NCBI GenBank assembly: GCA_003252375.1
Contig: QKEJ01000175.1
Location: 1 to 61,824 of the forward strand
Origin: Halodesulfovibrio sp.
Lineage (GTDB): Bacteria > Desulfobacterota > Desulfovibrionia > Desulfovibrionales > Desulfovibrionaceae
Direction: 5' to 3'
Length of the DNA stretch: 61,824 bases
Below, piece by piece: positions 1 through 61,824 of this stretch (the stretch's first letter is position 1; each line of letters starts with the position of its first letter). Position numbers and translations under genes: made by a program. Below the pieces are notes generated by a model. That model had not been told where the DNA came from. It saw only the letters and a list, made by a program, of their open reading frames with translations, and searched no databases.

Positions 1-20
1 GCCTGTCTCCGGGCCAAGGA

Positions 21-437
21 CTACATGAGATCCAGATGGCCGGTCAGTTCGCTCACCCGCTCCCGGTGACCGAACAGGGCGATCCCCAGAAACCGCAGCC
101 CCCCTGCATCCAGCCCGGCCATGCGGGAGGCGTAGGCATCATAGCTGCGGGACTGCTGCGCCACATCGGAAAACCCGGCCACCAGCAGGTCGTTCGCTTC
201 ACGGGCCCGGTCATGCAGGGTGGCAAGCTCGGCGACGGAAGCCCGGAGCATGGGCAACCCCACGCGGGTTATGGCGGGATGCAGGTACCCCGCAGCATCC
301 GCAACATCCCACCCGACCAGGTCCTGTACCTTGCTGGTCAGTGCCGTGGCGAGCACGGCTGCCGTGTTGGCGACCAGCCCCACGGGCAGGGAGGCGTCTA
401 TCACGAATACGCACTTGGAATTCTTGTTCACGGTCAT
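21..437 (-). CDS. DUF2000 family protein
   Basis: The 138-residue product has the layout of the DUF2000 family, an alpha/beta fold related to peptidyl-tRNA hydrolase II. Near the N-terminus is a hydrophobic strand (KCVFVIDASLP), followed by a GLVANTAAVLATAL segment, then GWDVADAAG and a TRVGLPML strand, all of which I recognise from this family. The biochemical role of DUF2000 is unknown. I chose the ATG at 437 because a strong ribosome-binding site (AGGAGG) lies just upstream; longer readings run into the araC-type gene. It lies downstream of, and on the same strand as, the AraC regulator with a 116 bp gap, so the regulator may control it. No signal peptide or membrane segment is visible, so it is probably cytoplasmic. 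Confidence 0.8.
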   Translation of the reverse strand: MTVNKNSKCVFVIDASLPVGLVANTAAVLATALTSKVQDLVGWDVADAAGYLHPAITRVGLPMLRASVAELATLHDRAREANDLLVAGFSDVAQQSRSYDAYASRMAGLDAGGLRFLGIALFGHRERVSELTGHLDLM

Positions 438-553
438 GGCAATATCCTCCTGTTGCACAAAACAGGGGGACCCTACCCGCACCAGCCAATGATGTATGGT
501 AGAATATTGCGACACCACAGGCCGCAGGGCAGGAGAGAAATGAACGGCCGTGA

Positions 554-1474
554 TCAGCCGGCGGCGCCGGCCAGACGATACAGACGAGGTGTTGCGCCGG
601 TCACGGAGCGGAAGATGCGGGTAAAATGGCTCTGGTCCGTAAACCCGGTTGCGCAGGCGGCATCGGCAATGGGAGTGCCCTTGGCCAGCAGGGTCTTGGC
701 GTGGTTGATGCGCAGCTGGGTCTGCCACTGATGCGGGGTAAGCCCCACCTCGGCCCGGAAGACACGCAGCAGGTGATACCCGCTCAGGCCGCTCACGGCG
801 GAAAGGTCTTCCAGGGTAACCTTGGCATCCAGATGGTCCGCCAGATACTCGCGCACACGCCGCACGGCTCCGCGGTCATCCCTCCGGGACGTCTCTCGCA
901 CGGCGGCATGCCGCGCCAGAAGCTGGGAAAAGGCTTCCGTCATGGCGCTGCGTCTTTCCAGCGCATCCACGCCATGGCTGTCCTGACGTGCAACAATCCG
1001 CTGAAAGGCGGACAGTGCGGCAAAGACCTCGGCGTCATCAATGACAAGGGAATCGAAGGTCACCGCATCCGTCCCCATGGAAGCCGCTGTCCCGTCACCG
1101 TCGGAGATGTCCCGGGCCAGCGCGCGCATCAGGGAATCCTGCACGTAGAACATCCGGTAGGTCCATGCTCCCACGTCCGGGTTGCAGTCATGCACGGCAC
1201 CGGGAGGAATGACGGCGATCTGCCCGGCCTGAACGTCCTGCCCGCGCCCCGCGAGCCGGAAGATGCTGTGCCCCTCGTCCACCAGTCCCACGGACCATGT
1301 GTCGTGCACATGCGCCGGAAAACGGTAGCCGTTGAAATGCGAGTAGCGCACCTCCACGGCGTCCAGCGCCTCGTCACGCCAGAAGCGCACAACGGCACCC
1401 CCCGCAACAGCGGCCTGTGCGGCACATCCCGTGTCTGCCTGTTCGTGCTTCCGCTCCTGTCGCTGCTGGGTCAT
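554..1474 (-). CDS. AraC family transcriptional regulator with N-terminal cupin sensor
   Basis: This 306-residue protein has an AraC-type N-terminal cupin domain (roughly residues 30-180, with HVHDTWSVGLVDEG and the IPPGAVHDCNP turn). Its C-terminus is a two-helix-turn-helix DNA-binding domain (about 205-300), with AVSGLSGYHLLRVFRAEVG as the first HTH and GFTDQSHFTRIFRSVTG as the second. Such proteins usually bind a small effector in the cupin and activate a nearby gene. The ATG at 1474 is preceded by AAGGAG; an upstream extension of about 46 residues is possible but has no domain content. The gene lies just upstream of the DUF2000 gene on the same strand and diverges from a small membrane protein gene, both of which are possible targets. 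The effector cannot be deduced. Confidence 0.88.
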   Translation of the reverse strand: MTQQRQERKHEQADTGCAAQAAVAGGAVVRFWRDEALDAVEVRYSHFNGYRFPAHVHDTWSVGLVDEGHSIFRLAGRGQDVQAGQIAVIPPGAVHDCNPDVGAWTYRMFYVQDSLMRALARDISDGDGTAASMGTDAVTFDSLVIDDAEVFAALSAFQRIVARQDSHGVDALERRSAMTEAFSQLLARHAAVRETSRRDDRGAVRRVREYLADHLDAKVTLEDLSAVSGLSGYHLLRVFRAEVGLTPHQWQTQLRINHAKTLLAKGTPIADAACATGFTDQSHFTRIFRSVTGATPRLYRLAGAAG

Positions 1475-1671
1475 GTCGAATCCTGCTCCTTTTCCGGCTC
1501 CGTCAGCCGCTCCATGCAAAGGACGATAGCCCCCCATCGATGGTCCGTCAAACAGGAACGCCACCACGGAATACGCCCGCACCGATCGACGCCGCATCCC
1601 TTTTCCGGACATATCAGCAGGTTGACAGGCAGGAGGTTTTCACGGATTCTTCATAGCATGGGAGGCATGGT

Positions 1672-2109
1672 ATGCAACTGACTATAGGCTTGCTCCTCGT
1701 TGTCACGCTGGGGCTCATCTACGGGGTCATCCGCAGGGCCATGCAGATAGACAATGAGGCCCCCACCGATCCCGATTGGTATGACATCCGTCACTTCCGC
1801 GAAGCCGCAGGCATCATCGACGACCTGGACATGCGGGAACTGCTGGACGAATGCCTTGCCCACGGTTCACTCGATTCCGGCATGACCATCAGGGCTTGGG
1901 CAATGACAAGCTATCTCAATGACGCTCCCAACAGCCTGCACAACCCTACCGCCCGGACCACGAGCAACCAGCTGGCTACCGCCCTTGAGGCCCTGCTGGA
2001 GCGGCTTGAGGGCAAGGCGGACAGGGAGTCGATTACCAGCGCCGTCCAGCGGGTGGATGCCGCCTATGTCGCCTACCGCTCCCATTTCTATGACCTGCTC
2101 GGCGAGTAG
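1672..2109 (+). CDS. Small protein with N-terminal membrane anchor, function unknown
   Basis: I do not recognise a family for this 145-residue protein. Residues 3-20 (LTIGLLLVVTLGLIYGVI) form a single hydrophobic helix, followed by a charged, helical, probably cytoplasmic domain rich in Asp, Glu and Ala. It contains a WYDIRHFREAAGIIDDLDMRELLDEC-type amphipathic region (about 37-62) and ends in a helix with AVQRVDAAYVAYRSHFYDLL. A clear GGAGG lies 6 bases before the ATG, which supports translation. It diverges from the AraC regulator at 1474 with a 197 bp gap. The acidic helical domain suggests a protein-protein role at the membrane, but that is only inference. Confidence 0.65.
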   Translation: MQLTIGLLLVVTLGLIYGVIRRAMQIDNEAPTDPDWYDIRHFREAAGIIDDLDMRELLDECLAHGSLDSGMTIRAWAMTSYLNDAPNSLHNPTARTTSNQLATALEALLERLEGKADRESITSAVQRVDAAYVAYRSHFYDLLGE

Positions 2110-2358
2110 CCGGAGCACCCCGGTCCTTTCCAACCCTCCCGCCTTGACCGATAATTGCAAAACACGTATGCACCAGCACATGTGGTGTCGGCACTCCCGC
2201 TGCACCCGAACGGCTACCAATATACATGAGGATTGGATGAGAAAGACCATTGTAGCGTAATCCGCCTGCCGGATACGCATCCCGCAGCAGGCGGAGGACT
2301 CCAGTATTGTCGTGGTAGGATCATTGTTTCCACCCCCAACAACGCAAGGACGAGTCCA

Positions 2359-3126
2359 ATGACGCAACTTCGCTGCAACAAATCAGCTTCCTATACGGAC
2401 CTCAATACCATCTATGCCCAATGCAGCGGCCCGGGCGGGCTGCATCTCGCCGAATTCATGGCGGACAAAATGGGCATGGAGGCAGGCAAGCGCCTGCTCG
2501 ACGTCGGCTGCAACCGCGGCTACCAAACCTGTTTCCTTGCCCGGGAATACGGCGTGCAGGCCATGGGCATAGACCCGTGGGCCGACCGCATGGAGGGCGA
2601 CCCCATGGTCGACCATCTGCGGCGCAATGCCGAAGCGTGGGGCGTATCCCACCTAGTGCTGGGCCAGAAGATCGGCGTGCCGGACACGCACTTCGCAGCA
2701 GGCTCCTTTGATTTCGTCTACTCCACCACGGCGCTCGAAATGATCCGCATGCTGGAGGGCGAGGAAGGCTATCTGGCCTGTCTCAAGGAGCTGTGGCGGG
2801 TGCTCAAGCCCGGCGGCGTCATGGGCATAGGCGAGCCCATGCACCGGGATATCCCGGTGCCGCCCGACCTTATGCCCCATGTGTCCCAGTCGGACTTCCC
2901 CTGGAAGGATTGCTTCCGGGACATCCATCAGACCGTGGACGCCATCCGGCAGGCCGGATTCGAAATCATCGAGGCCGACTACGCGCCGGAGGCGCACAAA
3001 TGGTGGATGGAGTACGCAGAGCATGACCCGTTCTGCAAGCTGGATCCCGAAGGGGACCCCAAGACACTGACCGTCGATGACGGCCGCTGGGTCAGCTTCG
3101 GCTATGTGATCGCCCGCAGGCCCTGA
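2359..3126 (+). CDS. Class I SAM-dependent methyltransferase
   Basis: This 255-residue protein has a Rossmann-type methyltransferase domain. Motif I is LLDVGCNRGYQT (about residues 48-59), an acidic residue ends strand 2 (AMGIDPWADRM), and the motif II/III region (GSFDFVYSTTALEM) is followed by LWRVLKPGGVMGIGEP, the typical post-III strand and turn. The C-terminal third (about 180-255) carries a CFRDIHQTVDAIRQAGFEIIEADY helix and strand seen in Ubie/Methyltransf_11-like enzymes. The substrate cannot be told from sequence. I chose the ATG at 2359 (AAGGA 8 bases upstream), because the residues encoded before it show no conservation pattern. A strong palindromic terminator follows within 15 bases of the stop, and the gene appears monocistronic. 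Confidence 0.85.
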   Translation: MTQLRCNKSASYTDLNTIYAQCSGPGGLHLAEFMADKMGMEAGKRLLDVGCNRGYQTCFLAREYGVQAMGIDPWADRMEGDPMVDHLRRNAEAWGVSHLVLGQKIGVPDTHFAAGSFDFVYSTTALEMIRMLEGEEGYLACLKELWRVLKPGGVMGIGEPMHRDIPVPPDLMPHVSQSDFPWKDCFRDIHQTVDAIRQAGFEIIEADYAPEAHKWWMEYAEHDPFCKLDPEGDPKTLTVDDGRWVSFGYVIARRP

Positions 3127-3140
3127 TCTGCTGATAAAAA

Positions 3141-3166
3141 ACGCCGCCGGCATATGCCGGCGGCGT
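3141..3166. terminator. Bidirectional Rho-independent terminator
   Basis: A 26-base perfect palindrome (arms ACGCCGCCGGCA/TGCCGGCGGCGT) sits between the convergent methyltransferase and DMT transporter genes. An A-run just before it becomes a T-run on the minus strand, so it should stop the transporter transcript well and may also stop the methyltransferase transcript. Confidence 0.8.
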
Positions 3167-3207
3167 TCCTCGTCATGCACAGAACATCGGAGGCAGCAGA
3201 TATCCTC

Positions 3208-4170
3208 CTAGCTACTCCGCGTGGCCGCACGAATCCCGCCCAGGATGAGCCCTCCGCTCACGAAATGCACCCAGCTTACCGGCTCGCCCAGCAGCAGCAC
3301 CGCCTCGGCACCGCTGAACAGGGGCAGGGAGTAGTAGACGATCCCCGCCTGCGAAGGGCCAATGCATCCCACAGCCCTGTTCCAGCACCAGAACGCAATG
3401 AGCGAGGCGCCTATGCCCACGTACGCCACAGTGCCAAAGACCGTGGGGGTGAAGGCGAAGCGCAGGCCCTGATGCCACTCCCAGAACACACCGGGCACCA
3501 GCATGAGCGTACCGAGACCAAAGGTGGCCATGAGCACCGTCCGCTGGTCCAGCGGCTCCGGAAGACGGCGCACCATAATGGTGTACGCCCCGAAGAGCAT
3601 GGCCGCACACAGCATCCACAGATCACCAATGGCGAACTGCAGACCTGCAAGACGGACAAGCTCGCCTCGCGTCACCAGCAGCACCACCCCGCACACCACC
3701 ACGGCGACACCCGCAAGCCGTTGCAACGAAACCCGTTCCCCCAGAAACATGCGGGCAAACAGCATGATGAACAGGGGGGAGGTAATGGCGATGAGCGACA
3801 GGTTCAGCGCACTTGTAGTGTGGGCCGCCACGTAGAGCATGGTATTGAACAGCGTAATCCCGAACAGAGCCGTGACGGTCAGAAAACCGAATTGGCGCCG
3901 TACCGCAGGCCAGTCACGCAGGAAGGGCCGCAGCCCGAACGGAAGCAGGACGCAGAAGGCCGTGCTCCAGCGCAGAAAGGCCAGCGTAATGGGGGGCACA
4001 ACGTCTGTCAGCCCCCGGGCCACAATGAAATTCCCGGACCAGATGACCGTTGCCGCAAGGGCAAAGAGCACGCCGGCAAGTCGGGCTGCGGGAGCCGCAG
4101 CACTGGAATGCGGGGCAGCCGACGACGTCTGCCTGGGGGAACGGGAATCTGTCCGGGATGTTTCCGACAT
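3208..4170 (-). CDS. EamA/DMT family transporter
   Basis: This 320-residue inner-membrane protein has ten predicted hydrophobic segments arranged as two EamA repeats, the hallmark of the drug/metabolite transporter superfamily (RhaT/YdcZ-like exporters). Repeat one includes ATVIWSGNFIVARG and the TSPLFIMLFARMFLGERV motif. Repeat two includes MLCAAMLFGAYTIMVRRL and the YYSLPLFSGAEAVLLLGEPVS motif. The first 30 residues are a Ser/Ala/Arg-rich cytoplasmic tail, so the true start may be a little further in, although ATG 4170 is the first in-frame start after the divergent gene. DMT proteins of this type export amino acids, nucleosides or drugs; the substrate is not predictable. It is divergent from the small membrane protein at 4302. 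Confidence 0.88.
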   Translation of the reverse strand: MSETSRTDSRSPRQTSSAAPHSSAAAPAARLAGVLFALAATVIWSGNFIVARGLTDVVPPITLAFLRWSTAFCVLLPFGLRPFLRDWPAVRRQFGFLTVTALFGITLFNTMLYVAAHTTSALNLSLIAITSPLFIMLFARMFLGERVSLQRLAGVAVVVCGVVLLVTRGELVRLAGLQFAIGDLWMLCAAMLFGAYTIMVRRLPEPLDQRTVLMATFGLGTLMLVPGVFWEWHQGLRFAFTPTVFGTVAYVGIGASLIAFWCWNRAVGCIGPSQAGIVYYSLPLFSGAEAVLLLGEPVSWVHFVSGGLILGGIRAATRSS

Positions 4171-4301
4171 ATCTGCCTCACAGTGAAATGATGAACAGAC
4201 GGGCTACCCCTCCCTTGTGCCGGTGTCAACCAACCCGCTTTACCTTGCGGGATCTTTTGCCTATTCTCCCAGCAGCATATCATTCACAAAGGAATATTTT
4301 G

Positions 4302-4751
4302 ATGCCCGGATACAAATCGAACATCTTCGCCGGCGCGGCGCTGGCAGGCGCACTCATTGGCGGCTCCATGTACATGGGATGGTTTGACGCAGAACCCCTG
4401 TATATTGCCATCCTCATCAGCGTCGCCGTTCTCGGCTCCCTGTTCCCGGACTGCGGGGGCGAAAGCAAGGCTCCCTTCGCCTTCTATGCCATTCTGGCCA
4501 TTCTGGACATTGCGCTCATCCTCAACGGCTACTACCGCTGGTCCTGTGTCGTCGGGCTGTTCGCCATGCTGCCCGTTCTGGTCAAGGTCAAGGGATGGGC
4601 GGACACATGGTGGGCCATGCTGCTTGTGCCGGCCCCCATTCTGGCCCTGCCGTGGATATTCTTCCGCACCTCGTGGGATGACACCCTGCCCTTCTTCCTG
4701 GCTGCCGTGGCCGGCTATCTGGCCCATCTGGTCCTGAAGAAGGTCGCCTGA
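4302..4751 (+). CDS. Integral membrane protein, possibly YdjM/DUF457-like
   Basis: This 149-residue protein is almost wholly hydrophobic, with four or five likely membrane helices (about 10-28, 33-50, 62-80, 85-97, 105-120 and 128-146). A short polar loop after helix two reads GSLFPDCGGESK, which resembles the LPDxDxxxSK loop of YdjM/DUF457 membrane-bound metal-dependent hydrolases. The remaining metal ligands are not convincing, so this is a weak similarity only. The ATG is preceded by AAAGGAA at good spacing. It diverges from the DMT exporter and is followed 52 bp later by the DUF2867-like gene on the same strand, with which it could form a two-gene unit. Confidence 0.65.
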   Translation: MPGYKSNIFAGAALAGALIGGSMYMGWFDAEPLYIAILISVAVLGSLFPDCGGESKAPFAFYAILAILDIALILNGYYRWSCVVGLFAMLPVLVKVKGWADTWWAMLLVPAPILALPWIFFRTSWDDTLPFFLAAVAGYLAHLVLKKVA

Positions 4752-4803
4752 CAACAGCACCGAGGGACACACGCACAACCGGGCAACCGCACACGGACGT
4801 CTC

Positions 4804-5355
4804 ATGCCCCAGCCATACAGCCCCCATGCCGTTTCCGTCCGGCTCAACACGGCGGATATTCGCGGCCTGCTGGACCGCATCGATTATCAGGACACCTTTG
4901 GCTGCGATTTGCCGCCGGACGGACCTGAGTTGCATGTCATGGCCCGGGCCATCTTCGGCACGTCACCGGGAATCGTCCGCACCATGATGCGCCTGCGTGA
5001 CATGCTGGTCGGCCCGCTGGGACTGAAGACGGCCTCAGGCATCAACGCCTCTTCACCCGAGCCGAGCAGCCCCCCCGAAATAGGACAGCGCATCGGGCTG
5101 TTCACCCTGCGCGCCATGGATGACAGAACCCTGCTCTTCATGGAACGCGACAGACATCTCGATTTCGTGGTGCGCCTGCGACGCAGCGATGCAGAAGGCC
5201 AGCCTGCCCGAGCACAGCTGCACCTGAGCACCTGCGTGCAGTTCCACAACGCGTTCGGACGCGCCTACTTTGCCGTGGTGCGTCCCTTCCATGCCCGCAT
5301 TGTCGCACGGTGCCTGCGTGACGGCATGACCAAGGCATTCAAGGCCATGCCCTGA
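4804..5355 (+). CDS. DUF2867 domain protein
   Basis: This 183-residue soluble protein matches what I know of DUF2867. It opens with a YQDTFGCDLPPDGP segment and has a long middle helix with the RLRDMLVGPLGL motif. It then has an IGLFTLRAMDDRTLLFMERDRHLDFVVRLRR beta-hairpin region typical of the family, and a C-terminal CVQFHNAFGRAYFAVVRPFHARIVARCL stretch. In other bacteria this domain is found alone or fused to NAD(P)-binding epimerase-like proteins; its activity is not established. The second half of the stretch has the alternation expected of a lipid- or ligand-binding beta sheet, which is inference. It follows a small membrane protein gene and converges on the J-protein operon. Confidence 0.75.
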   Translation: MPQPYSPHAVSVRLNTADIRGLLDRIDYQDTFGCDLPPDGPELHVMARAIFGTSPGIVRTMMRLRDMLVGPLGLKTASGINASSPEPSSPPEIGQRIGLFTLRAMDDRTLLFMERDRHLDFVVRLRRSDAEGQPARAQLHLSTCVQFHNAFGRAYFAVVRPFHARIVARCLRDGMTKAFKAMP

Positions 5356-5418
5356 CACCGCTCTGCATGAAGGAACGTGGAAAGAGAGGGCAACAGCGCC
5401 CAAAGAAGGGATGAACTC

Positions 5419-6243
5419 CTAGATTCTGGCCAGGACGCGAAGATACAGGTCGCCCGTCCAGGGACCGATCTTGCGGCCAAGCCCCTTGAGGCGGATGGGG
5501 CGTCCCACCACGAAATCCTGCGGCAGGGTGATCTCGATCTGGCGCGGGTCGCCATTCATGCCCTGGGAAAGAGAGATGCGCACCTTGGTGCCCGGTACAA
5601 GGTTCTGCGGCGGCATGTAGATGGTCTGTTCGTCATCCATCTGCTTGCGCATCCAGCCCTTGACCCCGGAAGCCAACCCGTGGGTCATGTCGAAGGTGAG
5701 CTTGGAGTCTCCCCACTCGAAATTGAGCTTGCGCTTCTTGGGAGCAGCCACGGCCTTGCCGGAGTCACGCCGCACCTGACTATAGATATCCTCGAACACA
5801 CGACGGGCAAAGGGGTCCTTGAGAATGTCGTTCAGCACATCCTCCTGCCGCACCTGCTGCCGCGCAGACGTCTTGCGGGCGCTGCCCCTGCCGGGTGCTC
5901 CCGGAGCCTGCTGCGCCTTGGTCCTGTTGTAGGCTTCCGAGGCTCTGGCCTTCTGTTCCTGCTCCGCCTTGCGGTCCTGCTCTGCCTGAGCGGCATCGAA
6001 GCCCCGCTTTGCCTTCTCGTAGGCGCTCTGCGCCTGCGCCCGGGTCCCGTCCTCGGAGTCCACGTTGCGGGTGAGCAGCACGTAGGCTTCATTCAGCAAC
6101 TGGAACTGACGGGCCGCATCACTGCGCTCCGGGTGCAGGTCCGGGTGCAGCTCGAACGCACGTTTCCTGTAGGCGGACTTTACCTCGTCCACACTGGCGC
6201 CCTCTTTGAGGTTGAGCATCCGGTAGCATTCCTGCAGCGTCAC
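5419..6243 (-). CDS. DnaJ-domain (J-protein) co-chaperone
   Basis: The 274-residue protein begins with a J domain (residues 1-62: CYRMLNLKEGASVDEVKSAYRKRA, then the HPD tripeptide in LHPDLHP), which stimulates DnaK ATPase activity. A long charged, Ala/Glu/Lys/Arg-rich linker (about 65-150) follows. The C-terminal part (about 155-274) resembles the second half of the DnaJ/CbpA substrate-binding region (RISLSQGMNGDPRQIEITLP, then RPIRLKGLGRK and GDLYLRVLARI). There is no zinc-finger and no clear Gly/Phe region, so it is a class III or CbpA-like J-protein rather than DnaJ itself. It is the third gene of an apparent operon with the CoA-binding and YkgJ genes, 33 bp after the latter. Confidence 0.85.
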   Translation of the reverse strand: MTLQECYRMLNLKEGASVDEVKSAYRKRAFELHPDLHPERSDAARQFQLLNEAYVLLTRNVDSEDGTRAQAQSAYEKAKRGFDAAQAEQDRKAEQEQKARASEAYNRTKAQQAPGAPGRGSARKTSARQQVRQEDVLNDILKDPFARRVFEDIYSQVRRDSGKAVAAPKKRKLNFEWGDSKLTFDMTHGLASGVKGWMRKQMDDEQTIYMPPQNLVPGTKVRISLSQGMNGDPRQIEITLPQDFVVGRPIRLKGLGRKIGPWTGDLYLRVLARI

Positions 6244-6276
6244 ATGTGTCTCCGTCAGATGGCCGCGCCAGCGGCA

Positions 6277-6750
6277 TTAATCATCCAGTATAAGGGCCCG
6301 CGCTTCGGTCTTGGGATCAGAAGCCAGCAGATTGTTTTCGGTCAGATACGCCCTGCCCTGGCGGGCAAATTCCGCATGGGCCACATCGTGACGAATGCCG
6401 GGGCAGAATTCCTTGGCAAGCTCCAGCGAATCCGCATCCACAACATTCCCGCGAAAGAACGGCCATGCCCGGCAGATGTCCGGCTTGGCCACGTGCACAC
6501 CGCATCCCGAGCCCTGGACAAAGAAGGTACAGTATCCGTCATCCCCCACGCGGATGAACAGCTTGCCATCCTTCCACATGCCGTGCCGGGCGGCGAATTC
6601 CTCGGGCGTCAGCGAAAGGTGCTCCGCAATGCGCACAAGATCCTTGGGGCTGACGACGATACCGCCCTCGCCAAGGCAACAATGCCCGCACATCCTGCAA
6701 TCAAAGACGTCGGCCTCGGAAGGCGTTACCCGTTGTTCATCCTTGCTCAT
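6277..6750 (-). CDS. YkgJ family cysteine cluster protein
   Basis: The 157-residue protein carries the YkgJ/UPF0153 zinc- or iron-binding cysteine cluster. The CxxCxxCC motif is at residues 18-25 (CRMCGHCC), with further cysteines at GYCTFF, GCGVHVAKPDICRAWPF (the conserved CxxH/PxxCRxWPF block) and EFCPG. These match the family in number and order. Members are thought to bind a metal cluster; a role in RNA or protein modification has been suggested, but none is established to my knowledge. Its ATG overlaps the stop of the preceding CoA-binding gene by ATGA, so the two are probably translationally coupled. Confidence 0.88.
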   Translation of the reverse strand: MSKDEQRVTPSEADVFDCRMCGHCCLGEGGIVVSPKDLVRIAEHLSLTPEEFAARHGMWKDGKLFIRVGDDGYCTFFVQGSGCGVHVAKPDICRAWPFFRGNVVDADSLELAKEFCPGIRHDVAHAEFARQGRAYLTENNLLASDPKTEARALILDD

Positions 6751-7163
6751 TTTCCCATGCCCAGTCGCTGAAGTTCAACCATGATGCACTTGTCCTCGAC
6801 AACGCGTATCCCCTTTTCCGCCAACATGTTCCCGGCCTCCGGGCTGCGTATGCCGGTCTGCATCCAGAAGACGGCCGGAAGCGATGCAAGCTCCAGCACC
6901 TCCCGGGCGTGACCGGGACAATACTCGGACGCACGGAAAAGGTTCACCATGTCAATGGGGACGGGAATATCGGCGACATTGGCATAGGTGGTCAGCCCCC
7001 ATACGTTGCTGCGTACGGGGTGCACGGGAATGACGGTGTATCCTGCCTGTATGAGGTAGCGCCCCACGCGGTCCACCGGCTGCCCCGGCTTGTCCTTGGC
7101 GCCGATAATGGCAATGGTATGCACGCTCTGCAGCATATCCTTGAGTGTATCTTCAAAAAGCAA
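6747..7163 (-). CDS. CoA-binding domain protein (YccU-like), TTG start
   Basis: This small single-domain CoA-binding protein has a Rossmann fold resembling succinyl-CoA synthetase alpha. It shows TIAIIGAKDKPGQPVDRVGRYL, then GYTVIPVHPVRSNVWGLTTY, a VDMVNLFRASE strand and the AVFWMQTGIRSPEA motif. Start choice matters here. An ATG reading to 7184 has no ribosome-binding site, whereas a TTG at 7163 follows AGAGGGGGA at good spacing, so I prefer the 138-residue form. Physiological function is unknown for the family. It is the first gene of the unit with YkgJ (ATGA overlap) and the J-protein, and is divergent from the M24 peptidase. Confidence 0.82.
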   Translation of the reverse strand: MLFEDTLKDMLQSVHTIAIIGAKDKPGQPVDRVGRYLIQAGYTVIPVHPVRSNVWGLTTYANVADIPVPIDMVNLFRASEYCPGHAREVLELASLPAVFWMQTGIRSPEAGNMLAEKGIRVVEDKCIMVELQRLGMGK

Positions 7164-7365
7164 GCTGATTCCCCCTCTGTACATTGCAATACATCACCAT
7201 ACATTGCTGCGGGGTGAAGCGCAATTGCCCCTCACCCCCAAAAAGTTCGCCCCCCCGTGACACCATCCGGACGTTGCGGTTTGCCGCCGCATCCCGTATG
7301 CACGGCAATGGAACGCGGCACGCGCCGATGCCCCGGCCGGCCCACACGCCCTTGAGGAGATACGC

Positions 7366-8625
7366 ATGACGACCGCCCCCATCATCGGAACGGAACAATA
7401 CGCCCACACCGCCATCGAAACCCTGCCGAAGGAGGAGATGCATCACCGCCACGAGCGATGCCGCACCCTGCTGGCCACGCATGCGCCGCAGGCCTCCGGC
7501 ATGCTGGTCTTCTCGCGGGTGAACATCTACTACCTCACCGGCACGCTGGGCAACGGCGTATTCTGGCTCCCCATGTCGGGCAAGCCCGTCCTGCTGGTCC
7601 GTCACGGCATGGACCGCTGCAGGCTCGAAAGCCCGCTGGAACACATTCTCCCCTTCCGTTCCTACGGGGACATCGCCTCCTTGGTCGCCGACGCTGGCTG
7701 CCCGCTTGGAGACACCGCGGGCGCGGAATACTCCGGCCTGACATGGCAACTGGGCGAAATGCTGCGCGCCAAACTTGGCGGCACCGCGTTTGCGCCGTGC
7801 GACACCGTGCTCACCCTTGCCCGGTCCGTCAAATCCTCCTGGGAACTGGCCAAAATGCGCCATGCCGGTCAGCGCCACCACGACAGCCTGTACACGGACC
7901 TGCCCGGCCATATCGCCCCCGGCATGTCGGAACGCGACATCTCGCACCGTGCATGGGAGGTCTTTTTTACCCATGGCCATTCCGGCATCATGCGCATGAA
8001 CGCCTTTGGCGAGGAGATATTCCTCGGCCATGTCTCCGCAGGAGAAAACGGCAACTACCCCAGCCACTTCAACGGCCCCCTCGGCGTCAAGGGCGAACAC
8101 CCGGCCACCCCGTACATGGGACACTCCGGCTCCATCTGGACCAAGGGCACTCCCCTTGCGGTGGACATCGGCTTCTGCCACGAGGGATACCATACGGACA
8201 AGACCCAGCTGTACTGGGCCGGACCGGCATCCAGCATTCCCTATGCGGCGCGCCACGCCCACGATACCTGCATCGCCATTCAGCAGCACGTTGCCGAGGC
8301 CATGCGGCCGGGCGCCATTCCCTCCGCCATCTACGCCGAGGCCATGACCATGGCGCAGGCCGCAGGCGTGGAAGAGGGCTTCATGGCGCTGGGCAGCAAC
8401 AAGGTGCCCTTCGTGGGCCATGGCATCGGACTCGGTATTGACGAGTTCCCGGTGCTGGCAAAGCGGTTCGACGCCCCCATGGAAGCGGGCATGGTCATGG
8501 CCGTGGAGCCCAAGATAGGCATTCCCGGTCTTGGCATGGTCGGGGTGGAGAACACCTTTGAGGTGACGGAGAACGGCGGCGTGTGCATCACGGGCGACCG
8601 GTACGACATGCTCTGCCTGGAATAG
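7366..8625 (+). CDS. M24 family metallopeptidase (Xaa-Pro peptidase-like)
   Basis: The 419-residue protein has a creatinase-type N-terminal domain (about 25-165) and an M24 'pita-bread' catalytic domain (about 170-415). Candidate metal ligands are all visible: Asp in AVDIGF, Asp in HTDKTQ, His in VGHGIGLGIDE, Glu in AVEPKIG and Glu in GVENTFEV. This pattern fits a dinuclear-metal aminopeptidase acting on Xaa-Pro dipeptides or a related amidohydrolase. An insertion around residues 205-255 (GEEIFLGHVSAGENGNYPSHFNG) is longer than in classical PepP, as in PapQ-like M24 proteins. GAGGAGA precedes the ATG. It appears cytoplasmic and monocistronic, with a short hairpin (CCCCT/AGGGG) after the stop. 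Confidence 0.88.
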   Translation: MTTAPIIGTEQYAHTAIETLPKEEMHHRHERCRTLLATHAPQASGMLVFSRVNIYYLTGTLGNGVFWLPMSGKPVLLVRHGMDRCRLESPLEHILPFRSYGDIASLVADAGCPLGDTAGAEYSGLTWQLGEMLRAKLGGTAFAPCDTVLTLARSVKSSWELAKMRHAGQRHHDSLYTDLPGHIAPGMSERDISHRAWEVFFTHGHSGIMRMNAFGEEIFLGHVSAGENGNYPSHFNGPLGVKGEHPATPYMGHSGSIWTKGTPLAVDIGFCHEGYHTDKTQLYWAGPASSIPYAARHAHDTCIAIQQHVAEAMRPGAIPSAIYAEAMTMAQAAGVEEGFMALGSNKVPFVGHGIGLGIDEFPVLAKRFDAPMEAGMVMAVEPKIGIPGLGMVGVENTFEVTENGGVCITGDRYDMLCLE

Positions 8626-8657
8626 CCCTGACACGTCCCCTGTAAGGGGCACGAAGC

Positions 8658-9560
8658 TCAGCCCTCGTCTCCCTGCGCCATGCCCAACTGCGCCGCACAG
8701 GCCAGGAAGCGGGGTACGGCGGGATTGGTGCTGTCCCGTCGCCATGCCCAGCACATCTCCACACACGGCAATGCCCCCTGCAGGGGCACGAACCGAACTC
8801 CGTTGTATCCGGCCCGGGCCAGGGATGCGGGCACAAAGGCCACGCCCGTGCCGGCAGCCACAAGGGCCAGCGTGGTGGACTTGGTGGCCACCTCCTGCAC
8901 GATGTGCGGGCTGAAGCCCGCCTCCATGCACGCCGCAATGACCGCATCATACAGTTCCACACCCATCTGGCGGGGATAGAGGATAAGGGCGTCCTTGCGA
9001 AGGTCGGCCAGTTCGATGCGGGACTCCCCGGCCAGCGCATGCGCTTGCGGCAAGGCGGCCACATACACATCCCTGCAGAACAGACGCGTGGCGCACCAAT
9101 CGGGCAGAACGCCATGCCGACGGATCAGCGCAATATCCAGCGCCCCCTCCATGAGCATGCCCATCTGCCGCACGGATACCTGCTCATCCAGCTGCACCCG
9201 CACTCCGGGCACCTCACGCATGAACTGCTGCAGCACTTCCGGCAACCCGGCGGCCACCGCTGGACCGATGCAGCCCACCCGCAGACTGCCGGACTCTCCC
9301 CGCGCCGTCATCCGTGCGCGCTGCACCGCGTGCTCGACACCGGCAAGCAGCTGCCGGGCTTCTCCCAGGAATACCGTGCCCGCAGCCGTCAGCCGCACAC
9401 CGCGCCGATTGCGATCCAGCAGACGCACACCCACTTCCTGCTCCAGCCGCTGCATGGCCATGCTGAGCGGGGGCTGCGACATGTGCAGTCGCTCCGCCGC
9501 CCTGCCGAAGTGCAGCATTTCCGCCACAGCCACAAACTGTTCCAGCACCCGAAGTTCCAT
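8658..9560 (-). CDS. LysR family transcriptional regulator
   Basis: The 300-residue protein is a standard-length LysR regulator. The N-terminal winged HTH occupies residues 1-60 (LEQFVAVAEMLHFGRAAERLHMSQPPLSMAMQRLE, then LLDRNRRGVRLTAAG). It is followed by a linker helix and an effector-binding domain from about residue 90 (SGSLRVGCIGPAVAAGLP and so on). The gene is divergent from the carboxymuconolactone decarboxylase-like gene at 9664, separated by a 103 bp AT-rich spacer. This is the classic LysR arrangement in which the regulator controls both its own and the divergent promoter. The inducer cannot be deduced. Confidence 0.9.
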   Translation of the reverse strand: MELRVLEQFVAVAEMLHFGRAAERLHMSQPPLSMAMQRLEQEVGVRLLDRNRRGVRLTAAGTVFLGEARQLLAGVEHAVQRARMTARGESGSLRVGCIGPAVAAGLPEVLQQFMREVPGVRVQLDEQVSVRQMGMLMEGALDIALIRRHGVLPDWCATRLFCRDVYVAALPQAHALAGESRIELADLRKDALILYPRQMGVELYDAVIAACMEAGFSPHIVQEVATKSTTLALVAAGTGVAFVPASLARAGYNGVRFVPLQGALPCVEMCWAWRRDSTNPAVPRFLACAAQLGMAQGDEG

Positions 9561-9663
9561 GCATCACCATATATTTTATATATTACAGATCGGTAAAAAC
9601 TGTATTGGACGAATAACAGCCTCCGACACATAGTGCAACCATACCAGCCGACAGGAGGCACCC

Positions 9664-10455
9664 ATGACCACCCCCACCCATTGTTCCCGTGAGGACAGCC
9701 ATGCCCGGGGCATGGCCGTATTCAACACCATCCTTCCGGACATGCCGGACAAGCTGCACGCCGCGCTGGGGCCCATTGCCCCGGACATGATTCGGTTCAT
9801 CATAGACGTGGGCGGCGGCGATGTGCTTGCCCGTCCCCATCTGGACCTGCAGGCCCGCGAGGTGGCCACCATCGCCGCGCTGGCCGCCATGGGCAATGCG
9901 GCCCCGCAACTGGCCATCCACATGCGGGCCGGGATGCACGCAGGCCTGCTGCCCCAGCAGATCATTGACATCCTCTACCTTGTGGCCGTGTTTGCGGGGT
10001 TTCCGGCCGCGCTCAACGCCATTGCCGTGGCCGGAACTGTCTTCACGGAACTCGGCGCGGACTTTACCCCCGCCCCCGACACGGCCGCACCTGTCGAGAA
10101 GCGGAACCGGGGACTGCAGGCCCTTGCAGCCACCTCGGGCAGTGCGGGTGAAGCCGTGCTGCAGGCCATGCGTGACCTGGCTCCGCCGTTGGCCGACCTG
10201 CTGATCGACTTCAGCTACGGCGAAGTTATTTCCCGGCCGCACCTGAGCCCAGTTCACAAGGAGATATGCATGATCGCGGCCGCGGCCGCCCGGGGCGGCA
10301 TGCTGCCACAGCTCAAGGTGCACGTGCAGGCGGCACTGCGCGTGGGCATGTCCAGAAACGCCATCGTGGAACTCTGCATCCAGATGGCCATCTATGCCGG
10401 GTTCCCTGCCGCAATCAATGCCCTGCTCGCCGTGCGGGAGGTCGCAGACGTCTGA
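9664..10455 (+). CDS. Double-domain carboxymuconolactone decarboxylase family protein
   Basis: This 263-residue protein contains two tandem CMD/AhpD-like domains (about 45-130 and 165-255). The copies are alike: HLDLQAREVATIAALAAMG...GMHAGLLPQQIIDILYLVAVFAGFPAALNA in the first, HLSPVHKEICMIAAAAARGG...ALRVGMSRNAIVELCIQMAIYAGFPAAINA in the second. Neither has the CxxC thiol pair of AhpD, so peroxidase activity is unlikely; gamma-carboxymuconolactone decarboxylase-like chemistry is more plausible but unproven in an anaerobe. AGGAGG precedes the ATG. The LysR gene is divergent and is its likely regulator. Confidence 0.87.
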   Translation: MTTPTHCSREDSHARGMAVFNTILPDMPDKLHAALGPIAPDMIRFIIDVGGGDVLARPHLDLQAREVATIAALAAMGNAAPQLAIHMRAGMHAGLLPQQIIDILYLVAVFAGFPAALNAIAVAGTVFTELGADFTPAPDTAAPVEKRNRGLQALAATSGSAGEAVLQAMRDLAPPLADLLIDFSYGEVISRPHLSPVHKEICMIAAAAARGGMLPQLKVHVQAALRVGMSRNAIVELCIQMAIYAGFPAAINALLAVREVADV

Positions 10456-10510
10456 GGCAGCCTGAGAATGTGCTGAAGATTCGAAATCGCGGGCCGCAGC
10501 CCACAACAAG

Positions 10511-10540
10511 AGACGCCTTGCAGGAACCTGCAAGGCGTCT
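10511..10540. terminator. Perfect hairpin terminator between CMD gene and tRNAs
   Basis: Fourteen-base perfect arms (AGACGCCTTGCAGG and its complement) enclose a two-base loop. It lies 56 bp after the CMD gene stop on the plus strand and 7 bp after the 3' end of the first tRNA on the minus strand. The T-tract on either side is weak (TTTG and CTTGTT). It probably serves both convergent transcripts. Confidence 0.7.
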
Positions 10541-10546
10541 TTGATA

Positions 10547-10621
<75 letters not shown>

Positions 10622-10654
10622 ATAAATATGGTATCGCTAAAAGCGTTGTCAGCG

Positions 10655-10729
<75 letters not shown>

Positions 10730-10843
10730 ACTGTTGGTGCCACTGAATCGGAACGACCCGCGGCGGAGATGGAACCTATGTGGAAGACCCATTTCTGTCA
10801 ACATTATTTTGCAAAATTTTCATAAAAAGCGGATAACCTCTCC

Positions 10844-12853
10844 ATGAGACAAACGCACCATGAAACACCACTGGGATGGCGGGTTGCCATCCTTGTTTCG
10901 ATCCTGCTCGCCATCCTTGTCTGCCACCTTCCGGCACGTACTGCCCGGGCCGCGGATATCCAGCCGGTAGACATCAGTATAACCCCGTACGCAACGACCT
11001 CTCCGCAAGGTGAAAAGGATATTCTGCTCGCCGTCTGGATCACCCCGAAGGCCGGTTATCACTTCTACGCCCACGACCCCGGCGACACGGGACGCCCCAC
11101 AGACATTATACCCGGGCCCATCGTGCAGGGCATGCGCGTCCTCTACCCGAAAGGCGTACGCACCAAGGACGTCTTCGACCCCACGGCCACGGTCATGATC
11201 CACGAGGAATCCACCCCGTTCCTCGTCCGCTTCCCGCTGGCAGGAGCGCCGGAATCACTCTCGGTCACCATACGCCTGCTGCTCTGCTCCGACAGCAACT
11301 GCTGGCCCGTACAGAAGACACTACGGGCCGACTGGGCCCTGCCCCTGCCTGAGGCCTCGGAAGCGCCATGGTGGAATCGGATGGCCGACTATACGGAGAC
11401 CTTCCCCACCCATGACGGCGAAATCCGGACCGTGGGCACGTCCGACACGGCGGCGCTGGCCACCCAAATGGGTGTGGACCTGCCCAAGGCGGGAACCTCG
11501 GACCTGAGCGGCGGCAACCAGACCGCCCCTTCCCTGGCCGTGCCGCTGCCTGCAACCGCCGCCCTGGGGGCCCCCGGGTTACGCGCCCCGACCACGCCAC
11601 ACTTCGACCCCGACAAGGGCTACCAGCTGCACCCCCGCTATCACCTGCAGGCCCTGGAGGTCTCCTCCATGGGCATGGCCATGCTGCTGGGGCTTATCGC
11701 CGGGTTCGTTCTCAATTTCATGCCCTGCGTGCTGCCCGTCATCAGCCTCAAGCTTTCCTCGCTTCTCTCGGCCACCGGTGTGGCCGATGAAACAGAACGC
11801 ATACGCACCTTCCGCCAGCACAACCTGTGGTTCGCCGCAGGCATCATGGTCTGGTTCATGGCCCTTGCCATCATCCTTACCCTTGCAGGCAAGGCCTGGG
11901 GACAGATTTTTCAGGATGAACGGCTGGTTACGGGACTGTTGCTGCTCATGTTCGCCTTGGGGCTTTCGGTCTTCGATGTCTTCGAATTACCCATGCTGAG
12001 CCTGCGGAGTGACGGGGCAACCGAGACCGGCCCATGGAACGCCTTCAGCACCGGCCTGCTGGCCACCCTGCTGGCCACCCCGTGCAGCGGCCCCTTTCTC
12101 GGCGGTGTACTGGGCTGGGCCTTCCTTCAGCCCCCGCTGGTGATGGGCACCATCCTTATGGCCGTGGGGCTCGGCATGGCCCTACCCTACATCGGACTGG
12201 CCCTGCGGCCGGGACTGGTCCGCCGCTTTCCCAAACCGGGCCGCTGGACCACGATCCTGCAACGACTGCTCGGCTTTTTCCTCATGGGCACGGCCGCCTA
12301 CCTGCTGACCATACTGCCCAGCGAACAGCTGCCGCGCATCCTGCTGCTCCTCTGGCTCACGGGCCTCGCGGCATGGCTTTGGGGAACCTTCGGCGGGTTA
12401 CACGTCTCACGCACGCAGCGCTGGGGCGTCCGTGTTCTGTGCGTGGCCCTGATCGCCCTGCCTTTTGCCTATCAGTCCGGCACCGGACAGCAGGCCGAGC
12501 CGTGGACCCCGTTCACGCAGCGCTCCTTCCTGGCCGAACTCGGCCACCGAAACCTTGTGGTGGATTTCACCGCGGACTGGTGCCCCAACTGCAAGATCCT
12601 CGAACACACTGTACTGACCGATGAAAACCGCGCCCGCTGGGCCACCACCTACGACGCCCGTTTCATCCGGGTGGACCTGACCAGAGACAATCCTGCCGGG
12701 CAGGCTCTTCTGGAAGCACTGGGTTCGCAATCCATTCCCGTGGTGGCCCTGTTCCCCGAAGGAGACACCGCTGGCTCCCCCGTGGTGCTGCGCGACCTCT
12801 TCCCCACCGACGTAGCGGACGAGGCCATGCGAACGGCCTTCGGCACGGACTGA
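10844..12853 (+). CDS. dsbD: Thiol:disulfide interchange protein DsbD
   Basis: The 669-residue protein has the three-part DsbD layout. After a signal peptide (1-36) comes a periplasmic alpha domain with its cysteine pair (CSDSNC, about 146-151). A polytopic membrane domain (about 275-510) follows, with the two redox cysteines in FMPCVLPV (Cys295) and ATPCSGPF (Cys414). The C-terminal thioredoxin-like gamma domain has the motif WCPNC (Cys580/Cys583). DsbD moves electrons from cytoplasmic thioredoxin across the inner membrane to periplasmic thiol proteins such as DsbC and cytochrome c maturation factors. Length and cysteine placement are as expected. The gene stands alone, with a bidirectional terminator after it. 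Confidence 0.93.
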   Translation: MRQTHHETPLGWRVAILVSILLAILVCHLPARTARAADIQPVDISITPYATTSPQGEKDILLAVWITPKAGYHFYAHDPGDTGRPTDIIPGPIVQGMRVLYPKGVRTKDVFDPTATVMIHEESTPFLVRFPLAGAPESLSVTIRLLLCSDSNCWPVQKTLRADWALPLPEASEAPWWNRMADYTETFPTHDGEIRTVGTSDTAALATQMGVDLPKAGTSDLSGGNQTAPSLAVPLPATAALGAPGLRAPTTPHFDPDKGYQLHPRYHLQALEVSSMGMAMLLGLIAGFVLNFMPCVLPVISLKLSSLLSATGVADETERIRTFRQHNLWFAAGIMVWFMALAIILTLAGKAWGQIFQDERLVTGLLLLMFALGLSVFDVFELPMLSLRSDGATETGPWNAFSTGLLATLLATPCSGPFLGGVLGWAFLQPPLVMGTILMAVGLGMALPYIGLALRPGLVRRFPKPGRWTTILQRLLGFFLMGTAAYLLTILPSEQLPRILLLLWLTGLAAWLWGTFGGLHVSRTQRWGVRVLCVALIALPFAYQSGTGQQAEPWTPFTQRSFLAELGHRNLVVDFTADWCPNCKILEHTVLTDENRARWATTYDARFIRVDLTRDNPAGQALLEALGSQSIPVVALFPEGDTAGSPVVLRDLFPTDVADEAMRTAFGTD

Positions 12854-12875
12854 CCCCATCATCCGACCACACGAA

Positions 12876-12909
12876 AAAACCGCCGGCAGCACTCGCTACC
12901 GGCGGTTTT
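12876..12909. terminator. Bidirectional Rho-independent terminator after dsbD
   Basis: Arms AAAACCGCCGG and CCGGCGGTTTT surround a 12-base loop between the convergent dsbD and GT9 genes. The flanking A-run and T-run give a U-tract on both strands. Confidence 0.85.
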
Positions 12910-12938
12910 CTTGTTCAACAGTCGACGCGGGAAACAAA

Positions 12939-14054
12939 TCAGAGCAGCCCGCAGCGCTCCATGTGCGCGCGCAGGGCCTGCCATACATGGTCGGGCGAAA
13001 GCTCTTCGAGACAGGCGCAGTCCATCTCGCAGCTGTTGCGATTGCACGGCTGGCAGGGCTTGCCGAGAAACACCTGCGTATGCTCCGGTGCCGGAAAGGT
13101 CCAGGCAGGGCTGGTCGCTCCGAGCACGGTCAGGGTCGGCGTGTCCACGGCCACGGCAATATGACGCGGTGCGGAGCAGTTGCCGAGGTGCAGCACCGCC
13201 TGCGCTATGCAGGCCGCCATCTCGCGCAGGGAAATGATCTCATCCGGCAGGATGATCGCCTCGGGGTGGGCACAGGCGTCACGCACGGCGGCAGCCTCTT
13301 CCCGTTCGCCCGGCCCGTAGAGCAGCAGAAAGCGAAGATCGGGACATACTTCCGCAGCACGGGTGATGAGCGCACCGAAATGCCGTGCGGGCCAGCGCCG
13401 GGTGGCGCGGCGATGGGTCGGGTCCACGGTGACGAGCCGGTGCTCCGCCGTCACGCCATACCGGGCCACGTACTCCGTGGCAAACCGCTGCTCCTCCGGG
13501 GAAAGATACAGGCGGGGTTTCTCGCCCTGCCACGTTATCCCCAGGGGGCGCAGCACACTGGCCTTGGCCATGGCGGAATAGCCCTCTAGAGGCTTCACGG
13601 TATGGGTGAACAGCCAGCGATTGTACCATTCCGGGGTGTAACTCAGGCGCACGGGGGCGCCGGAGAGACCAACCACCCACCGGCAGCGCGGCAGCTGTTG
13701 AAAATCGATGACGATATCGAATCCCTGCCGGGCGACCTTCCAGTAGAAGGCAACCTCCCTGGCAAGGTTGGTCAGCACCTTCCTGTCAACGGCCCACACT
13801 CGGGCCACGGCCGGATTGTTCTCCAGCATGGGCAGGCACTTCTTCTCCGTGAAGACATGAATCTCCGCCTGCGGAAAACGCTCCTTGAGCAGGCCGATGG
13901 CCGCCGTGGAAAGAAGGACGTCTCCTATCTGGCGCAGTTGGCAGACCAGTATCCGGCGAACGGATGCGGGGTCTATGTCTATACGGTCGATGCTGGTGTC
14001 AGCTGTCACGCGAATCTCCATGAAATGGTGTGCAGCAAGCGATACTGGCTTCAT
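12939..14054 (-). CDS. Glycosyltransferase family 9 (heptosyltransferase-like)
   Basis: The 371-residue protein is a GT9 enzyme, the family that adds heptose to lipopolysaccharide inner core using ADP-heptose. It shows the N-terminal ILVCQLRQIGDVLLSTAAIGLLKERFP signature, an HVFTEKKCLPMLENNP strand and helix, a DIVIDFQQLPRCRWVVGLSGAPVRLSY central region, and the C-terminal nucleotide-sugar site (LLLYGPGERE, HLGNCSAPRHIAVAVDTPTLTVLGATSP). An unusual cysteine-rich tail follows (CQPCNRNSCEMDCACLEEL, around residues 336-354). Five cysteines in 17 residues could bind a metal, though such CxxC-type tails are known in other GT9 proteins. Two starts are possible (14054 and the internal MEIRV), neither with a strong ribosome-binding site. 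Confidence 0.87.
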   Translation of the reverse strand: MKPVSLAAHHFMEIRVTADTSIDRIDIDPASVRRILVCQLRQIGDVLLSTAAIGLLKERFPQAEIHVFTEKKCLPMLENNPAVARVWAVDRKVLTNLAREVAFYWKVARQGFDIVIDFQQLPRCRWVVGLSGAPVRLSYTPEWYNRWLFTHTVKPLEGYSAMAKASVLRPLGITWQGEKPRLYLSPEEQRFATEYVARYGVTAEHRLVTVDPTHRRATRRWPARHFGALITRAAEVCPDLRFLLLYGPGEREEAAAVRDACAHPEAIILPDEIISLREMAACIAQAVLHLGNCSAPRHIAVAVDTPTLTVLGATSPAWTFPAPEHTQVFLGKPCQPCNRNSCEMDCACLEELSPDHVWQALRAHMERCGLL

Positions 14055-14124
14055 GGAACGGAGTCAACCGGAGAGGGGCACACCAGAAGGAGGGAGGGGA
14101 CGAAGGGAGGGGCTGAAAATACGG

Positions 14125-14154
14125 TGCCCCCGGGAGGGTCGATTCCCGGGGGCA
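14125..14154. terminator. Hairpin, probable terminator of the RipA-like gene
   Basis: Eleven-base perfect arms (TGCCCCCGGGA and complement) enclose an 8-base loop in the 236 bp gap between the GT9 gene and the RipA-like gene. On the minus strand it is followed by CCGTATTTT, a weak U-tract, so it probably ends the RipA-like transcript. Confidence 0.55.
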
Positions 14155-14290
14155 TATCATGAACTCGGTCGCCATGGTGTCCGGCAGAACCAGGCAGGCA
14201 GATATCTTTCGCAGGGCTATGCCTTAACCAATCATGCCTGATCAAGCCGTAAACCGCGCCAACAGAACACCATGTGGTGCGGCCGAGTCG

Positions 14291-15061
14291 TTACCTGCTG
14301 AATTTGGCAACCTGAAAGAAGCTTTCGTCGGAGCAGTTCACTTCATTCGGGTTGGTTCTGCAGCGGATGAACATCATCACGAGGAAGTAGGCGGAAAACG
14401 CCATGAAGGAGAAGGAGACAAAGCTCTGCTCCACTGCAGGATCGGAGAACACGGGCATGAAGAACGAAACCAGCTCGGGAGCCGTCTTCACGAAGTACCG
14501 CACGGCAAGAAACACCCAAGTCCATGCCATGTAGTACGAAAGATAGTCGTTGATCCGGGAGACGCAGAAGGGACGCAGCTCGTAGGACGAGGAGGCGGGA
14601 TCGGTCACGACGCCCTTGGCGGGATCGTAGAGCCGGTTCACGCGGGCGTCCGTACGGCGCACCATGGTGTGCGTCTTGAAAATGGGCCCGAAGGCTTCGT
14701 CCTCAAGCGTATGCACGATGCGGCACCACTTCTGCTGGTTGTACTTGCTGCCCTGGGTGATGGCGATCCACGCAAAGGAGATCACCGCACCGATGCAGCA
14801 AAGGATGAACTGGGAGAACGTGGGGTTCTGCATGGTCGCATTGGCCACGAGAAGCCCGGAAAAGGATATGCCGATGAAGGTCCAGAAGAACACGGACTTC
14901 CGCCAGTACATTTCCTTTTCATACCGATAGTTGTCGAGAGCGGCCTGAAGGGCCATGGTCTTGCGTGCTCCTGCGGGTTGACAGTCTCCACCCGCTGCGC
15001 TGTCAGCGCAGCCCCCGCTGAAGAACGCTTCCACATATTCCTGTGGGGTCAGCGTCATCAT
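14291..15061 (-). CDS. RipA family membrane protein
   Basis: This protein of about 256 residues resembles the RipA family of octameric inner-membrane proteins first studied in Francisella. The N-terminal cytoplasmic part leads into ALDNYRYEKEMYWRKSVFFWTFIGISFSG (first membrane segment). A second segment follows (FILCCIGAVISFAWIAI), then a soluble loop and two C-terminal segments (SYYMAWTWVFLAVRYF and FSFMAFSAYFLVMMF). The KxEMYWRK-FFW pattern at the first helix is what I recognise. Function is unclear; RipA affects growth at altered pH in Francisella. I chose ATG 15061 (GAGGA upstream) over a longer reading to 15115. A good sigma-70 promoter lies at 15147-15175. Confidence 0.75.
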   Translation of the reverse strand: MMTLTPQEYVEAFFSGGCADSAAGGDCQPAGARKTMALQAALDNYRYEKEMYWRKSVFFWTFIGISFSGLLVANATMQNPTFSQFILCCIGAVISFAWIAITQGSKYNQQKWCRIVHTLEDEAFGPIFKTHTMVRRTDARVNRLYDPAKGVVTDPASSSYELRPFCVSRINDYLSYYMAWTWVFLAVRYFVKTAPELVSFFMPVFSDPAVEQSFVSFSFMAFSAYFLVMMFIRCRTNPNEVNCSDESFFQVAKFSR

Positions 15062-15146
15062 TGTATTCCAGTCCTCGCCTGTCTGAAGGTTCAAAGCTGA
15101 GCCTGTGGACAACAACTGTTTGCACGCTCAACTTATCGTGGCCCCA

Positions 15147-15175
15147 GTTATTTCCTACTTCCCCATCCGTGTCAA
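15147..15175 (-). promoter_or_regulatory. Sigma-70-type promoter for the RipA-like gene
   Basis: On the minus strand a perfect -35 box TTGACA (15170-15175) is separated by 17 bases from AATAAC (15147-15152, four of six to TATAAT). The site lies about 86 bp before the proposed start codon at 15061, in an AT-rich region. Confidence 0.5.
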
Positions 15176-15403
15176 TATCCTTGTGAATTTTAGTTTAAAC
15201 AATTAATACAGATAGTTAATTAAAAAATGGTTGATTTTTACATTTTGAGACAGCCTGACAGCCCCGTTTCCCACTGGTGCAGCACTCAACCTAACATTCC
15301 TATCTCATTCAATTTTTTGATTGATCAAACAAAGCATTTCAATTCAGCTAATGAAAGATGCAATCCCGTTCAAAAAAACTATTGTTCACATCGCGCACAA
15401 GCG

Positions 15404-15435
15404 CACAAAAAAAAGCGCCGGACATGTCCGGCGCT
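15404..15435 (-). terminator. Rho-independent terminator of the amino acid ABC-prmA operon
   Basis: A 22-base palindrome (AGCGCCGGACA and its complement) is followed on the minus strand by eight T residues. It lies 32 bp past the prmA stop codon, so it ends the whole five-gene unit. Confidence 0.9.
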
Positions 15436-15467
15436 CTGCAAACAAAAAACGTTGTTGAACCAGAGGG

Positions 15468-16322
15468 CTACAGCCGCTCCCAGATAAGGGCGGCCCACTC
15501 GCCTTCCACTTCACGGCGTGCGGCCGGAAGCCCTTGGGCCACGTAGGCCTCCTCCACACTGTCCGCCTGCGTGGCAAGCAGCCCGGAAAGCACGAGGCAG
15601 CCCCCCGATGCGACGCGGGCGATGATCTCCGTCGCCAGGTCCTTGAGCGGCTGGGCAAGAATGTTGGCCAGCACCACGTCAAAGGTATCATCCGTGTAGT
15701 CCGCGCTGCCCTTGGCAACGTCGAACAACGCCGCAACGTCATTGATGACGCGGTTCTCTTCGCTGTTCTCCACGGCCAGCGTGTCGATATCCACGCCGAG
15801 CCCCTTGAGGCCGAGCTTGGCGCAGCCGATGCCGAGAATGCCGGACCCGGTACCGATGTCGAAGAACCGCATCCCCTCGCGCACGCGTCCCTCCTCGGCC
15901 AGCTTTGAAACACAGGCGAGGCACAGGGCCGTGGTGGGGTGATGTCCGGTGCCGAAGGCCGTCTTGGGCTCGATGATGATGGGCAGGCGACCTTCGAGAT
16001 CAATGGTGTCGACCATCCAAGGGGCAATGACCATGAAGAGCCCCCCGACCTTGACCGGGGTAAAGAACTCGCGCCATGCCATGGCCCAGTTCTGGTTCTC
16101 CACCTCGTCCCGCTCCACGCGGGCTTCGGGGACATGGGTGCGGAGTTCGGTCAGGAACTCCTCGCAAAAAGCGGGGTTCTCGATGTAGACACGGTAGCGG
16201 ATGTCACCGGTGGGCAGGGTTTCCTCTTCCCACCCGTACTGCAGCTTGGTGACCAGCGCCACGGTGGCGAGGTCCTGCATCTCTTCGGGTACCGTGATGT
16301 CGAGCTTGATGAGATTCTCCAT
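15468..16322 (-). CDS. prmA: Ribosomal protein L11 methyltransferase
   Basis: The 284-residue protein is PrmA, which trimethylates lysines and the N-terminus of ribosomal protein L11 using SAM. The N-terminal substrate-recognition domain (1-100) ends in WAMAWREFFTPVKVGG, the conserved WxxxWxxxFxP block. The catalytic domain has the signature EPKTAFGTGHHPTTALCL, motif I FFDIGTGSGILGIG, an acidic GVDIDTLAVENS, and the LANILAQPL version of the N(I/L)LxxPL motif. Length fits. It is the last gene of an apparent operon with four amino acid ABC transporter genes, only 7 bp after the second permease. No functional link between the two is known. Confidence 0.93.
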   Translation of the reverse strand: MENLIKLDITVPEEMQDLATVALVTKLQYGWEEETLPTGDIRYRVYIENPAFCEEFLTELRTHVPEARVERDEVENQNWAMAWREFFTPVKVGGLFMVIAPWMVDTIDLEGRLPIIIEPKTAFGTGHHPTTALCLACVSKLAEEGRVREGMRFFDIGTGSGILGIGCAKLGLKGLGVDIDTLAVENSEENRVINDVAALFDVAKGSADYTDDTFDVVLANILAQPLKDLATEIIARVASGGCLVLSGLLATQADSVEEAYVAQGLPAARREVEGEWAALIWERL

Positions 16323-16329
16323 GGGCGTC

Positions 16330-17028
16330 CTATCCTCGGGCCTGATATCGGGCCATCTTGCGTTCCAGCGTCCTGCTGTACGATGTGAGCACGTAACAGA
16401 TGACGAAGTACATCACAAGGATTGTCATATACAGCTCCATGGGAGCCGAAAGCGTCCGGTTGTTCACCTGCACGGCGGCGCGGGTCAGCTCGGTCACGCC
16501 CAGCACGTAGACCAGCGAAGTATCCTTGGTCACGGAAACGAACTGGTTCACGAACGAAGGAATCATGTTGCGCAGCGCCTGCGGCAGAATGACATAGATC
16601 ATGGCCTGCATCTTGCTCAATCCCGTGGCGCGGGAGGCTTCCATCTGCCCCTTGGGCAGAGCCTGCACCCCGGCGCGCACGATCTCGGCAATATAGGCGC
16701 TGGTGAACACGACAAGCGTGACCATGGCCGACTGAATGGCGGGCAGGGTTTTCCCTATCAGAATGGGAAAGAGAAAATAGAACCAGAGAATAAGCATGAT
16801 CAGGGGCACGCCGCGGATGATCTCAATGTAGACCATGGCCGGCCACTTGAGCCACGCACGCGGCGAAAGACGCATCAGCCCTACAACAAGCCCCACCCAG
16901 AACGCCCCGAAGATGGAGCCCAGCGCCATGAGAATGGTCATGGCAAGGCCGCCCAGAGGACCTTCCGGGTAGGCGCCGAAAAGAAGATAGTCGAAATTCG
17001 TTGCTACTACATCCCACTGCATGGTCAT
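16330..17028 (-). CDS. Polar amino acid ABC transporter permease (GltK/HisM type)
   Basis: The 232-residue inner-membrane protein belongs to the HisM/GltK permease family. It has about five membrane helices and the cytoplasmic EAA loop that contacts the ATPase (EASRATGLSKMQAMIYVILPQA, about 150-171, with the conserved G at the expected place). The periplasmic YIEIIRGVPLIMLILWFYF segment is also typical. It is 4 bp downstream of the other permease and 7 bp upstream of prmA. The operon encodes a complete importer, probably for glutamate, glutamine, aspartate or arginine-type amino acids; the exact substrate is not clear. Confidence 0.92.
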   Translation of the reverse strand: MTMQWDVVATNFDYLLFGAYPEGPLGGLAMTILMALGSIFGAFWVGLVVGLMRLSPRAWLKWPAMVYIEIIRGVPLIMLILWFYFLFPILIGKTLPAIQSAMVTLVVFTSAYIAEIVRAGVQALPKGQMEASRATGLSKMQAMIYVILPQALRNMIPSFVNQFVSVTKDTSLVYVLGVTELTRAAVQVNNRTLSAPMELYMTILVMYFVICYVLTSYSRTLERKMARYQARG

Positions 17029-17032
17029 TCTC

Positions 17033-17734
17033 CTAATAGCTCACGGTACGCATGAAATGCTTGTTGTACTGCGTGATGGTAAAGGAAACCACCAGCGAAA
17101 TGGACAGGTATATCAGCGTGGCCACGCTCATGGCCTCAAAGGCGCGGAAGGAGTAGGACTCGATCTGCTTGGCCATGTAGAGCAGCTCCGCCACGCCGAT
17201 GGTCATGCACAGTGCGGAGTTCTTGAGCAGGTTGAGCGCCTGGGAGATGAGCGGCGGAATGATGATGCGGAACGCCTGCGGAAGGATGACGTAGCGCATG
17301 GCCTGTACAAAGGAGAGGCCGCAGGCGCGGGACGCCTCGAGCTGGGTGCGCGGAATGGAATTGATGCCCGAGCGGATTTCCTCGGCAATGAAGGCGGAGG
17401 TATAGACGGTCAGCGCAATGACTCCGGCCGCGAACTCGAAATCATGGTCATAGAGCCAGTCGAGTGCGAACCGGGGCAGTAGCCCGTCCGACCCGAAGTA
17501 CCAGAAGAAAATCTGCACCAGCAGGGGCGTGTTCCGGAAGAATTCCGTGTAGATCGCCGTAAACCAGACAAAGGGCTTGAAGCGGGTCAGACGCATGACC
17601 GCCAGCAGCGTACCGATGCACATGGCGAAAAAGAGCGATACCGCCGAAATCTGACAGGTAACCTTTACGCCGCTCAATATCCAGTCGAGGTACTCCCCGG
17701 AAAGGACTACATTCCATTGAAAATCGTAATTCAA
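17033..17734 (-). CDS. Polar amino acid ABC transporter permease (GltJ/HisQ type), TTG start
   Basis: This 233-residue permease pairs with the one at 16330. It shows the N-terminal LNYDFQWNVV segment, the YTEFFRNTPLLVQIFFWYFG periplasmic motif and the EAA loop EASRACGLSFVQAMRYVILPQA. I place the start at a TTG (17734), which is preceded by CGAGG at proper spacing. The next upstream option, a GTG at 17779, lies inside an inverted repeat and has no ribosome-binding site. TTG plus the hairpin at 17769-17798 fit a gene that is made in smaller amounts than the upstream binding protein. Only 4 bp separate it from the next permease. Confidence 0.88.
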   Translation of the reverse strand: MNYDFQWNVVLSGEYLDWILSGVKVTCQISAVSLFFAMCIGTLLAVMRLTRFKPFVWFTAIYTEFFRNTPLLVQIFFWYFGSDGLLPRFALDWLYDHDFEFAAGVIALTVYTSAFIAEEIRSGINSIPRTQLEASRACGLSFVQAMRYVILPQAFRIIIPPLISQALNLLKNSALCMTIGVAELLYMAKQIESYSFRAFEAMSVATLIYLSISLVVSFTITQYNKHFMRTVSY

Positions 17735-17768
17735 GACAGGCCTCGAAACATGCAAGAGGGAACAAAAT

Positions 17769-17798
17769 GCGGGGAGCACGCACCAGCGCGCTCCCCGC
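17769..17798 (-). terminator. Intercistronic hairpin (attenuator or RNA stabiliser) after the binding-protein gene
   Basis: Nine-base perfect arms (GCGGGGAGC/GCTCCCCGC) with a 12-base loop lie between the binding-protein gene and the first permease and are followed on the minus strand by ATTTTGTTCC. Such hairpins after solute-binding protein genes often give partial termination or protect the upstream message, raising binding protein over permease. Confidence 0.65.
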
Positions 17799-17813
17799 TT
17801 TCAAACGGGAAAA

Positions 17814-18626
17814 CTAGGGCCACAGTTCCATGGTCCAGGTCAGGGGCATGTAGTACTTGGTGTCAGGACCGAGCCACTTGTCGTAGATGGTCTTGTACTC
17901 GCCGGAACGCCACATGTCGTTCAGGGACTTGTTGATGAAATCGCGGAAATCGGAATCGTTTTCGGCAATGCCCATACCGTAGGGCTCTGCGGAGATGGCG
18001 TCGCCCACGATGGCCCACTTGGCCGGTTCGGGGTCGGAGCCCTTCAGCCCCACCAGGATCACGGAGTCGGTGGTCACGGCATGCGCCTTGCCCTGCTTCA
18101 GAGCCAGCATGGCCTGCGGGTATTCGTCAAAGGAGAGCACCTTGCAGTCGGGCTGGGCAGCCTGAATGTTCTTTTCGGAAGTGGAGCCCTTGACGGTGGC
18201 AACGCGCTTGCCCTTCAGGTCGGCAACGGACGTGATGCCGGAATCGGCGGCAACCAGCAGCTTCTGACCGTCCATGAAGTAGGTGATGGAGAAGTCGATG
18301 ACTTCGTCGCGCTCATGCTTGTGAGTCATGGTAGCGGCGGCGATGTCAACGGACCCCTGGGTCACCATGGGAATACGGGTGGAGGAGGTCACGGTCTTCA
18401 GTTCCAGACCGACGCCGAGCTTGTCGGCAAGGGCCTTGCACAGGTCAACGTCAAAACCCACGAGCTGCTTGGTGGTTTCATCCACGAAACCGAAGGGGAC
18501 AACGGAGTCCTTCACGCCGCACACCAGAGTGCCACGGGTCTTGATTTCGTCGATCTTGCCGGCGAAGGCAACTGCGCTGGTCAGCACCAGGCAGAGAGCC
18601 ACTGCGATAAGTACAAAACGTTTCAT
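17814..18626 (-). CDS. Amino acid ABC transporter periplasmic binding protein
   Basis: The 270-residue protein has a signal peptide (MKRFVLIAVALCLVLTSAVAFA) and the SBP_bac_3 fold. VGFDVDLCKALADKLGVGLELK is the family signature, with SVDIAAATMTHKHERDEVIDFS in the ligand cleft and an inter-domain LKGKRVATVKGSTSEKNI region. It should capture a polar amino acid and deliver it to the two permeases. I chose the ATG at 18626, with GAGGAGA upstream, so that the protein begins with the signal peptide; a longer reading to 18668 adds a non-signal extension. It is second in the operon, after the ATPase gene. Confidence 0.92.
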   Translation of the reverse strand: MKRFVLIAVALCLVLTSAVAFAGKIDEIKTRGTLVCGVKDSVVPFGFVDETTKQLVGFDVDLCKALADKLGVGLELKTVTSSTRIPMVTQGSVDIAAATMTHKHERDEVIDFSITYFMDGQKLLVAADSGITSVADLKGKRVATVKGSTSEKNIQAAQPDCKVLSFDEYPQAMLALKQGKAHAVTTDSVILVGLKGSDPEPAKWAIVGDAISAEPYGMGIAENDSDFRDFINKSLNDMWRSGEYKTIYDKWLGPDTKYYMPLTWTMELWP

Positions 18627-18694
18627 GCCTAATCTCCTCACGAGTAGTCTGTTTGGGGCGTGCACCATGCTGCGCCCGAGTCCATACGCTATGC

Positions 18695-19423
18695 TTAAAG
18701 GATTTCCTTGAGAAACGCCTTCGTGCGTTCATGCTGGGGATTGGTGAAGAAATGTTCGGGCGTGCCCTCCTCCACGATGGCGCCGCCATCCATGAAGATA
18801 ACCCGGTCCGCGACCTCGCGGGCAAAGCCCATTTCGTGGGTGACGCACAGCATGGTCATGCCGTCGCGGGCAAGATCCTTCATGGCGTTGAGCACTTCGT
18901 TGATCATTTCGGGGTCCAGCGCGGAGGTGGGCTCGTCAAAGAGCATCACCTTGGGCTTCATGGCAAGAGCTCGGGCAATGGCCACGCGCTGCTGCTGCCC
19001 GCCGGAAAGTTCCACCGGAAATTTCTTGGCCTGATCGTGGATGCCCACGCGGGCAAGCAGTTCCATGGCAATGGATTCCGCCTGGCTCTTGGGCATCTTG
19101 CGCACCTTGATGGGGGCAAGAGTCACGTTCTGGAGCACGGTGAGATGGGGATAGAGGTTGAACTGCTGGAAGACCATGCCCACTTCGGTCCGCAGCTCGT
19201 TCACATCCACGCCCTTGTCATAGATGTTCCTGCCTTCCAGCAGGATCTCGCCCTTCTGGATTTCCTCCAGACGGTTGATGCAGCGGATGAAGGTCGACTT
19301 GCCCGACCCCGAGGGGCCGCAGATGACCAGCACCTCCCCCTTCTCAATGCTTTCGTTCACATTCTTGAGAACATGAAAGTCGCCGTACCACTTGTGAATA
19401 TCCTTGATCTCGATCATCGCCAT
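18695..19423 (-). CDS. Polar amino acid ABC transporter ATP-binding protein (GlnQ/HisP type)
   Basis: The 242-residue ATPase has all expected motifs: Walker [11 protein letters not shown] (about residues 34-43), the Q-loop in [19 protein letters not shown], the signature [15 protein letters not shown], Walker [15 protein letters not shown], and the H-loop [11 protein letters not shown]. The sequence is typical of the HisP/GlnQ subfamily. It is the first gene of the operon, ahead of the binding protein, so transcription should start in the 498 bp region upstream. The start could be the first Met or the Met two codons later (MIEIKDI); neither has a strong ribosome-binding site. Confidence 0.94.
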
Positions 19424-19921
19424 GATGAAAAACCTGTTCTTTCCTCATAATCAGCGATTCTGCGCACAGTGCGAGAATCCGGTACATGAACCCGTAAACA
19501 ATTTGGCAAAAAAGAAGCTGTGCACAAGCGCACAGTTTCGAGTCGATACACGTCCGCCAAATCCGGATTTCGACGAAATCCTCAGTTTACGGTGACAAAT
19601 CAGTGGAGTTTCGTTTTTTTAGACAAGCGCTTGCACCGCTGTCAAGCTAAACCTTTAACACTTTTGTTAAAAAGATCACTTTTCAACAGGTTATATGAAA
19701 AATTAGACATTCCAGACAGGAGAAGACATCTCCCTCATGGGCTGTTTATCCGCACAGCCCAAGCGTTTCAAGCAAGCCGGACAGTGCCCATCCCATTCCG
19801 CCGGACAGCCTTCCTGAACCATTCCAGACATCCGGGCCGGATGAAATGACAAAAACGCGCAACAAGACCACGCCCCCCGCATTGCAGACCGGCGCCGTCA
19901 CCTGTGCCGCAATGACAGCGG
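19424..19921. other. 498 bp intergenic region upstream of the amino acid ABC operon
   Basis: The stretch separates the start of the ABC operon from the 3' end of the small repeat-protein gene and must hold the operon promoter on the minus strand. Bases 19590-19720 are AT-rich. An inverted repeat CTGTGC/GCACAG lies at 19518-19535, and a 13-base string there (GCACAAGCGCACA) recurs in the AT-rich gap upstream of prmA's terminator near 15395. No open frame with a ribosome-binding site and no tRNA-like structure is visible. No sigma-70 box pair is good enough to name. Confidence 0.5.
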
Positions 19922-20206
19922 CTACGAATAGGTATCGATGATGGTTCCCTTGCCGCCGTAGGCCGCCCCCAGAACGGACGTCTGGAAATCATAATCACTG
20001 TTTGCGGAGGACGCACCGAACCGATTGGTTGCGCCGAACCGGTTGGTGTTCATGTAGCTCAGCGTCTTGGACACCACGGCCGCCCCAAAGGTCTGCCTGT
20101 CAACGGGAGCCGGCCCTGAAGAGGTGCCGTTCATGGTGTCCAGCGTCTTGGTCACCACGGCCGCCCCGAAGGTCTGCCTGTCCGTTATCCCACTCATGCC
20201 GTTCAT
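19922..20206 (-). CDS. Small internally repeated protein, function unknown
   Basis: This 94-residue protein is Ala-, Thr-, Asn- and Ser-rich and has no signal peptide. It contains two near-identical 18-residue units: DRQTFGAAVVTKTLDTMN (about 8-25) and DRQTFGAAVVSKTLSYMN (about 36-53). A doublet NRFGATNRFGAS and the C-terminus YDFQTSVLGAAYGGKGTIIDTYS follow. A very strong ribosome-binding site (AAGGAGGGGAG) precedes the ATG, which argues for good expression. I do not recognise a named family, though the low-complexity, leaderless style resembles small flagellum-associated proteins in related bacteria. A longer reading to 20305 is unlikely because the ribosome-binding site lies inside it. Confidence 0.65.
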   Translation of the reverse strand: MNGMSGITDRQTFGAAVVTKTLDTMNGTSSGPAPVDRQTFGAAVVSKTLSYMNTNRFGATNRFGASSANSDYDFQTSVLGAAYGGKGTIIDTYS

Positions 20207-20350
20207 GGTCTCCCCTCCTTGAACGAAGTGTGCACGTCGGATACTTGGGCACAGCATACCACACCACCGGAGCATTGGGTAGAACAAAGCGGGAATTATC
20301 ACCATGCAGCGCGGTCACAAACGGGAGGCTCGCTCCGATGGACGGACACG

Positions 20351-20375
20351 AAAAAGGGGCGCCCAAGGGCGCCCC
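20351..20375 (-). terminator. Rho-independent terminator of dut-argD
   Basis: Nine-base arms GGGGCGCCC/GGGCGCCCC with a two-base loop are followed on the minus strand by five T residues. It lies 34 bp beyond the argD stop. Confidence 0.88.
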
Positions 20376-20408
20376 GAAGTGTAGCGAATGACCGTCAACC
20401 GGTCCGGA

Positions 20409-21617
20409 TTATGCGGCTACATGCGCCTGCAGAAGCTCTTCAAGCGCAGCGGCGAAGGATTCCAGATCCTCCCGCGCAATGATCAGCGGGGGCACAAGGC
20501 GCAATACGCGTTCCTGCGTGAGGTTCAGCACAAAGCCCCTGTCCATCAGCGCCTGCCAGATGTCCTTGCCGGGGAAGGCGAGCACCACGCCGATCATCAA
20601 TCCCTTGCCGCGCACTTCGGCAATGGTTCCGGGCAGACGCTCACCCATGGCGCGGAACAGCCCCATGGCGTAGTTGCCCACGTCTTCGGCCCGTTCAGCC
20701 AGCTTTTCTTCCTGCATGATGTCCAGAACCTTGGCCGCCACGGCGGACAGAGTGGCGCCAGCACCAAAGGTGGTGGCATGGCTGCCGGGTTCGAAGCCCC
20801 GGGACACCTCGTCCGAGGTCATCATGGCGCCCATGGGCAGCCCGTTGGCCAGAGCCTTGGCCGAGGTGATGATGTCCGGCTGCAGGCCAAAGTGCTGAAA
20901 AGCCCAGAACCTGCCGGTACGGCACAGGCCGGTCTGGATTTCATCCACAATGAACAACACGCCCTTTTCGCGGCACAGGGCCTGAACCCCCTCCGCAAAC
21001 TCGGGCGACATGGGGCGTACGCCCCCTTCACCCTGAATCACCTCCACCATGACGGCAGCGGTCTGCGGGCCGATGGCGGCGCGCAGGGCGTCGAGATTGC
21101 CCCACTCCACCTGCGTGAATCCCTGCGGAATGGGAGCAAAGCCGTCCTGGAACTTGGCCTGCCCGGTGGCGGCCACAGTTGCCAGGGTGCGCCCGTGGAA
21201 GGCGCCGGTAAAGGTGATGATCTCCCCGGCGTCGCGATTCTGCACGCGCTGTGCGTACCGGCGCGCCAGCTTGATGGCGGCCTCGTTGGCCTCCGCACCG
21301 GAGTTGCAGAAGAAGACCTTGGTGAAATGGTTGGTGGCGAGCAGCTTTTCTGCAAGAACAAGCTGTTCTTCCTGGTAGAAAAGGTTGCTCACATGCACCA
21401 GCTTGCGTGCCTGTTCGGCGGCCACATCGGCCAGCTCGGGACGGCAATGCCCCACGTTGGTCACGGCAATGCCCGCGAGCAGGTCCACATATTCCCGGCC
21501 GTCGAAATCATACAGGCGTGCGCCGCTGGCATGCTTCACGGCAAGGGGATACCGCCCATAGGTGCGACACAACAATGCTTCTTCACGCTTCTTCAGGGCG
21601 TCCAAATTCGTACTCAT
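20409..21617 (-). CDS. argD: Acetylornithine/succinyldiaminopimelate-type aminotransferase
   Basis: The 402-residue protein is a class III PLP-dependent aminotransferase of the ArgD group. Visible features are FFCNSGAEANEAAIKLAR (cofactor phosphate site), TFTGAFHGRTLATVAATGQ, the VDEIQTGLCRTG segment with the PLP-binding Asp, and the Schiff-base lysine in TSAKALANGLPMGA. It converts N-acetylglutamate semialdehyde to N-acetylornithine in arginine synthesis, and often also serves lysine synthesis. I chose the ATG at 21617 (AGGA upstream). It follows dut by 62 bp on the same strand and ends in a strong terminator. Other class III enzymes (ornithine or GABA aminotransferases) are less likely by length and motifs. 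Confidence 0.88.
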   Translation of the reverse strand: MSTNLDALKKREEALLCRTYGRYPLAVKHASGARLYDFDGREYVDLLAGIAVTNVGHCRPELADVAAEQARKLVHVSNLFYQEEQLVLAEKLLATNHFTKVFFCNSGAEANEAAIKLARRYAQRVQNRDAGEIITFTGAFHGRTLATVAATGQAKFQDGFAPIPQGFTQVEWGNLDALRAAIGPQTAAVMVEVIQGEGGVRPMSPEFAEGVQALCREKGVLFIVDEIQTGLCRTGRFWAFQHFGLQPDIITSAKALANGLPMGAMMTSDEVSRGFEPGSHATTFGAGATLSAVAAKVLDIMQEEKLAERAEDVGNYAMGLFRAMGERLPGTIAEVRGKGLMIGVVLAFPGKDIWQALMDRGFVLNLTQERVLRLVPPLIIAREDLESFAAALEELLQAHVAA

Positions 21618-21679
21618 CAGATTCTGTCCTGCTGACCGTTGCACATCTGCAACACGGCTAAATGACCATGAGATGAAGC

Positions 21680-22189
21680 CTATACGGCTCCGGTATGTCC
21701 GAATCCCCCGGCACCCCGCACCGTGTCGCCAAGTTCCTCCACCACGGAGATGTCCGCCTGGAAGAATGGCTGGAACACGAGTTGGGCGATGCGCTCGCCG
21801 CGTGTGACACTGCGCACTTCTCCGGAGGTGTTCAGCAACGAAACAAAGATCTCACCGCGGTAGTCGGGATCGATGACGCCAACCCCCTGACTCACGGTAA
21901 GCCCCCGTTTCGTGCCGAGGCCGCTTCGCGAGTACACGAATCCCGCCACATTGAGCACTTCCGGCTCAATGGCTACGCCAACGGGTATGGCGCAGCGTTC
22001 TCCCGGCGGGATCGTGATCGTCTCCTCTGCAAAGCAGGCACGCAGGTCAAGGCCGGCCGACCACGGTGTGGCGTGCGCCAGACCGCATCCATCGGCACCG
22101 CAGGCATAGATAGCGGCCGCATCCCGAAGGAAGCGCACCCGCACACCTATCCGCTCCGGCCCTTTTGCTCCGCATGTTTCGCTTGTCAC
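21680..22189 (-). CDS. dut: dUTP diphosphatase, GTG start
   Basis: The 169-residue protein is a trimeric dUTPase, which hydrolyses dUTP to dUMP and pyrophosphate. All five motifs are present: 1 AGLDLRA, 2 RSGLGTKRGL, 3 GVGVIDPDYRGEI, 4 RGERIAQLVFQP and 5 RGAGGFGHTG. The GTG at 22189 is preceded by AGGAG at ideal spacing; the ATG alternatives upstream lack one. The first 20 residues extend beyond the core. It is followed by argD, and the two may share a promoter in the 275 bp divergent region shared with the glucan phosphorylase gene. Confidence 0.92.
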   Translation of the reverse strand: MTSETCGAKGPERIGVRVRFLRDAAAIYACGADGCGLAHATPWSAGLDLRACFAEETITIPPGERCAIPVGVAIEPEVLNVAGFVYSRSGLGTKRGLTVSQGVGVIDPDYRGEIFVSLLNTSGEVRSVTRGERIAQLVFQPFFQADISVVEELGDTVRGAGGFGHTGAV

Positions 22190-22375
22190 TGCCAAACTCC
22201 TGTGCAACATTGTAGCATTACCCATTCCGCACGTTTCCCTGCGGAAACGTACAGCCGGCGCGGGCCGGACTGGTTTCCAGACCGCGACGACCCGACTTTG
22301 ATATGCCAGAGCGGATATCAAGTAAAGAGATGTCACACCATTGCCGCACCAAGCTGGCACACACCAAACATCTCA

Positions 22376-22403
22376 TTGCGTGAACGGGGAATGGGACTAT
22401 ACT
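22376..22403 (+). promoter_or_regulatory. Sigma-70-type promoter for the glucan phosphorylase gene
   Basis: TTGCGT (22376-22381) and TATACT (22398-22403) are 16 bases apart. The -10 box matches five of six consensus positions and the start codon is about 60 bp downstream. Confidence 0.45.
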
Positions 22404-22464
22404 GATATGCGTCATGCGTATCGACGGCCCGGATTTCGCCAAGTGTCAATACGGAGGAACGTGA

Positions 22465-25029
22465 ATGCAGCCGCTCAAGGTTTTCAGCGTGGTACCCCGA
22501 CTGCCGGAAGGACTCGAAGGTCTGCGGGAGCTTGCCTACAATCTCTGGTTTTCCTGGAACGGAGAGATAGAAAGCCTCTTCGCACAGATCGATCAGGCCC
22601 TCTGGAAAGACACTGAGAAGAACCCGGTCCGCTTCCTGAACAGGCTGCCCCAGTCCAAGCTCGCTGAGCTGGCCAAGGACGACTTCTACCTCCAGCGGCT
22701 GAAGGAAGGGCTGCAGAAGGCCTCCAACTATCTTTCCCGCCCCTCTTCCCCGCTCCTCAAGGATGCCTCCCAGGAAAATCCGGCCCTGGTCTATTTCAGC
22801 TTCGAGTTCGGCATTTCGTCCTGCCTGCCCATCTATTCGGGCGGGCTGGGCATTCTTGCAGGCGACCACCTCAAGTCCGCCAGCGACCTGAACATCCCCC
22901 TTGTGGGCATGGGGCTGGCCTACAAGCAGGGATATTTCCGCCAGTATCTCACCCCGGACGGCTGGCAGCAGGAACGCTACCCGGACTACGACTTCGAGCA
23001 GATGCCCATTACCCGGGCCAAGCTGCCCAACGGCGATCCGGCCCGGTTCACCTTCATGGTGGGCTCCCACCCGCTGACCGTGCAGATATGGAAAGCCCAG
23101 ATCGGCAGAGTGCCCCTGTACCTGCTGGACACCAACCTTGCCGATAACCCGCCCGAACTGCGCGCCCTGACCTCCCGTCTCTACGGCGGGGACCTCGAGA
23201 TGCGCATCCAGCAGGAAATCCTCCTGGGCGTCGGCGGCATGAAGGCCCTTGAGGTGCTGAACCTGCACCCCAAGGTCATCCACATGAACGAAGGGCACTC
23301 CGCCTTTGCGGGCCTCGAACGGCTGCGCAGCTTCATGCGGCAGGGCCTGTCATTCGAAGCCGCGCAGGAGGTGGCGGCCTCCAGCTCAATCTTCACCACC
23401 CATACGCCCGTTCCCGCCGGAAACGACCGTTTCCCGGAAGACATGATGCGCCGCTACTTCGAAGGCTACGCCAACGATATCGGACTGGCCTTCAAGGTCT
23501 TCATGGCCCTCGGCAGGGAAAACCCGTTCAACGACGCCGAAGATTTCTGCATGACCGTGCTGGCGCTCAAGCTTTCCCGTTTCAGCAACGGAGTCTCCAA
23601 GCTCCACGGCCATGTGTCCCGCGACATGTGGAAGCAGGTATGGAACCAGTACCCCGTGGAGGACGTGCCCATAGGAGCCCTGACCAACGGCGTGCATGCC
23701 CCCACCTGGGTCGCCGACGACATCGGCCTGCTGAACGACCGCTACCTTGGCCCCAACTGGCGTGAAGACCCGGACTGCCAGCGCACATGGGGGCAGGTTT
23801 CCAACATCCCGGACGCCGAACTGTGGCGCACGCATGAACGGCTGCGCGCCCGGCTCATCGACTTTGCCCGCGCCCGCCTGCGTCGCCAGCTGGAAGCGCA
23901 GGGCGCCCGGCGCAAGGAATTGCAGCACGCAGACGAGGTGCTCAACCCAGAGGCGCTGACCATCGGCTTTGCCCGCCGCTTCGCCACATACAAACGGGCC
24001 AACCTGCTGCTCAAGGAACAGGACAAGCTGCTGCGGCTCATCGTGGACAAGAAGCGGCCCATCCAGTTCATCTTCGCCGGAAAGGCCCACCCGGCCGATA
24101 ACGGCGGAAAGCAGCTCATCAAGGACCTTATCGCCCTGTGCCGCACAGCGGAATGCCGCTTCAATCTGGTCTTCATCGAGGACTATGACATGGAAGTGGC
24201 CCAGCACATGATCTCCGGCTGCGACGTCTGGCTGAACAACCCCCGTCGCCCGCTGGAAGCCTGCGGCACCAGCGGCATGAAGGCCATGCTGAACGGGGTG
24301 CTCCAGTTCAGCACCCTGGACGGCTGGTGGGACGAAGCCTACAAGCCGGACAACAGTCTCGGCTGGGCCATCGGCAAGGGGGAGGAATACAACGATCCGG
24401 ACTATCAGGACTTCGTTGAAATCCAGACCCTGTACAACGTGCTGGAACATGAGATCATCCCGGAATTCTACGAGCGCGGCCATGGCGGCCTGCCCCGCGC
24501 CTGGATCAAGCGCATGAAACAGGCCCTGGTGGAACTGGGGCCCGAATTCAATTCACACCGCATGGTCTCCGACTATGTTTCCAAGACCTATGTACCGGCC
24601 TACGAGAACTACCTGCGCCTGAGTGAGGATGGTTTTGCCGCGGCCCGGGAACTGGCCGGATGGCGCATGGACATGATGACCAAGTGGAGCTCCGTGGAAA
24701 TCCGCAACGTGCAGGCCGGAGAATTCAAGCGCCTGTTCGTGGGAGAAGAGCTGGTCATCGAGGCGGATATCCACCTCAACGGCCTGTCCAAGGACCACAT
24801 TCTCGTGGAATCCTATTTTGGTCCTGTAAAGCAGGACGGCAGCTTTGCCTCCCGTAAGATTGCCGTCATGGAACCCGTGCAGGACCTCAAGGATGGCTGG
24901 GTCCGCTACAGGGGCGAAGCCACTCCGCCCGAGGCCGGACGATTCGGCTACACCGTGCGGGCCGTTCCCACCCATACCCATCTGCTGGACCCCCACTCGC
25001 TGGGACTCATCCGCTGGGCACAGCCCTGA
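22465..25029 (+). CDS. glgP: Alpha-glucan phosphorylase (GT35)
   Basis: The 854-residue enzyme belongs to the short bacterial/archaeal alpha-glucan phosphorylases, which release glucose-1-phosphate from glycogen or maltodextrins. It has the DUF3417-type N-terminus (residues 1-110: LRELAYNLWFSWNGEIESLF). The catalytic core starts at YFSFEFGISSCLPIYSGGLGILAGDHLKSASDL and continues through HMNEGHSAFAGLERL and FTTHTPVPAGNDRFP. The C-terminal PLP site (ACGTSGMKAMLNGVL, then DGWWDEAY) carries the Schiff-base lysine. A GGAGG precedes the ATG. No other glycogen gene is adjacent. It is followed 11 bp later by an orphan binding-protein gene. Confidence 0.92.
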   Translation: MQPLKVFSVVPRLPEGLEGLRELAYNLWFSWNGEIESLFAQIDQALWKDTEKNPVRFLNRLPQSKLAELAKDDFYLQRLKEGLQKASNYLSRPSSPLLKDASQENPALVYFSFEFGISSCLPIYSGGLGILAGDHLKSASDLNIPLVGMGLAYKQGYFRQYLTPDGWQQERYPDYDFEQMPITRAKLPNGDPARFTFMVGSHPLTVQIWKAQIGRVPLYLLDTNLADNPPELRALTSRLYGGDLEMRIQQEILLGVGGMKALEVLNLHPKVIHMNEGHSAFAGLERLRSFMRQGLSFEAAQEVAASSSIFTTHTPVPAGNDRFPEDMMRRYFEGYANDIGLAFKVFMALGRENPFNDAEDFCMTVLALKLSRFSNGVSKLHGHVSRDMWKQVWNQYPVEDVPIGALTNGVHAPTWVADDIGLLNDRYLGPNWREDPDCQRTWGQVSNIPDAELWRTHERLRARLIDFARARLRRQLEAQGARRKELQHADEVLNPEALTIGFARRFATYKRANLLLKEQDKLLRLIVDKKRPIQFIFAGKAHPADNGGKQLIKDLIALCRTAECRFNLVFIEDYDMEVAQHMISGCDVWLNNPRRPLEACGTSGMKAMLNGVLQFSTLDGWWDEAYKPDNSLGWAIGKGEEYNDPDYQDFVEIQTLYNVLEHEIIPEFYERGHGGLPRAWIKRMKQALVELGPEFNSHRMVSDYVSKTYVPAYENYLRLSEDGFAAARELAGWRMDMMTKWSSVEIRNVQAGEFKRLFVGEELVIEADIHLNGLSKDHILVESYFGPVKQDGSFASRKIAVMEPVQDLKDGWVRYRGEATPPEAGRFGYTVRAVPTHTHLLDPHSLGLIRWAQP

Positions 25030-25040
25030 TTGGCGGCACC

Positions 25041-26006
25041 ATGGACGAACGGGCACGTCACGGACACGGCATGATGCGAGGTGCCTTCCTTCCCACTGGA
25101 GCTCGCCTGCACGCTGGCCTTGCCCTGTCCCTGTGGTTCATCCTTTGTCTGTTCCTGCTGATTCCTGCAGAGCCAGGCACGGCCGGAGAGACGGACGCAA
25201 CGGACCGCAATTTCATATGGAGCAGAACGCTTCCCGAGGCTCCGCCGCCTCCGGGCACCCTGCGATTCGCCACGCTGGAGTGGCCTCCCTACATATCGCC
25301 GGACATTCCCGACAACGGGTATGTGGCGAACATCCTGCGCGAGATATTCATCCCGGCAGGCTACAAGCTGGAGCTGGTCTACCTGCCCTGGCAACGTGCC
25401 GTGCATTCCCTGCAGGATCCCAGCATCGCCGGCTACCTGCCGGAATACTACTCGCAGGAGCTTGAGAATGGCCGCTGCCTGCTTTCGGAAGGATTTCCCG
25501 GCGGTCCCATCACCTTTCTGTTCAAGCAGGGACGCATCCCCGACTTCTCTACTCTGCAGGCCCTCCGGAGCTACCGCATTGGTGTGGTTGAGGGCTACGT
25601 CAACTACCGTGCTTTTGACCAGGCCCAGTACCTGACCAAGGATTATGCCACGGACGACGTTAGCAACCTGCGCAAGCTGCTCGCGGGCAGAGTGGACCTC
25701 ATCATCGGTGACCCCCTCGTGCTGAACTATCTGTACAGTCAGCAACAGGGCGGCAATACCGAGCCCCTCTCCGTGCTCCACCCCTACCCGGAAATGAAGC
25801 AGTTCCACATCTGCTTCAACCCGAAGTACGACAATGCGGAACAGCTGCGAGCCCTGTTTTCCGAAGGACTCGCGGAAACACGCGCCAGCGGACGGCTGCA
25901 GGAACTGCATGACGCCGCTATGCAGACCTACATGCCCACCCTCATCCAGGGGGCCGAAAGGCCATCAAGGACTCCCGCCGCGACGCCAGCAACAGACCAT
26001 CCCTGA
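25041..26006 (+). CDS. Periplasmic SBP_bac_3-type substrate-binding protein (orphan)
   Basis: The 321-residue protein has a signal-anchor or signal peptide (about residues 24-45, ALSLWFILCLFLLIPAEPGTAG), then an SBP_bac_3 domain (PGTLRFATLEWPPYISPDIPDNGYVANILREIF ... VDLIIGDPLVLNYLYS). No ABC permease or ATPase lies beside it, so it may act alone as a sensor-type periplasmic protein, as many such 'transporter substrate-binding domain' proteins seem to in Desulfovibrio-like bacteria. The C-terminus ends in a Pro/Thr/Ala-rich tail. The start is uncertain: the ATG at 25041 is 11 bp from the phosphorylase stop, but an internal MMRGAF would place the signal peptide more conventionally. Confidence 0.8.
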   Translation: MDERARHGHGMMRGAFLPTGARLHAGLALSLWFILCLFLLIPAEPGTAGETDATDRNFIWSRTLPEAPPPPGTLRFATLEWPPYISPDIPDNGYVANILREIFIPAGYKLELVYLPWQRAVHSLQDPSIAGYLPEYYSQELENGRCLLSEGFPGGPITFLFKQGRIPDFSTLQALRSYRIGVVEGYVNYRAFDQAQYLTKDYATDDVSNLRKLLAGRVDLIIGDPLVLNYLYSQQQGGNTEPLSVLHPYPEMKQFHICFNPKYDNAEQLRALFSEGLAETRASGRLQELHDAAMQTYMPTLIQGAERPSRTPAATPATDHP

Positions 26007-26129
26007 CCGCGTCCCGCCGATGCTCCCCGCCCCATGCGCGCGGCCCTCTGACATGCGGGCTGCCCTTACCGCTTGCCTTCACGAAGGCGATGGTCTACCA
26101 GAAATGCCAATTCCACGCAGGAGGCACAC

Positions 26130-27464
26130 GTGTCCCACATTTCCAAGGTTGCCATCATCGGCGGCGGTCTGGCCGGCTGTGAATGCGCCCGCAAGCTCTC
26201 GCAGGCAGGCGTTGCTGTCACTCTTTTCGAAATGAAGCCCCATCGCTTCTCCCCGGCCCATCAGATGGAAGGGCTGGCCGAGCTGGTCTGCTCCAACTCC
26301 TTCCGCTCCGATCAGCCCGAATCGGGCGTCGGCCTGCTCAAGCAGGAAATGCGCGAACTCGGCAGCCTGATCATGGAGGCCGCAGAAGCCACGCGCGTGC
26401 CCGCAGGCAAGGCTCTGGCCGTAAACCGTGAGACCTTCAGCACCTACGTGACCAGAGTCATGGAAGAGGATGCCAACATCACGCTGGTCCGGCAGGAGAT
26501 CCCCTCGCTGGACGCCCCGGAGCTCGCCGGCTTCGATTGCGTTGTCGTGGCCGCCGGCCCCCTTGCCAGCGAGAGCCTGAGCGCCTCCATCGCCGAAGCC
26601 GTGGGTGGCACCCACCTCTATTTTTATGATGCCATCGCCCCCATCGTCAGCGCCGATTCCATCGACATGACCAAGGCGTTCTGGGGCTCCCGGTACATGC
26701 CTGAGGACAAGGACTACCTGAACTGCCCCCTGTCCCGGGACGAGTATTTCGCCTTCCACAGCGCTCTGGTCGGTGGTGAAAAGGCCCCGACCAAGGACTT
26801 TGAAAAGGAAATCCATTTCGAGGGGTGCATGCCCATCGAGGCGCTGGCGGAACGGGGAGAAATGACCTTGGCCTTCGGCCCCTTCAAACCCGTGGGCTTC
26901 ATTGATCCGCGCACGGGGGAACGTCCCTTTGCCATCGTGCAGCTGCGCACCGAGGACCTGAACAAATCCATGTTCAACCTTGTCGGCTGCCAGACCAAGC
27001 TCAAGTACGGCGAGCAGGACCGGATCTTCCGCATGATTCCTGGGCTGGAAAATGCGGAGTTCGTTCGCTACGGCAGCGTGCACCGCAACACGTATGTCAA
27101 TGCCCCGCGCACCCTGGCCGACGACCTGTCGCTGCGTTCGCGCCCCACGGTCTTTCTTGCCGGACAGATCACCGGCGTGGAGGGATACGTGGAATCCGCA
27201 GCCTGCGGGCTGTGGCTCGGCATCCTGCTATCCGCACGCGTCCGGGGCACGGCAGTCACCCTTCCCCCGGTCGAGAGCTGCCTCGGCGCACTCATGACCC
27301 ACCTGCGCACCGAACAAAAGAACTTCCAGCCTTCCAATGTGCAATTCGGCCTGATGCCGGAACTGGGTGTGCGGGCCAAGAAAAAGGACCGCAAAGCCCT
27401 GTACGCCAAACGCGCCCGTGAACGGTTTGCCGAATGGCTCTCTGCCCAGCAGGACGCCCTCTAG
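26130..27464 (+). CDS. trmFO: FAD-dependent tRNA m5U54 methyltransferase, folate type; GTG start
   Basis: The 444-residue protein is TrmFO (formerly Gid), which makes ribothymidine at position 54 of tRNA using methylenetetrahydrofolate and FADH2. The N-terminal VAIIGGGLAGCECARKLSQAG is the dinucleotide-binding motif. Other family blocks are MEGLAELVCSNSFRSD, VPAGKALAVNRETFS, YFYDAIAPIVSADSID, NLVGCQTKLKYGEQ and LAGQITGVEGYVESAA. The start is a GTG at 26130 with AGGAGG 6 bases upstream; readings that begin further upstream at ATG codons overlap non-coding sequence. The catalytic cysteines around the CSNSF and LVGCQTK motifs are present. Confidence 0.94.
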   Translation: MSHISKVAIIGGGLAGCECARKLSQAGVAVTLFEMKPHRFSPAHQMEGLAELVCSNSFRSDQPESGVGLLKQEMRELGSLIMEAAEATRVPAGKALAVNRETFSTYVTRVMEEDANITLVRQEIPSLDAPELAGFDCVVVAAGPLASESLSASIAEAVGGTHLYFYDAIAPIVSADSIDMTKAFWGSRYMPEDKDYLNCPLSRDEYFAFHSALVGGEKAPTKDFEKEIHFEGCMPIEALAERGEMTLAFGPFKPVGFIDPRTGERPFAIVQLRTEDLNKSMFNLVGCQTKLKYGEQDRIFRMIPGLENAEFVRYGSVHRNTYVNAPRTLADDLSLRSRPTVFLAGQITGVEGYVESAACGLWLGILLSARVRGTAVTLPPVESCLGALMTHLRTEQKNFQPSNVQFGLMPELGVRAKKKDRKALYAKRARERFAEWLSAQQDAL

Positions 27465-27465
27465 C

Positions 27466-27492
27466 CCGCTACTGCCCGCTACTGCCCGCTAC
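27466..27492 (+). repeat. Short tandem repeat just after trmFO
   Basis: The 10-base unit CCCGCTACTG occurs twice and then a third time in part, starting directly after the trmFO stop codon. It is probably a slippage product in non-coding sequence; no function is apparent. Confidence 0.75.
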
Positions 27493-27497
27493 GCATG

Positions 27498-27522
27498 AAA
27501 ATGGGGAGGCACATGCCTCCCC
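27498..27522 (-). terminator. Rho-independent terminator of the HD hydrolase gene
   Basis: Arms GGGGAGGC/GCCTCCCC with a four-base loop are followed on the minus strand by ATTTT. The hairpin is 27 bp after the HD-domain gene stop and also lies after trmFO, so it may serve both. Confidence 0.75.
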
Positions 27523-27549
27523 GTATGAACATCCCTGCAGGCGCATCGC

Positions 27550-28173
27550 CTACTTCTTGCCGTTCTTGCGCTCCCACCAGCTGCGGTCCGGACCGATGAA
27601 CCACCAGTCGGTATGATCCGTCTCGGAAATGGTCTGCGCCAGCGCCTTGCCCTGCGGAGTCCGCAGCCGTTCCAGCGCCGACTCCATCCACTTGCCCGCA
27701 TACTTGTTCCCGAGATCAAGCTGCTCCTTCAGATTGAGGATCAGGTCGATCTGGTCGGCGTCGTGCGCCAGCTGCGCCTCGATGGATTGCGAGCCTTCCA
27801 GCTCGTCCCAGAGGCCGAGCAGAGGATCGGAAAGACCGGTTCCCTCTGCCGCATGCTCTAGCGCCGTTCGTGGCTGCGAAGTATTGTAGATGCGGTTCAC
27901 GTAGTTGAAATCACCGATCCGGGCTTCATGAAAGTCGTGGAACAGGCACATCATGGCCGTCCGCTCCGGGCTTGCTTCGGCTTCGCAGGCCAGCACCCAT
28001 CCGATGATTGCCGTGCGGAAGGAATGCTCGGCCACATTCTCCGAGCCCGTTCCCAGAAACTGATACCCGGTTCGCGGGGTCTTGCGCAGCATTCCTGCCT
28101 CGAAAAGAAAATCGGCAAGCCGGGTCATGCGCTCCCTGCCCTGCAGATTCTGCTGCGGATTACATGCTGTCAT
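27550..28173 (-). CDS. HD domain hydrolase (HDDC2/YfbR-like 5'-deoxynucleotidase)
   Basis: The 207-residue protein has the HD-domain residues of the YfbR/HDDC2 group. The first His is in ENVAEHSFRTAII (about residue 49), the HD pair is in CLFHDFHEARIGD (about 81-82), and a later Asp is in LAHDADQIDLIL. The domain follows an N-terminal LADFLFEAGMLRKTPRTGYQFLG helix and turn shared with HDDC2. These metal-dependent enzymes remove phosphate from deoxynucleoside monophosphates. The ATG at 28173 has AGGAG 6 bases upstream; the neighbouring ATG at 28176 is too close to it. The extended reading to 28326 has no support. It may be transcribed from the 309 bp region shared with the Bfd-like gene. Confidence 0.87.
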   Translation of the reverse strand: MTACNPQQNLQGRERMTRLADFLFEAGMLRKTPRTGYQFLGTGSENVAEHSFRTAIIGWVLACEAEASPERTAMMCLFHDFHEARIGDFNYVNRIYNTSQPRTALEHAAEGTGLSDPLLGLWDELEGSQSIEAQLAHDADQIDLILNLKEQLDLGNKYAGKWMESALERLRTPQGKALAQTISETDHTDWWFIGPDRSWWERKNGKK

Positions 28174-28482
28174 CATTATCTCCTGCGTCTTGCACGGCGC
28201 ATCCCACGGGCCACGGCCACCCATCCGGCCCTGACTCGCCATGGCGGCGCACCGCATTGAAGCCTCTGGCTTATCCCCTTTGATACCGTCTGTACAGTGC
28301 TCCTCCCCGGACACCATCCGAGGCACACGATGTCAGTGGTTGCTCTCGGTTTTCCGGAGATGGTAAGTATGTCCATGGTGCCGCCGGTGCGGCATATTGC
28401 CGAATTCGCCGGCACCATGGGCATGGGGATCCTGCATGCGGGATACCTCTGCAAAACCATTTTCTCACCAACGGAGCCCGCC
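28174..28482. promoter_or_regulatory. Divergent regulatory region with a long inverted repeat
   Basis: This 309-base gap separates the divergent HD hydrolase and Bfd-like genes. It holds a large inverted repeat at 28373-28420: arms CCATGGTGCCG and CGGCACCATGG, with a smaller inner hairpin CGGCA/TGCCG. The repeat lies 63 bp before the Bfd-like ATG, within its probable leader. An alternative start at 28330 would place the repeat inside a longer coding sequence, but the encoded residues show no domain. No second gene is visible. Confidence 0.5.
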
Positions 28483-28740
28483 ATGACGAGCCTCCCGCCT
28501 CCCTGCACGGATGACATTCTTGCTGCGCCGGATTCGACCACAGTCTGCCACTGCAACGCCGTCAGCAAGGGAGAGTACCTCGCACTGATGCGGCAGGGTC
28601 ATCTGGAGCTCGACCAGCTCAAACGGCTGACCGCTGCTGACGGCCTGCACTGCGCAACACGGTCCCCACTGGGGCGCTGCTGCACGCCCGAAATCGTCAG
28701 GCTGCTGCGCCACCACAAGGGCATGCTGCCCATGTCCTGA
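28483..28740 (+). CDS. Bfd-like [2Fe-2S] domain protein
   Basis: The 85-residue protein ends in a Bfd-like [2Fe-2S] domain. It shows TVCHCNAVSKGEYLALMRQGHLELDQLKRLTAADGLHCATRSPLGRCCTPEIVRLL, here spanning about residues 21-76. The CxC pair, a downstream Cys and the GRC segment match the four cluster ligands of the BFD fold (CxC, then C-x(n)-C), with one additional Cys. The insertion RSPL between the last ligands is longer than in bacterioferritin-associated ferredoxin. The partner could be a nitrite reductase-like or NAD(P)H-dependent enzyme, but none is adjacent. GGAG lies before the ATG. The product is followed by an exceptionally stable hairpin. Confidence 0.72.
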   Translation: MTSLPPPCTDDILAAPDSTTVCHCNAVSKGEYLALMRQGHLELDQLKRLTAADGLHCATRSPLGRCCTPEIVRLLRHHKGMLPMS

Positions 28741-28746
28741 CCCCAT

Positions 28747-28794
28747 GCATGCACACAGGCCCCGGCGCTTCCGCGCCGGGGCCTGTGTGCATGC
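28747..28794. terminator. 22-bp perfect hairpin between convergent genes
   Basis: Arms of 22 bases (first bases GCATGCACACAGGCCCCGGC) close a TTCC tetraloop. There is no T-tract on either side. It starts 7 bp after the Bfd-like stop and ends 15 bp before the DUF2238 gene's stop, so it probably ends or protects both convergent messages. Confidence 0.75.
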
Positions 28795-28808
28795 AATGGC
28801 CGTCAGTC

Positions 28809-29432
28809 TCACCCGGAAATCACAGTGCGGCTGCCCCAGCGCCCGCCGAAACACCAGAAGAGCAACAGGGAGAAGACCGCGCCCAGCGTATCGGCCAGCA
28901 TGTCCTTCTGGGCATCCCAGATATCTCCCTGGCTGCCCAGAAACTCTATTCCGGCCTCGCCCCCATCCTGCACGGCATACCACCACTCGAGGATCTCGTA
29001 CCCGCAGGCAATGGACATGATGAAAAAGAGCGCGAAAAAGGTCGTCACCACCGGGCCTGCCAGTCGGCGCCTGACAAACAATTCCGCCATGGCGTAGGCA
29101 TAGAACCCCACGGAAAAGTGGCCGATCCTGTCAAAATGGTTCCGTTCCGCACCGAGAAGGTCCGACACCCATCCGAACGGTACGTTGGCAAAGGTGTAGT
29201 GTCCGCCCACGGTATGCCAGAACAGCCACACGGCCATGAGCCCGTACGCCACGTTGGAAAACCGGAACAAGGGGTAGGTGACCGCGAGCAGAAGAAATAC
29301 GAAGGCAACGGGAATGACCTCCGCAATCCACACCTCGCGGGAGACGGGCGCTATGGCAAGCAAACCGAAGAAGAGCGCAAACACACACCCAAGCACCAGC
29401 GGAAAACTCTCGCGAGTTACGGATAAACGCAT
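28809..29432 (-). CDS. DUF2238 inner-membrane protein (YjdF-like)
   Basis: This 207-residue membrane protein has six likely helices and the DUF2238 sequence blocks. Between helices 3 and 4 it reads GHYTFANVPFGWVSDLLGAERNHFDRIGHFSVGF, and later CGYEILEWWYAVQDGGEAG and FLGSQGDIWDAQKDMLADTLGAVFSLLLFW. The conserved His, Asp and Glu in these blocks suggest a metal-binding or catalytic role in the membrane, resembling VanZ-type proteins, but no function is known. I chose the internal ATG at 29432, because the residues encoded upstream overlap the flagellin terminator. Confidence 0.85.
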   Translation of the reverse strand: MRLSVTRESFPLVLGCVFALFFGLLAIAPVSREVWIAEVIPVAFVFLLLAVTYPLFRFSNVAYGLMAVWLFWHTVGGHYTFANVPFGWVSDLLGAERNHFDRIGHFSVGFYAYAMAELFVRRRLAGPVVTTFFALFFIMSIACGYEILEWWYAVQDGGEAGIEFLGSQGDIWDAQKDMLADTLGAVFSLLLFWCFGGRWGSRTVISG

Positions 29433-29524
29433 GCAGACCTGCCTGTTGATAAGTTGTCCCCTACTCTGCCCCATCCGGCTCCGCTTTGTAAACAGCCCGC
29501 CAGCCTGCGTTGGACACCAGACGC

Positions 29525-29550
29525 AAAAGGGGCCGCCTTGCGGCGGCCCC
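29525..29550 (-). terminator. Rho-independent terminator of the flagellin gene
   Basis: Arms GGGGCCGCC/GGCGGCCCC with a four-base loop are followed on the minus strand by four T residues. It lies about 42 bp after the flagellin stop. Confidence 0.85.
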
Positions 29551-29591
29551 AATGATTCGGAGCATGATACTCCCGTTCCCCATGGGCTCTA

Positions 29592-30485
29592 TTAGCCACC
29601 GAGGAGCTGCATGGCCATTCTGGGCAGGCTGTTCGCCTGAGACAGCATGGCCACGGCGGCCTGCGTCAGGATCTGCTGCCTGGTGAATTCCGTCATTTCG
29701 GTGGAGACGTCCACGTCGGAAATACGGGATTCAGCGGCCTGCAGGTTTTCACCCTGGATCTGCAGGTTGGAGATGGTGTTCTCCAGACGGTTCTGCAGGG
29801 CACCGAGGCTGGCGCGGATCTTGTCCTTGGAGATGATCGCGTTTTCGATGCCGACCAGTGCCTGCTGTGCAGCGGACTGGGTAGAGATCGAGTAGCCCTG
29901 GTTGGTTGCAGTGGCCTGGTTGCCAAGGCCCAGTGCGGAAGCGGTGGCGGTGCCGATCTTGATGTAGTAGTAGTCTTCCGCGGAGTCGTTCTTGGTACCG
30001 AAGTGGACCTTCAGCTTGCCGGTGGAAGTCAGACCGCTACCATCATGGGTGGAGTTCGACAGGTTGCCGTTGAGCAGGTGGATGCCGTTGAAGTCCGTGG
30101 AGTTGGCGATACGGGTGATTTCCGAAGCCATGGCCTGATATTCGGAGTCGATCATCAGACGCTGGTCAGAGTTGTACGTACCGGTGGCTGCCTGTTCAGC
30201 CAGTTCCTTCATGCGGATGAGCTTTTCGTCGATAACGCCAAGGGCGCCGTCGGCAGTCTGAATCAGCGAAATGGCATCGTTGGCGTTACGCACACCCTGG
30301 TTAAGAGCGGTGATATCGGAACGCATCAGTTCGCGAATGGCCAGACCAGCAGCGTCATCAGCTGCGGTTCCGACGCGAAGGCCCGAAGACAGGCGGCGTA
30401 CGGAGGTAGAAAGGTTACCGTAGGATGTGCCCAGGTTACGGGCAGCATTCATTGCCATCATGTTATGGTTGATTACCATCGACAT
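29592..30485 (-). CDS. Flagellin
   Basis: The 297-residue protein is a short flagellin. The conserved N-terminal D0/D1 region starts SMVINHNMMAMNAARNLGTSY and includes LSSGLRVGTAADDAAGLAI. The hypervariable middle is small (about residues 135-200, with HFGTKNDSAEDYYYIKIGTATA). The conserved C-terminal D1/D0 helices end SQANSLPRMAMQLLGG. Subunits are exported unfolded by the flagellar secretion system. A strong AGGGAGGAA precedes the ATG. The 373 bp upstream region presumably carries a flagellar promoter, but I found no convincing sigma-28 or sigma-54 site there. In Desulfovibrio, flagellin genes often occur singly at several loci, so this is probably one of several copies. Confidence 0.96.
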   Translation of the reverse strand: MSMVINHNMMAMNAARNLGTSYGNLSTSVRRLSSGLRVGTAADDAAGLAIRELMRSDITALNQGVRNANDAISLIQTADGALGVIDEKLIRMKELAEQAATGTYNSDQRLMIDSEYQAMASEITRIANSTDFNGIHLLNGNLSNSTHDGSGLTSTGKLKVHFGTKNDSAEDYYYIKIGTATASALGLGNQATATNQGYSISTQSAAQQALVGIENAIISKDKIRASLGALQNRLENTISNLQIQGENLQAAESRISDVDVSTEMTEFTRQQILTQAAVAMLSQANSLPRMAMQLLGG

Positions 30486-30858
30486 AATATTCCTCCCTGA
30501 ATATTTGTGTCACCACGGCGGTGGCACTATGCCCGGCCGCTTCCATGCAGCCTTGTCCGCCAATGCTTGCAGTACTGATCGTCACGCCTTCACAGTTCTT
30601 AAGGCTCTCTTGATAATTTTTCATAAAAACATGGGCCCGTAATCATCCGGTATTCCATGTCAAAGCATCTATCGCGTGCTATCACCCCGTAATTTTGTCC
30701 GAATCGCACCATTCACAAAGTTATTGATTGGCATGGTTCTTTCACAGCACGGCTTTCATCTTGCCCCGTGACCATCTATTATATACAAAGCCAGCCCCAG
30801 CATCGTAGCATAAGACCAGCCCCGGTCGGCCCGGAACAGCACCAACCAAGGAGCAACC
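30486..30858. promoter_or_regulatory. 373 bp divergent region between flagellin and panB
   Basis: The region must hold the flagellin promoter (minus strand) and the panB promoter (plus strand). For panB a possible sigma-70 site is TTTCAT (30754-30759) and TATTAT (30777-30782), 17 bases apart, with a poor -35. For flagellin I searched for TAAA-N15-GCCGATAA and TGG-N8-TTGCA and found only imperfect fits, for example a TGGC/CTGCA pair one base too far apart. No open frame or structured RNA is visible. Confidence 0.4.
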
Positions 30859-31707
30859 ATGAGCACGCACAGCCAGACAACCTCCGTCACCTCCCTCGCC
30901 ATCCGCAATGCCAAGGGCAAGCGCAAGCTGACCATGCTGACGGCCTACGACTACTCGTCCGCATCCCTGGTGGATGCCTGCGGCATTGACATGCTGCTCG
31001 TGGGAGATTCTCTGGGCATGGTCATGCTGGGAAGGGAGGACACCATAGGTGTGACCATGGACGAGATGATTCATCACTGCCGGGCGGTCACCCGAGGCGC
31101 CACACGGCCTCTGGTCATCGCGGACATGCCGTTCATGAGCTACGAACCCGGCGTGGAAACGGCCATGACCAATGCGGCCCGACTGTTCCAGGAAGGCAAC
31201 GTGCGGGCCGTGAAGCTTGAAGGGGGCAGTGAAATCGTGCCGCAGGTACGGGCATTGGTGCAGGCGGGTATTCCCGTTGTCGGGCACATAGGACTCACCC
31301 CGCAGCGGGTGGCGACGCTGGGAGGATTCAAGGTGCAGGGCAAGACGGCTGACGCAGCCAGGCGCCTTGAGGCGGATGCCCTTGCCCTGGTCGAGGCAGG
31401 TGTCTTCTGCCTGGTGCTGGAAGCGATCCCTGCGGCCATTGCCGGGCGCATCACCAAATCCATCCCGGTTCCCACCATCGGCATCGGTGCCGGAGGCGAC
31501 TGTGACGGCCAGGTGCTGGTCTTCCACGACCTCCTCGGCCTGTTCGACCGATTTGTCCCCAAGTTCGTCAAACAGTACGCGAACCTCAGGGAGATCGCCG
31601 TCGAGGCCATCAATGCCTACCGAAATGATGTGGAAACCGGCACGTTCCCCGGACCGGAACATACCTTCCGCATGAACGAGGGAGAGGAAGACAAGCTGGA
31701 GGACTAG
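30859..31707 (+). CDS. panB: 3-methyl-2-oxobutanoate hydroxymethyltransferase
   Basis: The 282-residue enzyme makes ketopantoate from 2-ketoisovalerate and methylenetetrahydrofolate, the first step of pantothenate synthesis. Visible blocks are KRKLTMLTAYDYSSASLVDACGID (start of the TIM barrel), LLVGDSLGMVMLG (metal-binding Asp in GDS), RPLVIADMPFMSYEP, VKLEGG and GIPVVGHIGLTPQR. Further on are VEAGVFCLVLEAIP and TIGIGAGGDCDGQVLVFHDLLGL, all as in PanB. An AAGGAG precedes the ATG. Its stop codon overlaps, in a CTAG, the stop of the convergent papain-like gene. panC lies about 800 bp downstream. Confidence 0.96.
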   Translation: MSTHSQTTSVTSLAIRNAKGKRKLTMLTAYDYSSASLVDACGIDMLLVGDSLGMVMLGREDTIGVTMDEMIHHCRAVTRGATRPLVIADMPFMSYEPGVETAMTNAARLFQEGNVRAVKLEGGSEIVPQVRALVQAGIPVVGHIGLTPQRVATLGGFKVQGKTADAARRLEADALALVEAGVFCLVLEAIPAAIAGRITKSIPVPTIGIGAGGDCDGQVLVFHDLLGLFDRFVPKFVKQYANLREIAVEAINAYRNDVETGTFPGPEHTFRMNEGEEDKLED

Positions 31708-32282
31708 CGCCGCTGCAGCAGAAATACCGAGGCGGGATCCACGAGGATGAGATGGGTGCAGTCCACGTCCTCACGGCGGGTGACATACCCGCTCCTGTCC
31801 ACTAGGTGTACCGCCGCATCCTCCCTGCTGGCATCAAAAAGGAACAGGGTATCACCCATGAACCGGTCCACGGTGGTCCAGTGGCTGACCACAGGCTCCC
31901 GGCGCAGGGGCATGAATCGCTGGAACCGGAACACCACACTCCGTTCGGTTCCCGTTACCCCCCCCGCCATCCATCCGGCCATCCTGGCCCAGATTTCTGC
32001 GGGGCTGGCTTCCGGAATCTCTTCCCACGGCCTGGACCACCCCACGGGGAACACATCCGTCCCGTATGTCTCAAGCAGGAACTCCACCACCCATATGTGG
32101 TCCGTTGCGTTGTTGACCAACGCCTCCCACCGGGCAGGCATTTCCTGCGGCAGACGAATCAGCAGTTCGCTGAGTATCCTCTTGGCATGCCATACGGACA
32201 CCCCGTGCAGTTGCTGCAGGGCGTTGAGCACGGCGTACACGGCGCAGAAGACATCCAGTTTTCCCTGATAGTAAGGACGCAT
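31704..32282 (-). CDS. Papain-like cysteine peptidase-fold protein, function unknown
   Basis: This 192-residue cytoplasmic protein is, I think, a papain-fold cysteine hydrolase or pseudo-hydrolase. The N-terminal QGKLDVFCAVYAVLNALQ (residues 6-23) has the oxyanion Gln6 and nucleophile Cys13 with the following helix. A His is at 134 in VVSHWTTVDRF and an Asp at 150 in LFLFDAS, giving a Gln-Cys-His-Asp order. I do not recognise a named family, and the substrate is unknown. The start at 32282 has GGAG upstream; a longer reading to 33392 spans panC and is not real. It sits, antisense, between panB and panC, which is unusual, and ends overlapping the panB stop. Confidence 0.68.
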   Translation of the reverse strand: MRPYYQGKLDVFCAVYAVLNALQQLHGVSVWHAKRILSELLIRLPQEMPARWEALVNNATDHIWVVEFLLETYGTDVFPVGWSRPWEEIPEASPAEIWARMAGWMAGGVTGTERSVVFRFQRFMPLRREPVVSHWTTVDRFMGDTLFLFDASREDAAVHLVDRSGYVTRREDVDCTHLILVDPASVFLLQRR

Positions 32283-32453
32283 GTCGCTCTCCATACCCAC
32301 ACCCATACTGCATTCACCGTTCGTAGCGCAATCATTTAGGAATTTCGTGCCTTGGATGGCAAACTGCGCTACCATGGCCCCATGCGGCATCACGCCTCCG
32401 AAACCGCAGGCAAACATAAACAATTTCAGCATACTAACGGCACTGTTTTTTTC

Positions 32454-32500
32454 TGGACAAAGCAAAGCATGCCGTATATATGCTACACAACCATATACGG
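32454..32500 (+). promoter_or_regulatory. panC promoter with an overlapping inverted repeat
   Basis: TGGACA (32454-32459) and TATATG (32477-32482), 17 bases apart, form a sigma-70-like promoter. An inverted repeat CCGTATAT/ATATACGG (32472-32479 and 32493-32500) covers the -10 and the expected start of transcription. It could be an operator or a 5' leader hairpin. Confidence 0.5.
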
Positions 32501-32510
32501 ATAACTTGAT

Positions 32511-33362
32511 ATGCAGATAATTACCGAACCTTCCGAACTCCAGAATCTGTGCCTCCAATGGCGCATGCAGGGCCTCAAAACGGTACTTGTCCCCACCATG
32601 GGCTTTTTCCATGCCGGGCACGAAAGCCTCATGAAGCACGCCCGCTCCATTGCCGACAAGGTTGTGCTGACGCTCTTCGTCAACCCCACCCAGTTCGGCC
32701 CGGGTGAAGACCTCGAAGCCTATCCGCGTGACCATGAAAAGGATACGGCCACGGCAGCCGCACTCGGCGTGGACGTGCTGTTCCTTCCCGCACCGGGCAC
32801 CATGTACGCGGAAGACCATGCCACATGGGTGGAAGTTCCGGAACTCGCCAAGGGATTGTGCGGCCAGACCCGGCCCACCCACTTCCGCGGTGTCTGCACG
32901 GTGGTGATGAAGCTGTTCATGCTTGTGCAGCCACAGATAGCCGTATTCGGCCAGAAGGACTGGCAGCAGGTGGCCATCCTGCGCCGGATGGTACGCGATC
33001 TGAATGTTCCTGTGCGCATCGAGAGCCGCCCCATTGTCCGCGAGGCGGACGGACTGGCCCTCAGCTCGCGCAACGTCTACCTCTCCCCGCAGGAGCGTGC
33101 GCAGGCCCCGGCCATCCATGCAAGTCTGCAGCTGGCCAAAGCACTCGTCGCCAAGGGAGAGCGGGACATCACCGTGCTTGAGGCCGCCGTGCGGAATCAC
33201 TGGAAGGAACATCTGCCCGCAGGCAAGGAAGACTACCTCGCCTTCGTGCATCCGGATACGCTGGCCCCGCTCAGCCGCGTTGACGATGCGGCTCTCTGCG
33301 CCGTGGCCGTCCGGATGGGCAAGGCCCGACTCATTGACAACATGCAGCTTCTGCCTGCCTAG
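32511..33362 (+). CDS. panC: Pantoate--beta-alanine ligase
   Basis: The 283-residue enzyme joins pantoate and beta-alanine with ATP to make pantothenate. The N-terminal nucleotide-binding block is VPTMGFFHAGHESLM with the HxGH motif, followed by LTLFVNPTQFGPGEDLEAYPRD. KLFMLVQPQIAVFGQKDWQQ and a later SSRNVYLSPQERA (with the KMSKS-like region) are family marks. Length matches PanC. It starts the apparent operon panC, DUF502, metK, with 53 bp to the next gene. The ribosome-binding site is weak (GGATAA), and the leader contains an inverted repeat. Confidence 0.95.
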   Translation: MQIITEPSELQNLCLQWRMQGLKTVLVPTMGFFHAGHESLMKHARSIADKVVLTLFVNPTQFGPGEDLEAYPRDHEKDTATAAALGVDVLFLPAPGTMYAEDHATWVEVPELAKGLCGQTRPTHFRGVCTVVMKLFMLVQPQIAVFGQKDWQQVAILRRMVRDLNVPVRIESRPIVREADGLALSSRNVYLSPQERAQAPAIHASLQLAKALVAKGERDITVLEAAVRNHWKEHLPAGKEDYLAFVHPDTLAPLSRVDDAALCAVAVRMGKARLIDNMQLLPA

Positions 33363-33415
33363 GTGATCGCTGCAACAAGATAGGACAGACAAACGGGAGA
33401 CAGGAGGTCCGGGGC

Positions 33416-34093
33416 ATGTGGCAAGCCATCAAGCGGTTTCTGAGAGCCAACCTGATTGCCGGCATCCTCTTTCTGACCCCTCTGGTGGCCACCTTTCTCA
33501 CCCTGCGGGTGGTCGTGCGGTGGATGGACAAGTCCCTGCTGCTTCTGCCCCCGGAATTCCGGCCGGAAGCCTACCTCCCCTTCAAGATTCCGGGGTTGGG
33601 TATTGTTCTTGTCCTTGTCGTGCTGCTCCTGACCGGACTGCTTGTCCGGAATCTGCTGGGGCGCAAGCTGGTGGAGCTCTGGGATGCCGTTCTGGGACGC
33701 ATTCCGTTTGTCAGCAATTTTTACAAGGCCGTGAAGCAGTTGGTTGAAACCATCTTTCGCGGCTCTGGGCGGGACTTCAAGCGCGTTGTGCTCATTGAAT
33801 ACCCGCGCCACGGACTGTACACGCTGGCTTTTGTTACCGGCGTGGCCATAGGGGAGATCCAGCAGAAGACGGAGAAGAGGGTCCTCAACGTCTTTGTGCC
33901 CACCACTCCCAACCCGACCTCAGGGTTTTATCTGATGGTGCCTGAACAGGACATAATCCCACTAGAAATGGGCGTGGAAGATGCGTTCAAGGTGCTGATA
34001 TCCGGCGGCATCCTCAATCCGGAAGCCGAACGCAACAAGAAGAACACAAAGACAACAAACGCGGAAACCACGCAGGAGGATACCCCGCAATGA
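33416..34093 (+). CDS. DUF502 family membrane protein
   Basis: The 225-residue protein belongs to DUF502, which I recognise from the two N-terminal membrane helices (about 9-33 [22 protein letters not shown] and 57-79 [17 protein letters not shown]). The downstream block [21 protein letters not shown] is a family signature, followed by [21 protein letters not shown]-type sequence and the [21 protein letters not shown] segment. The C-terminal 30 residues are polar, rich in Lys, Asn and Thr. A role in the membrane is likely but not established. It overlaps metK by ATGA at the 3' end, so translation may be coupled. Confidence 0.88.
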
Positions 34094-35262
34094 TGATCAA
34101 CAACAAAGGCAAGTATCACTTCACTTCCGAGTCCGTCACCGAAGGTCATCCCGACAAGGTGGCTGATGCCATCTCCGACGCCGTTCTGGACACCCTGCTG
34201 GAGCAGGATCCCGAATCCCGCGTTGCGTGTGAAACCCTCGTAACCACGGGCATGGCGGTCATCGCCGGCGAGATCACCACCAAGGGGTATGCTGACCTGC
34301 CTCAGGTTGTCCGCGAAACCATCCGCGAAATCGGCTACACCAGCTCCGATATGGGCTTCGACTGCGACACCTGCGCCGTCATTTCCTCCATCGACAAGCA
34401 GTCCCCCGACATCGCACAGGGCGTTGACCGCTCCGCTCCCGAAGAACAGGGCGCCGGCGACCAGGGCATGATGTTCGGCTTTGCCTGCGACGAAACCCCC
34501 ACTCTGATGCCCGCCCCCATTTACTGGGCGCACCAGCTTTCCCAGTCCCTGACCCGCGTGCGCAAGGAAGGCATCCTCAATTTCCTGCGCCCCGACGGCA
34601 AGACCGAAGTCTCCTTCGAATACGTGAACGGCAAGCCCTCCCGTATCGATACCGTTGTCGTCTCCTCTCAGCACACTCCTGAGGCAACCCAGGAAGAGAT
34701 TGTTGAAGGCATCAAGAAGGAAGTCATCTTCAAGACCCTGCCCGCCGAACTGGTGGACAGCGCAACCCGCATTTTCATCAACACCACCGGTCGCTTCGTG
34801 ATCGGCGGCCCCATGGGCGACTGCGGCCTTACCGGCCGCAAGATCATCCAGGACACCTACGGCGGCATGGGCCACCACGGCGGCGGCGCATTCTCCGGCA
34901 AGGACCCCTCCAAGGTCGACCGCTCCGCAGCCTACATGGGCCGCTACATCGCCAAGAACGTTGTCGCTGCGGGCCTGGCCCCCACCTGCGAAGTACAGAT
35001 CGCCTATGTTATCGGCGTTGCCGAGCCCGTCTCCGTACTGGCGACCTCCTTCGGCACCTCCGAGATTCCGGACGAAGTGCTGACCAAGGCAGTCAAGGAA
35101 GTCTTCGACCTGCGCCCCTACGGCATCACCAAGACGCTGGACCTGAAGCGCCCCATCTACCGCAAGAGCGCATGCTACGGCCACTTCGGCCGCGAGCTTC
35201 CCGAGTTCATGTGGGAAAAGACCAACGCCGTGGACGATCTGCGCACCGCTGCAAAAGTCTAG
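34090..35262 (+). CDS. metK: S-adenosylmethionine synthetase
   Basis: The 390-residue enzyme makes SAM from methionine and ATP. It shows the [17 protein letters not shown]-terminal block, [17 protein letters not shown], and the P-loop-like [20 protein letters not shown]. The rest follows the normal MetK pattern to the C-terminal block [11 protein letters not shown]. Codon use is strongly biased to the GC-rich preferred codons, as for a highly expressed gene. AGGAGG lies 10 bases before the ATG. It overlaps DUF502 by ATGA and is followed by a clear terminator. I saw no SAM riboswitch upstream of panC. Confidence 0.96.
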
Positions 35263-35290
35263 ACAATTCCTCACGATTGTGTTTCTTCAG

Positions 35291-35316
35291 AAGCCGGGGC
35301 CCATGCCCCGGCTTTT
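35291..35316 (+). terminator. Rho-independent terminator of panC-DUF502-metK
   Basis: Arms AAGCCGGGGC/GCCCCGGCTT with a four-base loop and four T residues, 28 bp after the metK stop. Confidence 0.88.
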
Positions 35317-35333
35317 CTCGTAGGCGCAAGGTC

Positions 35334-36182
35334 ATGATGTTCTGCGAACGCTCCGCTGCCCGTACGGCTTTTGCCGTTGCCCTCACGCTGGCCCTGTTGC
35401 TGGCGACTCTTCCCGTGCCCTCCGTAGCGGCGCGGGGCACAGTTTCCGTCATGTACGAACCCTCCGGCCCGGAAGACGCGGATGTAGTCCAGATCATCAC
35501 CGAGAACCACATCGGGGACGAGGTGGCGCGCATCGTCAACGACCTGAACGTCCTGCCCAGTGACGTCATCATCCGCTTCGGCACCGAGGAAGGGCCACAG
35601 TACGCCCCTGCGGTCAACGGCCCAGCCGAGATCCATTTCCCCTATGCCTTCGTGCGGGAACTGCGCCGCATCTTTGCCCAAAACGGCTATGCCAGCGGCC
35701 TCGAATCCCTTGATCAGGCCACGCTGGATGTCGTGCAGCACACCCTGTTCCACGAACTGGGACATGCCATCATCGACATGCTGCACATCGATACCGGGGA
35801 TGGCGAAGAAGACGCGGTGGACTCGCTGGCCGCCATCCTGCTCATCGAGTCTTTCGACAACGGCGGCGACATCGCCCTCAACGCCGCAGACGCCTTTTCC
35901 TTCCTTGCCAGCGACGAGGACGATGCGCAGGCAAAAGGCCAGAACCGCACGTCACGGAGCGCAACAACGCACTCACCCTCTCCCGGACTGGCAGCTGCCC
36001 TGGACGAGCACAGCCTCAACGAGCACCGCTACGAAGCCATTGCCTGCATAATCTACGGCAGCAATCCCGACCGGTACGAATTCATCGCCCGGGACCTCCA
36101 GCTTTCCGACCAGGACGCCGCCAACTGCGTGGACAACTACACGCGTCAGGCTGAGTACTGGTTCTCGCACTTCCAGCAGTAG
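35334..36182 (+). CDS. DUF4344 family predicted metallopeptidase, exported
   Basis: The 282-residue protein has an N-terminal signal peptide (about 10-33, ARTAFAVALTLALLLATLPVPSVA) and a zinc-metalloprotease motif in FHELGHAIIDML (about residues 140-151, HExxH). Flanking strands and later Asp/Glu residues (GDGEEDAVDSLAAILLIE) fit DUF4344, for which metallopeptidase activity is predicted but not shown. The segment SFLASDEDDAQAKGQNRTSRSATTHSPSP is low complexity and linker-like. The C-terminus has two cysteines (ACIIYGS, DAANCVDNY). It should act in the periplasm. Start is an ATG at 35334 or 35337 with a weak ribosome-binding site. Confidence 0.8.
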   Translation: MMFCERSAARTAFAVALTLALLLATLPVPSVAARGTVSVMYEPSGPEDADVVQIITENHIGDEVARIVNDLNVLPSDVIIRFGTEEGPQYAPAVNGPAEIHFPYAFVRELRRIFAQNGYASGLESLDQATLDVVQHTLFHELGHAIIDMLHIDTGDGEEDAVDSLAAILLIESFDNGGDIALNAADAFSFLASDEDDAQAKGQNRTSRSATTHSPSPGLAAALDEHSLNEHRYEAIACIIYGSNPDRYEFIARDLQLSDQDAANCVDNYTRQAEYWFSHFQQ

Positions 36183-36186
36183 CCAC

Positions 36187-36219
36187 AAAAAAGCCCCCGC
36201 AGCCGACGGCTGCAGGGGC
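36187..36219 (-). terminator. Rho-independent terminator of the cheV gene
   Basis: Twelve-base arms (one mismatch) around a three-base loop, followed on the minus strand by six T residues, 24 bp after the cheV stop. It may also serve the convergent DUF4344 gene. Confidence 0.82.
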
Positions 36220-36242
36220 GCATGCTTCACATTCCGACCGGA

Positions 36243-37199
36243 CTACATGGCCCGGTACTTGGCGATCAATCCCTTGGCCCGTTCCGTCAGAGACGGCAGG
36301 TCGGGCTTGGAAACCTGGTCATCCGCGCCCACGGCAATCCCCTTGTGGCGCAGGGTTTCCGTTATCAGGGATGAAAAAAGGATGACCGGCAACTTCTGCA
36401 GGACCGAGTCCTCCTTGATCCGCTTGGTAAAGTTGTGGCCGTCCATCTCCGGCATTTCGATATCCGAGATAATAAGGTCCACAAATTCGCTGAGCGGCCT
36501 GCCCTGCTCCTCAGCCTGCCGTTTCCATCCCAGCACGATGTCCCATGCCTCCCGTCCGTTCATGGCCTGCGTGCATTCGAACCCGGCCTTCTCCATGGTG
36601 CTCACGATCATGTTGCGGATGGAGCCGGAATCGTCGGCCACCAGCGCCTTGAAGCGCTCCTCTGCCTGTGCGGGGAGCACCTCGTCGATCTTTCTGTCCA
36701 TCTGCAGCCGGGGATTCATGGATGCAACAATCTTCTCCATGTCCAGGATGAAGACGATGCGATCGTCGAACCGGACCACGCCGGTGATGGAATCATTGCT
36801 GAATGCCCGGACATGCCCGCTTGGCGCCTCGACCTGACTCCAGTTCAGGCGATGGATGCGGGTGACGCCGGAAACGAGGAAGGCGGTGATCACGCCGCTG
36901 AATTCCGAAACGATTACCTTGTGCGCGTCCGAACGGACCATATTCTTGCCGAGCCATATGGAAAGGTCCACCAGCGGCAGCACCCTGCCCCGCAGATTGA
37001 AGGTGCCGAGAGCGGCGGGATGGTGCTTGTTGGGCATGCCGGTCACGTCCGGCTTGCGGATGATCTCCAGCACCTTGGCCACGTTCATCCCGTAGTAACC
37101 GGTGTAGCTGTTTCCCTGCGCGTCCTCTTCCGCGATGAAGAACTCGATGATCTCCAACTCGTTGGTGCCGGATTCAAGAAGAATATTCTGCTGCGTCAT
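36243..37199 (-). CDS. cheV: Chemotaxis protein CheV (CheW domain plus receiver)
   Basis: The 318-residue protein couples a CheW domain (about 1-165: EIIEFFIAEEDAQGNSYTGYYGMNVAKVLEI, then GTFNLRGRVLPLVDLSIWLGK) to a C-terminal receiver domain (about 190-318). The receiver has KALVADDSGSIRNMI (acidic pair), the phospho-Asp in LIISDIEMPEMDGH, and the switch Thr/Lys region ILFSSLI and DDQVSKPDLPSL. CheV links chemoreceptors to CheA and is phosphorylated, probably for adaptation. The ATG at 37199 has a GGGGTGA upstream. It is monocistronic, 100 bp downstream of the exonuclease gene on the same strand. Confidence 0.92.
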   Translation of the reverse strand: MTQQNILLESGTNELEIIEFFIAEEDAQGNSYTGYYGMNVAKVLEIIRKPDVTGMPNKHHPAALGTFNLRGRVLPLVDLSIWLGKNMVRSDAHKVIVSEFSGVITAFLVSGVTRIHRLNWSQVEAPSGHVRAFSNDSITGVVRFDDRIVFILDMEKIVASMNPRLQMDRKIDEVLPAQAEERFKALVADDSGSIRNMIVSTMEKAGFECTQAMNGREAWDIVLGWKRQAEEQGRPLSEFVDLIISDIEMPEMDGHNFTKRIKEDSVLQKLPVILFSSLITETLRHKGIAVGADDQVSKPDLPSLTERAKGLIAKYRAM

Positions 37200-37299
37200 T
37201 GTCGTTTCACCCCGTAAGAACAGGCGCTCCGGCCTCTCTGGATTATCGCTGAACATACAAGTACATGCCACCCGTGCATGGGGACGCCCATGGCAGGAG

Positions 37300-38130
37300 T
37301 TACATACACCCTGTTACAGCATAGAGTATCTTTCTTGAAGCAACAAACGGATTATTAATTCCAGCATGTTTCGGGAGCTGGCCGATTGTTGCGAAGGGGG
37401 TGGAGACAAGATGCTCGTTGTATGCCCATATGGCCATCGGCAGCAGGTTCAGCACGTCCTCCACGTTGTACGCCAGCAGGGTTTCCAGAGCCTGCGGATC
37501 CCTTGTACGCCTGTAGTGCTTCCAGAGCAGCACGGCAAGGTAGCCGTCCACACCGGCAAGATCCCCGCGGTCAATGCCGAGTTTCCGCTCCACCTGTTTC
37601 AGCCCCCCGGAAATGCCCAGCGCCTTGAAGACATAGCGCAGATCAATATGCCCGCACTGCAGGGAAATGCCGAAGCTGCGTTCAATAAAGGGGACGTCGA
37701 AGCATTTTCCGTTGAAGGTGACAAGCAGGTCATACTGGCGGATATCGTCCGCAAAGGCCTCCAGGTTGTCCCCGTGCACATAGGTCTTCACCGCATGCCC
37801 GTCATACAGGGCTATGGTGGTGATGTGCGCCTGAGGCCACGACAGGCCGGTGGTTTCTATGTCCACGCAGGCGACGGAGTCCATGAACTCCGGCAGCAGC
37901 CGCCACTGCTGGTTTGCGGGCAGACGGGAACCGAACCAGGCCGCGTCGCGCTCGGCAAGGCGACGGGCCGACTCGTCAAGCAGCGCCTTAAGGGCGACAG
38001 GCGAAGGGCTGCGCATGGGCAGCGTCTCTGCCTGCAGCGCGTCGGCCCATGAAAAGACGCCCGCATCCCACAGGCGCTGTTCGGACGCTCCGCCCACACC
38101 GTCCAGATGGCAGAAAGAAGATTGCAGCAT
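37300..38130 (-). CDS. RNase H-like 3'-5' exonuclease domain protein (YprB-like)
   Basis: The 276-residue protein has a C-terminal ribonuclease H-like/DEDD exonuclease domain (about 85-260). It shows CVDIETTGL (Asp-Glu of ExoI), LLVTFNGKCFDVPFIERSF (Exo II), DLRYVFKALGISGGLKQVERKLG and YNVEDVLNLLPMA (the DEDD Asp with the Y/H). The first 80 residues include SVVFSWADA-like helices that resemble a HhH-like element (VGGASEQRLWDAGVFSWADALQ). It may act on DNA or RNA; the class is YprB-type. It starts within the nth stop codon (TGATG), so nth and this gene are coupled, which suggests a shared DNA-repair role. Confidence 0.85.
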   Translation of the reverse strand: MLQSSFCHLDGVGGASEQRLWDAGVFSWADALQAETLPMRSPSPVALKALLDESARRLAERDAAWFGSRLPANQQWRLLPEFMDSVACVDIETTGLSWPQAHITTIALYDGHAVKTYVHGDNLEAFADDIRQYDLLVTFNGKCFDVPFIERSFGISLQCGHIDLRYVFKALGISGGLKQVERKLGIDRGDLAGVDGYLAVLLWKHYRRTRDPQALETLLAYNVEDVLNLLPMAIWAYNEHLVSTPFATIGQLPKHAGINNPFVASRKILYAVTGCM

Positions 38131-38855
38131 CAGTGTTTTTTTCCTCGTTTGGTGCTCGTGGCAGTCCCGTTTTTGCCGGCCCCGCTCTTCGACGCCTTCG
38201 GGTTCGCAGCCTCCGGCGCATCCACGCCGCACCGGGGACAGATATCGGCCATCTCGCACCGGTCACAGGCCGGCTTGCGGGCATCGCACACATGCCGCCC
38301 GAACCATACCAGCATGTGGTTCACATTGCCCCATTCCTTCACCGGGAAGAGCGGCAGCAGGTCCCGCTCCACAACCACGGGGTTGTCGGATTCGGTCAAT
38401 CCCAGCCGGAAGGCGATGCGCTTCACGTGCGTATCCACGGCCATGCCTTCATTAATCCCGAATCCGCCCCACAACACAACGTTGGCGGTCTTGCGGGCCA
38501 GCCCCGGTAGTGTGACAAGCTCGGCCATGCTGGCGGGTACGGTGCCGCCATAGACCTGCACGACCCGCTGCGCCGCGGCAATGAGATTTTTTGCCTTGTT
38601 GCGGTAGAATCCGGTGGAGTGGACCACGGCCTCCAGGTCCTCCTGTCCGGCTTCAGCCAGCTCTTCAGGCCCCGGCCAGCGCCGAAAGAGTTCCGGCGTT
38701 ACCATGTTCACGCGCGCATCGGTACACTGTGCGGCCAGCACCGTGGCCACAAGCAATTCCCAGGGGGAGGCGTGGTGCAGATGGGTTTCCGGCTCGGGAT
38801 AGCGCCTGTGCAGACGCTCCAGTACCAGCAGTGCCCGTTCTTGTTTGGTATGCAT
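38130..38855 (-). CDS. nth: Endonuclease III
   Basis: The 241-residue protein is the DNA glycosylase/AP lyase for oxidised pyrimidines. The helix-hairpin-helix LVTLPGLARKTANVVLW contains the catalytic Lys, and VDTHVKRIAFRLGL has the catalytic Asp. The [4Fe-4S] ligands appear as CDARKPACDRCEMADIC (C-x7-C-x2-C-x5-C). The C-terminal 30 residues (NPKASKSGAGKNGTATSTKRGKKH) are a basic tail longer than in E. coli Nth. It is the first gene of a coupled pair with the exonuclease, whose ATG overlaps its TGA. Confidence 0.94.
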   Translation of the reverse strand: MHTKQERALLVLERLHRRYPEPETHLHHASPWELLVATVLAAQCTDARVNMVTPELFRRWPGPEELAEAGQEDLEAVVHSTGFYRNKAKNLIAAAQRVVQVYGGTVPASMAELVTLPGLARKTANVVLWGGFGINEGMAVDTHVKRIAFRLGLTESDNPVVVERDLLPLFPVKEWGNVNHMLVWFGRHVCDARKPACDRCEMADICPRCGVDAPEAANPKASKSGAGKNGTATSTKRGKKH

Positions 38856-39060
38856 GCATCCGTCTCATGGCTGATGACAAAGAAAAGGGGACATCATAAG
38901 ATTGGAAGAGATCACGGCTATGGCACAGCATGCCGCTAAACGCAACCGCCACACAGCCTGCCTGGCCAATCGTCCGTTGCCCGAACGGGCATCATGCTGT
39001 ATGCACGTCGGGAGCCGTTATCGGCATTCGGGACCACGGAACCTTAGCAGGGAGACACAT

Positions 39061-39375
39061 ATGGCCGTGCTGGTATACATGACCGCCTCCTCGACGGACG
39101 AGGCGCGCACCATTGGTGATGCCCTCATCGAACAACGTCTTGCCGCCTGCGTCAATATCCTTGGTCCGATACAGGCGCTCTTCCGATGGAACGGCGCCGT
39201 GCAGAACGAAACGGAAACCGTCTTCCTGGCCAAGACCACCGAGGAACGGCTTGAAGCCCTTACCGAGGAGGTCAAGCGCCTGCACAGCTACGAGGTGCCC
39301 TGCATCGTGGCCCTGCCCATAGTGGGCGGCAGCGCGGACTTTCTTGAATGGATCACCACCGAAACCTCCGCCTGA
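39061..39375 (+). CDS. cutA: Divalent-cation tolerance protein CutA
   Basis: The 104-residue protein is a CutA1 homologue: a small trimeric beta-alpha-beta protein linked to copper tolerance and signalling. It reads MAVLVYMTASSTDEARTIGDALIEQRLAACVNILG, then ALFRWNGAVQNETETVFLAKTTEE and HSYEVPCIVALPIVGGSADFLEWI, all typical. The start at 39061 has AGGGAGA upstream; a longer reading to 38902 lacks a domain. The 205 bp gap before it includes a short hairpin (TGCCCG/CGGGCA, 38978-38991) but no other gene. It is followed by the PfkB kinase gene 52 bp later on the same strand. Confidence 0.93.
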   Translation: MAVLVYMTASSTDEARTIGDALIEQRLAACVNILGPIQALFRWNGAVQNETETVFLAKTTEERLEALTEEVKRLHSYEVPCIVALPIVGGSADFLEWITTETSA

Positions 39376-39427
39376 GCCACCGGCCCGGGCACCACATAGA
39401 TAGCGCCATCATCACTGAGGAGTAACC

Positions 39428-40354
39428 ATGTCCATCTACATTTCCGGCTCCATCGCCTACGACCGCATCATGAATTTCCCCGGCAAGTTTTCCGACCACA
39501 TCCTGCCGGACAAGATCCATATCCTGAACGTCTGCTTCCTCATCGACAGGCTGGAGGAAAAGCGCGGTGGCACGGCCGGCAACATTGCCTATACCCTTTC
39601 CATGCTGGGCGAGAAGCCGCTGGTGCTCTCCGCCGTGGGCAAGGATTTCGACCGGTACGAAGACGCCATGAAGGCGGCCGGGCTGCCCCTTGACGGCATC
39701 AGGAAGTTTGACGACCTGTTCACGGCCGGGGCCTACATCACCACGGACCAGGACGACAACCAGATCACGGGCTTCAACCCCGGCGCCATGATCAACCGCT
39801 GCGGCTACGACTTCCCTGCGCTGGACGCGGAGAAGGATATCGCCCTCATTTCCCCCGGCAACAAGGACGACATGATCGAACTGCCCCGGGCCTACCGCAA
39901 GGCAGGCGTGCGTTACATCTTCGATCCCGGCCAGCAGATTCCGGTATTCAACAAGGAAGAAATGCTGGAATGCATTACCGGTGCCTACATGCTGGTCACC
40001 AACGACTATGAACTGGAAATGATCATGAAAACCACTGGCTGCACCAAGGCGCAGCTGCTTGAAAAGTGCACTTACATCATCACCACCCTGGGTGAGAATG
40101 GCTGCCGCATCGACAACGGCTCCCCCGTGGAAGTGGGCATCGCCAAGGCAGAGAAGGTGCAGGACCCCACCGGTGCCGGCGACGCCTTCCGCGCCGGGCT
40201 CATCAAGGGTCTGCTGCAGGGCACGTCTGTCGAGGAGGCAGCCCGCATGGGCGCCGTGTGCGCCAGCTACTGCGTGGAGCAGTACGGCACGCAGGAACAC
40301 GCCTTCACCATGGACGCCTTCAACGCCCGCTACGCCGCCGCCTTCGGCAAGTAG
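39428..40354 (+). CDS. PfkB family carbohydrate/nucleoside kinase
   Basis: The 308-residue kinase has the PfkB/ribokinase fold. It shows the N-terminal GSIAYDRIMNFPGKF, the substrate-lid region RLEEKRGGTAGNIAYTLSMLG and the nucleotide-binding DPTGAGDAFRAGLIKGL with the catalytic Asp. It is closest in look to adenosine/nucleoside kinases of the group, given the SGSIAYDxI and LVTNDYELEMI blocks, but substrate cannot be assigned with certainty. AGGAG lies before the ATG. A terminator follows 23 bp after the stop. It probably salvages a nucleoside or phosphorylates a sugar in the cytoplasm. Confidence 0.9.
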   Translation: MSIYISGSIAYDRIMNFPGKFSDHILPDKIHILNVCFLIDRLEEKRGGTAGNIAYTLSMLGEKPLVLSAVGKDFDRYEDAMKAAGLPLDGIRKFDDLFTAGAYITTDQDDNQITGFNPGAMINRCGYDFPALDAEKDIALISPGNKDDMIELPRAYRKAGVRYIFDPGQQIPVFNKEEMLECITGAYMLVTNDYELEMIMKTTGCTKAQLLEKCTYIITTLGENGCRIDNGSPVEVGIAKAEKVQDPTGAGDAFRAGLIKGLLQGTSVEEAARMGAVCASYCVEQYGTQEHAFTMDAFNARYAAAFGK

Positions 40355-40377
40355 CCCGCGCCCACCCGCACACAATC

Positions 40378-40409
40378 AAGCGCCGCCACGAAAACGTGGC
40401 GGCGCTTTT
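40378..40409 (+). terminator. Rho-independent terminator of cutA-pfkB
   Basis: Thirteen-base arms AAGCGCCGCCACG and complement around a four-base loop, with a T-tract after it. It serves the plus-strand unit and may also end the minus-strand coiled-coil gene, whose stop is 54 bp away. Confidence 0.87.
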
Positions 40410-40463
40410 GCATTGCGTGCCTCAAGACATCCTCCCTTGCGTGTCAGGGCGTCATATCCCCCC

Positions 40464-41063
40464 TCAGGAATCCGACGACTGCTGCTCCAGAAGAGCCAGC
40501 TCATTCTGCAGCGAAGCAAGCTCGATCTGCTTGGTGTTCATCTCGTCCTTGGCCTCCTCATCATCCTCGGCCTTGACCTGAAGCTCGGCAATCTCCTTCT
40601 GCAGGGCTTCTATCTGCTCCTGCAGTTCCTCGATGGTGTCCTCATCGTCTTCCTCGTCGTCTTCCTCTCCGGAAGAGGAACCCGATGCCGACGCGCTGCC
40701 GGAAGAAGCGGCCATCGCGCCGAGGCTGACCTGCGTGGAAGTACCGGCGGCAGCAATGGTGGCTGCTGCATCCGTCGCCGCGGCCTCATCCTCCTGCCCG
40801 GCGGCCAGATCCTGCAGCGAGGTGGCAAGCTCGCTCACCTGAGCGTCGGTAAGTTCATCCACCGACTCGGCCCCGTACTCGGCCATTTTTGCCGCATACA
40901 GCTCTCGCGCCTCGTCGGAAATGCTCACGGTATCGCCACTGGCGGTTGTGGTGGTGCCGGAATCCGTATCGGAATCAGCCGCGTATCCGGTACTTTTCGT
41001 CTTTGCCATAAAGGTCTGCGTCAGGCCGGTGCCGGAAAGCAGATCAGAACTGATGGAAACCAT
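40464..41063 (-). CDS. Low-complexity coiled-coil protein (FlxA-like), function unknown
   Basis: The 199-residue protein has no signal peptide. The first 45 residues are Ser/Thr/Asp-rich, followed by GDTVSISDEARELYAAKMAEY, a motif I also know from flagellar-rod-type proteins, and an Ala/Ser-rich region. The C-terminal 65 residues form a clear coiled coil with IEELQEQIEALQKEIAELQ heptads after a run of acidic residues (SGEEDDEEDDEDT). It resembles E. coli FlxA, a flagellum-regulated coiled-coil protein, in style but not firmly in sequence. A very good sigma-28 promoter lies at 41107-41133, supporting a motility link. AGGAGG precedes the ATG. Confidence 0.7.
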   Translation of the reverse strand: MVSISSDLLSGTGLTQTFMAKTKSTGYAADSDTDSGTTTTASGDTVSISDEARELYAAKMAEYGAESVDELTDAQVSELATSLQDLAAGQEDEAAATDAAATIAAAGTSTQVSLGAMAASSGSASASGSSSGEEDDEEDDEDTIEELQEQIEALQKEIAELQVKAEDDEEAKDEMNTKQIELASLQNELALLEQQSSDS

Positions 41064-41106
41064 GGAAACCTCCTTTGGGCACGGTCCCGTGCCGTTTCAC
41101 TGGTTT

Positions 41107-41133
41107 CTATCGGCGGTCTTGACCGAAACATCG
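41107..41133 (-). promoter_or_regulatory. Sigma-28 (FliA)-type promoter for the coiled-coil gene
   Basis: On the minus strand CGATGTTT (41126-41133), 11 bases, then GCCGATAG (41107-41114) fit the TAAAGTTT-N11-GCCGATAA consensus: seven of eight at -10, five of eight at -35, exact spacing. It lies 44 bp before the ATG. Confidence 0.65.
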
Positions 41134-41230
41134 CATTTAGAAATGCAAAACTTCTTCAATATACCTGCAGGTTTCATCATCAGTGTTGGCCATGTTTCCG
41201 CTCCCCTAATCCACATGATGCCCCCCAAAC

Positions 41231-41274
41231 AAAAAGCCCTTCCTCCACCCGGAACAAACGGGAAGAGGAAGGGC
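41231..41274 (-). terminator. Rho-independent terminator of the HMA gene
   Basis: Ten-base arms GCCCTTCCTC/GAGGAAGGGC with an inner CCCG/CGGG stem, followed on the minus strand by five T residues, 39 bp after the HMA gene stop. Confidence 0.82.
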
Positions 41275-41312
41275 GTGCGGTCATGCCAAAGGACGCGAAT
41301 ACGGACCGGACT

Positions 41313-41516
41313 CTAGTCCTTGTCCACCTTGAATCCGGCCTTCTCGATGGCGTCCGCCACGATGGTGGGATCCACGCAGGCGGCGGGGCCGTAGGTCACT
41401 TCGCCGGTTGCCAGATTCACGTTCACGTTCTCCACGCCTTCGACGGTGGAAACGGTGGTACTGACCGTGGCAGCGCAATCAGGGGTCTGCATGCCCCGAA
41501 CTTTCATTTTCTTCAT
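41313..41516 (-). CDS. Heavy-metal-associated (HMA) domain protein with incomplete metal site
   Basis: The 67-residue protein is a single HMA/CopZ-type domain: MKKMKVRGMQTPDCAATV, then VSTVEGVENVNVNLATGEVTY and VDPTIVADAIEKAGFKV. The fold fits the metallochaperones and soluble domains of copper and mercury ATPases. The usual GMxCxxC is GMQTPDC here, so the first Cys is Thr; only one thiol remains at the site, plus a second Cys in GPAACVDP. It may therefore bind metal weakly or not at all. GGAGG precedes ATG 41516. A terminator follows, and no P-type ATPase is adjacent. Confidence 0.82.
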   Translation of the reverse strand: MKKMKVRGMQTPDCAATVSTTVSTVEGVENVNVNLATGEVTYGPAACVDPTIVADAIEKAGFKVDKD

Positions 41517-41760
41517 GACATCCTCCAAATCCGAATATACTGGTATGTTTTACACCTCGTACCGTAACATTCCGAATTTATCCACTGTTTGCCGATCCAA
41601 TTCCTCGACCGGCGCCTCCATAGGCACAGCCACGCGGCCAAGCCAACCCGGCCCGCATCCCGCGTGCCGCAACGCTTGCGCCGCCGACAGGAATGCCGTA
41701 TTGCATGTTCGCTGGCAACACAGCACAACCCGCCCGGATACTTCCGGCCACAGGACCCCC

Positions 41761-42042
41761 ATGATCCATCTAGAATTCACTACCACCGGCTACATTGTCG
41801 CCTCACTCATCCTGTGCCTGGCCGGTGCCATAGGCGCCACGCTGGCCCACAAGAAGGGCCGCAGCCCGTGGTTCTGGGGTGTACTCTGCCTTCTGGCCCC
41901 CTTTGCCCTGTTCGCCATTGGCGGCATGCGCGCACCGGGCGAGCCCCTGCCTCCCATCTTCCAGCGCGAGAAGGAAGAGCTGGAACGGCAGGCGCAGGAA
42001 CGAGCCCGTGCGGCCTCGGCCGCTTCGCGCAGCGACTCCTGA
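41761..42042 (+). CDS. Small membrane protein, function unknown
   Basis: The 93-residue protein has two likely helices (about 9-28, TGYIVASLILCLAGAIGATLA, and 38-56, FWGVLCLLAPFALFAIGGM) joined by HKKGRSPW. A charged, helical C-terminal tail follows (REKEELERQAQERARAASAASR). I do not recognise a family; the helix-loop with GRSPWFWGVLCLLAPFALFAI is like many small 'phage-shock-like' or hypothetical inner-membrane proteins. AGGAC lies before the ATG. It precedes miaB by 113 bp on the same strand. Confidence 0.65.
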   Translation: MIHLEFTTTGYIVASLILCLAGAIGATLAHKKGRSPWFWGVLCLLAPFALFAIGGMRAPGEPLPPIFQREKEELERQAQERARAASAASRSDS

Positions 42043-42155
42043 TTGCTGCAAGGCCTCGCCGCCCGTCAAGCACACCCCGCGTGCCCGCCGGGCAGCTATA
42101 TGGCCACACAGGCGGCCCTGACAGCGACCGCCATATCCACGATTTCGGGAAGAAC

Positions 42156-43514
42156 ATGATTCAACGCAGTTTTCATATAATGACCTTCGGCTGCCAGATG
42201 AACGCCAACGATTCCGACTGGCTCAAGCGCGCCCTCAACGCCCGCGGCTTCACCGAGGCCGCCACGGCGGAAGAGGCATCCGTCTTCATCCTGAACACCT
42301 GCTCCGTCCGGGAAAAGCCGGAGCAGAAGGTCTACAGCCTGCTCGGGCGCATCCAGAACATGACCAAGGGCCGTGACGACGTGCTCGTGGCCGTGGGCGG
42401 CTGCGTGGCCCAGCAGGTGGGACGCGGCTTCTTCAACCGCTTCAAGCAGGTGCGCCTCGTCTTCGGCACCGACGGCCTCGCCTCCGCTCCGCAGGCGCTG
42501 GACAGGCTGGTGGAAGAGGAGCAGCTGCGCATGAGCCTGCTGGACTTTTCCGACGAGTACCCGGAAAAGGAACAGGAATGGACGGGCGACACCGTGCCCA
42601 GCGCGGGCTTTGTCAACATCATGCAGGGCTGCGACAACTACTGCGCCTACTGCATCGTCCCCTACACCCGCGGCAGGCAGAAATCCCGCTCCAGCGTCTC
42701 CGTGCTTGAGGAATGCACCCGCCTCGTGGAGCGCGGCATGCGTGACATCACCCTGCTTGGCCAGAACGTGAATTCCTTCGGGCAGGACAGCCACGGCGAC
42801 GGCACCTCCTTTGCCGGGCTCCTGCACCAGGTGGCCGACATTCCCGGCCTTGAGCGCCTGCGCTTCGTCACCTCGCATCCCAAGGACATCGCGGATGAAG
42901 TCATCGAAGCCTTCGGCACCCGGGCCAACATCTGCCCGCGCCTGCACCTGCCCATGCAGTCCGGTTCCGACCGGATTCTCAAGATGATGGGGCGAAAATA
43001 CGACACCGCACGCTACCGCTCCATCGTGGACAAGCTGCGCGCCGCGCGTCCGGACCTGCAGCTGACCACGGACATCATCGTGGGCTTCCCCGGCGAGACG
43101 GAAGAAGACTTTCTGCAGACCCTGCATCTTGCGCAGGAAATCGGCTTTGCCCAATCCTTCTCCTTCAACTATTCGGACCGCCCCGGCACCCGCGCCGAGA
43201 TGCTGCCGGACAAGGTGGACAAGGCCGTCATGCAGGAGCGCCTGATGCGCTATCAGGACTGGCAGGCAGAGTATACTGAACAGATCCTTCATGGTATGGT
43301 AGGCTCAACGCAGGCCATCCTGTTCGAGGGCATGAGCAAGCGTTCGGACTCGGACGCCCCGGGGACCACATGGCAGGGACGCGATGTTTACGGCCAGCTG
43401 GTCCATGTCTCCCTGCCCGAGGATAACGACATGGCGGGAAAACTGCTGCCGGTACGCATCACAGAGGCCAAGAAGCACTCCCTGATCGGAGAAAAGGCTG
43501 GTGAACCATGGTAG
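42156..43514 (+). CDS. miaB: tRNA-2-methylthio-N6-isopentenyladenosine synthase MiaB
   Basis: The 452-residue protein is the radical-SAM methylthiotransferase that modifies A37 of tRNA. The N-terminal UPF0004 domain has the three auxiliary-cluster cysteines (FGCQMN, NTCSVRE and GGCVAQQ). The radical SAM motif is CDNYCAYCIVP (about residues 155-165), with the family sequence YTRGRQKSRS after it. The C-terminal TRAM domain (about 375-445) ends in ITEAKKHSLIGEK. I chose the ATG at 42156; a longer reading to 41589 spans the small membrane protein gene. The stop overlaps the start of the DUF151 gene by seven bases. Confidence 0.95.
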   Translation: MIQRSFHIMTFGCQMNANDSDWLKRALNARGFTEAATAEEASVFILNTCSVREKPEQKVYSLLGRIQNMTKGRDDVLVAVGGCVAQQVGRGFFNRFKQVRLVFGTDGLASAPQALDRLVEEEQLRMSLLDFSDEYPEKEQEWTGDTVPSAGFVNIMQGCDNYCAYCIVPYTRGRQKSRSSVSVLEECTRLVERGMRDITLLGQNVNSFGQDSHGDGTSFAGLLHQVADIPGLERLRFVTSHPKDIADEVIEAFGTRANICPRLHLPMQSGSDRILKMMGRKYDTARYRSIVDKLRAARPDLQLTTDIIVGFPGETEEDFLQTLHLAQEIGFAQSFSFNYSDRPGTRAEMLPDKVDKAVMQERLMRYQDWQAEYTEQILHGMVGSTQAILFEGMSKRSDSDAPGTTWQGRDVYGQLVHVSLPEDNDMAGKLLPVRITEAKKHSLIGEKAGEPW

Positions 43515-44113
43515 TCATGCAGGTTGCAGGACTTACCCTTGACGAACAGACCAAGGCCCCCATCCTGATTCTGAAGAATCCGCAGGGGGATGAGGTGTTG
43601 CCCATCTGGATAGGCGCCATGGAGGCCATGGCCATATCCGTGATGATCAATGCCGTCTCCGTGCCGCGCCCGCTCACCCACGACCTGCTCCTGAACGCCC
43701 TGCACGCCACCGGTGCCGATCTGCTGGGCATAGAGATCGTCGCACTCCGCGAGGGCACCTACTATGCCGAACTCGAACTCCTCACGGCAGACCGGCGCCA
43801 CAAGGTGGACTGCCGCCCGTCCGATGCCGTGGCCCTTGCCCTGCGCGCCAAGGTGCCCATCATGGTGCACCGCGCGGTGCTGGATGCGGCCGCCCGCGAC
43901 CGCATGCGTCCCTCCCCCACCGATGCGGCGCACCTTATTGAACCCGCCGACGCCGCAGCCGAAATGATGCGCCGGGCCGAAGCCCTGCGCACCCTGCACG
44001 AATCCGGACATGAGTCCGATGCGGACAGCCCGGAGCAGAATGCAGAGCAGGACGAAAAGGGCCTTGAGGAACTGCTCAAGCTGCTGGAGCCGGATACCAA
44101 GACCCGCATGTAG
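43508..44113 (+). CDS. DUF151 (BFN) family bifunctional nuclease-like protein
   Basis: The 201-residue protein begins with a BFN/DUF151 domain (residues 1-130). It reads GLTLDEQTKAPILILKNPQGDEVLPIWIGAMEAMAI, then RPLTHDLLLNALHATGADLLGIEIVALREGTYYAELEL and KVDCRPSDAVALALRAKVPIMVH. A second part (about 130-201) is helical and acidic, with EKGLEELLKLLEPDTKTRM. Nuclease activity has been reported for plant BFN proteins; the bacterial role is not settled. It overlaps miaB by seven bases and is likely co-translated, so a link to tRNA modification is possible but unproven. Confidence 0.87.
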   Translation: MVVMQVAGLTLDEQTKAPILILKNPQGDEVLPIWIGAMEAMAISVMINAVSVPRPLTHDLLLNALHATGADLLGIEIVALREGTYYAELELLTADRRHKVDCRPSDAVALALRAKVPIMVHRAVLDAAARDRMRPSPTDAAHLIEPADAAAEMMRRAEALRTLHESGHESDADSPEQNAEQDEKGLEELLKLLEPDTKTRM

Positions 44114-44224
44114 CCCTCAGGGCTTCCCCTTCTGCCGCAGCATCATGCGGCAGCCCCCCCCTTTGCACTCGCCCTCTTTCCTCCTACCATTCTTAACAAA
44201 AATAGCCCTTTGCTTCAGACAGTT

Positions 44225-44240
44225 CGGGCATGCTCTTGCA
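44225..44240 (+). promoter_or_regulatory. Possible sigma-54-type promoter for the EF-hand gene
   Basis: CGGGCATGCTCTTGCA has GG and GC at the right 12-base spacing and a perfect TTGCA at -12, but the -24 box is poor. It lies 77 bp before the EF-hand ATG. The fit is weaker than the sigma-54 site at 54384. Confidence 0.3.
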
Positions 44241-44316
44241 CGTTGTTCACCGGACGGCCGGAATGGGTACTTTTTGCCGCCTCCGGCACAGGACAACCTG
44301 AACAGAGAGGTACGTC

Positions 44317-45135
44317 ATGTCTATCTACGGCGTTGGGAGCAGTTCGACGACTGCGAGCAGCATGTCGGAAATGCTCGCCCAGCTGCGTGAAAAGCAGCAG
44401 AACAGCGGAGATTCGGGCGACTTCGCAACATCGTTCATCTCGGACCATGATACGGACGGCGACGATGCCCTCAGCATCGGCGAGACCGATTTCAGCGAGG
44501 AGATGTTCAGCTCCATCGACACCGATGGAGACGGCACCCTGTCCGCCGAGGAATTGGCGGCAGAGGAGGAAAAGAGGCAATCGCAGGGTGCGTTCAACAT
44601 GTCCATGCGCGGCATGATGACCACCGACGAGATGGCCGCCTCCCTCGTATCCGATCTGGATACGGATGGGGACGGCGTGCTCAGCTCCAGCGAACTTGCC
44701 ATGGACGCGGACCTCTTCAGCGAAATCGATGCCGACGGCGACGGCACGCTGAGCGCGGAAGAGATCAGCGCGGACATGCAGTCCCGCATGGAAGAAATGC
44801 AGGACACCGTGGCCAGCATGGGGGCGAACGCGGAAGCCGTGGCATCTGAAGCGTCCGGGGCAAGTGGCACTGCCGGCGCTTCGGGGAGTTCCGAGGAAGA
44901 GGAGTATGACGAGCTCGACCTCAACGAGGACGGCATTGTCAGCGCCGACGAACTGCGGCAGGCCATGATGAGCGGCATGCTCGGCGGGGACGAGCTGAGC
45001 GGTCTCGGCGCAACGTCCACCGAATCGTCCTCGGACGGTTCCGGGTCGACCTTCATGCGCCGCATGGCCGACCAGGCCTACACCATGTCCCAGATGATGG
45101 GTGAAGCAGGCTCCACCGCCTCCATGACCATCTGA
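44317..45135 (+). CDS. Five-EF-hand calcium-binding protein
   Basis: The 272-residue protein contains five canonical 12-residue EF-hand loops: residues 45-56 (DTDGDDALSIGE), 68-79 (DTDGDGTLSAEE), 115-126 (DTDGDGVLSSSE), 138-149 (DADGDGTLSAEE) and 201-212 (DLNEDGIVSADE). Each has acidic residues at positions 1, 3, 5 and 12. There is no Sec signal peptide; the N-terminus MSIYGVGSSSTTASSM is Ser-rich and may act as a secretion signal, as in effector-like EF-hand proteins of the XopAW style. The Ser/Ala/Gly-rich region at about 173-195 separates loop 5. Composition is very acidic. Calcium binding is likely; export is inference. Confidence 0.82.
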   Translation: MSIYGVGSSSTTASSMSEMLAQLREKQQNSGDSGDFATSFISDHDTDGDDALSIGETDFSEEMFSSIDTDGDGTLSAEELAAEEEKRQSQGAFNMSMRGMMTTDEMAASLVSDLDTDGDGVLSSSELAMDADLFSEIDADGDGTLSAEEISADMQSRMEEMQDTVASMGANAEAVASEASGASGTAGASGSSEEEEYDELDLNEDGIVSADELRQAMMSGMLGGDELSGLGATSTESSSDGSGSTFMRRMADQAYTMSQMMGEAGSTASMTI

Positions 45136-45159
45136 TCCCCCTTCGCCATCCGCGAATAT

Positions 45160-45199
45160 GCGGCTCTCCGGTATGCGCAAGCAGCATCCGGAGAGCCGC
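45160..45199 (+). terminator. Hairpin terminator after the EF-hand gene
   Basis: Twelve-base arms GCGGCTCTCCGG and complement around a 16-base loop, 25 bp after the EF-hand stop, followed by only a weak T-run. Confidence 0.65.
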
Positions 45200-45280
45200 T
45201 GCGTTGCATAGCGCCCTGCTCTGGCGTATAGCGTTGTCTGACCCGTGTCACACACCATTCCGGAGAACAGGAACGCCCAG

Positions 45281-45940
45281 ATGATCGACCTTCACGTGCA
45301 CACCGTCCTCAGCGACGGCACCCAGACCCCGGCGGATGCCATGCGCTACGCGCGCATGGCGGGCTACCGGGCCATAGCCTTTACCGACCACGCGGACATG
45401 AGCAGCATGGGACATATTCTCGACCGCCTGCGCCCCATGATCCGTCCCTACTCCATCCATGCGGGCATTGATCTCTTTGCCGGGGTGGAACTGACCAACA
45501 TTCCCGCTGCCCTCATTCCCGACACCATCCGTGAAGCCCGCGAACTGGGTGCGCAGGTGGTCTGCGTGCACGGGCAGACCCTCGGCGACCTCGTGGAGGA
45601 AGGCACCAACCTTGCCGCCATTGAGGGCGGCGCGGACATCCTGTGCCACCCCGGTCTCATCACGGAAGAGGAAGCAACGCTCGCCGCCGAGCGGGGCGTG
45701 CTGCTGGAAATATCCACCCGCCCCTCCAACGCGCTGGCCAACGGCCACGTGGTTGCCACGGCCCGCCGCTGCGGCGCACGCATGGTCATCAACAACGACG
45801 CCCACGCCCGGCAGGATTTCATACCGCAGGACCTGCGCCGTGCCATCGCCATCGGCGCCGGCATGACGCCGGAAGAATTCCGCACTGCAGAAGAAAACAG
45901 CCGCCAATTCGTTTTGCGCTTGCTACAAGGCAAAATATAG
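45281..45940 (+). CDS. PHP domain histidinol-phosphatase-like protein
   Basis: The 219-residue protein has a PHP metal-dependent phosphoesterase domain. It shows DLHVHTVLSDGTQTP (HxH...SDG), YRAIAFTDHADMS (the DHAD His/Asp), FAGVELT (Glu), VVCVHGQTLGDLVEEGTN and ILCHPGLIT (His). The INNDAHARQDF stretch supplies the later Asp/His. It may hydrolyse histidinol phosphate or another sugar or nucleoside phosphate; many such proteins have no assigned substrate. I chose ATG 45281 with AGGAAC upstream over a GTG at 45245. It is followed 91 bp later by the adenosine deaminase-like gene. Confidence 0.87.
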   Translation: MIDLHVHTVLSDGTQTPADAMRYARMAGYRAIAFTDHADMSSMGHILDRLRPMIRPYSIHAGIDLFAGVELTNIPAALIPDTIREARELGAQVVCVHGQTLGDLVEEGTNLAAIEGGADILCHPGLITEEEATLAAERGVLLEISTRPSNALANGHVVATARRCGARMVINNDAHARQDFIPQDLRRAIAIGAGMTPEEFRTAEENSRQFVLRLLQGKI

Positions 45941-46031
45941 ACTATATGATATCAGTTGCAAGTTTTCAGGACCACGGCGCACCTGCCGACTGGTTCCGCC
46001 CTTTGTCCAGTCCATGAACAGGAGTCCCAGC

Positions 46032-47576
46032 ATGAGACACATGACGCTTTGCCTTGTTATCCTCCTGGTGCTGTTGCCGGCGGCCTCGTTCGGCAAGCAA
46101 GTTCCGTCGCTGAATGAAAAGGCCACGGCCACCTATTTCGACGCCATCCGCACAAGCCCGCCCATGCTGCGCGGATTCCTGGCCCAGATGCCCAAGGGAG
46201 CCGACCTGCACACGCACCTTTCCGGGGCCGTCTATGCGGAGGACTTCCTGCAGTGGGCCATGGAGGACGGCCGGTGCATCAACACCACTACCTTCGCCGT
46301 ATCCCCCGCCCCGCAAGGCGCGGGCAAGAAGGCGCAGCCCTGTCCGGGCGGAACCGTTGCCGCAGGCACCCTTGCCGACAACACCGCCCTCTACTCAGCC
46401 GCCGTTAACGCCTTTTCCACCCGCGACCGTTCGACCAACGGATGGATGTGGGGACATGACCAGTTCTTCAGCACGTTCGGCAAGTTCGGCGTGGCCACGG
46501 TCGGCAGAACACCGGACATGCTTGCCTCGGTCGTGCGTCGGGCCGCAGCCCAGCACATCCTTTACCTGGAAGTCATGAGTTCCATCTATCCAGGAGACCT
46601 CAAGGCCATTGCCAAGGCCGCGGGATGGAACGGCAAGGCTGACAAGACTCTTGCCGCGCTCCGGGCAAAGGGGCTGTTCGACTCCATCCCCCAGTCCATC
46701 AAGCAGCGCACCGATGAACTCGCCATCATGCGGGCCCAGCTGGGCAATGAAGGCAAGGATATCGCCGTCGCCTTCATTCAGCAGATCAACAGGACCGCCG
46801 CCCCCGAGCAGGTCTTCGCGCAGTTGGCATACTCCTTTGAGCTTGTGCGCCAATCCGCCGAGACCGTCTCCCTCAATCTCGTGGCCCCGGAAGACAACCC
46901 CGTGGCCCTCAGAGACTACGCCCTGCACATGGCCATGATCGACGCCCTCTATTCCCGCCCCGAATACACGGGCACAAACATCACCCTGCATGCGGGCGAA
47001 CTGACCCTGGGTCTTGTCCCGCCCCGTCACCTGCGCTCCCACATCCGTGACGCCATCACGGCCGGTCATGCCAGACGCATCGGGCATGGCGTGGATGCCC
47101 TGTACGAGGATGCCCCCATGTCCCTGCTCCGGCAGATGCACCGGGAACATATCGCCGTCGAGGTCTGCCTGACCAGCAACGATGTCATCCTCAACGTGAC
47201 CGGCGCCGAACACCCCTTTGACGTCTACAGGCAGCAGGGAGTTCCCGTGGTGCTCAACACGGACGACGAAGGTGTTTCACGCATCGACCTGACCAACGAA
47301 TATGTCCGAGCTGCCCGCGACTACAACCTGAGCTACGACAACATGAAGACCCTGTCGCGCAACAGCCTTGAATACAGCTTCCTTCCCGGCGAAAGTCTGT
47401 GGGCTAACCCGGAGACCTTCACCATGCACGATGCCTGCAAGGATTCGCTCATCGGACACGAAACAGCGACCTGCAACAGGCTGCTGGAGAAAAGTCCCAG
47501 GGCGAAGATGCAGTGGCGGCTGGAGAAGGCCCTGACGGCATTCGAACGGACCATCGCCACCCGCTACGCCCAATAG
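46032..47576 (+). CDS. Exported adenosine deaminase family protein
   Basis: The 514-residue protein has a signal peptide (about 1-22, MTLCLVILLVLLPAASFG) and a metal-dependent deaminase/amidohydrolase fold. Metal His residues are in KGADLHTHLSGA (HTH), ITLHAGELTLG (HAGE), and the RRIGHGVDALYE segment. The catalytic and metal Asp residues lie in VLNTDDEGVSRIDL. It is longer than cytoplasmic adenosine deaminase (~340) and resembles ADGF/CECR1-type secreted enzymes in length. It should act on a purine nucleoside in the periplasm or outside; the nucleoside is not certain. AGGAG precedes ATG 46032. A good terminator follows. Confidence 0.85.
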   Translation: MRHMTLCLVILLVLLPAASFGKQVPSLNEKATATYFDAIRTSPPMLRGFLAQMPKGADLHTHLSGAVYAEDFLQWAMEDGRCINTTTFAVSPAPQGAGKKAQPCPGGTVAAGTLADNTALYSAAVNAFSTRDRSTNGWMWGHDQFFSTFGKFGVATVGRTPDMLASVVRRAAAQHILYLEVMSSIYPGDLKAIAKAAGWNGKADKTLAALRAKGLFDSIPQSIKQRTDELAIMRAQLGNEGKDIAVAFIQQINRTAAPEQVFAQLAYSFELVRQSAETVSLNLVAPEDNPVALRDYALHMAMIDALYSRPEYTGTNITLHAGELTLGLVPPRHLRSHIRDAITAGHARRIGHGVDALYEDAPMSLLRQMHREHIAVEVCLTSNDVILNVTGAEHPFDVYRQQGVPVVLNTDDEGVSRIDLTNEYVRAARDYNLSYDNMKTLSRNSLEYSFLPGESLWANPETFTMHDACKDSLIGHETATCNRLLEKSPRAKMQWRLEKALTAFERTIATRYAQ

Positions 47577-47600
47577 GGCAAGGCCATACCAACCTGCAAG

Positions 47601-47635
47601 AACAAGGCGGCACCGGATGACGGTGCCGCCTTGTT
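47601..47635 (+). terminator. Rho-independent terminator after the adenosine deaminase gene
   Basis: Fifteen-base perfect arms AACAAGGCGGCACCG and complement around a five-base loop, 24 bp after the stop. It separates this gene from the RND pump gene, so the pump is probably transcribed alone. Confidence 0.85.
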
Positions 47636-47690
47636 GTGGTATGGGGGACACTCAGACGCAGAGAACCGAACCCTATCCAGCGAGCTCTCC

Positions 47691-50600
47691 ATGGACTTCA
47701 TCCAGTTTTCCATACGCAAGCCGGTCGCCATCTTTGTCGGTGTCATCCTCGTGGTCATGTTCGGCACCATCGGCCTGCTGAGCATGCCCTACCAGCTCAG
47801 CCCCACGGTCACGGAACCGGAAATCACGGTCACCACCACCTGGAGCGGGGCCACCCCCTACGAGGTGGAACGCGACATCATCGAGGAGCAGGAAAAGGTT
47901 CTCAAGGGGCTTCCCAACCTCATCACCATGGAATCCACTGCGTCCAGCGGCCAGAGCCAGATAACCCTGCGCTTCAAGCTGGGCACCGACGTGGACAACT
48001 CGCTGCTGCGCGTCTCCAACAAGCTCAATGAGGTCCCCTCCTATCCGGACAACGTGGACAGGCCCATCATCAGCGCTACCGGCGAGTCCTCCTCCCCGGT
48101 TATCTGGCTGATACTCAAAACCCTGCCCGGGAACGCCCGTTCCGTGGATACCTACCGTACCTTCTTTGAAGACGAGGTGCGCCAGTACCTTGAACGCGTC
48201 AACGGCGTTTCCGACCTCATGGTCTTCGGCGGCACGGAACAGCAGATGCAGGTGGTGGTGGACGCGCGCAAGCTTGCCGCCCACGGCCTGACCATTTCCG
48301 ACGTGATGAACGTTCTGGGTTCGGAAAACGCCAACATTTCCGCAGGCACCATGGATCTGGGCCGTCGCCAGTACCGCATCCGCACCGTGGCCGAATTCGA
48401 CTCGCCGCAGGCCATCCTTGATGCGGTCATCCAGTCCAGTGGCGCTCGGCGCATCACCGTGGCCGACGTGGCTGATGCCGATTTCGGCTACCAGAAGCGC
48501 ACCGCCGCCATGCTCCACAACGGCGAACCCGGCATTGTCTGCGGCATCCGCCCCGAGGCAGGCACCAACATCCTGACCATGACCGATGCCGCCGAAGCCG
48601 TGGTGAACGAACTGAACGCCGGGCTGCTGAAGCAGAACGGCCTGCACTTCACCTGGAGCTACGACCAGCGCCCCTACATCAACGGCGCCATCGATCTGGT
48701 GAAGGAAAACATCATCATCGGGGGTGTGCTGGCCATCGTGGTACTGCTGGTCTTCCTGCAGTCCGCCACCTCCACCATCGTGGTAGCCGTGGCCATCCCC
48801 ATCAGCGTGGTGGGCACCTTCATCTTCATGAGCGCACTGGGCCGCAACCTGAACGTGGTGAGCCTGGCGGGCATTTCCTTTGCCGTGGGCATGCTGGTGG
48901 ACAACGCCATCGTCGTACTGGAGAACATCGACCGGCACCGCGCCATGGGCAAGACTCCGTTCCGGGCCACCTACGACGGCACCAGCGAAGTGTGGGGCGC
49001 GGTGGTGGCCTCCACCCTGACCACGGTGGCGGTCTTCCTCCCCGTGGCCTTCATCGAGCAGGAGGCGGGGCAGCTTTTCAAGGACATCGCCATCGCCGTC
49101 ACCTGCGCCATCACGCTCAGCCTCTTCGTCTCGGTCTCGGTGATCCCCATGCTGGCCAACCTCTTCTACACCATCTCCCGAAAGCGCCACTCGGACACCA
49201 AGCTCCTGCCGGTCATCGACCACATCGGCAGCGCCATAGCAGACGGCTTCATGGGGCTGCTTTCCCTTGCGCTACGCAACGCATCAACACGCATCATCAC
49301 CGTCCTCACCCTTACGGCGGTCTCCATATTCATCACTTGGGCGGCATTTCCAAAAATGGAGTACCTGCCCCAGGGCAACCGCAACCTCATTCTGAACATC
49401 CTGATTCCCCCGCCGGGTCTTTCCTACGGGGAACGCATGGACATCGGGCACTACATAGCCGACACGTACGCCCCCCTGTACAATGCCACGGAAGACGTGA
49501 ATGGCCTGCCCCCCATCGATGCCCTCTTCTATGTGGGGGCGCCGGACTTCGTGCTCTTCGGCACCACCTCCAAGGTGGAGGATCGGGCTTCGGAGTACAT
49601 TCCCCCCTTCACCCGGACCATCCGCTCCATTCCGGGCATGTACGGGGTATCCATGCAGGCAGGGATTTTCCAGAACAGCATCGGCAAGGGGCGGACCATC
49701 GAAGTGGATCTCTCCGCAGGCGACATCAACCGCCTGGTCGGCGGAGCGGGCGCCCTGTTCGGGACGCTCATGCAGGCCATTCCCGGTGTTCAGGTGCGTC
49801 CGGTGCCTTCTCTTGAACTGCTCTTCCCCGAGGTGAAGTTCCACCCCGACAGGGACAGGCTGCGCGCTGCAGGACTCTCCTCCAGAGATCTCGGCATTGC
49901 CGTGGATGTCCTCATGGACGGACGCGAGGTCGGCGATTTCAAGGAAGAGGGGAAAAAGAAGATCGATCTGGTGCTCAAAAGCGCCGACGAGAGCATCCGC
50001 ACCCCGGAAGACGTGTATTATGCGCTGGTGGCCACTCCCAACGGCGTACCGGTTCCGGTCTCTTCACTGGTGACCATGGAACGGACCAACGGCATAACCC
50101 AGATCCGCCACCTTGAACGCAAGCGGACAGTCACCCTGCAAGTCACCCCGCCGGCAACCATGCCGCTGGAACAGGCCATGGACATGATCAGCGGCGACAT
50201 CATCCCCAAACTCGCACAGGGGCCCCTTGCAGACATCCAGCACCGCCTTTCCGGCGCAGCGGACAAGCTGACCCAGACCCGCGAGGCGCTGCAATGGAAC
50301 TTCCTGCTCGCCGTGGCCATCACCTACCTGCTCATGGCCGCCCTGTTCGAGAACTTCATCTATCCGTTCATCATCCTGTTCACGGTTCCCCTCGCTTCCG
50401 CAGGGGGTATTCTGGGCCTCAAGCTGGAGAATCTGTTCATTGCCCCGCAGCCCATGGACGTCCTCACCATGCTCGGCTTCATCATCCTTATCGGGGTGGT
50501 GGTGAACAATGCCATTCTCATCGTGCACCAGTCGCTGAACAACATCCGCGAAGGGGGGATGGCGCACAGGGAGGCGGTGCTCGAATCCGTACGCACCCGC

Positions 50601-50810
50601 CTCAGACCCATCTACATGAGCGCCACGACCTCGGTCTTCGGCATGCTGCCGCTGGCCGTGGCTCCGGGCCCCGGTTCCGAACTCTACCGGGGACTGGGAT
50701 CTGTCGTACTGGGGGGACTCGCCCTGTCCACCGTCTTCACGGTCTTCGTCATCCCCTCACTGCTGCTCTTTGTCATCGGCATGGAAAAGCCGTCCTCAGC
50801 CCCGGATTAA
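47691..50810 (+). CDS. RND-type multidrug efflux permease (AcrB/HAE1 family), orphan
   Basis: The 1039-residue inner-membrane protein has the RND layout. The first membrane helix is MDFIQFSIRKPVAIFVGVI. The first periplasmic loop reads YQLSPTVTEPEITVTTTWSGATPYEVERDI, and the conserved TM4 block is SFAVGMLVDNAIVVLENIDRHR, with proton-relay Asp. A second half is similar, with FIILIGVVVNNAILIVHQSLN. Length and motifs fit AcrB/MexB-type or HAE1 pumps for drugs, dyes or detergents. No adaptor (MFP) or outer-membrane factor gene lies next to it, so it must use partners encoded elsewhere. The ATG at 47691 has only a weak ribosome-binding site. Confidence 0.92.
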   Translation: MDFIQFSIRKPVAIFVGVILVVMFGTIGLLSMPYQLSPTVTEPEITVTTTWSGATPYEVERDIIEEQEKVLKGLPNLITMESTASSGQSQITLRFKLGTDVDNSLLRVSNKLNEVPSYPDNVDRPIISATGESSSPVIWLILKTLPGNARSVDTYRTFFEDEVRQYLERVNGVSDLMVFGGTEQQMQVVVDARKLAAHGLTISDVMNVLGSENANISAGTMDLGRRQYRIRTVAEFDSPQAILDAVIQSSGARRITVADVADADFGYQKRTAAMLHNGEPGIVCGIRPEAGTNILTMTDAAEAVVNELNAGLLKQNGLHFTWSYDQRPYINGAIDLVKENIIIGGVLAIVVLLVFLQSATSTIVVAVAIPISVVGTFIFMSALGRNLNVVSLAGISFAVGMLVDNAIVVLENIDRHRAMGKTPFRATYDGTSEVWGAVVASTLTTVAVFLPVAFIEQEAGQLFKDIAIAVTCAITLSLFVSVSVIPMLANLFYTISRKRHSDTKLLPVIDHIGSAIADGFMGLLSLALRNASTRIITVLTLTAVSIFITWAAFPKMEYLPQGNRNLILNILIPPPGLSYGERMDIGHYIADTYAPLYNATEDVNGLPPIDALFYVGAPDFVLFGTTSKVEDRASEYIPPFTRTIRSIPGMYGVSMQAGIFQNSIGKGRTIEVDLSAGDINRLVGGAGALFGTLMQAIPGVQVRPVPSLELLFPEVKFHPDRDRLRAAGLSSRDLGIAVDVLMDGREVGDFKEEGKKKIDLVLKSADESIRTPEDVYYALVATPNGVPVPVSSLVTMERTNGITQIRHLERKRTVTLQVTPPATMPLEQAMDMISGDIIPKLAQGPLADIQHRLSGAADKLTQTREALQWNFLLAVAITYLLMAALFENFIYPFIILFTVPLASAGGILGLKLENLFIAPQPMDVLTMLGFIILIGVVVNNAILIVHQSLNNIREGGMAHREAVLESVRTRLRPIYMSATTSVFGMLPLAVAPGPGSELYRGLGSVVLGGLALSTVFTVFVIPSLLLFVIGMEKPSSAPD

Positions 50811-50954
50811 CCGCAGGCTCCCCGGCTGCACCACCGGGAGACCACACGCACCGGCGAAATCTCCGAAAGACACTAAAGATGGACCGGAATCGGTCGATAG
50901 AGTCTGTGTACCCGGAAAACGTCGCATCCCGCATGTGCAATGAGGAATTGGTGT

Positions 50955-51371
50955 ATGCTGAACTACTACCGATACAAAGAAGTCTATGAACTTTTCCTGA
51001 AGGGAAAGGAAGAAGAGGCCAAGCATCTCCTCATGGAGTTGCAATCCAGATATGTTGAAGTGTGCGACGAAAATACCATGCTCAAGTCCCAGATTCAGGA
51101 ATTCGAGGACATCCTGTACCTGTCCAAGAACCTTATCTTTGACGGCAGCCATTACTGGCTTATTACGGGCAACATCAAGCAGGGACCGTTCTGCACCTCC
51201 TGCTACAACAGAGATGGTGTTCTCATCCGCCTGCATGATAATGGTGAAAACCGCAAATGCTATACCTGTGGTACGGCTTATGACAGGGACAGCGCCATAC
51301 CTGCGATTGATGGAGTGGAGAAGGTTACCGCACCGCAACGTATGGCAAAGGTTATTCCACTCTATAAATAG
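50955..51371 (+). CDS. Coiled-coil/zinc-ribbon protein, function unknown
   Basis: The 138-residue protein has two parts. The N-terminal half is helical (about 1-56: YRYKEVYELFLKGKEEEAKHLLMELQSRYVEVCDENTMLKSQIQEF), likely a coiled coil. The second half carries a zinc-ribbon: FCTSCYNRDGVLIRL, then KCYTCGTAY, giving CxxC at about 85-88 and CxxC at about 107-110. I do not recognise a family. The layout resembles small transcription- or nucleic-acid-binding adaptor proteins. GAGGA lies before the ATG at 50955. It is followed 10 bp later by a 38-residue membrane protein gene. Confidence 0.72.
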   Translation: MLNYYRYKEVYELFLKGKEEEAKHLLMELQSRYVEVCDENTMLKSQIQEFEDILYLSKNLIFDGSHYWLITGNIKQGPFCTSCYNRDGVLIRLHDNGENRKCYTCGTAYDRDSAIPAIDGVEKVTAPQRMAKVIPLYK

Positions 51372-51381
51372 GGAGTATGTC

Positions 51382-51498
51382 ATGCGCCAGACTCATACTG
51401 CCGTCATGGAGTCCGTCTTGTTTCTGCAACGAATGTATATTGCGACAGGCTTATTCACGTTGTGTGCGCTGTTTTTTCTTCTGTACGCAACAATGTGA
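51382..51498 (+). CDS. Small single-pass membrane protein (38 residues)
   Basis: The reading frame starts with an ATG 6 bases after GGGAG and encodes 38 residues, with a hydrophobic helix (MYIATGLFTLCALFFLLYATM) after a short polar segment MRQTHTAVMESVLFLQR. It ends just before a good terminator. It is the second gene of the unit with the zinc-ribbon protein (10 bp gap). No family is known to me. Small size makes it uncertain, but the ribosome-binding site, operon position and terminator argue for a real gene. Confidence 0.55.
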   Translation: MRQTHTAVMESVLFLQRMYIATGLFTLCALFFLLYATM

Positions 51499-51513
51499 CC
51501 ATCACATGAAAGC

Positions 51514-51538
51514 AAACCCGCCAACAGGCGGGTTTTTT
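51514..51538 (+). terminator. Rho-independent terminator after the zinc-ribbon and small membrane genes
   Basis: Arms AAACCCGCC/GGCGGGTTT around an AACA loop with six T residues, 15 bp after the small membrane gene stop. Confidence 0.92.
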
Positions 51539-51662
51539 CTTTGCTAACAAGCCTCCCATCGTCATAAAAGACTAAAGTATCCCCGCATCCATGCCGATAT
51601 GAAGGGCAAGCTCACGCCACCGTTCTCCCCCGTACGGGTGGCACAACAGCGAGGCCCTGACC

Positions 51663-52862
51663 ATGAAAAAACAGAAAGAACCTCTCTTTGCGTCCGTACT
51701 CGTCCTCGCCGGACTGGACGGCGTTGCTTCCATAGACCGGAGTGCCCTGCACGGCATGGGCGTCCGCCATGTGCGCATCATGTCCTCCGGCAAGGAGGCA
51801 GCACACCTGCTGGCACGTCAGGCCCGCGGGGAGCATTCCGACCGGAATGATGCGCCCCCGGTGGACCTTGTCATCTGCGACAGCACCCTTTCCGACATGC
51901 GCGGCATCCAGTTTGTCCGCATTCTGCGCACCCACCCGCGTCTGGCGACCATGCCCGTCATTGTCGCTTCGGCCGGCGCCTCGCGCAAGGAGGTCATTGC
52001 CGCCGTTTCCGCAGGGTGCTCGGGATTTCTGCTGCGCCCCTACACCACCGACGCCTTTGCCGAACAGCTAGAGCTGGCGGCACGCGCCCTGCCCCAAGCA
52101 GGAAACAGGCTCATGGCGCACGCTGCACAGGCCGCACAGGCCATGGACACCCGCGATTTCGAAACCGCGCTTCGCTCGTTCCAGGGTGTGGTCAGCGCAG
52201 CAAAGCCCAAGGCAGAACAGCTGTACGACGAGGGAATGCACCGGCTGGAAGACGGCGACTTCAGTGGCGCCATTACTGCCTTCAACCGGGCCGTACGCCT
52301 GAACGTGCTGTACGCGGAGGCCTATGTGGGACTGGCCCGGGCATGGCGCGCCAAGGGAGAACCGAAGCAGGCCCAGAAGTACCTGCGCCTCGCTGGTGAG
52401 GCCTATTCCCGCCTGCAACGCTTTGCGGAAGCAAGAGGCGTGTTCCAGCAACTGGCCAGGGAACGCCCGAACATGGGCAACCCCCTGACGGGCATGGGAA
52501 CGACCCTTTTGCAGCAGGGCGACTACACGGGCGCGGCCAAGGCCTTTGCGGAAGGCAGCAGGCTTTCTCCGGACACCGACATCAACACCCACATTGCGCG
52601 CGCCTGCCACTTTACGGACAAGCCCGTGGCAACGGCCAAGCATCTCTGCCTTGCCATGGAGCGGCTGGGCGAACAGGCATTGGCGGAACGCGTCTACAAG
52701 CGCCTGCTGGAAGAACCCAAGAAGCCCGACGCCTCCCTCGCGCGGCCGATCCTTTCCCGGTTCCCCCGCCTGCATGAGCTGGTCAGCGTGGTGCGCTACA
52801 CCCTTCGGGCCTACAAGGACGCACCGGCACCGCAGAACCTTGCCGACGACATGGCAGCCTGA
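51663..52862 (+). CDS. Receiver-like domain with TPR repeats
   Basis: The 399-residue protein begins with a receiver-like domain (about 10-145). DLVICDSTLSDMRG carries the candidate phospho-Asp73, MPVIVASAG the switch residue region, and FLLRPYTT ends it. The usual acidic pair after strand 1 is absent and the invariant Lys is Arg, so it is probably not a normal phosphorylation switch. The rest (about 150-380) is tetratricopeptide-type helices, including AEQLYDEGMHRLEDGDFSGAITAFNRAVRLN and GMGTTLLQQGDYTGAAKAFAEGSRLSP. This order suggests a scaffold or adaptor that senses a partner. It is monocistronic with its own terminator. Confidence 0.85.
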   Translation: MKKQKEPLFASVLVLAGLDGVASIDRSALHGMGVRHVRIMSSGKEAAHLLARQARGEHSDRNDAPPVDLVICDSTLSDMRGIQFVRILRTHPRLATMPVIVASAGASRKEVIAAVSAGCSGFLLRPYTTDAFAEQLELAARALPQAGNRLMAHAAQAAQAMDTRDFETALRSFQGVVSAAKPKAEQLYDEGMHRLEDGDFSGAITAFNRAVRLNVLYAEAYVGLARAWRAKGEPKQAQKYLRLAGEAYSRLQRFAEARGVFQQLARERPNMGNPLTGMGTTLLQQGDYTGAAKAFAEGSRLSPDTDINTHIARACHFTDKPVATAKHLCLAMERLGEQALAERVYKRLLEEPKKPDASLARPILSRFPRLHELVSVVRYTLRAYKDAPAPQNLADDMAA

Positions 52863-52874
52863 CAACGACACAAC

Positions 52875-52901
52875 AAAGGCCGGGATTGCTCCCGGCCTTT
52901 T
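52875..52901. terminator. Rho-independent terminator between the REC-TPR and darP genes
   Basis: Eleven-base arms AAAGGCCGGGA and complement with a TTGC loop and T-run on the plus strand (A-run on the other side). It can serve both convergent genes. Confidence 0.87.
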
Positions 52902-52943
52902 CTTTCATGCAAACCGTCTCCAGGGCCCCTGGGCCCGAAGGGA

Positions 52944-53474
52944 TCAGTTATCCGTTTCAAGCTCCCGCAGGTAGCGGAACAGCGCGCGGGCGGACTTGGC
53001 AGGCTTGCCCGCAGTCTGCTCCTTGCGGCTGTTGCGCACGAGCTGGCGAAGATACTGCAGGTCCGCGCCCGGATAGGCTTCCAGAACATCTTCCAGAGCC
53101 CCGTCACGCTCCTGCACAAGGTCGTCCCGCAGGCGTTCCAGATGCTGGAAGTCCGCAGCGGCCGCAGCACGCCCTGCATGGTAGTCACTCAGGCGGGCTT
53201 CAATATCGGTGGTATCAATGTCGCGCAGCAGCCTGCCGATGAACTGCATCTGCCTGCGCCGGGCCTCATGCTTGGAGGCCTTGAAATATTCCTCAAAGGC
53301 GTCTTCCACGGCCTTGGGCAATCCGAAGGTGCGAATGGCAGAAAGCGGCATGCGCGCCAGATCCTCACCAATCTTCTGGCGGGCCGTGCTCCGGCGCTTC
53401 TTTTCGGACCGGCTCAGATAGCCGTCATCCTGCTCTTCATCAAAAGGCTCGAAACTGTCGAACTGGTCAGTCAT
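52944..53474 (-). CDS. darP: Ribosome-associated protein DarP (YjgA)
   Basis: The 176-residue protein matches the YjgA/DarP family, which binds late 50S ribosome intermediates. The N-terminal acidic segment is followed by LSRSEKKRRSTARQKIGEDL, and then the conserved LSAIRTFGLPKAVEDAF. The KHEARRRQMQFIGRLLRD block matches the family and the C-terminal helical part includes RLRDDLVQERDGALEDVLEAYPGADLQYLRQLVRNSRKEQ. It is highly charged and helical as expected. The gene is convergent to the REC-TPR gene and downstream of the two small paralogous genes on the same strand, but separated from them by a terminator. Confidence 0.9.
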   Translation of the reverse strand: MTDQFDSFEPFDEEQDDGYLSRSEKKRRSTARQKIGEDLARMPLSAIRTFGLPKAVEDAFEEYFKASKHEARRRQMQFIGRLLRDIDTTDIEARLSDYHAGRAAAAADFQHLERLRDDLVQERDGALEDVLEAYPGADLQYLRQLVRNSRKEQTAGKPAKSARALFRYLRELETDN

Positions 53475-53558
53475 GATTCCTCCACTGCCAAGCCCTGTAC
53501 GCTACGGCACGCGCTACGTCCAGTACCGGCTTAGCCGCGTTCCCGGCGCACGGACCTG

Positions 53559-53581
53559 AAAAAGGCGGCCAGACGGCCGCC
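53559..53581 (-). terminator. Rho-independent terminator of the paralogous gene pair
   Basis: Arms GGCGGCC/GGCCGCC with an AGAC loop, followed on the minus strand by five T residues, 15 bp after the end of the downstream paralogue. It ends the two-gene unit before darP. Confidence 0.82.
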
Positions 53582-53596
53582 CCGCACATCGTTGCA

Positions 53597-53923
53597 TCAT
53601 GATGCGTCCCGCTCCGGCGCCACCGGCTGCCACATGGCGGACGGCAGCTCCACGCTGATTTCCACGTCCCGTTCCGGCACCGAGAGCACCAGAACAAGGA
53701 TACCGGATGGCACAAGGCAGAATACGTACTGGAACAGCCTGTCATGGATAACGGAAGGCGGCACACCGGCCTCCGCGGCCACCTCCTGAGCGGCCTGTTG
53801 CAGGACCTCGGCCGCATCGGAGTGCAGGGCCAGACGGTCCGGGTCCACAATGACAACCCGTTGTTCCGGTCGCTGCACCTGCAACCGCAGGCGGATATAT
53901 TCCTGACGCATGGGAATCTGCAT
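53597..53923 (-). CDS. Uncharacterised protein, second member of a paralogous pair
   Basis: The 108-residue protein has no signal peptide or membrane segment, and no family that I recognise. It starts MQIPMRQEYIRLRLQ. It has an alpha/beta-looking core, with strand AVVIVD-like at the N-terminus, a helix, then VPSGILVLVLSVPERDVEISVELPSAMW near the C-terminus. Residues aligned with the neighbour at 54001-54336 are ungapped over 79 positions, with 25 identical by my count, including LF, C, PSG, LVL, PE, ELP and MW. AGGAG precedes the ATG at 53923. It follows the neighbour by 77 bp and shares its promoter. Confidence 0.7.
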   Translation of the reverse strand: MQIPMRQEYIRLRLQVQRPEQRVVIVDPDRLALHSDAAEVLQQAAQEVAAEAGVPPSVIHDRLFQYVFCLVPSGILVLVLSVPERDVEISVELPSAMWQPVAPERDAS

Positions 53924-54000
53924 GCCACTGCTCCTTGCCGTCATTTCAGAGATAAGCGCGCGGCTCCGATCGTCAAGCGTCCTTTCCCATGACCGGCCCC

Positions 54001-54336
54001 TCAGTTGACGTAGCGGCTTTCTCCCTTGAACATCCACATGCGGGCGGGAAGCTCCGCAAAGAGCTCAAGGCCATGCTCGGGCATGTAAATGGCCAGCACC
54101 AGAGTCCCCGAAGGCTCCACGCAATACATGTTCTCGAACAGGTGCTCCACAACCGCCTGCCCGTCCAGCCCCATGGCCTTGGCCACCTTGTGTGCGGACA
54201 GGGCAATGGCGCGCTTTCCCTCCATAATGATGAGAATGTCGCCCGCATTCACATGCACGGCACGCTGCCCTCTGTATACGGCCTCGACACGCTCCACGAC
54301 CTGAGTGACGATATGGTTATGTTCCTGTTGCTGCAT
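54001..54336 (-). CDS. Uncharacterised protein, first member of a paralogous pair
   Basis: The 111-residue protein, starting MQQQEHNHIVTQVVERVEAVYRG, has no known family that I can name. It aligns with the neighbour at 53597-53923 without a gap over 79 residues, with shared residues concentrated in LF...C.EPSG.LVL and ELPARMW. The charged C-terminus is FKGESRYVN. The ATG at 54336 has a strong AAAGGAGG upstream, and a sigma-54-type promoter lies 47-63 bp before it. The gene is cytoplasmic in appearance. It is divergent from the THI5-like/GGDEF sensor gene, with 268 bp between the starts. Confidence 0.72.
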   Translation of the reverse strand: MQQQEHNHIVTQVVERVEAVYRGQRAVHVNAGDILIIMEGKRAIALSAHKVAKAMGLDGQAVVEHLFENMYCVEPSGTLVLAIYMPEHGLELFAELPARMWMFKGESRYVN

Positions 54337-54383
54337 GGCTGCCTCCTTTGGCACGCATGAGCGTGCAGTCCTGTACGTCACAA

Positions 54384-54399
54384 TGCAACTGTGATACCA
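54384..54399 (-). promoter_or_regulatory. Sigma-54 (RpoN)-type promoter for the paralogous gene pair
   Basis: On the minus strand TGGTATCACAGTTGCA fits TGGCACG-N4-TTGCA with exact spacing: TGG at -24 and TTGCA at -12 are perfect. It is about 48 bp upstream of the ATG at 54336. Transcription from it would need an RpoN activator. Confidence 0.7.
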
Positions 54400-54604
54400 C
54401 ATTAAAAATCCCCTACTCCGGCGGCACCATAGCCATGCTTCATTACGGGAAAGATCTCACAAGCCGGATTTCGGACGCCGGGAGCGCCACCGCGGACGTG
54501 CCATGCGGAAATAATTGCTCCCTGCCGCTAATTGACACAGACATGGCCTCCACATAGTGTACAGTTATCTACTACACATCCATCAGCATCCACGGATACG
54601 GCGC

Positions 54605-56638
54605 ATGCATACCTTCCCTTCCCGCAATTCGACCCATTCCGGAAACGCACTGCCACGCCCGTGGATACGACACATGGCGGTCCTTCTGCTGCTGCTTCTT
54701 CCGGCCACGGCGCTCGCAGCACACCACCAGGTCACCCTTCAGCTTCACTGGCAGAACCAATTCGAATTTGCCGGCTATTACGCAGCTCTGGAGCATGGCT
54801 TCTACAGGGATGCCGGGCTTGATGTCACCATCCGCGAAGGGGGCCCCGGCGTTGTCCCCCTTACCCAGATGCTGCAGGGAAAAGCTGATTTCTGTGTCGG
54901 CGGTTCCGAACTGCTCCTCGCCCGGCTGCGCGGCCAGCCCGTTGTTGCCGTTGCCGCCATCTTTCAGCATTCCGCATCCACCCTGCTGGTCCGTGCCGAT
55001 TCGGGCATCTACACCCCGCAGGACCTTGGCGGGCGGGTCGTGGAAATGGGAGATCTGGAAAGCGATGCGGAAATCTTCGCTCTGCTCATGAACGAAGGAA
55101 TCACCGCCGACAAGTTCATCCATGTCCCCTCTTCCTTCACCATGGACAACATCGTGGGCAAGAAGGTCGAGGCGCTGTCCAGCTACCTTTCCAACCAGCC
55201 GTATTTCCTGAAAAAGGCTTCCATTCCCTACCGGCTTATCCGTCCCCTCTGGTACGGCATCGACTTCTACGGCGACTCCCTGTTCACTACGGAAACCTAT
55301 GCGGCCAGAAATCCGGGCATTGTCGACGCCTTTGCCCAGGCGACCCTGAAGGGGTGGGCCTATGCGCTGGGGCATCCCGATGAGCTGATCCGGACCATCG
55401 CCTCCAAGTACCCGCCATCCCTTATTCCCCGGACACAGGAGCACCTGTGGTTCGAGTACCAGGAGATAAAGAAGCTCGTCATGCCCACGGTCATCGAGAT
55501 CGGGCATATGAACCCGGGCCGGTTTAGGCACATGGCGGACACCTTTGTCCAGTTGGGGCTGGCAAAGCCGGGGTATGACCTCAGGAACTTCGTCTACCAG
55601 CCGCAGGATACCGGGCTGGACCTTACCACATGGCAGGCGCAGGTTGCGCTGTACGGCCTGCCGCTCATCGCCATCCTGCTCCTGTTCGCCCTCCTGTGCC
55701 GTTCACGCATCCGCCGGGAAAGCAACCTGCGGGTCAAGGCAGAGGACCATGCACAGACCATGACCTTCCGCCTTGAACAGGCCCTTTCCTCTCTGCAGGC
55801 AGGTTACTGGGAATGGGATCTCGAACGGGACGAACTCTACATTGACGCCAGGACAGCGGGATTTCTCAAGCTCGGCACCGCCGCAGTGGAAATGACCTCC
55901 ACAGACGCGGAAAACACACCCCTGTCTCATGCGGGCCCCTTTTTCGGGCACCTGCGCACGGCCCTTGCCGACAACGCCGCCAGCATCGTCTTTACCATCA
56001 ACGTCACGGACCGCCCCCCCCGCTGGCTCAATGTGCGGGGCGACATCCATCGAGCACGAGAGGGACACATCACCCGCCTTGCCGGAACCGTGACGGACGG
56101 AACAGTCCTGCAGAAATGCCTGAGAGACCTGCAGACCCTTTCCATGACGGATTCCGCCAGCGGCGCATCCAACCGCAGGCTGTTCTTCCGGCAGGCCGAG
56201 CAGCTCTTCGTCCATGCGCAGGAACAGGGAACCCCGGTCAGCGTCGCGCTGATTGAGATCGACCAGATACAGAGCCTGACGGAAGACGGAGGTCTTCTGG
56301 CGCTGGATTCCCTGCTGAAGGATTTTTCGGGCGTTCTGGAAGCGACCGTGCGCGCCAGTGATGTGGTGGCCCGTATCGGCAACGAAGAGTTCTTCGTACT
56401 TTTCCCCGACACGGACAAGGCGCATGCCCGCACCGTGATGGAGACCCTGCGCACCAGTGTCGATGACGCCACCTTCCATGTAGGGAATGACGAAACCCGC
56501 ATCACCTTCTCGGCCGGCGTTGCGGACTGTACCGAACTTCCGGCCACGGACTTCCGCCCCCGGGCTCTGATCTCGCTCGCGGACAGACGGCTGCACACGG
56601 CGCGCGCCTCGGGGCGGGACAGGATCATCGCCGACTAG
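54605..56638 (+). CDS. Membrane sensor: THI5/NMT1-like periplasmic domain with degenerate GGDEF
   Basis: The protein (about 677 residues) has an N-terminal signal or anchor (MAVLLLLLLPATALA, about 24-38) and a large periplasmic NMT1/THI5-like binding domain (about 40-350, with LQLHWQNQFEFAGYYAALEHGFYRDAGL). A membrane helix follows (GLPLIAILLLFALL, about 357-370), then a PAS-like region and a C-terminal GGDEF-type domain (about 515-677). The GGDEF signature is GNEEF, in VARIGNEEFFVLF, with the RxxD (RASD) before it. The early metal-binding motif is also atypical (IEIDQIQSLTED). Cyclic-di-GMP synthesis is therefore doubtful. The start is uncertain: GTG 54557, ATG 54605 or ATG 54674 are possible. 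Confidence 0.8.
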   Translation: MHTFPSRNSTHSGNALPRPWIRHMAVLLLLLLPATALAAHHQVTLQLHWQNQFEFAGYYAALEHGFYRDAGLDVTIREGGPGVVPLTQMLQGKADFCVGGSELLLARLRGQPVVAVAAIFQHSASTLLVRADSGIYTPQDLGGRVVEMGDLESDAEIFALLMNEGITADKFIHVPSSFTMDNIVGKKVEALSSYLSNQPYFLKKASIPYRLIRPLWYGIDFYGDSLFTTETYAARNPGIVDAFAQATLKGWAYALGHPDELIRTIASKYPPSLIPRTQEHLWFEYQEIKKLVMPTVIEIGHMNPGRFRHMADTFVQLGLAKPGYDLRNFVYQPQDTGLDLTTWQAQVALYGLPLIAILLLFALLCRSRIRRESNLRVKAEDHAQTMTFRLEQALSSLQAGYWEWDLERDELYIDARTAGFLKLGTAAVEMTSTDAENTPLSHAGPFFGHLRTALADNAASIVFTINVTDRPPRWLNVRGDIHRAREGHITRLAGTVTDGTVLQKCLRDLQTLSMTDSASGASNRRLFFRQAEQLFVHAQEQGTPVSVALIEIDQIQSLTEDGGLLALDSLLKDFSGVLEATVRASDVVARIGNEEFFVLFPDTDKAHARTVMETLRTSVDDATFHVGNDETRITFSAGVADCTELPATDFRPRALISLADRRLHTARASGRDRIIAD

Positions 56639-56647
56639 CCGCACGGT

Positions 56648-57163
56648 ATGGGCACGAACGGGACAGCCATGCACAGACGCCTATCCGAAACCATTGCACG
56701 GTACATCAGGGTTGCTCCCTTCCCTCATGCCACAACGCTGAGCATGGTGGGCCTGGCCCTGCTGTGCAGCGCGGAAGGTGGATATGAAACAGGACTCGGG
56801 AACACGACAACGGGCACCCTGTTCCGGATTCTCGCCGCTCTGTTCGCCTGGGGGGGCTGCCTGTGCCAGGCGGATGCGCTTTCCCGTTTCAGGGAATTCA
56901 AGCGGGTGCGATCCATCATCCGCCGCTACGGCTTCACACCCCGCGTCCTGCGCCCGGTCTCCAGCTCGCGCTGCCAGCGGGACGCCGCCCTGCTTGCCGC
57001 CTCGGAAACCGGATTCCGCAACCAGGCGATCCACCATTTCAAGACCCTGGGCTACCGCTGGTACCACATCCTGCCTGACAGCATCGTGGCCAATCCCCTG
57101 CATTTCTTCCATCCGGAATTCCTGCGCTCCACGTTCCTCCCCCGCAGGGGAACCGAGGAGTAA
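56648..57163 (+). CDS. Hypothetical membrane-associated protein
   Basis: The 171-residue protein has no recognised family. There are two moderately hydrophobic segments (about 30-41, TLSMVGLALLCS, and 58-74, LFRILAALFAWGGCLCQ), then a basic, helical C-terminal half. It has a GYRWYHILPDSIVANPLHFFHPEFLRSTFLP block (about 134-164) rich in aromatic residues and prolines. There are several cysteines. It begins 9 bp after the sensor stop codon, so it is probably in the same transcript. The start may be the ATG at 56669. A hairpin (CGGCAGG/CCTGCCG, 57165-57180) lies right after the stop. Confidence 0.6.
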   Translation: MGTNGTAMHRRLSETIARYIRVAPFPHATTLSMVGLALLCSAEGGYETGLGNTTTGTLFRILAALFAWGGCLCQADALSRFREFKRVRSIIRRYGFTPRVLRPVSSSRCQRDAALLAASETGFRNQAIHHFKTLGYRWYHILPDSIVANPLHFFHPEFLRSTFLPRRGTEE

Positions 57164-57164
57164 G

Positions 57165-57217
57165 CGGCAGGAGCCTGCCGGTCCCGCCATGCCACAAAAA
57201 CCTCCTCTTTCAGGAGG
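57165..57217 (+). promoter_or_regulatory. Two adjacent hairpins between the hypothetical and lactonase genes
   Basis: The first hairpin (57165-57180) follows the stop of the preceding gene directly. The second, CCTCCT-CTTTC-AGGAGG (57201-57217), can hide the AGGAGG that precedes a 15-codon reading frame. On the minus strand the second is followed by five T residues, so it could also be a minus-strand terminator. Confidence 0.45.
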
Positions 57218-57224
57218 AGATATC

Positions 57225-57272
57225 ATGACAGCCTGCTGCAAAGTGCTTATACTCCTCCCGTTGCACCTGTAA
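57225..57272 (+). CDS. Possible 15-residue leader peptide before the lactonase gene
   Basis: The frame MTACCKVLILLPLHL follows AGGAGG (57212-57217) at a 7-base spacing and ends in TAA, 19 bases before the lactonase ATG. The ribosome-binding site can pair with the upstream CCTCCT. No family can be assigned to a peptide this short; it may be a regulatory leader or a chance frame. Confidence 0.35.
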   Translation: MTACCKVLILLPLHL

Positions 57273-57291
57273 TCTGCGCACGGAGTAAGAC

Positions 57292-58038
57292 ATGCAGTAC
57301 ACGATTCATCCCATCGTCATGGGTTCAAAGGTATTCGACAAGGGCATGATGACCTATCAGCACGACTACGGTCAAAGCTACACCATCCCCATATATTGCT
57401 GGTACATAGAAGGCGGAGACAAGAAAATCCTCATAGATACCGGCGAGATGCAGCCCATCAAGTCCGAAGACCGCGAACGGGCCATCGGCGGCCCCATCCA
57501 CACCTTCGAAGAGGGGTTGGCAAAGTACGGCCTCGTGCCTGCGGATATCGACATCATCATCCACACCCACCTGCACAACGATCACTGCGAAAACGACTAC
57601 AAATGCGAAAACGCCGAAATCTACGTGCACGAGAAGGAACTGGAACACATCCACAACCCGAACCCCCTCGATTTCCGGTATCTTGAAGACTACATCGAAG
57701 ATGTGGAGGAAAACGGCCAGCTGCGCCTGATCAGCGCTTCGGAACAGGAGATCGTCCCCGGCATCCGTGTACTCCACACCCCGGCGCATACCGAAGGGGG
57801 GCTCAGCGTCTTCATCGAGACCGCCAAGGGCACCGTGGCCATAACCGGGTTCTGCATCATTGACGAAAACCTGAATCCGCCCACCGAGATACGGGCGCAG
57901 GAAATGGAGGTTATCCCTCCAGGAACATGCATCAACCCTGCGGAAAGCTACGAGATCATGCTCAAGGTCAAATCCATGGCGGACATGGTGATTGCCCTGC
58001 ATGAACCCATGTACGCCAGCATGGACTCCATAGGATAA
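57292..58038 (+). CDS. Metallo-beta-lactamase fold protein, N-acyl homoserine lactonase-like
   Basis: The 248-residue protein has the MBL-fold metal-binding motif HTHLHNDHCEND (HxHxDH, about residues 91-96), a later His in HTPAHTEGG, and the Asp/His positions further on (GFCIIDENL). It lacks a signal peptide. The length and the opening segment YTIPIYCWYIEGGDKKILIDTGE are like AttM/AiiB-type lactonases, but many MBL proteins with this look have other substrates. GGAG precedes the ATG. A terminator follows. A possible leader peptide and hairpin lie upstream. Confidence 0.85.
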   Translation: MQYTIHPIVMGSKVFDKGMMTYQHDYGQSYTIPIYCWYIEGGDKKILIDTGEMQPIKSEDRERAIGGPIHTFEEGLAKYGLVPADIDIIIHTHLHNDHCENDYKCENAEIYVHEKELEHIHNPNPLDFRYLEDYIEDVEENGQLRLISASEQEIVPGIRVLHTPAHTEGGLSVFIETAKGTVAITGFCIIDENLNPPTEIRAQEMEVIPPGTCINPAESYEIMLKVKSMADMVIALHEPMYASMDSIG

Positions 58039-58097
58039 CCGGATACGCCCCCTCTTCCGGCAGCCCCCGGACCGGGAGGCCTGCCCCATGCATACAC

Positions 58098-58125
58098 GGC
58101 CCGCCCATACGGCGGGCCATTTTTG
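58098..58125 (+). terminator. Rho-independent terminator of the lactonase gene
   Basis: Arms GGCCCGCC/GGCGGGCC around a 5-base loop, with a five-base T-run, 60 bp after the lactonase stop. Confidence 0.88.
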
Positions 58126-58252
58126 TTCCTTCATGGTTCGCAGGGCGTTATCATGCTTTCTATTCACAGGATGCACGGAATATGGCACTCTGGCCCCGCT
58201 GGACCATCATCATGTTCCCGGCACGCGATGTGCCCAAGCCCAAGGAGTTTCC

Positions 58253-58987
58253 ATGCCCACCTCGACCCAACTTTCCCTCCACGTTGCGGAAACCCCCGCC
58301 GTTCTGGCCCGTCTGGCTGCAGACCTGATCATCGAACGTTGCAAGGAGGCCATACACCGCCGGGGCAACTTCAAGATAGCCCTGTCGGGCGGCAGCACGC
58401 CGACCTCCCTGTTCCGTCTGCTGGCCACACCGGAATACGAAAAATGCCTGCCGTGGGAAAAGGTGCTCTTCTACTGGGTGGACGAACGCTGTGTCGACCC
58501 GGACCACGAAGACAGCAACTATCGCGTCGCCCGGGACGAGCTGCTGCACAAGGTGGCGGCCACCAAGTTCTACCGCATGCGCGGCGAACTGGACCCGACG
58601 GAAGCCGCCATGGGCTACGAATCGCTGCTGCGCCAGCACTTCGACCTCGCGCCCGGCGAACTGCCCCGGTTCGACTGCATCCTGCTGGGCATGGGCGCGG
58701 ACGGCCATACGGCCTCGCTGTTCCCGGAAGAGGAAGGGATAAACATCACTGACAGACTGGTCATCGACCAGCACATCGCCAAGCTGAAAAGCGACCGGCT
58801 GACCCTGACACTGCCCGTGCTGAACAACGCCCGTTGCTGCATCTTCATGATTCAGGGAGCGGAAAAACACGAGGTTCTCGCCAAGGCCCTGAACATTCTC
58901 GGATCGCCCGACCTGCCTGCACAGAAGGTCAAGCCCGTGGACGGGGAGCTTATCTGGGTAGTGGATGAGAGCGCCCGACGCGGATAA
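58253..58987 (+). CDS. pgl: 6-phosphogluconolactonase
   Basis: The 244-residue enzyme of the pentose-phosphate pathway hydrolyses 6-phosphogluconolactone. It has KIALSGGSTPTSLFRLL (sugar-phosphate binding), VLFYWVDERCVDPDHEDSNYR (the active-site WxDER) and FDCILLGMGADGHTASLFPE (GxDGHxASLFP). It is of typical length. AAGGAG lies 4 bases before the ATG at 58253. It is transcribed by itself, convergent with the YigZ gene. Confidence 0.93.
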   Translation: MPTSTQLSLHVAETPAVLARLAADLIIERCKEAIHRRGNFKIALSGGSTPTSLFRLLATPEYEKCLPWEKVLFYWVDERCVDPDHEDSNYRVARDELLHKVAATKFYRMRGELDPTEAAMGYESLLRQHFDLAPGELPRFDCILLGMGADGHTASLFPEEEGINITDRLVIDQHIAKLKSDRLTLTLPVLNNARCCIFMIQGAEKHEVLAKALNILGSPDLPAQKVKPVDGELIWVVDESARRG

Positions 58988-59008
58988 TACGGGCAGGAAA
59001 TACGGGGG

Positions 59009-59635
59009 CTAGCCCTCCATGGGCAGCACATCCACAAGCACCGTGCCGTTGGTCATTTCCGCAAGGGCAAAGCCGAGCGCATCGGCGTGTTCCTCGGGCA
59101 ATTCCAGCAGGAAACGGCCATCCGCACCGAACTCCTCAAGAACAACCTGCGCCTCGAACGCGGGCAGCATGCGCTTGAACAGGGTGATGGCGCCGTACTC
59201 CAACACCACGTCCATGCGGACCAGCACGACCCGTTCCCGCACGGGCAAGGTTTCCAGACCGGACTTCACCATGCCCCCGTAGGCGCGGACCAAACCGCCC
59301 GTGCCGAGCTTGGTGCCGCCGAAGTAGCGGGTCACCACACAGGCAACCTCGCCCACTCCACCGTGCAGCAGCATGTTCAGCATGGGACGCCCGGCCGTTC
59401 CGTGCGGCTCGCCGTCATCACTCATGCCCACGCTCGCCGTACTGCCGGGCGGACCGGCCTGAAAGGCCCAGCAATTGTGGGTAGCGTCCGGGAACTCGCT
59501 GCGGACCTCCTCGATGAACGCACGTGCGGACTCGGCGTCCGGCGCATGCGCCAGCGTGACGATGAACCGGCTTCTGCTGATCATCTCTTCCGTCCGGTGC
59601 GGGGAGGGCCCGGGAATGGGATAGCGGGTGGACAT
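59009..59635 (-). CDS. YigZ/IMPACT family protein
   Basis: The 208-residue protein has the IMPACT N-terminal domain (about 15-130: SRFIVTLAHAPDAESARAFIEEVRSEFPDATHNCWAF, then DDGEPHGTAGRPMLNMLLHGGVGEVACVVTRYFGGTKLGTGGLVRAYGG). The C-terminal ferredoxin-like DUF1949 domain covers about 140-205. These proteins resemble the eukaryotic translation regulator IMPACT; a bacterial role in translation or stress is likely but unproven. I chose the ATG at 59635. It lies divergent from topoisomerase III with 91 bp between. Confidence 0.9.
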   Translation of the reverse strand: MSTRYPIPGPSPHRTEEMISRSRFIVTLAHAPDAESARAFIEEVRSEFPDATHNCWAFQAGPPGSTASVGMSDDGEPHGTAGRPMLNMLLHGGVGEVACVVTRYFGGTKLGTGGLVRAYGGMVKSGLETLPVRERVVLVRMDVVLEYGAITLFKRMLPAFEAQVVLEEFGADGRFLLELPEEHADALGFALAEMTNGTVLVDVLPMEG

Positions 59636-59726
59636 GCCGCCTGCATAGCGGGCCCGGGCCCGCAGGTCAACGGCGCTCCGGGACGTGTTGACCAATGCCC
59701 GCTTTCATCCTACATCCTGCCGAATC

Positions 59727-61824
59727 ATGTCCAAAACGCTCATCATCGCCGAAAAGCCGTCCGTTGCCCGTGAAATTGCGCCCCTTGTCAACGCCACCGC
59801 ACGCCGCGAAGGCTACATGGAGGGCCCTGACCATATGGTCAGCTGGGCCGTCGGCCATCTGGTCGGCATAGCGGAGCCCGAAGAGCAGCACGAAGCCTGG
59901 CAGGGCAAGTGGACCCTTGAACAGCTGCCCATCATTCCCCCGAAGTTCAAGCTTGCCGTACTGAACGAGGGGCGGCGGCAGTTCGCCGTGCTCCAGCGGC
60001 TGCTCAATCTCGACGAGGTTACCACGGTCATCAACGCAACGGACGCCGGGCGCGAAGGCGAGCTGATCTTCCGGCGCATCTACCTGATGGCCGGGTGCAC
60101 CAAGGCGGTCAAACGCTTCTGGGCCAACGACATGACGGAACAGGGCCTCAGGAAGAGCCTTGCCAAGCTCCTGCCCGACGCCACCAAGCGCAACCTCGGC
60201 CTTGCCTCCTTTGCCCGCGCCGAGGCGGACTGGCTCATCGGCATGAATTTTTCCCGCATCTTCACCATCAAGGCAAACAGCCTTGTTTCCGTGGGACGCG
60301 TCCAGACCCCGGTCCTCAAGCTGCTGGCGGACCGCCGCCGCGAAATCGAGCACTTCGTCCCCAAGGACTACTGGACCGTGGAAGCCCGGTTCGGCAGGGA
60401 GGGCACCAGCTTTGCCGGCACATGGCACGAGCCTCCGGAATTCAAGGAGACGCGCATCAATGTCTCCGACAGGGCAACGAGCATTGTCGACTCCTGCCGG
60501 GACAAGGAAGGGGTGGTGGATTCCGCCACCAGCCGCAAGGGCAGCACCAAGCCCCCGCTCCCCTTTGACCTGACCACCCTGCAGCGCGAGGCCAACACCC
60601 GCTTCGGCTATTCCGCCAAGGACACGCTCGGCATTGCCCAGTCCCTGTATGAACAGAAAAAACTGCTCACCTACCCCCGAACGGACTCACGCCACATCAC
60701 GCGCGAGCTCTTTGGAGAAATCCTCAACTACTTCCGGGCCATCTACCATCTCTACCAGGAAGAGACCGTTCCGGCAGTGGAGCGGATCAAAGAGGGCAAA
60801 AAATTCGCCTGCGTTGACGACAAGAAGGTCACCGACCACCACGCCATCATTCCCACCGCCAACAAGGCGGATCTGAGCCGCCTCTCCGCCGAGGAAGCCA
60901 ATATCTACGACATGGTCTGCCGCCGGTTCATCGCCGCCTTCTGTGCGGACGCCACCTATTCCTCCACCGTGGTGCAGATTCTGGTGGGCGAGCACACCTT
61001 CATTTCCAAGGGCAAGGTGTTCAAGGATACGGGCTGGCTCAGCGTGGAACCGTGGCGCGCAGCAGAGGACAATCCCCTGCCGCAACTGCGCAAGGGCAGC
61101 CGTGTGGACACGGAGGACGTGCAGGCGGTGAAGCGGCAGACCAAGGCCCCGGCGCACTTCACGGACGCCTCGCTGCTTGCCGCCATGGAAACCGCGGGCA
61201 AGCTTGTGGAAGATGAAGAATTGCGTAACGCCATGAAGGAACGCGGACTGGGCACACCGGCCACCCGGGCCCAGATCATCGAAACCCTGCTTGCACGGCA
61301 GTATGTGAACAAGGACGGGAAGAAGCTCATCTGCAGTGACAAGGGGCTGGAAGTGGCCGATATCGTCACCGCCCTGCTGCCCGAAGTCGCCTCGCCGGAA
61401 ATGACCGGAGCATGGGAAAAGAAGCTGAAGGATATCGAAGCGGGCGAGCACACCTATCCCGATTTCATGCGGGACATCCGCACCATGGTCAGCCGCGGCA
61501 TTGGCAACATACGGCACCGCAGCGTCACGTCCATCCTTGTTGCCGCCAAAGCCCGGACCATGCCCGCCCGCGAACTGGACGGCAAATGTCCGCTCTGCGG
61601 GGCCGAAGTGGTGGAACGCGAAAAGGGATTCGGATGCTCCCACTGGAAACGCGAGGACGGAGGCTGTCTGTTCACCATATGGAAAATAATGTTCGGCCGC
61701 GACATAACCAATACTATGGTTGGCGAACTCCTGACAGCAGGACGCACGGCCGAACCGGTTGAGTGCCGGTCGCGTGCGGGCAAGTCGTACCTTGCCTTTC
61801 TCAAGCTTGAAGACGGACAGGTCC
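59727..61824 (+). CDS. topB: DNA topoisomerase III (partial, continues past the window)
   Basis: This reading frame stays open to the end of the window: 699 codons, so only the N-terminal part is visible. It is a type IA topoisomerase with the TOPRIM domain first (TLIIAEKPSVAREIA, then NATDAGREGELIFRR). The catalytic Tyr316 is in LLTYPRTDSRHI, and VGRVQTPVLKLLADR is typical of TopB. After the core there is a C-terminal zinc-binding segment (CPLCGAEVVEREKGFGCSHW). Type IA enzymes relax or decatenate DNA via a 5'-phosphotyrosine link. The start is an ATG at 59727 without a clear ribosome-binding site. The rest must be read from the neighbouring sequence. Confidence 0.93.
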   Translation, partial: MSKTLIIAEKPSVAREIAPLVNATARREGYMEGPDHMVSWAVGHLVGIAEPEEQHEAWQGKWTLEQLPIIPPKFKLAVLNEGRRQFAVLQRLLNLDEVTTVINATDAGREGELIFRRIYLMAGCTKAVKRFWANDMTEQGLRKSLAKLLPDATKRNLGLASFARAEADWLIGMNFSRIFTIKANSLVSVGRVQTPVLKLLADRRREIEHFVPKDYWTVEARFGREGTSFAGTWHEPPEFKETRINVSDRATSIVDSCRDKEGVVDSATSRKGSTKPPLPFDLTTLQREANTRFGYSAKDTLGIAQSLYEQKKLLTYPRTDSRHITRELFGEILNYFRAIYHLYQEETVPAVERIKEGKKFACVDDKKVTDHHAIIPTANKADLSRLSAEEANIYDMVCRRFIAAFCADATYSSTVVQILVGEHTFISKGKVFKDTGWLSVEPWRAAEDNPLPQLRKGSRVDTEDVQAVKRQTKAPAHFTDASLLAAMETAGKLVEDEELRNAMKERGLGTPATRAQIIETLLARQYVNKDGKKLICSDKGLEVADIVTALLPEVASPEMTGAWEKKLKDIEAGEHTYPDFMRDIRTMVSRGIGNIRHRSVTSILVAAKARTMPARELDGKCPLCGAEVVEREKGFGCSHWKREDGGCLFTIWKIMFGRDITNTMVGELLTAGRTAEPVECRSRAGKSYLAFLKLEDGQV

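Follow-up and report, generated by a model that had tools for sequence, protein, structure and literature searches.

A tandem duplicate pair of Halodesulfovibrio in an unnamed family of small proteins that usually joins a sigma-54 type promoter to a C-terminal tail of fixed length

Sequence comparison shows that two adjacent genes of Halodesulfovibrio sp., P0001 and P0002, arose by tandem duplication; their products belong to a protein family of the order Desulfovibrionales that has no name and whose members are about 100 residues long. P0001 represents the commonest type, which usually pairs a predicted sigma-54 type promoter with a C-terminal tail of fixed length ending in Gln, His or Asn. 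P0002 falls in the sister clade, which has no tail, and a further clade, here called C, appears to have traded sigma-54 control for control by Fur. The window, i.e. the whole stretch of DNA that was analysed, comprises 61,824 nucleotides (contig QKEJ01000175.1), and the features around the pair are as follows.

52944..53474, minus strand: P0004, a DarP/YjgA ribosome assembly factor (PF04751, E 9.4e-46), lying beyond the terminator
53559..53581, minus strand: intrinsic terminator after P0002, with a 7-bp GC stem, a GTCT loop and UUUUU
53597..53923, minus strand: P0002, 108 amino acids, B type, the tail-less paralogue (stop codon included)
54001..54336, minus strand: P0001, 111 amino acids, A type, the tail-bearing paralogue (stop codon included)
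54004..54036, minus strand: C-terminal tail of P0001, i.e. the conserved Trp101 and the 10 residues after it, the last being Asn111
54342..54349, minus strand: Shine-Dalgarno site AAAGGAGG of P0001, read directly in the sequence
54384..54399, minus strand: sigma-54 type promoter site TGGTATCACAGTTGCA, 63 bases 5' of the P0001 start
54605..56638, plus strand: P0003, the divergent neighbour, with NMT1 (E 2.1e-45) and GGDEF (E 8.1e-25) matches

Both open reading frames, of 111 and 108 residues, are present where an earlier note on this DNA had placed them. The ungapped alignment reported there, with 25 identities counted over 79 residues, was recovered as a local alignment in which 26 of 85 positions are identical (E 2e-13), a value that rules out chance as the source of the similarity; the shared LF, C, PSG, LVL, PE, ELP and MW all lie within it. 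When the window's genome, which is 86.5% complete, was searched with P0001, P0002 (E 2.2e-10) was the sole other match below E 0.2. The start codon of P0001 is supported by its orthologues and by the Shine-Dalgarno site; GGAGG was seen by eye ahead of the start in 20 of the 25 family members printed, whose starts had been picked independently of it. Between two other genomes of the genus, G132 and G096, the P0001 orthologues gave dN 0.076 and dS 1.39 and those of P0002 gave dN 0.071 and dS 1.03, so that both genes are under purifying selection.

Searches of Pfam, NCBIfam and PHROGs gave nothing significant for P0001 or P0002, and among the 55 rows of the family alignment (A4) only weak and scattered matches were returned by these libraries and PADLOC. 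The earlier note knew of no named family with this core, and none was found for the pair or for the other 53 members of that alignment. Set aside as weak were PHROG 9830 for P0001 (E 0.21), five NCBIfam families (best E 0.0058, in 2 of the 55 members) and PADLOC PDC-M02B (E 0.0064, in a single member of the 55); a leucine-rich repeat chain (4r5d) reached E 0.00074, yet no stretch passed by itself, and it too was set aside. No description of the family was found in the accessible portion of the literature, PMC12316311 included.

Of 348 genomes of the order, 105 were matched by a broader profile of the family, although the match in G241 contains stops and is doubtful; a narrower profile found relatives in 80 of the 348. 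Two samples of the phylum gave 4 matching genomes of 297 and 5 of 345, all from the window's own taxonomic family, and among the genomes searched here members were found only in sulfate-reducing bacteria. The earlier description of "two uncharacterised paralogues" understated the case, the family being large and P0002 of its derived, tail-less type. A mobile or phage origin was rejected: no relative was met in viral contigs (searched with a seven-row A-type alignment), in phages (searched with P0001) or in plasmids (searched with a C-type member). The nifH gene was above the cut-off in 161 of the 348 genomes, and matched at E 1e-100 or better in 84 of the 105 family-bearing genomes against 77 of the 243 others. 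Nitrogen fixation was not used as a link, because within genus g5 the shares with nifH are alike (13 of 16 family-bearing genomes and 16 of the 20 others, counted by hand) and because four genomes of the window's genus (G079, G142, G057 and G108) possess the pair and no strong nifH match.

The members analysed number 103, namely 61 that remained once identical proteins were dropped, 40 fetched later and the two of the window; they are part of the places listed by the 105-genome search, and near-copies count as separate rows. The tree of these proteins was computed with the tail columns left out and has few columns, 36 of its 100 inner branches being open. In it the A type, that of P0001, is sister to the B type, that of P0002 (SH-aLRT 93). 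The B type, which includes G100 of another genus, forms one side of a branch (87), in agreement with the duplication proposed in the earlier note. The same note proposed a search for the pair in relatives; of the 10 genomes of the genus 9 have two copies, and the exception, G021, has one gene of the P0002 type. Clade C has 17 members and a support of 99 in this tail-free tree. Only L79, P97 and W101 are nearly invariant in the alignment.

The last residue is Gln, His or Asn in all 79 tail-bearing members (45, 28 and 6, respectively); in a background set of 570 ORFs the share is 10.2%. Counted from the conserved Trp, the protein ends after 9 or 10 residues in 74 of the 79 and after 8 or 11 in the remaining 5. 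The pattern was noticed on the first 39 members, which had been sorted by motif only, save that one C and two A members were moved by hand. All 40 members fetched afterwards obey the Q/H/N ending; these were hand-picked from the 105-genome match list, mostly from its weaker part, all are tail-bearing and some are near-copies. None of the 7 B members ends in Q, H or N. The tail is carried by every member outside the two clades B and C, and the trait needs just two changes on the tail-free tree, one in the P0002 type and one in C. As a side observation, TAG is enriched as the stop codon, with 42 of 78 tail-bearing members against 147 of 449 background ORFs, relatedness not being allowed for.

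Sigma-54 sites were scored by a single rule, which covered those whose first base lies 35 to 110 bases 5' of the start codon and did not demand GG at -24; start codons in the 103-member promoter survey, and those of the 40 later members, were set by a Shine-Dalgarno rule. A score of at least 12 out of 15 was reached by 64 of the 79 tail-bearing members, at -38 to -88, and by 4.3% of 416 control ORFs, the controls being ORFs with homologues in other loci, which may include false ORFs. No such site was found for the 7 P0002-type members or the 17 C members, and 15 of the 79 tail-bearing members are also without one. Both the GG and the GC occur in 54 of the 64 scoring sites, the -12 GC being absent at L088, while TTGCAC takes the -24 position in 9 of the 64, which belong to a single class and are near-copies. 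A conserved variant form, TTGCACG-N4-TTGCT, in which T replaces the first G of the -24 element, stands 5' of the members at L081, L110-L114 and L116-L118. A stricter, earlier scan gave scores of at least 13 for 16 of 46 members against 2.7% of 840 controls. A search of the 64 upstream regions for a shared activator site yielded no clear motif common to the classes and brought out only A/T-rich words; no conserved leader hairpin was found in the upstream regions of the family, and there was no Rfam match within 52800-55000.

At the locus itself, TGGTATCACAGTTGCA contains TGG and TTGCA with a GG-GC spacing of 10 bases and matches 9 of 12 consensus positions. The orthologous sites occupy the same place and score better, 10 of 12 at -63 in G132 and 11 of 12 at -66 in G096. 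The earlier note had called the site exact for RpoN: the two motifs and their spacing are there and the wider family favours such a promoter, while the full consensus is matched at 9 positions of 12 and the frequency of the motif in the window alone is that of chance. The exact form TGG-N8-TTGCA occurs twice in the window against 3.3 expected, and a looser sigma-54 pattern 117 times against 121 expected. Judged within the window alone, TGGTATCACAGTTGCA is no better than chance, and it is the comparative promoter data from the wider family that make it credible. The genome encodes RpoN (one Sigma54_DBD match) and has 32 Sigma54_activat matches, 30 of them strong. These figures bear on the alternative that the site is a chance match and that the pair is expressed from some other promoter. 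The window counts would be in line with it, as would the genus, in which the site is clear in 3 of the 9 pair-bearing genomes (G000, which is the window's own, G132 and G096) and the -24 GG is missing from the other 6. It is nonetheless very improbable in view of the better-scoring sites at the same place in G132 and G096, the good scores of most tail-bearing members and a pattern scan that found no sigma-70 type site at 52500-55500.

The clear terminator described in the earlier note was confirmed: GGCGGCC-GTCT-GGCCGCC forms a hairpin with five U behind it, and the fold of the 44-base stretch has -22.3 kcal/mol (z -2.8). It is absent from the list produced by the pattern scan; a GC hairpin with a T run was seen by eye at the corresponding place in G132 and G096. 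Co-regulation of P0001 and P0002 is suggested by this layout of one promoter, two genes and one terminator.

The divergent gene, which the earlier note had taken for a membrane sensor with a GGDEF-like domain, is P0003; it has NMT1 and GGDEF domains and, by eye, an apparent membrane segment. Its signature is GNEEF, a degenerate form that departs from the GG(D/E)EF of an active diguanylate cyclase. Among its orthologues, that of G021 retains GGEEF and those of G132 and G096 are degenerate. A match to P0003 at E 1e-60 was obtained in 4 of 10 genus genomes, its own included, and in none of the other 6. The sensor adjoins the pair in G000, G132 and G096 and a lone B-type gene in G021; the six genus genomes in which the -24 GG is missing are also those with no sensor match at this threshold. 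With a match in 4 of 10 genomes, the pair and its divergent sensor were rejected as a fixed unit. Elsewhere in the window, 57292-58038 encodes a protein of metallo-beta-lactamase fold, for which the highest-ranking named hits are lactonases that fall well short of their cut-offs.

On the other side, a DarP homologue lies 3' of the B-type gene in G132, G096, G079, G287, G100 (the other genus) and, by eye, G120; the order A-B-DarP is present in G000, G132, G096, G079 and G287, and by eye in G120. Neighbours of family genes vary from genus to genus, and among the 30 tested with Pfam or otherwise identified are a GAF activator, PilZ, MerR with a P-type ATPase, rubrerythrin, AAA_5, VWA-like and acyltransferase genes. 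A sigma-54 activator gene lies directly 3' of the family gene in G025, where it is of the GAF type, and in G097; the genes concerned (L075, 7029-8435; L081, 6396-7985) were recognised by GAF and Sigma54_activat domains in Pfam (L075) and by a GAFTGA motif and a BLAST match (L081), and each is a candidate activator or target. At L098 (6278-8188) a two-domain acyltransferase (Acyltransf_2 and Acetyltransf_5), a layout that we take to be that of an ornithine-lipid synthase, stands beside the family gene, and homologues of it do so in other g5 and g8 loci, e.g. L100. None of the neighbours seen is a general one, and this speaks for a stand-alone protein acting on something encoded elsewhere.

Clade C differs from the rest in its upstream regions. 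With the consensus of PMC545781, Fur boxes reaching 13 of 16 or better were found for 15 of its 17 members, as against 2 of the 79 tail-bearing members and 2.4% of controls, and the clade has neither tail nor sigma-54 site. The label C was partly defined by absence of the tail, yet the C motif occurs in no tail-bearing member, and the tail-free tree recovers the same clade (99). From the counts of sigma-54 sites and Fur boxes by class, one clade appears to have swapped the former for the latter. Fur-class genes were found near genes for a MerR regulator and a P-type ATPase (G025) and near rubrerythrin (G094), and at L078 (5917-7833) a Fur-class gene is flanked by two PilZ-domain genes. At L071 (6704-9695) and L103 (6433-8874) the C-type gene has genes for an AAA_5 ATPase and a DUF2201/VWA-like protein behind it, the neighbours at L103 being equated with those of L071 by BLAST only. 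The accessible part of PMC545781 gives a Desulfovibrio operon with a Fur box, 392971-392970-392969, as three hypothetical proteins that include MoxR-like and CoxE-like members. The arrangement at these loci and in G106, where a C-type gene precedes an AAA_5 ATPase and a DUF2201/VWA-like protein, resembles that operon; this likeness of 392971 to the C class is one of layout, and that part of the source names no family for 392971.

AlphaFold2 models were obtained for P0001 (55 sequences; mean pLDDT 83.6, pTM 0.72) and for a C member (46 sequences; mean pLDDT 86.7, pTM 0.74). Both share a core in which two strands and then two helices precede four further strands, with an additional N-terminal helix in P0001 and a short additional strand in the C member; the two models are not independent, because their alignments overlap. 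Confidence in the P0001 tail is low, the mean pLDDT being 71 over residues 101-110 and the last residue having 37. At a threshold of E 0.001 Foldseek matched neither model to a PDB entry, and a search of viral models with one of them was equally negative. The chains 1udi_I (Ugi; Z 3.7, rmsd 4.2, 66 residues aligned) and 1sxj_G (sliding clamp; Z 3.1, rmsd 3.8, 66 aligned) scored too low to be used. The absence of a fold match would not in itself make this a new fold.

The best explanation as a whole, which we favour tentatively, is that these proteins may be cytoplasmic, inducible regulators that bind other proteins, with a C-terminal docking key and mixed oligomers of P0001 and P0002. A sigma-54 activator would sense a nutrient or stress signal and the regulator would then be made; the family protein would bind another protein, its free C-terminus serving as the docking key. 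P0001, with the key, and the keyless P0002 would be made together and would assemble into mixed oligomers, akin to the heteromer that the earlier note had suggested, in which P0002 would tune the number of keys per complex. The Fur-controlled clade would have lost the key and probably changed its target. One point in favour of a regulator is that library searches found no known enzyme family. A more specific form of the proposal, in which a sigma-54 induced class inserts a ruler-like key into a conserved partner, the ratio of the pair sets the output and one clade has been rewired to iron, is doubtful.

Instead of binding proteins, the family could consist of small DNA-binding regulators, the two central helices being a helix-turn-helix and the later strands a wing. 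The spacing of a small residue and a Gly in the two helices is, by eye, helix-turn-helix-like; HTH_36, Sigma70_r4, HTH_28, HTH_30, HTH_10 and HTH_20 each matched weakly in one of the 55 members, homeodomain chains were returned at E 1.1 (1wi3) and E 1.3 (2mw8), and the top viral fold match (E 0.42) is a helix-turn-helix protein. Every one of these matches is far below significance, the pI is 4.3-6.0 in 33 of 39 tail-bearing members and Foldseek found nothing at E 0.001 in a PDB that is rich in winged helices, and we regard DNA binding as quite unlikely. For the tail there are two further readings, both serious rivals of the docking key. The C-terminal residue might be a degradation signal: the proteins would be produced only as long as the sigma-54 activator is on, and would be short-lived because an ATP-dependent protease that recognises the free C-terminus removes them, P0002 and the Fur class being stable; retention of the terminal residue in every tail-bearing member examined, the poor confidence of the P0001 model at that end and the coincidence of the tail with inducible-type promoters would suit a degron, for which the near-constant spacing from the Trp is unexpected, and we know of no protease rule for a terminal Q, H or N. 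This we consider unlikely. Much the same probability is given to a structural tail, whose last side chain and carboxylate would cap the protein's own fold or a dimer interface; the ligand of the family, bound when nutrients are limiting, would then be a small molecule or a metal. The constancy of the Trp-to-end distance, which could equally mean packing on the protein itself, agrees with such a cap, and the metal-related genes near some Fur-class members (G025, G094), together with sigma-54 and Fur control, fit a metal or ligand; against these stand the two clades that keep the core without the tail and the want of a conserved set of ligand residues beyond the three nearly invariant positions.

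Among known systems, DsrC/TusE proteins are also of about 105 residues, typical of sulfate reducers and endowed with a conserved C-terminal arm; they are defined by a profile match and by C-terminal cysteines. Identity with them was rejected, as no DsrC/TusE match in Pfam was found among the 55 members and the tail ends in Q, H or N and not in Cys; what the two have in common is no more than the notion of a docking tail. Small orphan proteins driven by stress promoters are known already, and no tie between a promoter class and a ruler-like C-terminus was found in the accessible literature. In genus g38, which we take, as a guess, to be the Desulfovibrio vulgaris group, each of the five matching genomes has a single match, which lacks the tail and is of the B type, and in G100, the single g38 genome scored, no sigma-54 site was found. 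D. vulgaris Hildenborough has many sigma-54 promoters, 37 activators and 8 operons of unknown function (PMC4641369), and the accessible portion of that regulome study describes no small protein family of such kind.

The family appears to join a recurrent sigma-54 input, for which one clade has Fur boxes instead, to a small domain with an almost invariant last residue. Such a coupling of promoter type and C-terminus would make function testable by changing a single residue. The family may also represent a candidate output for the sigma-54 regulons of sulfate-reducing bacteria, which are partly of unknown function, as the 8 operons reported in the accessible part of PMC4641369 indicate.
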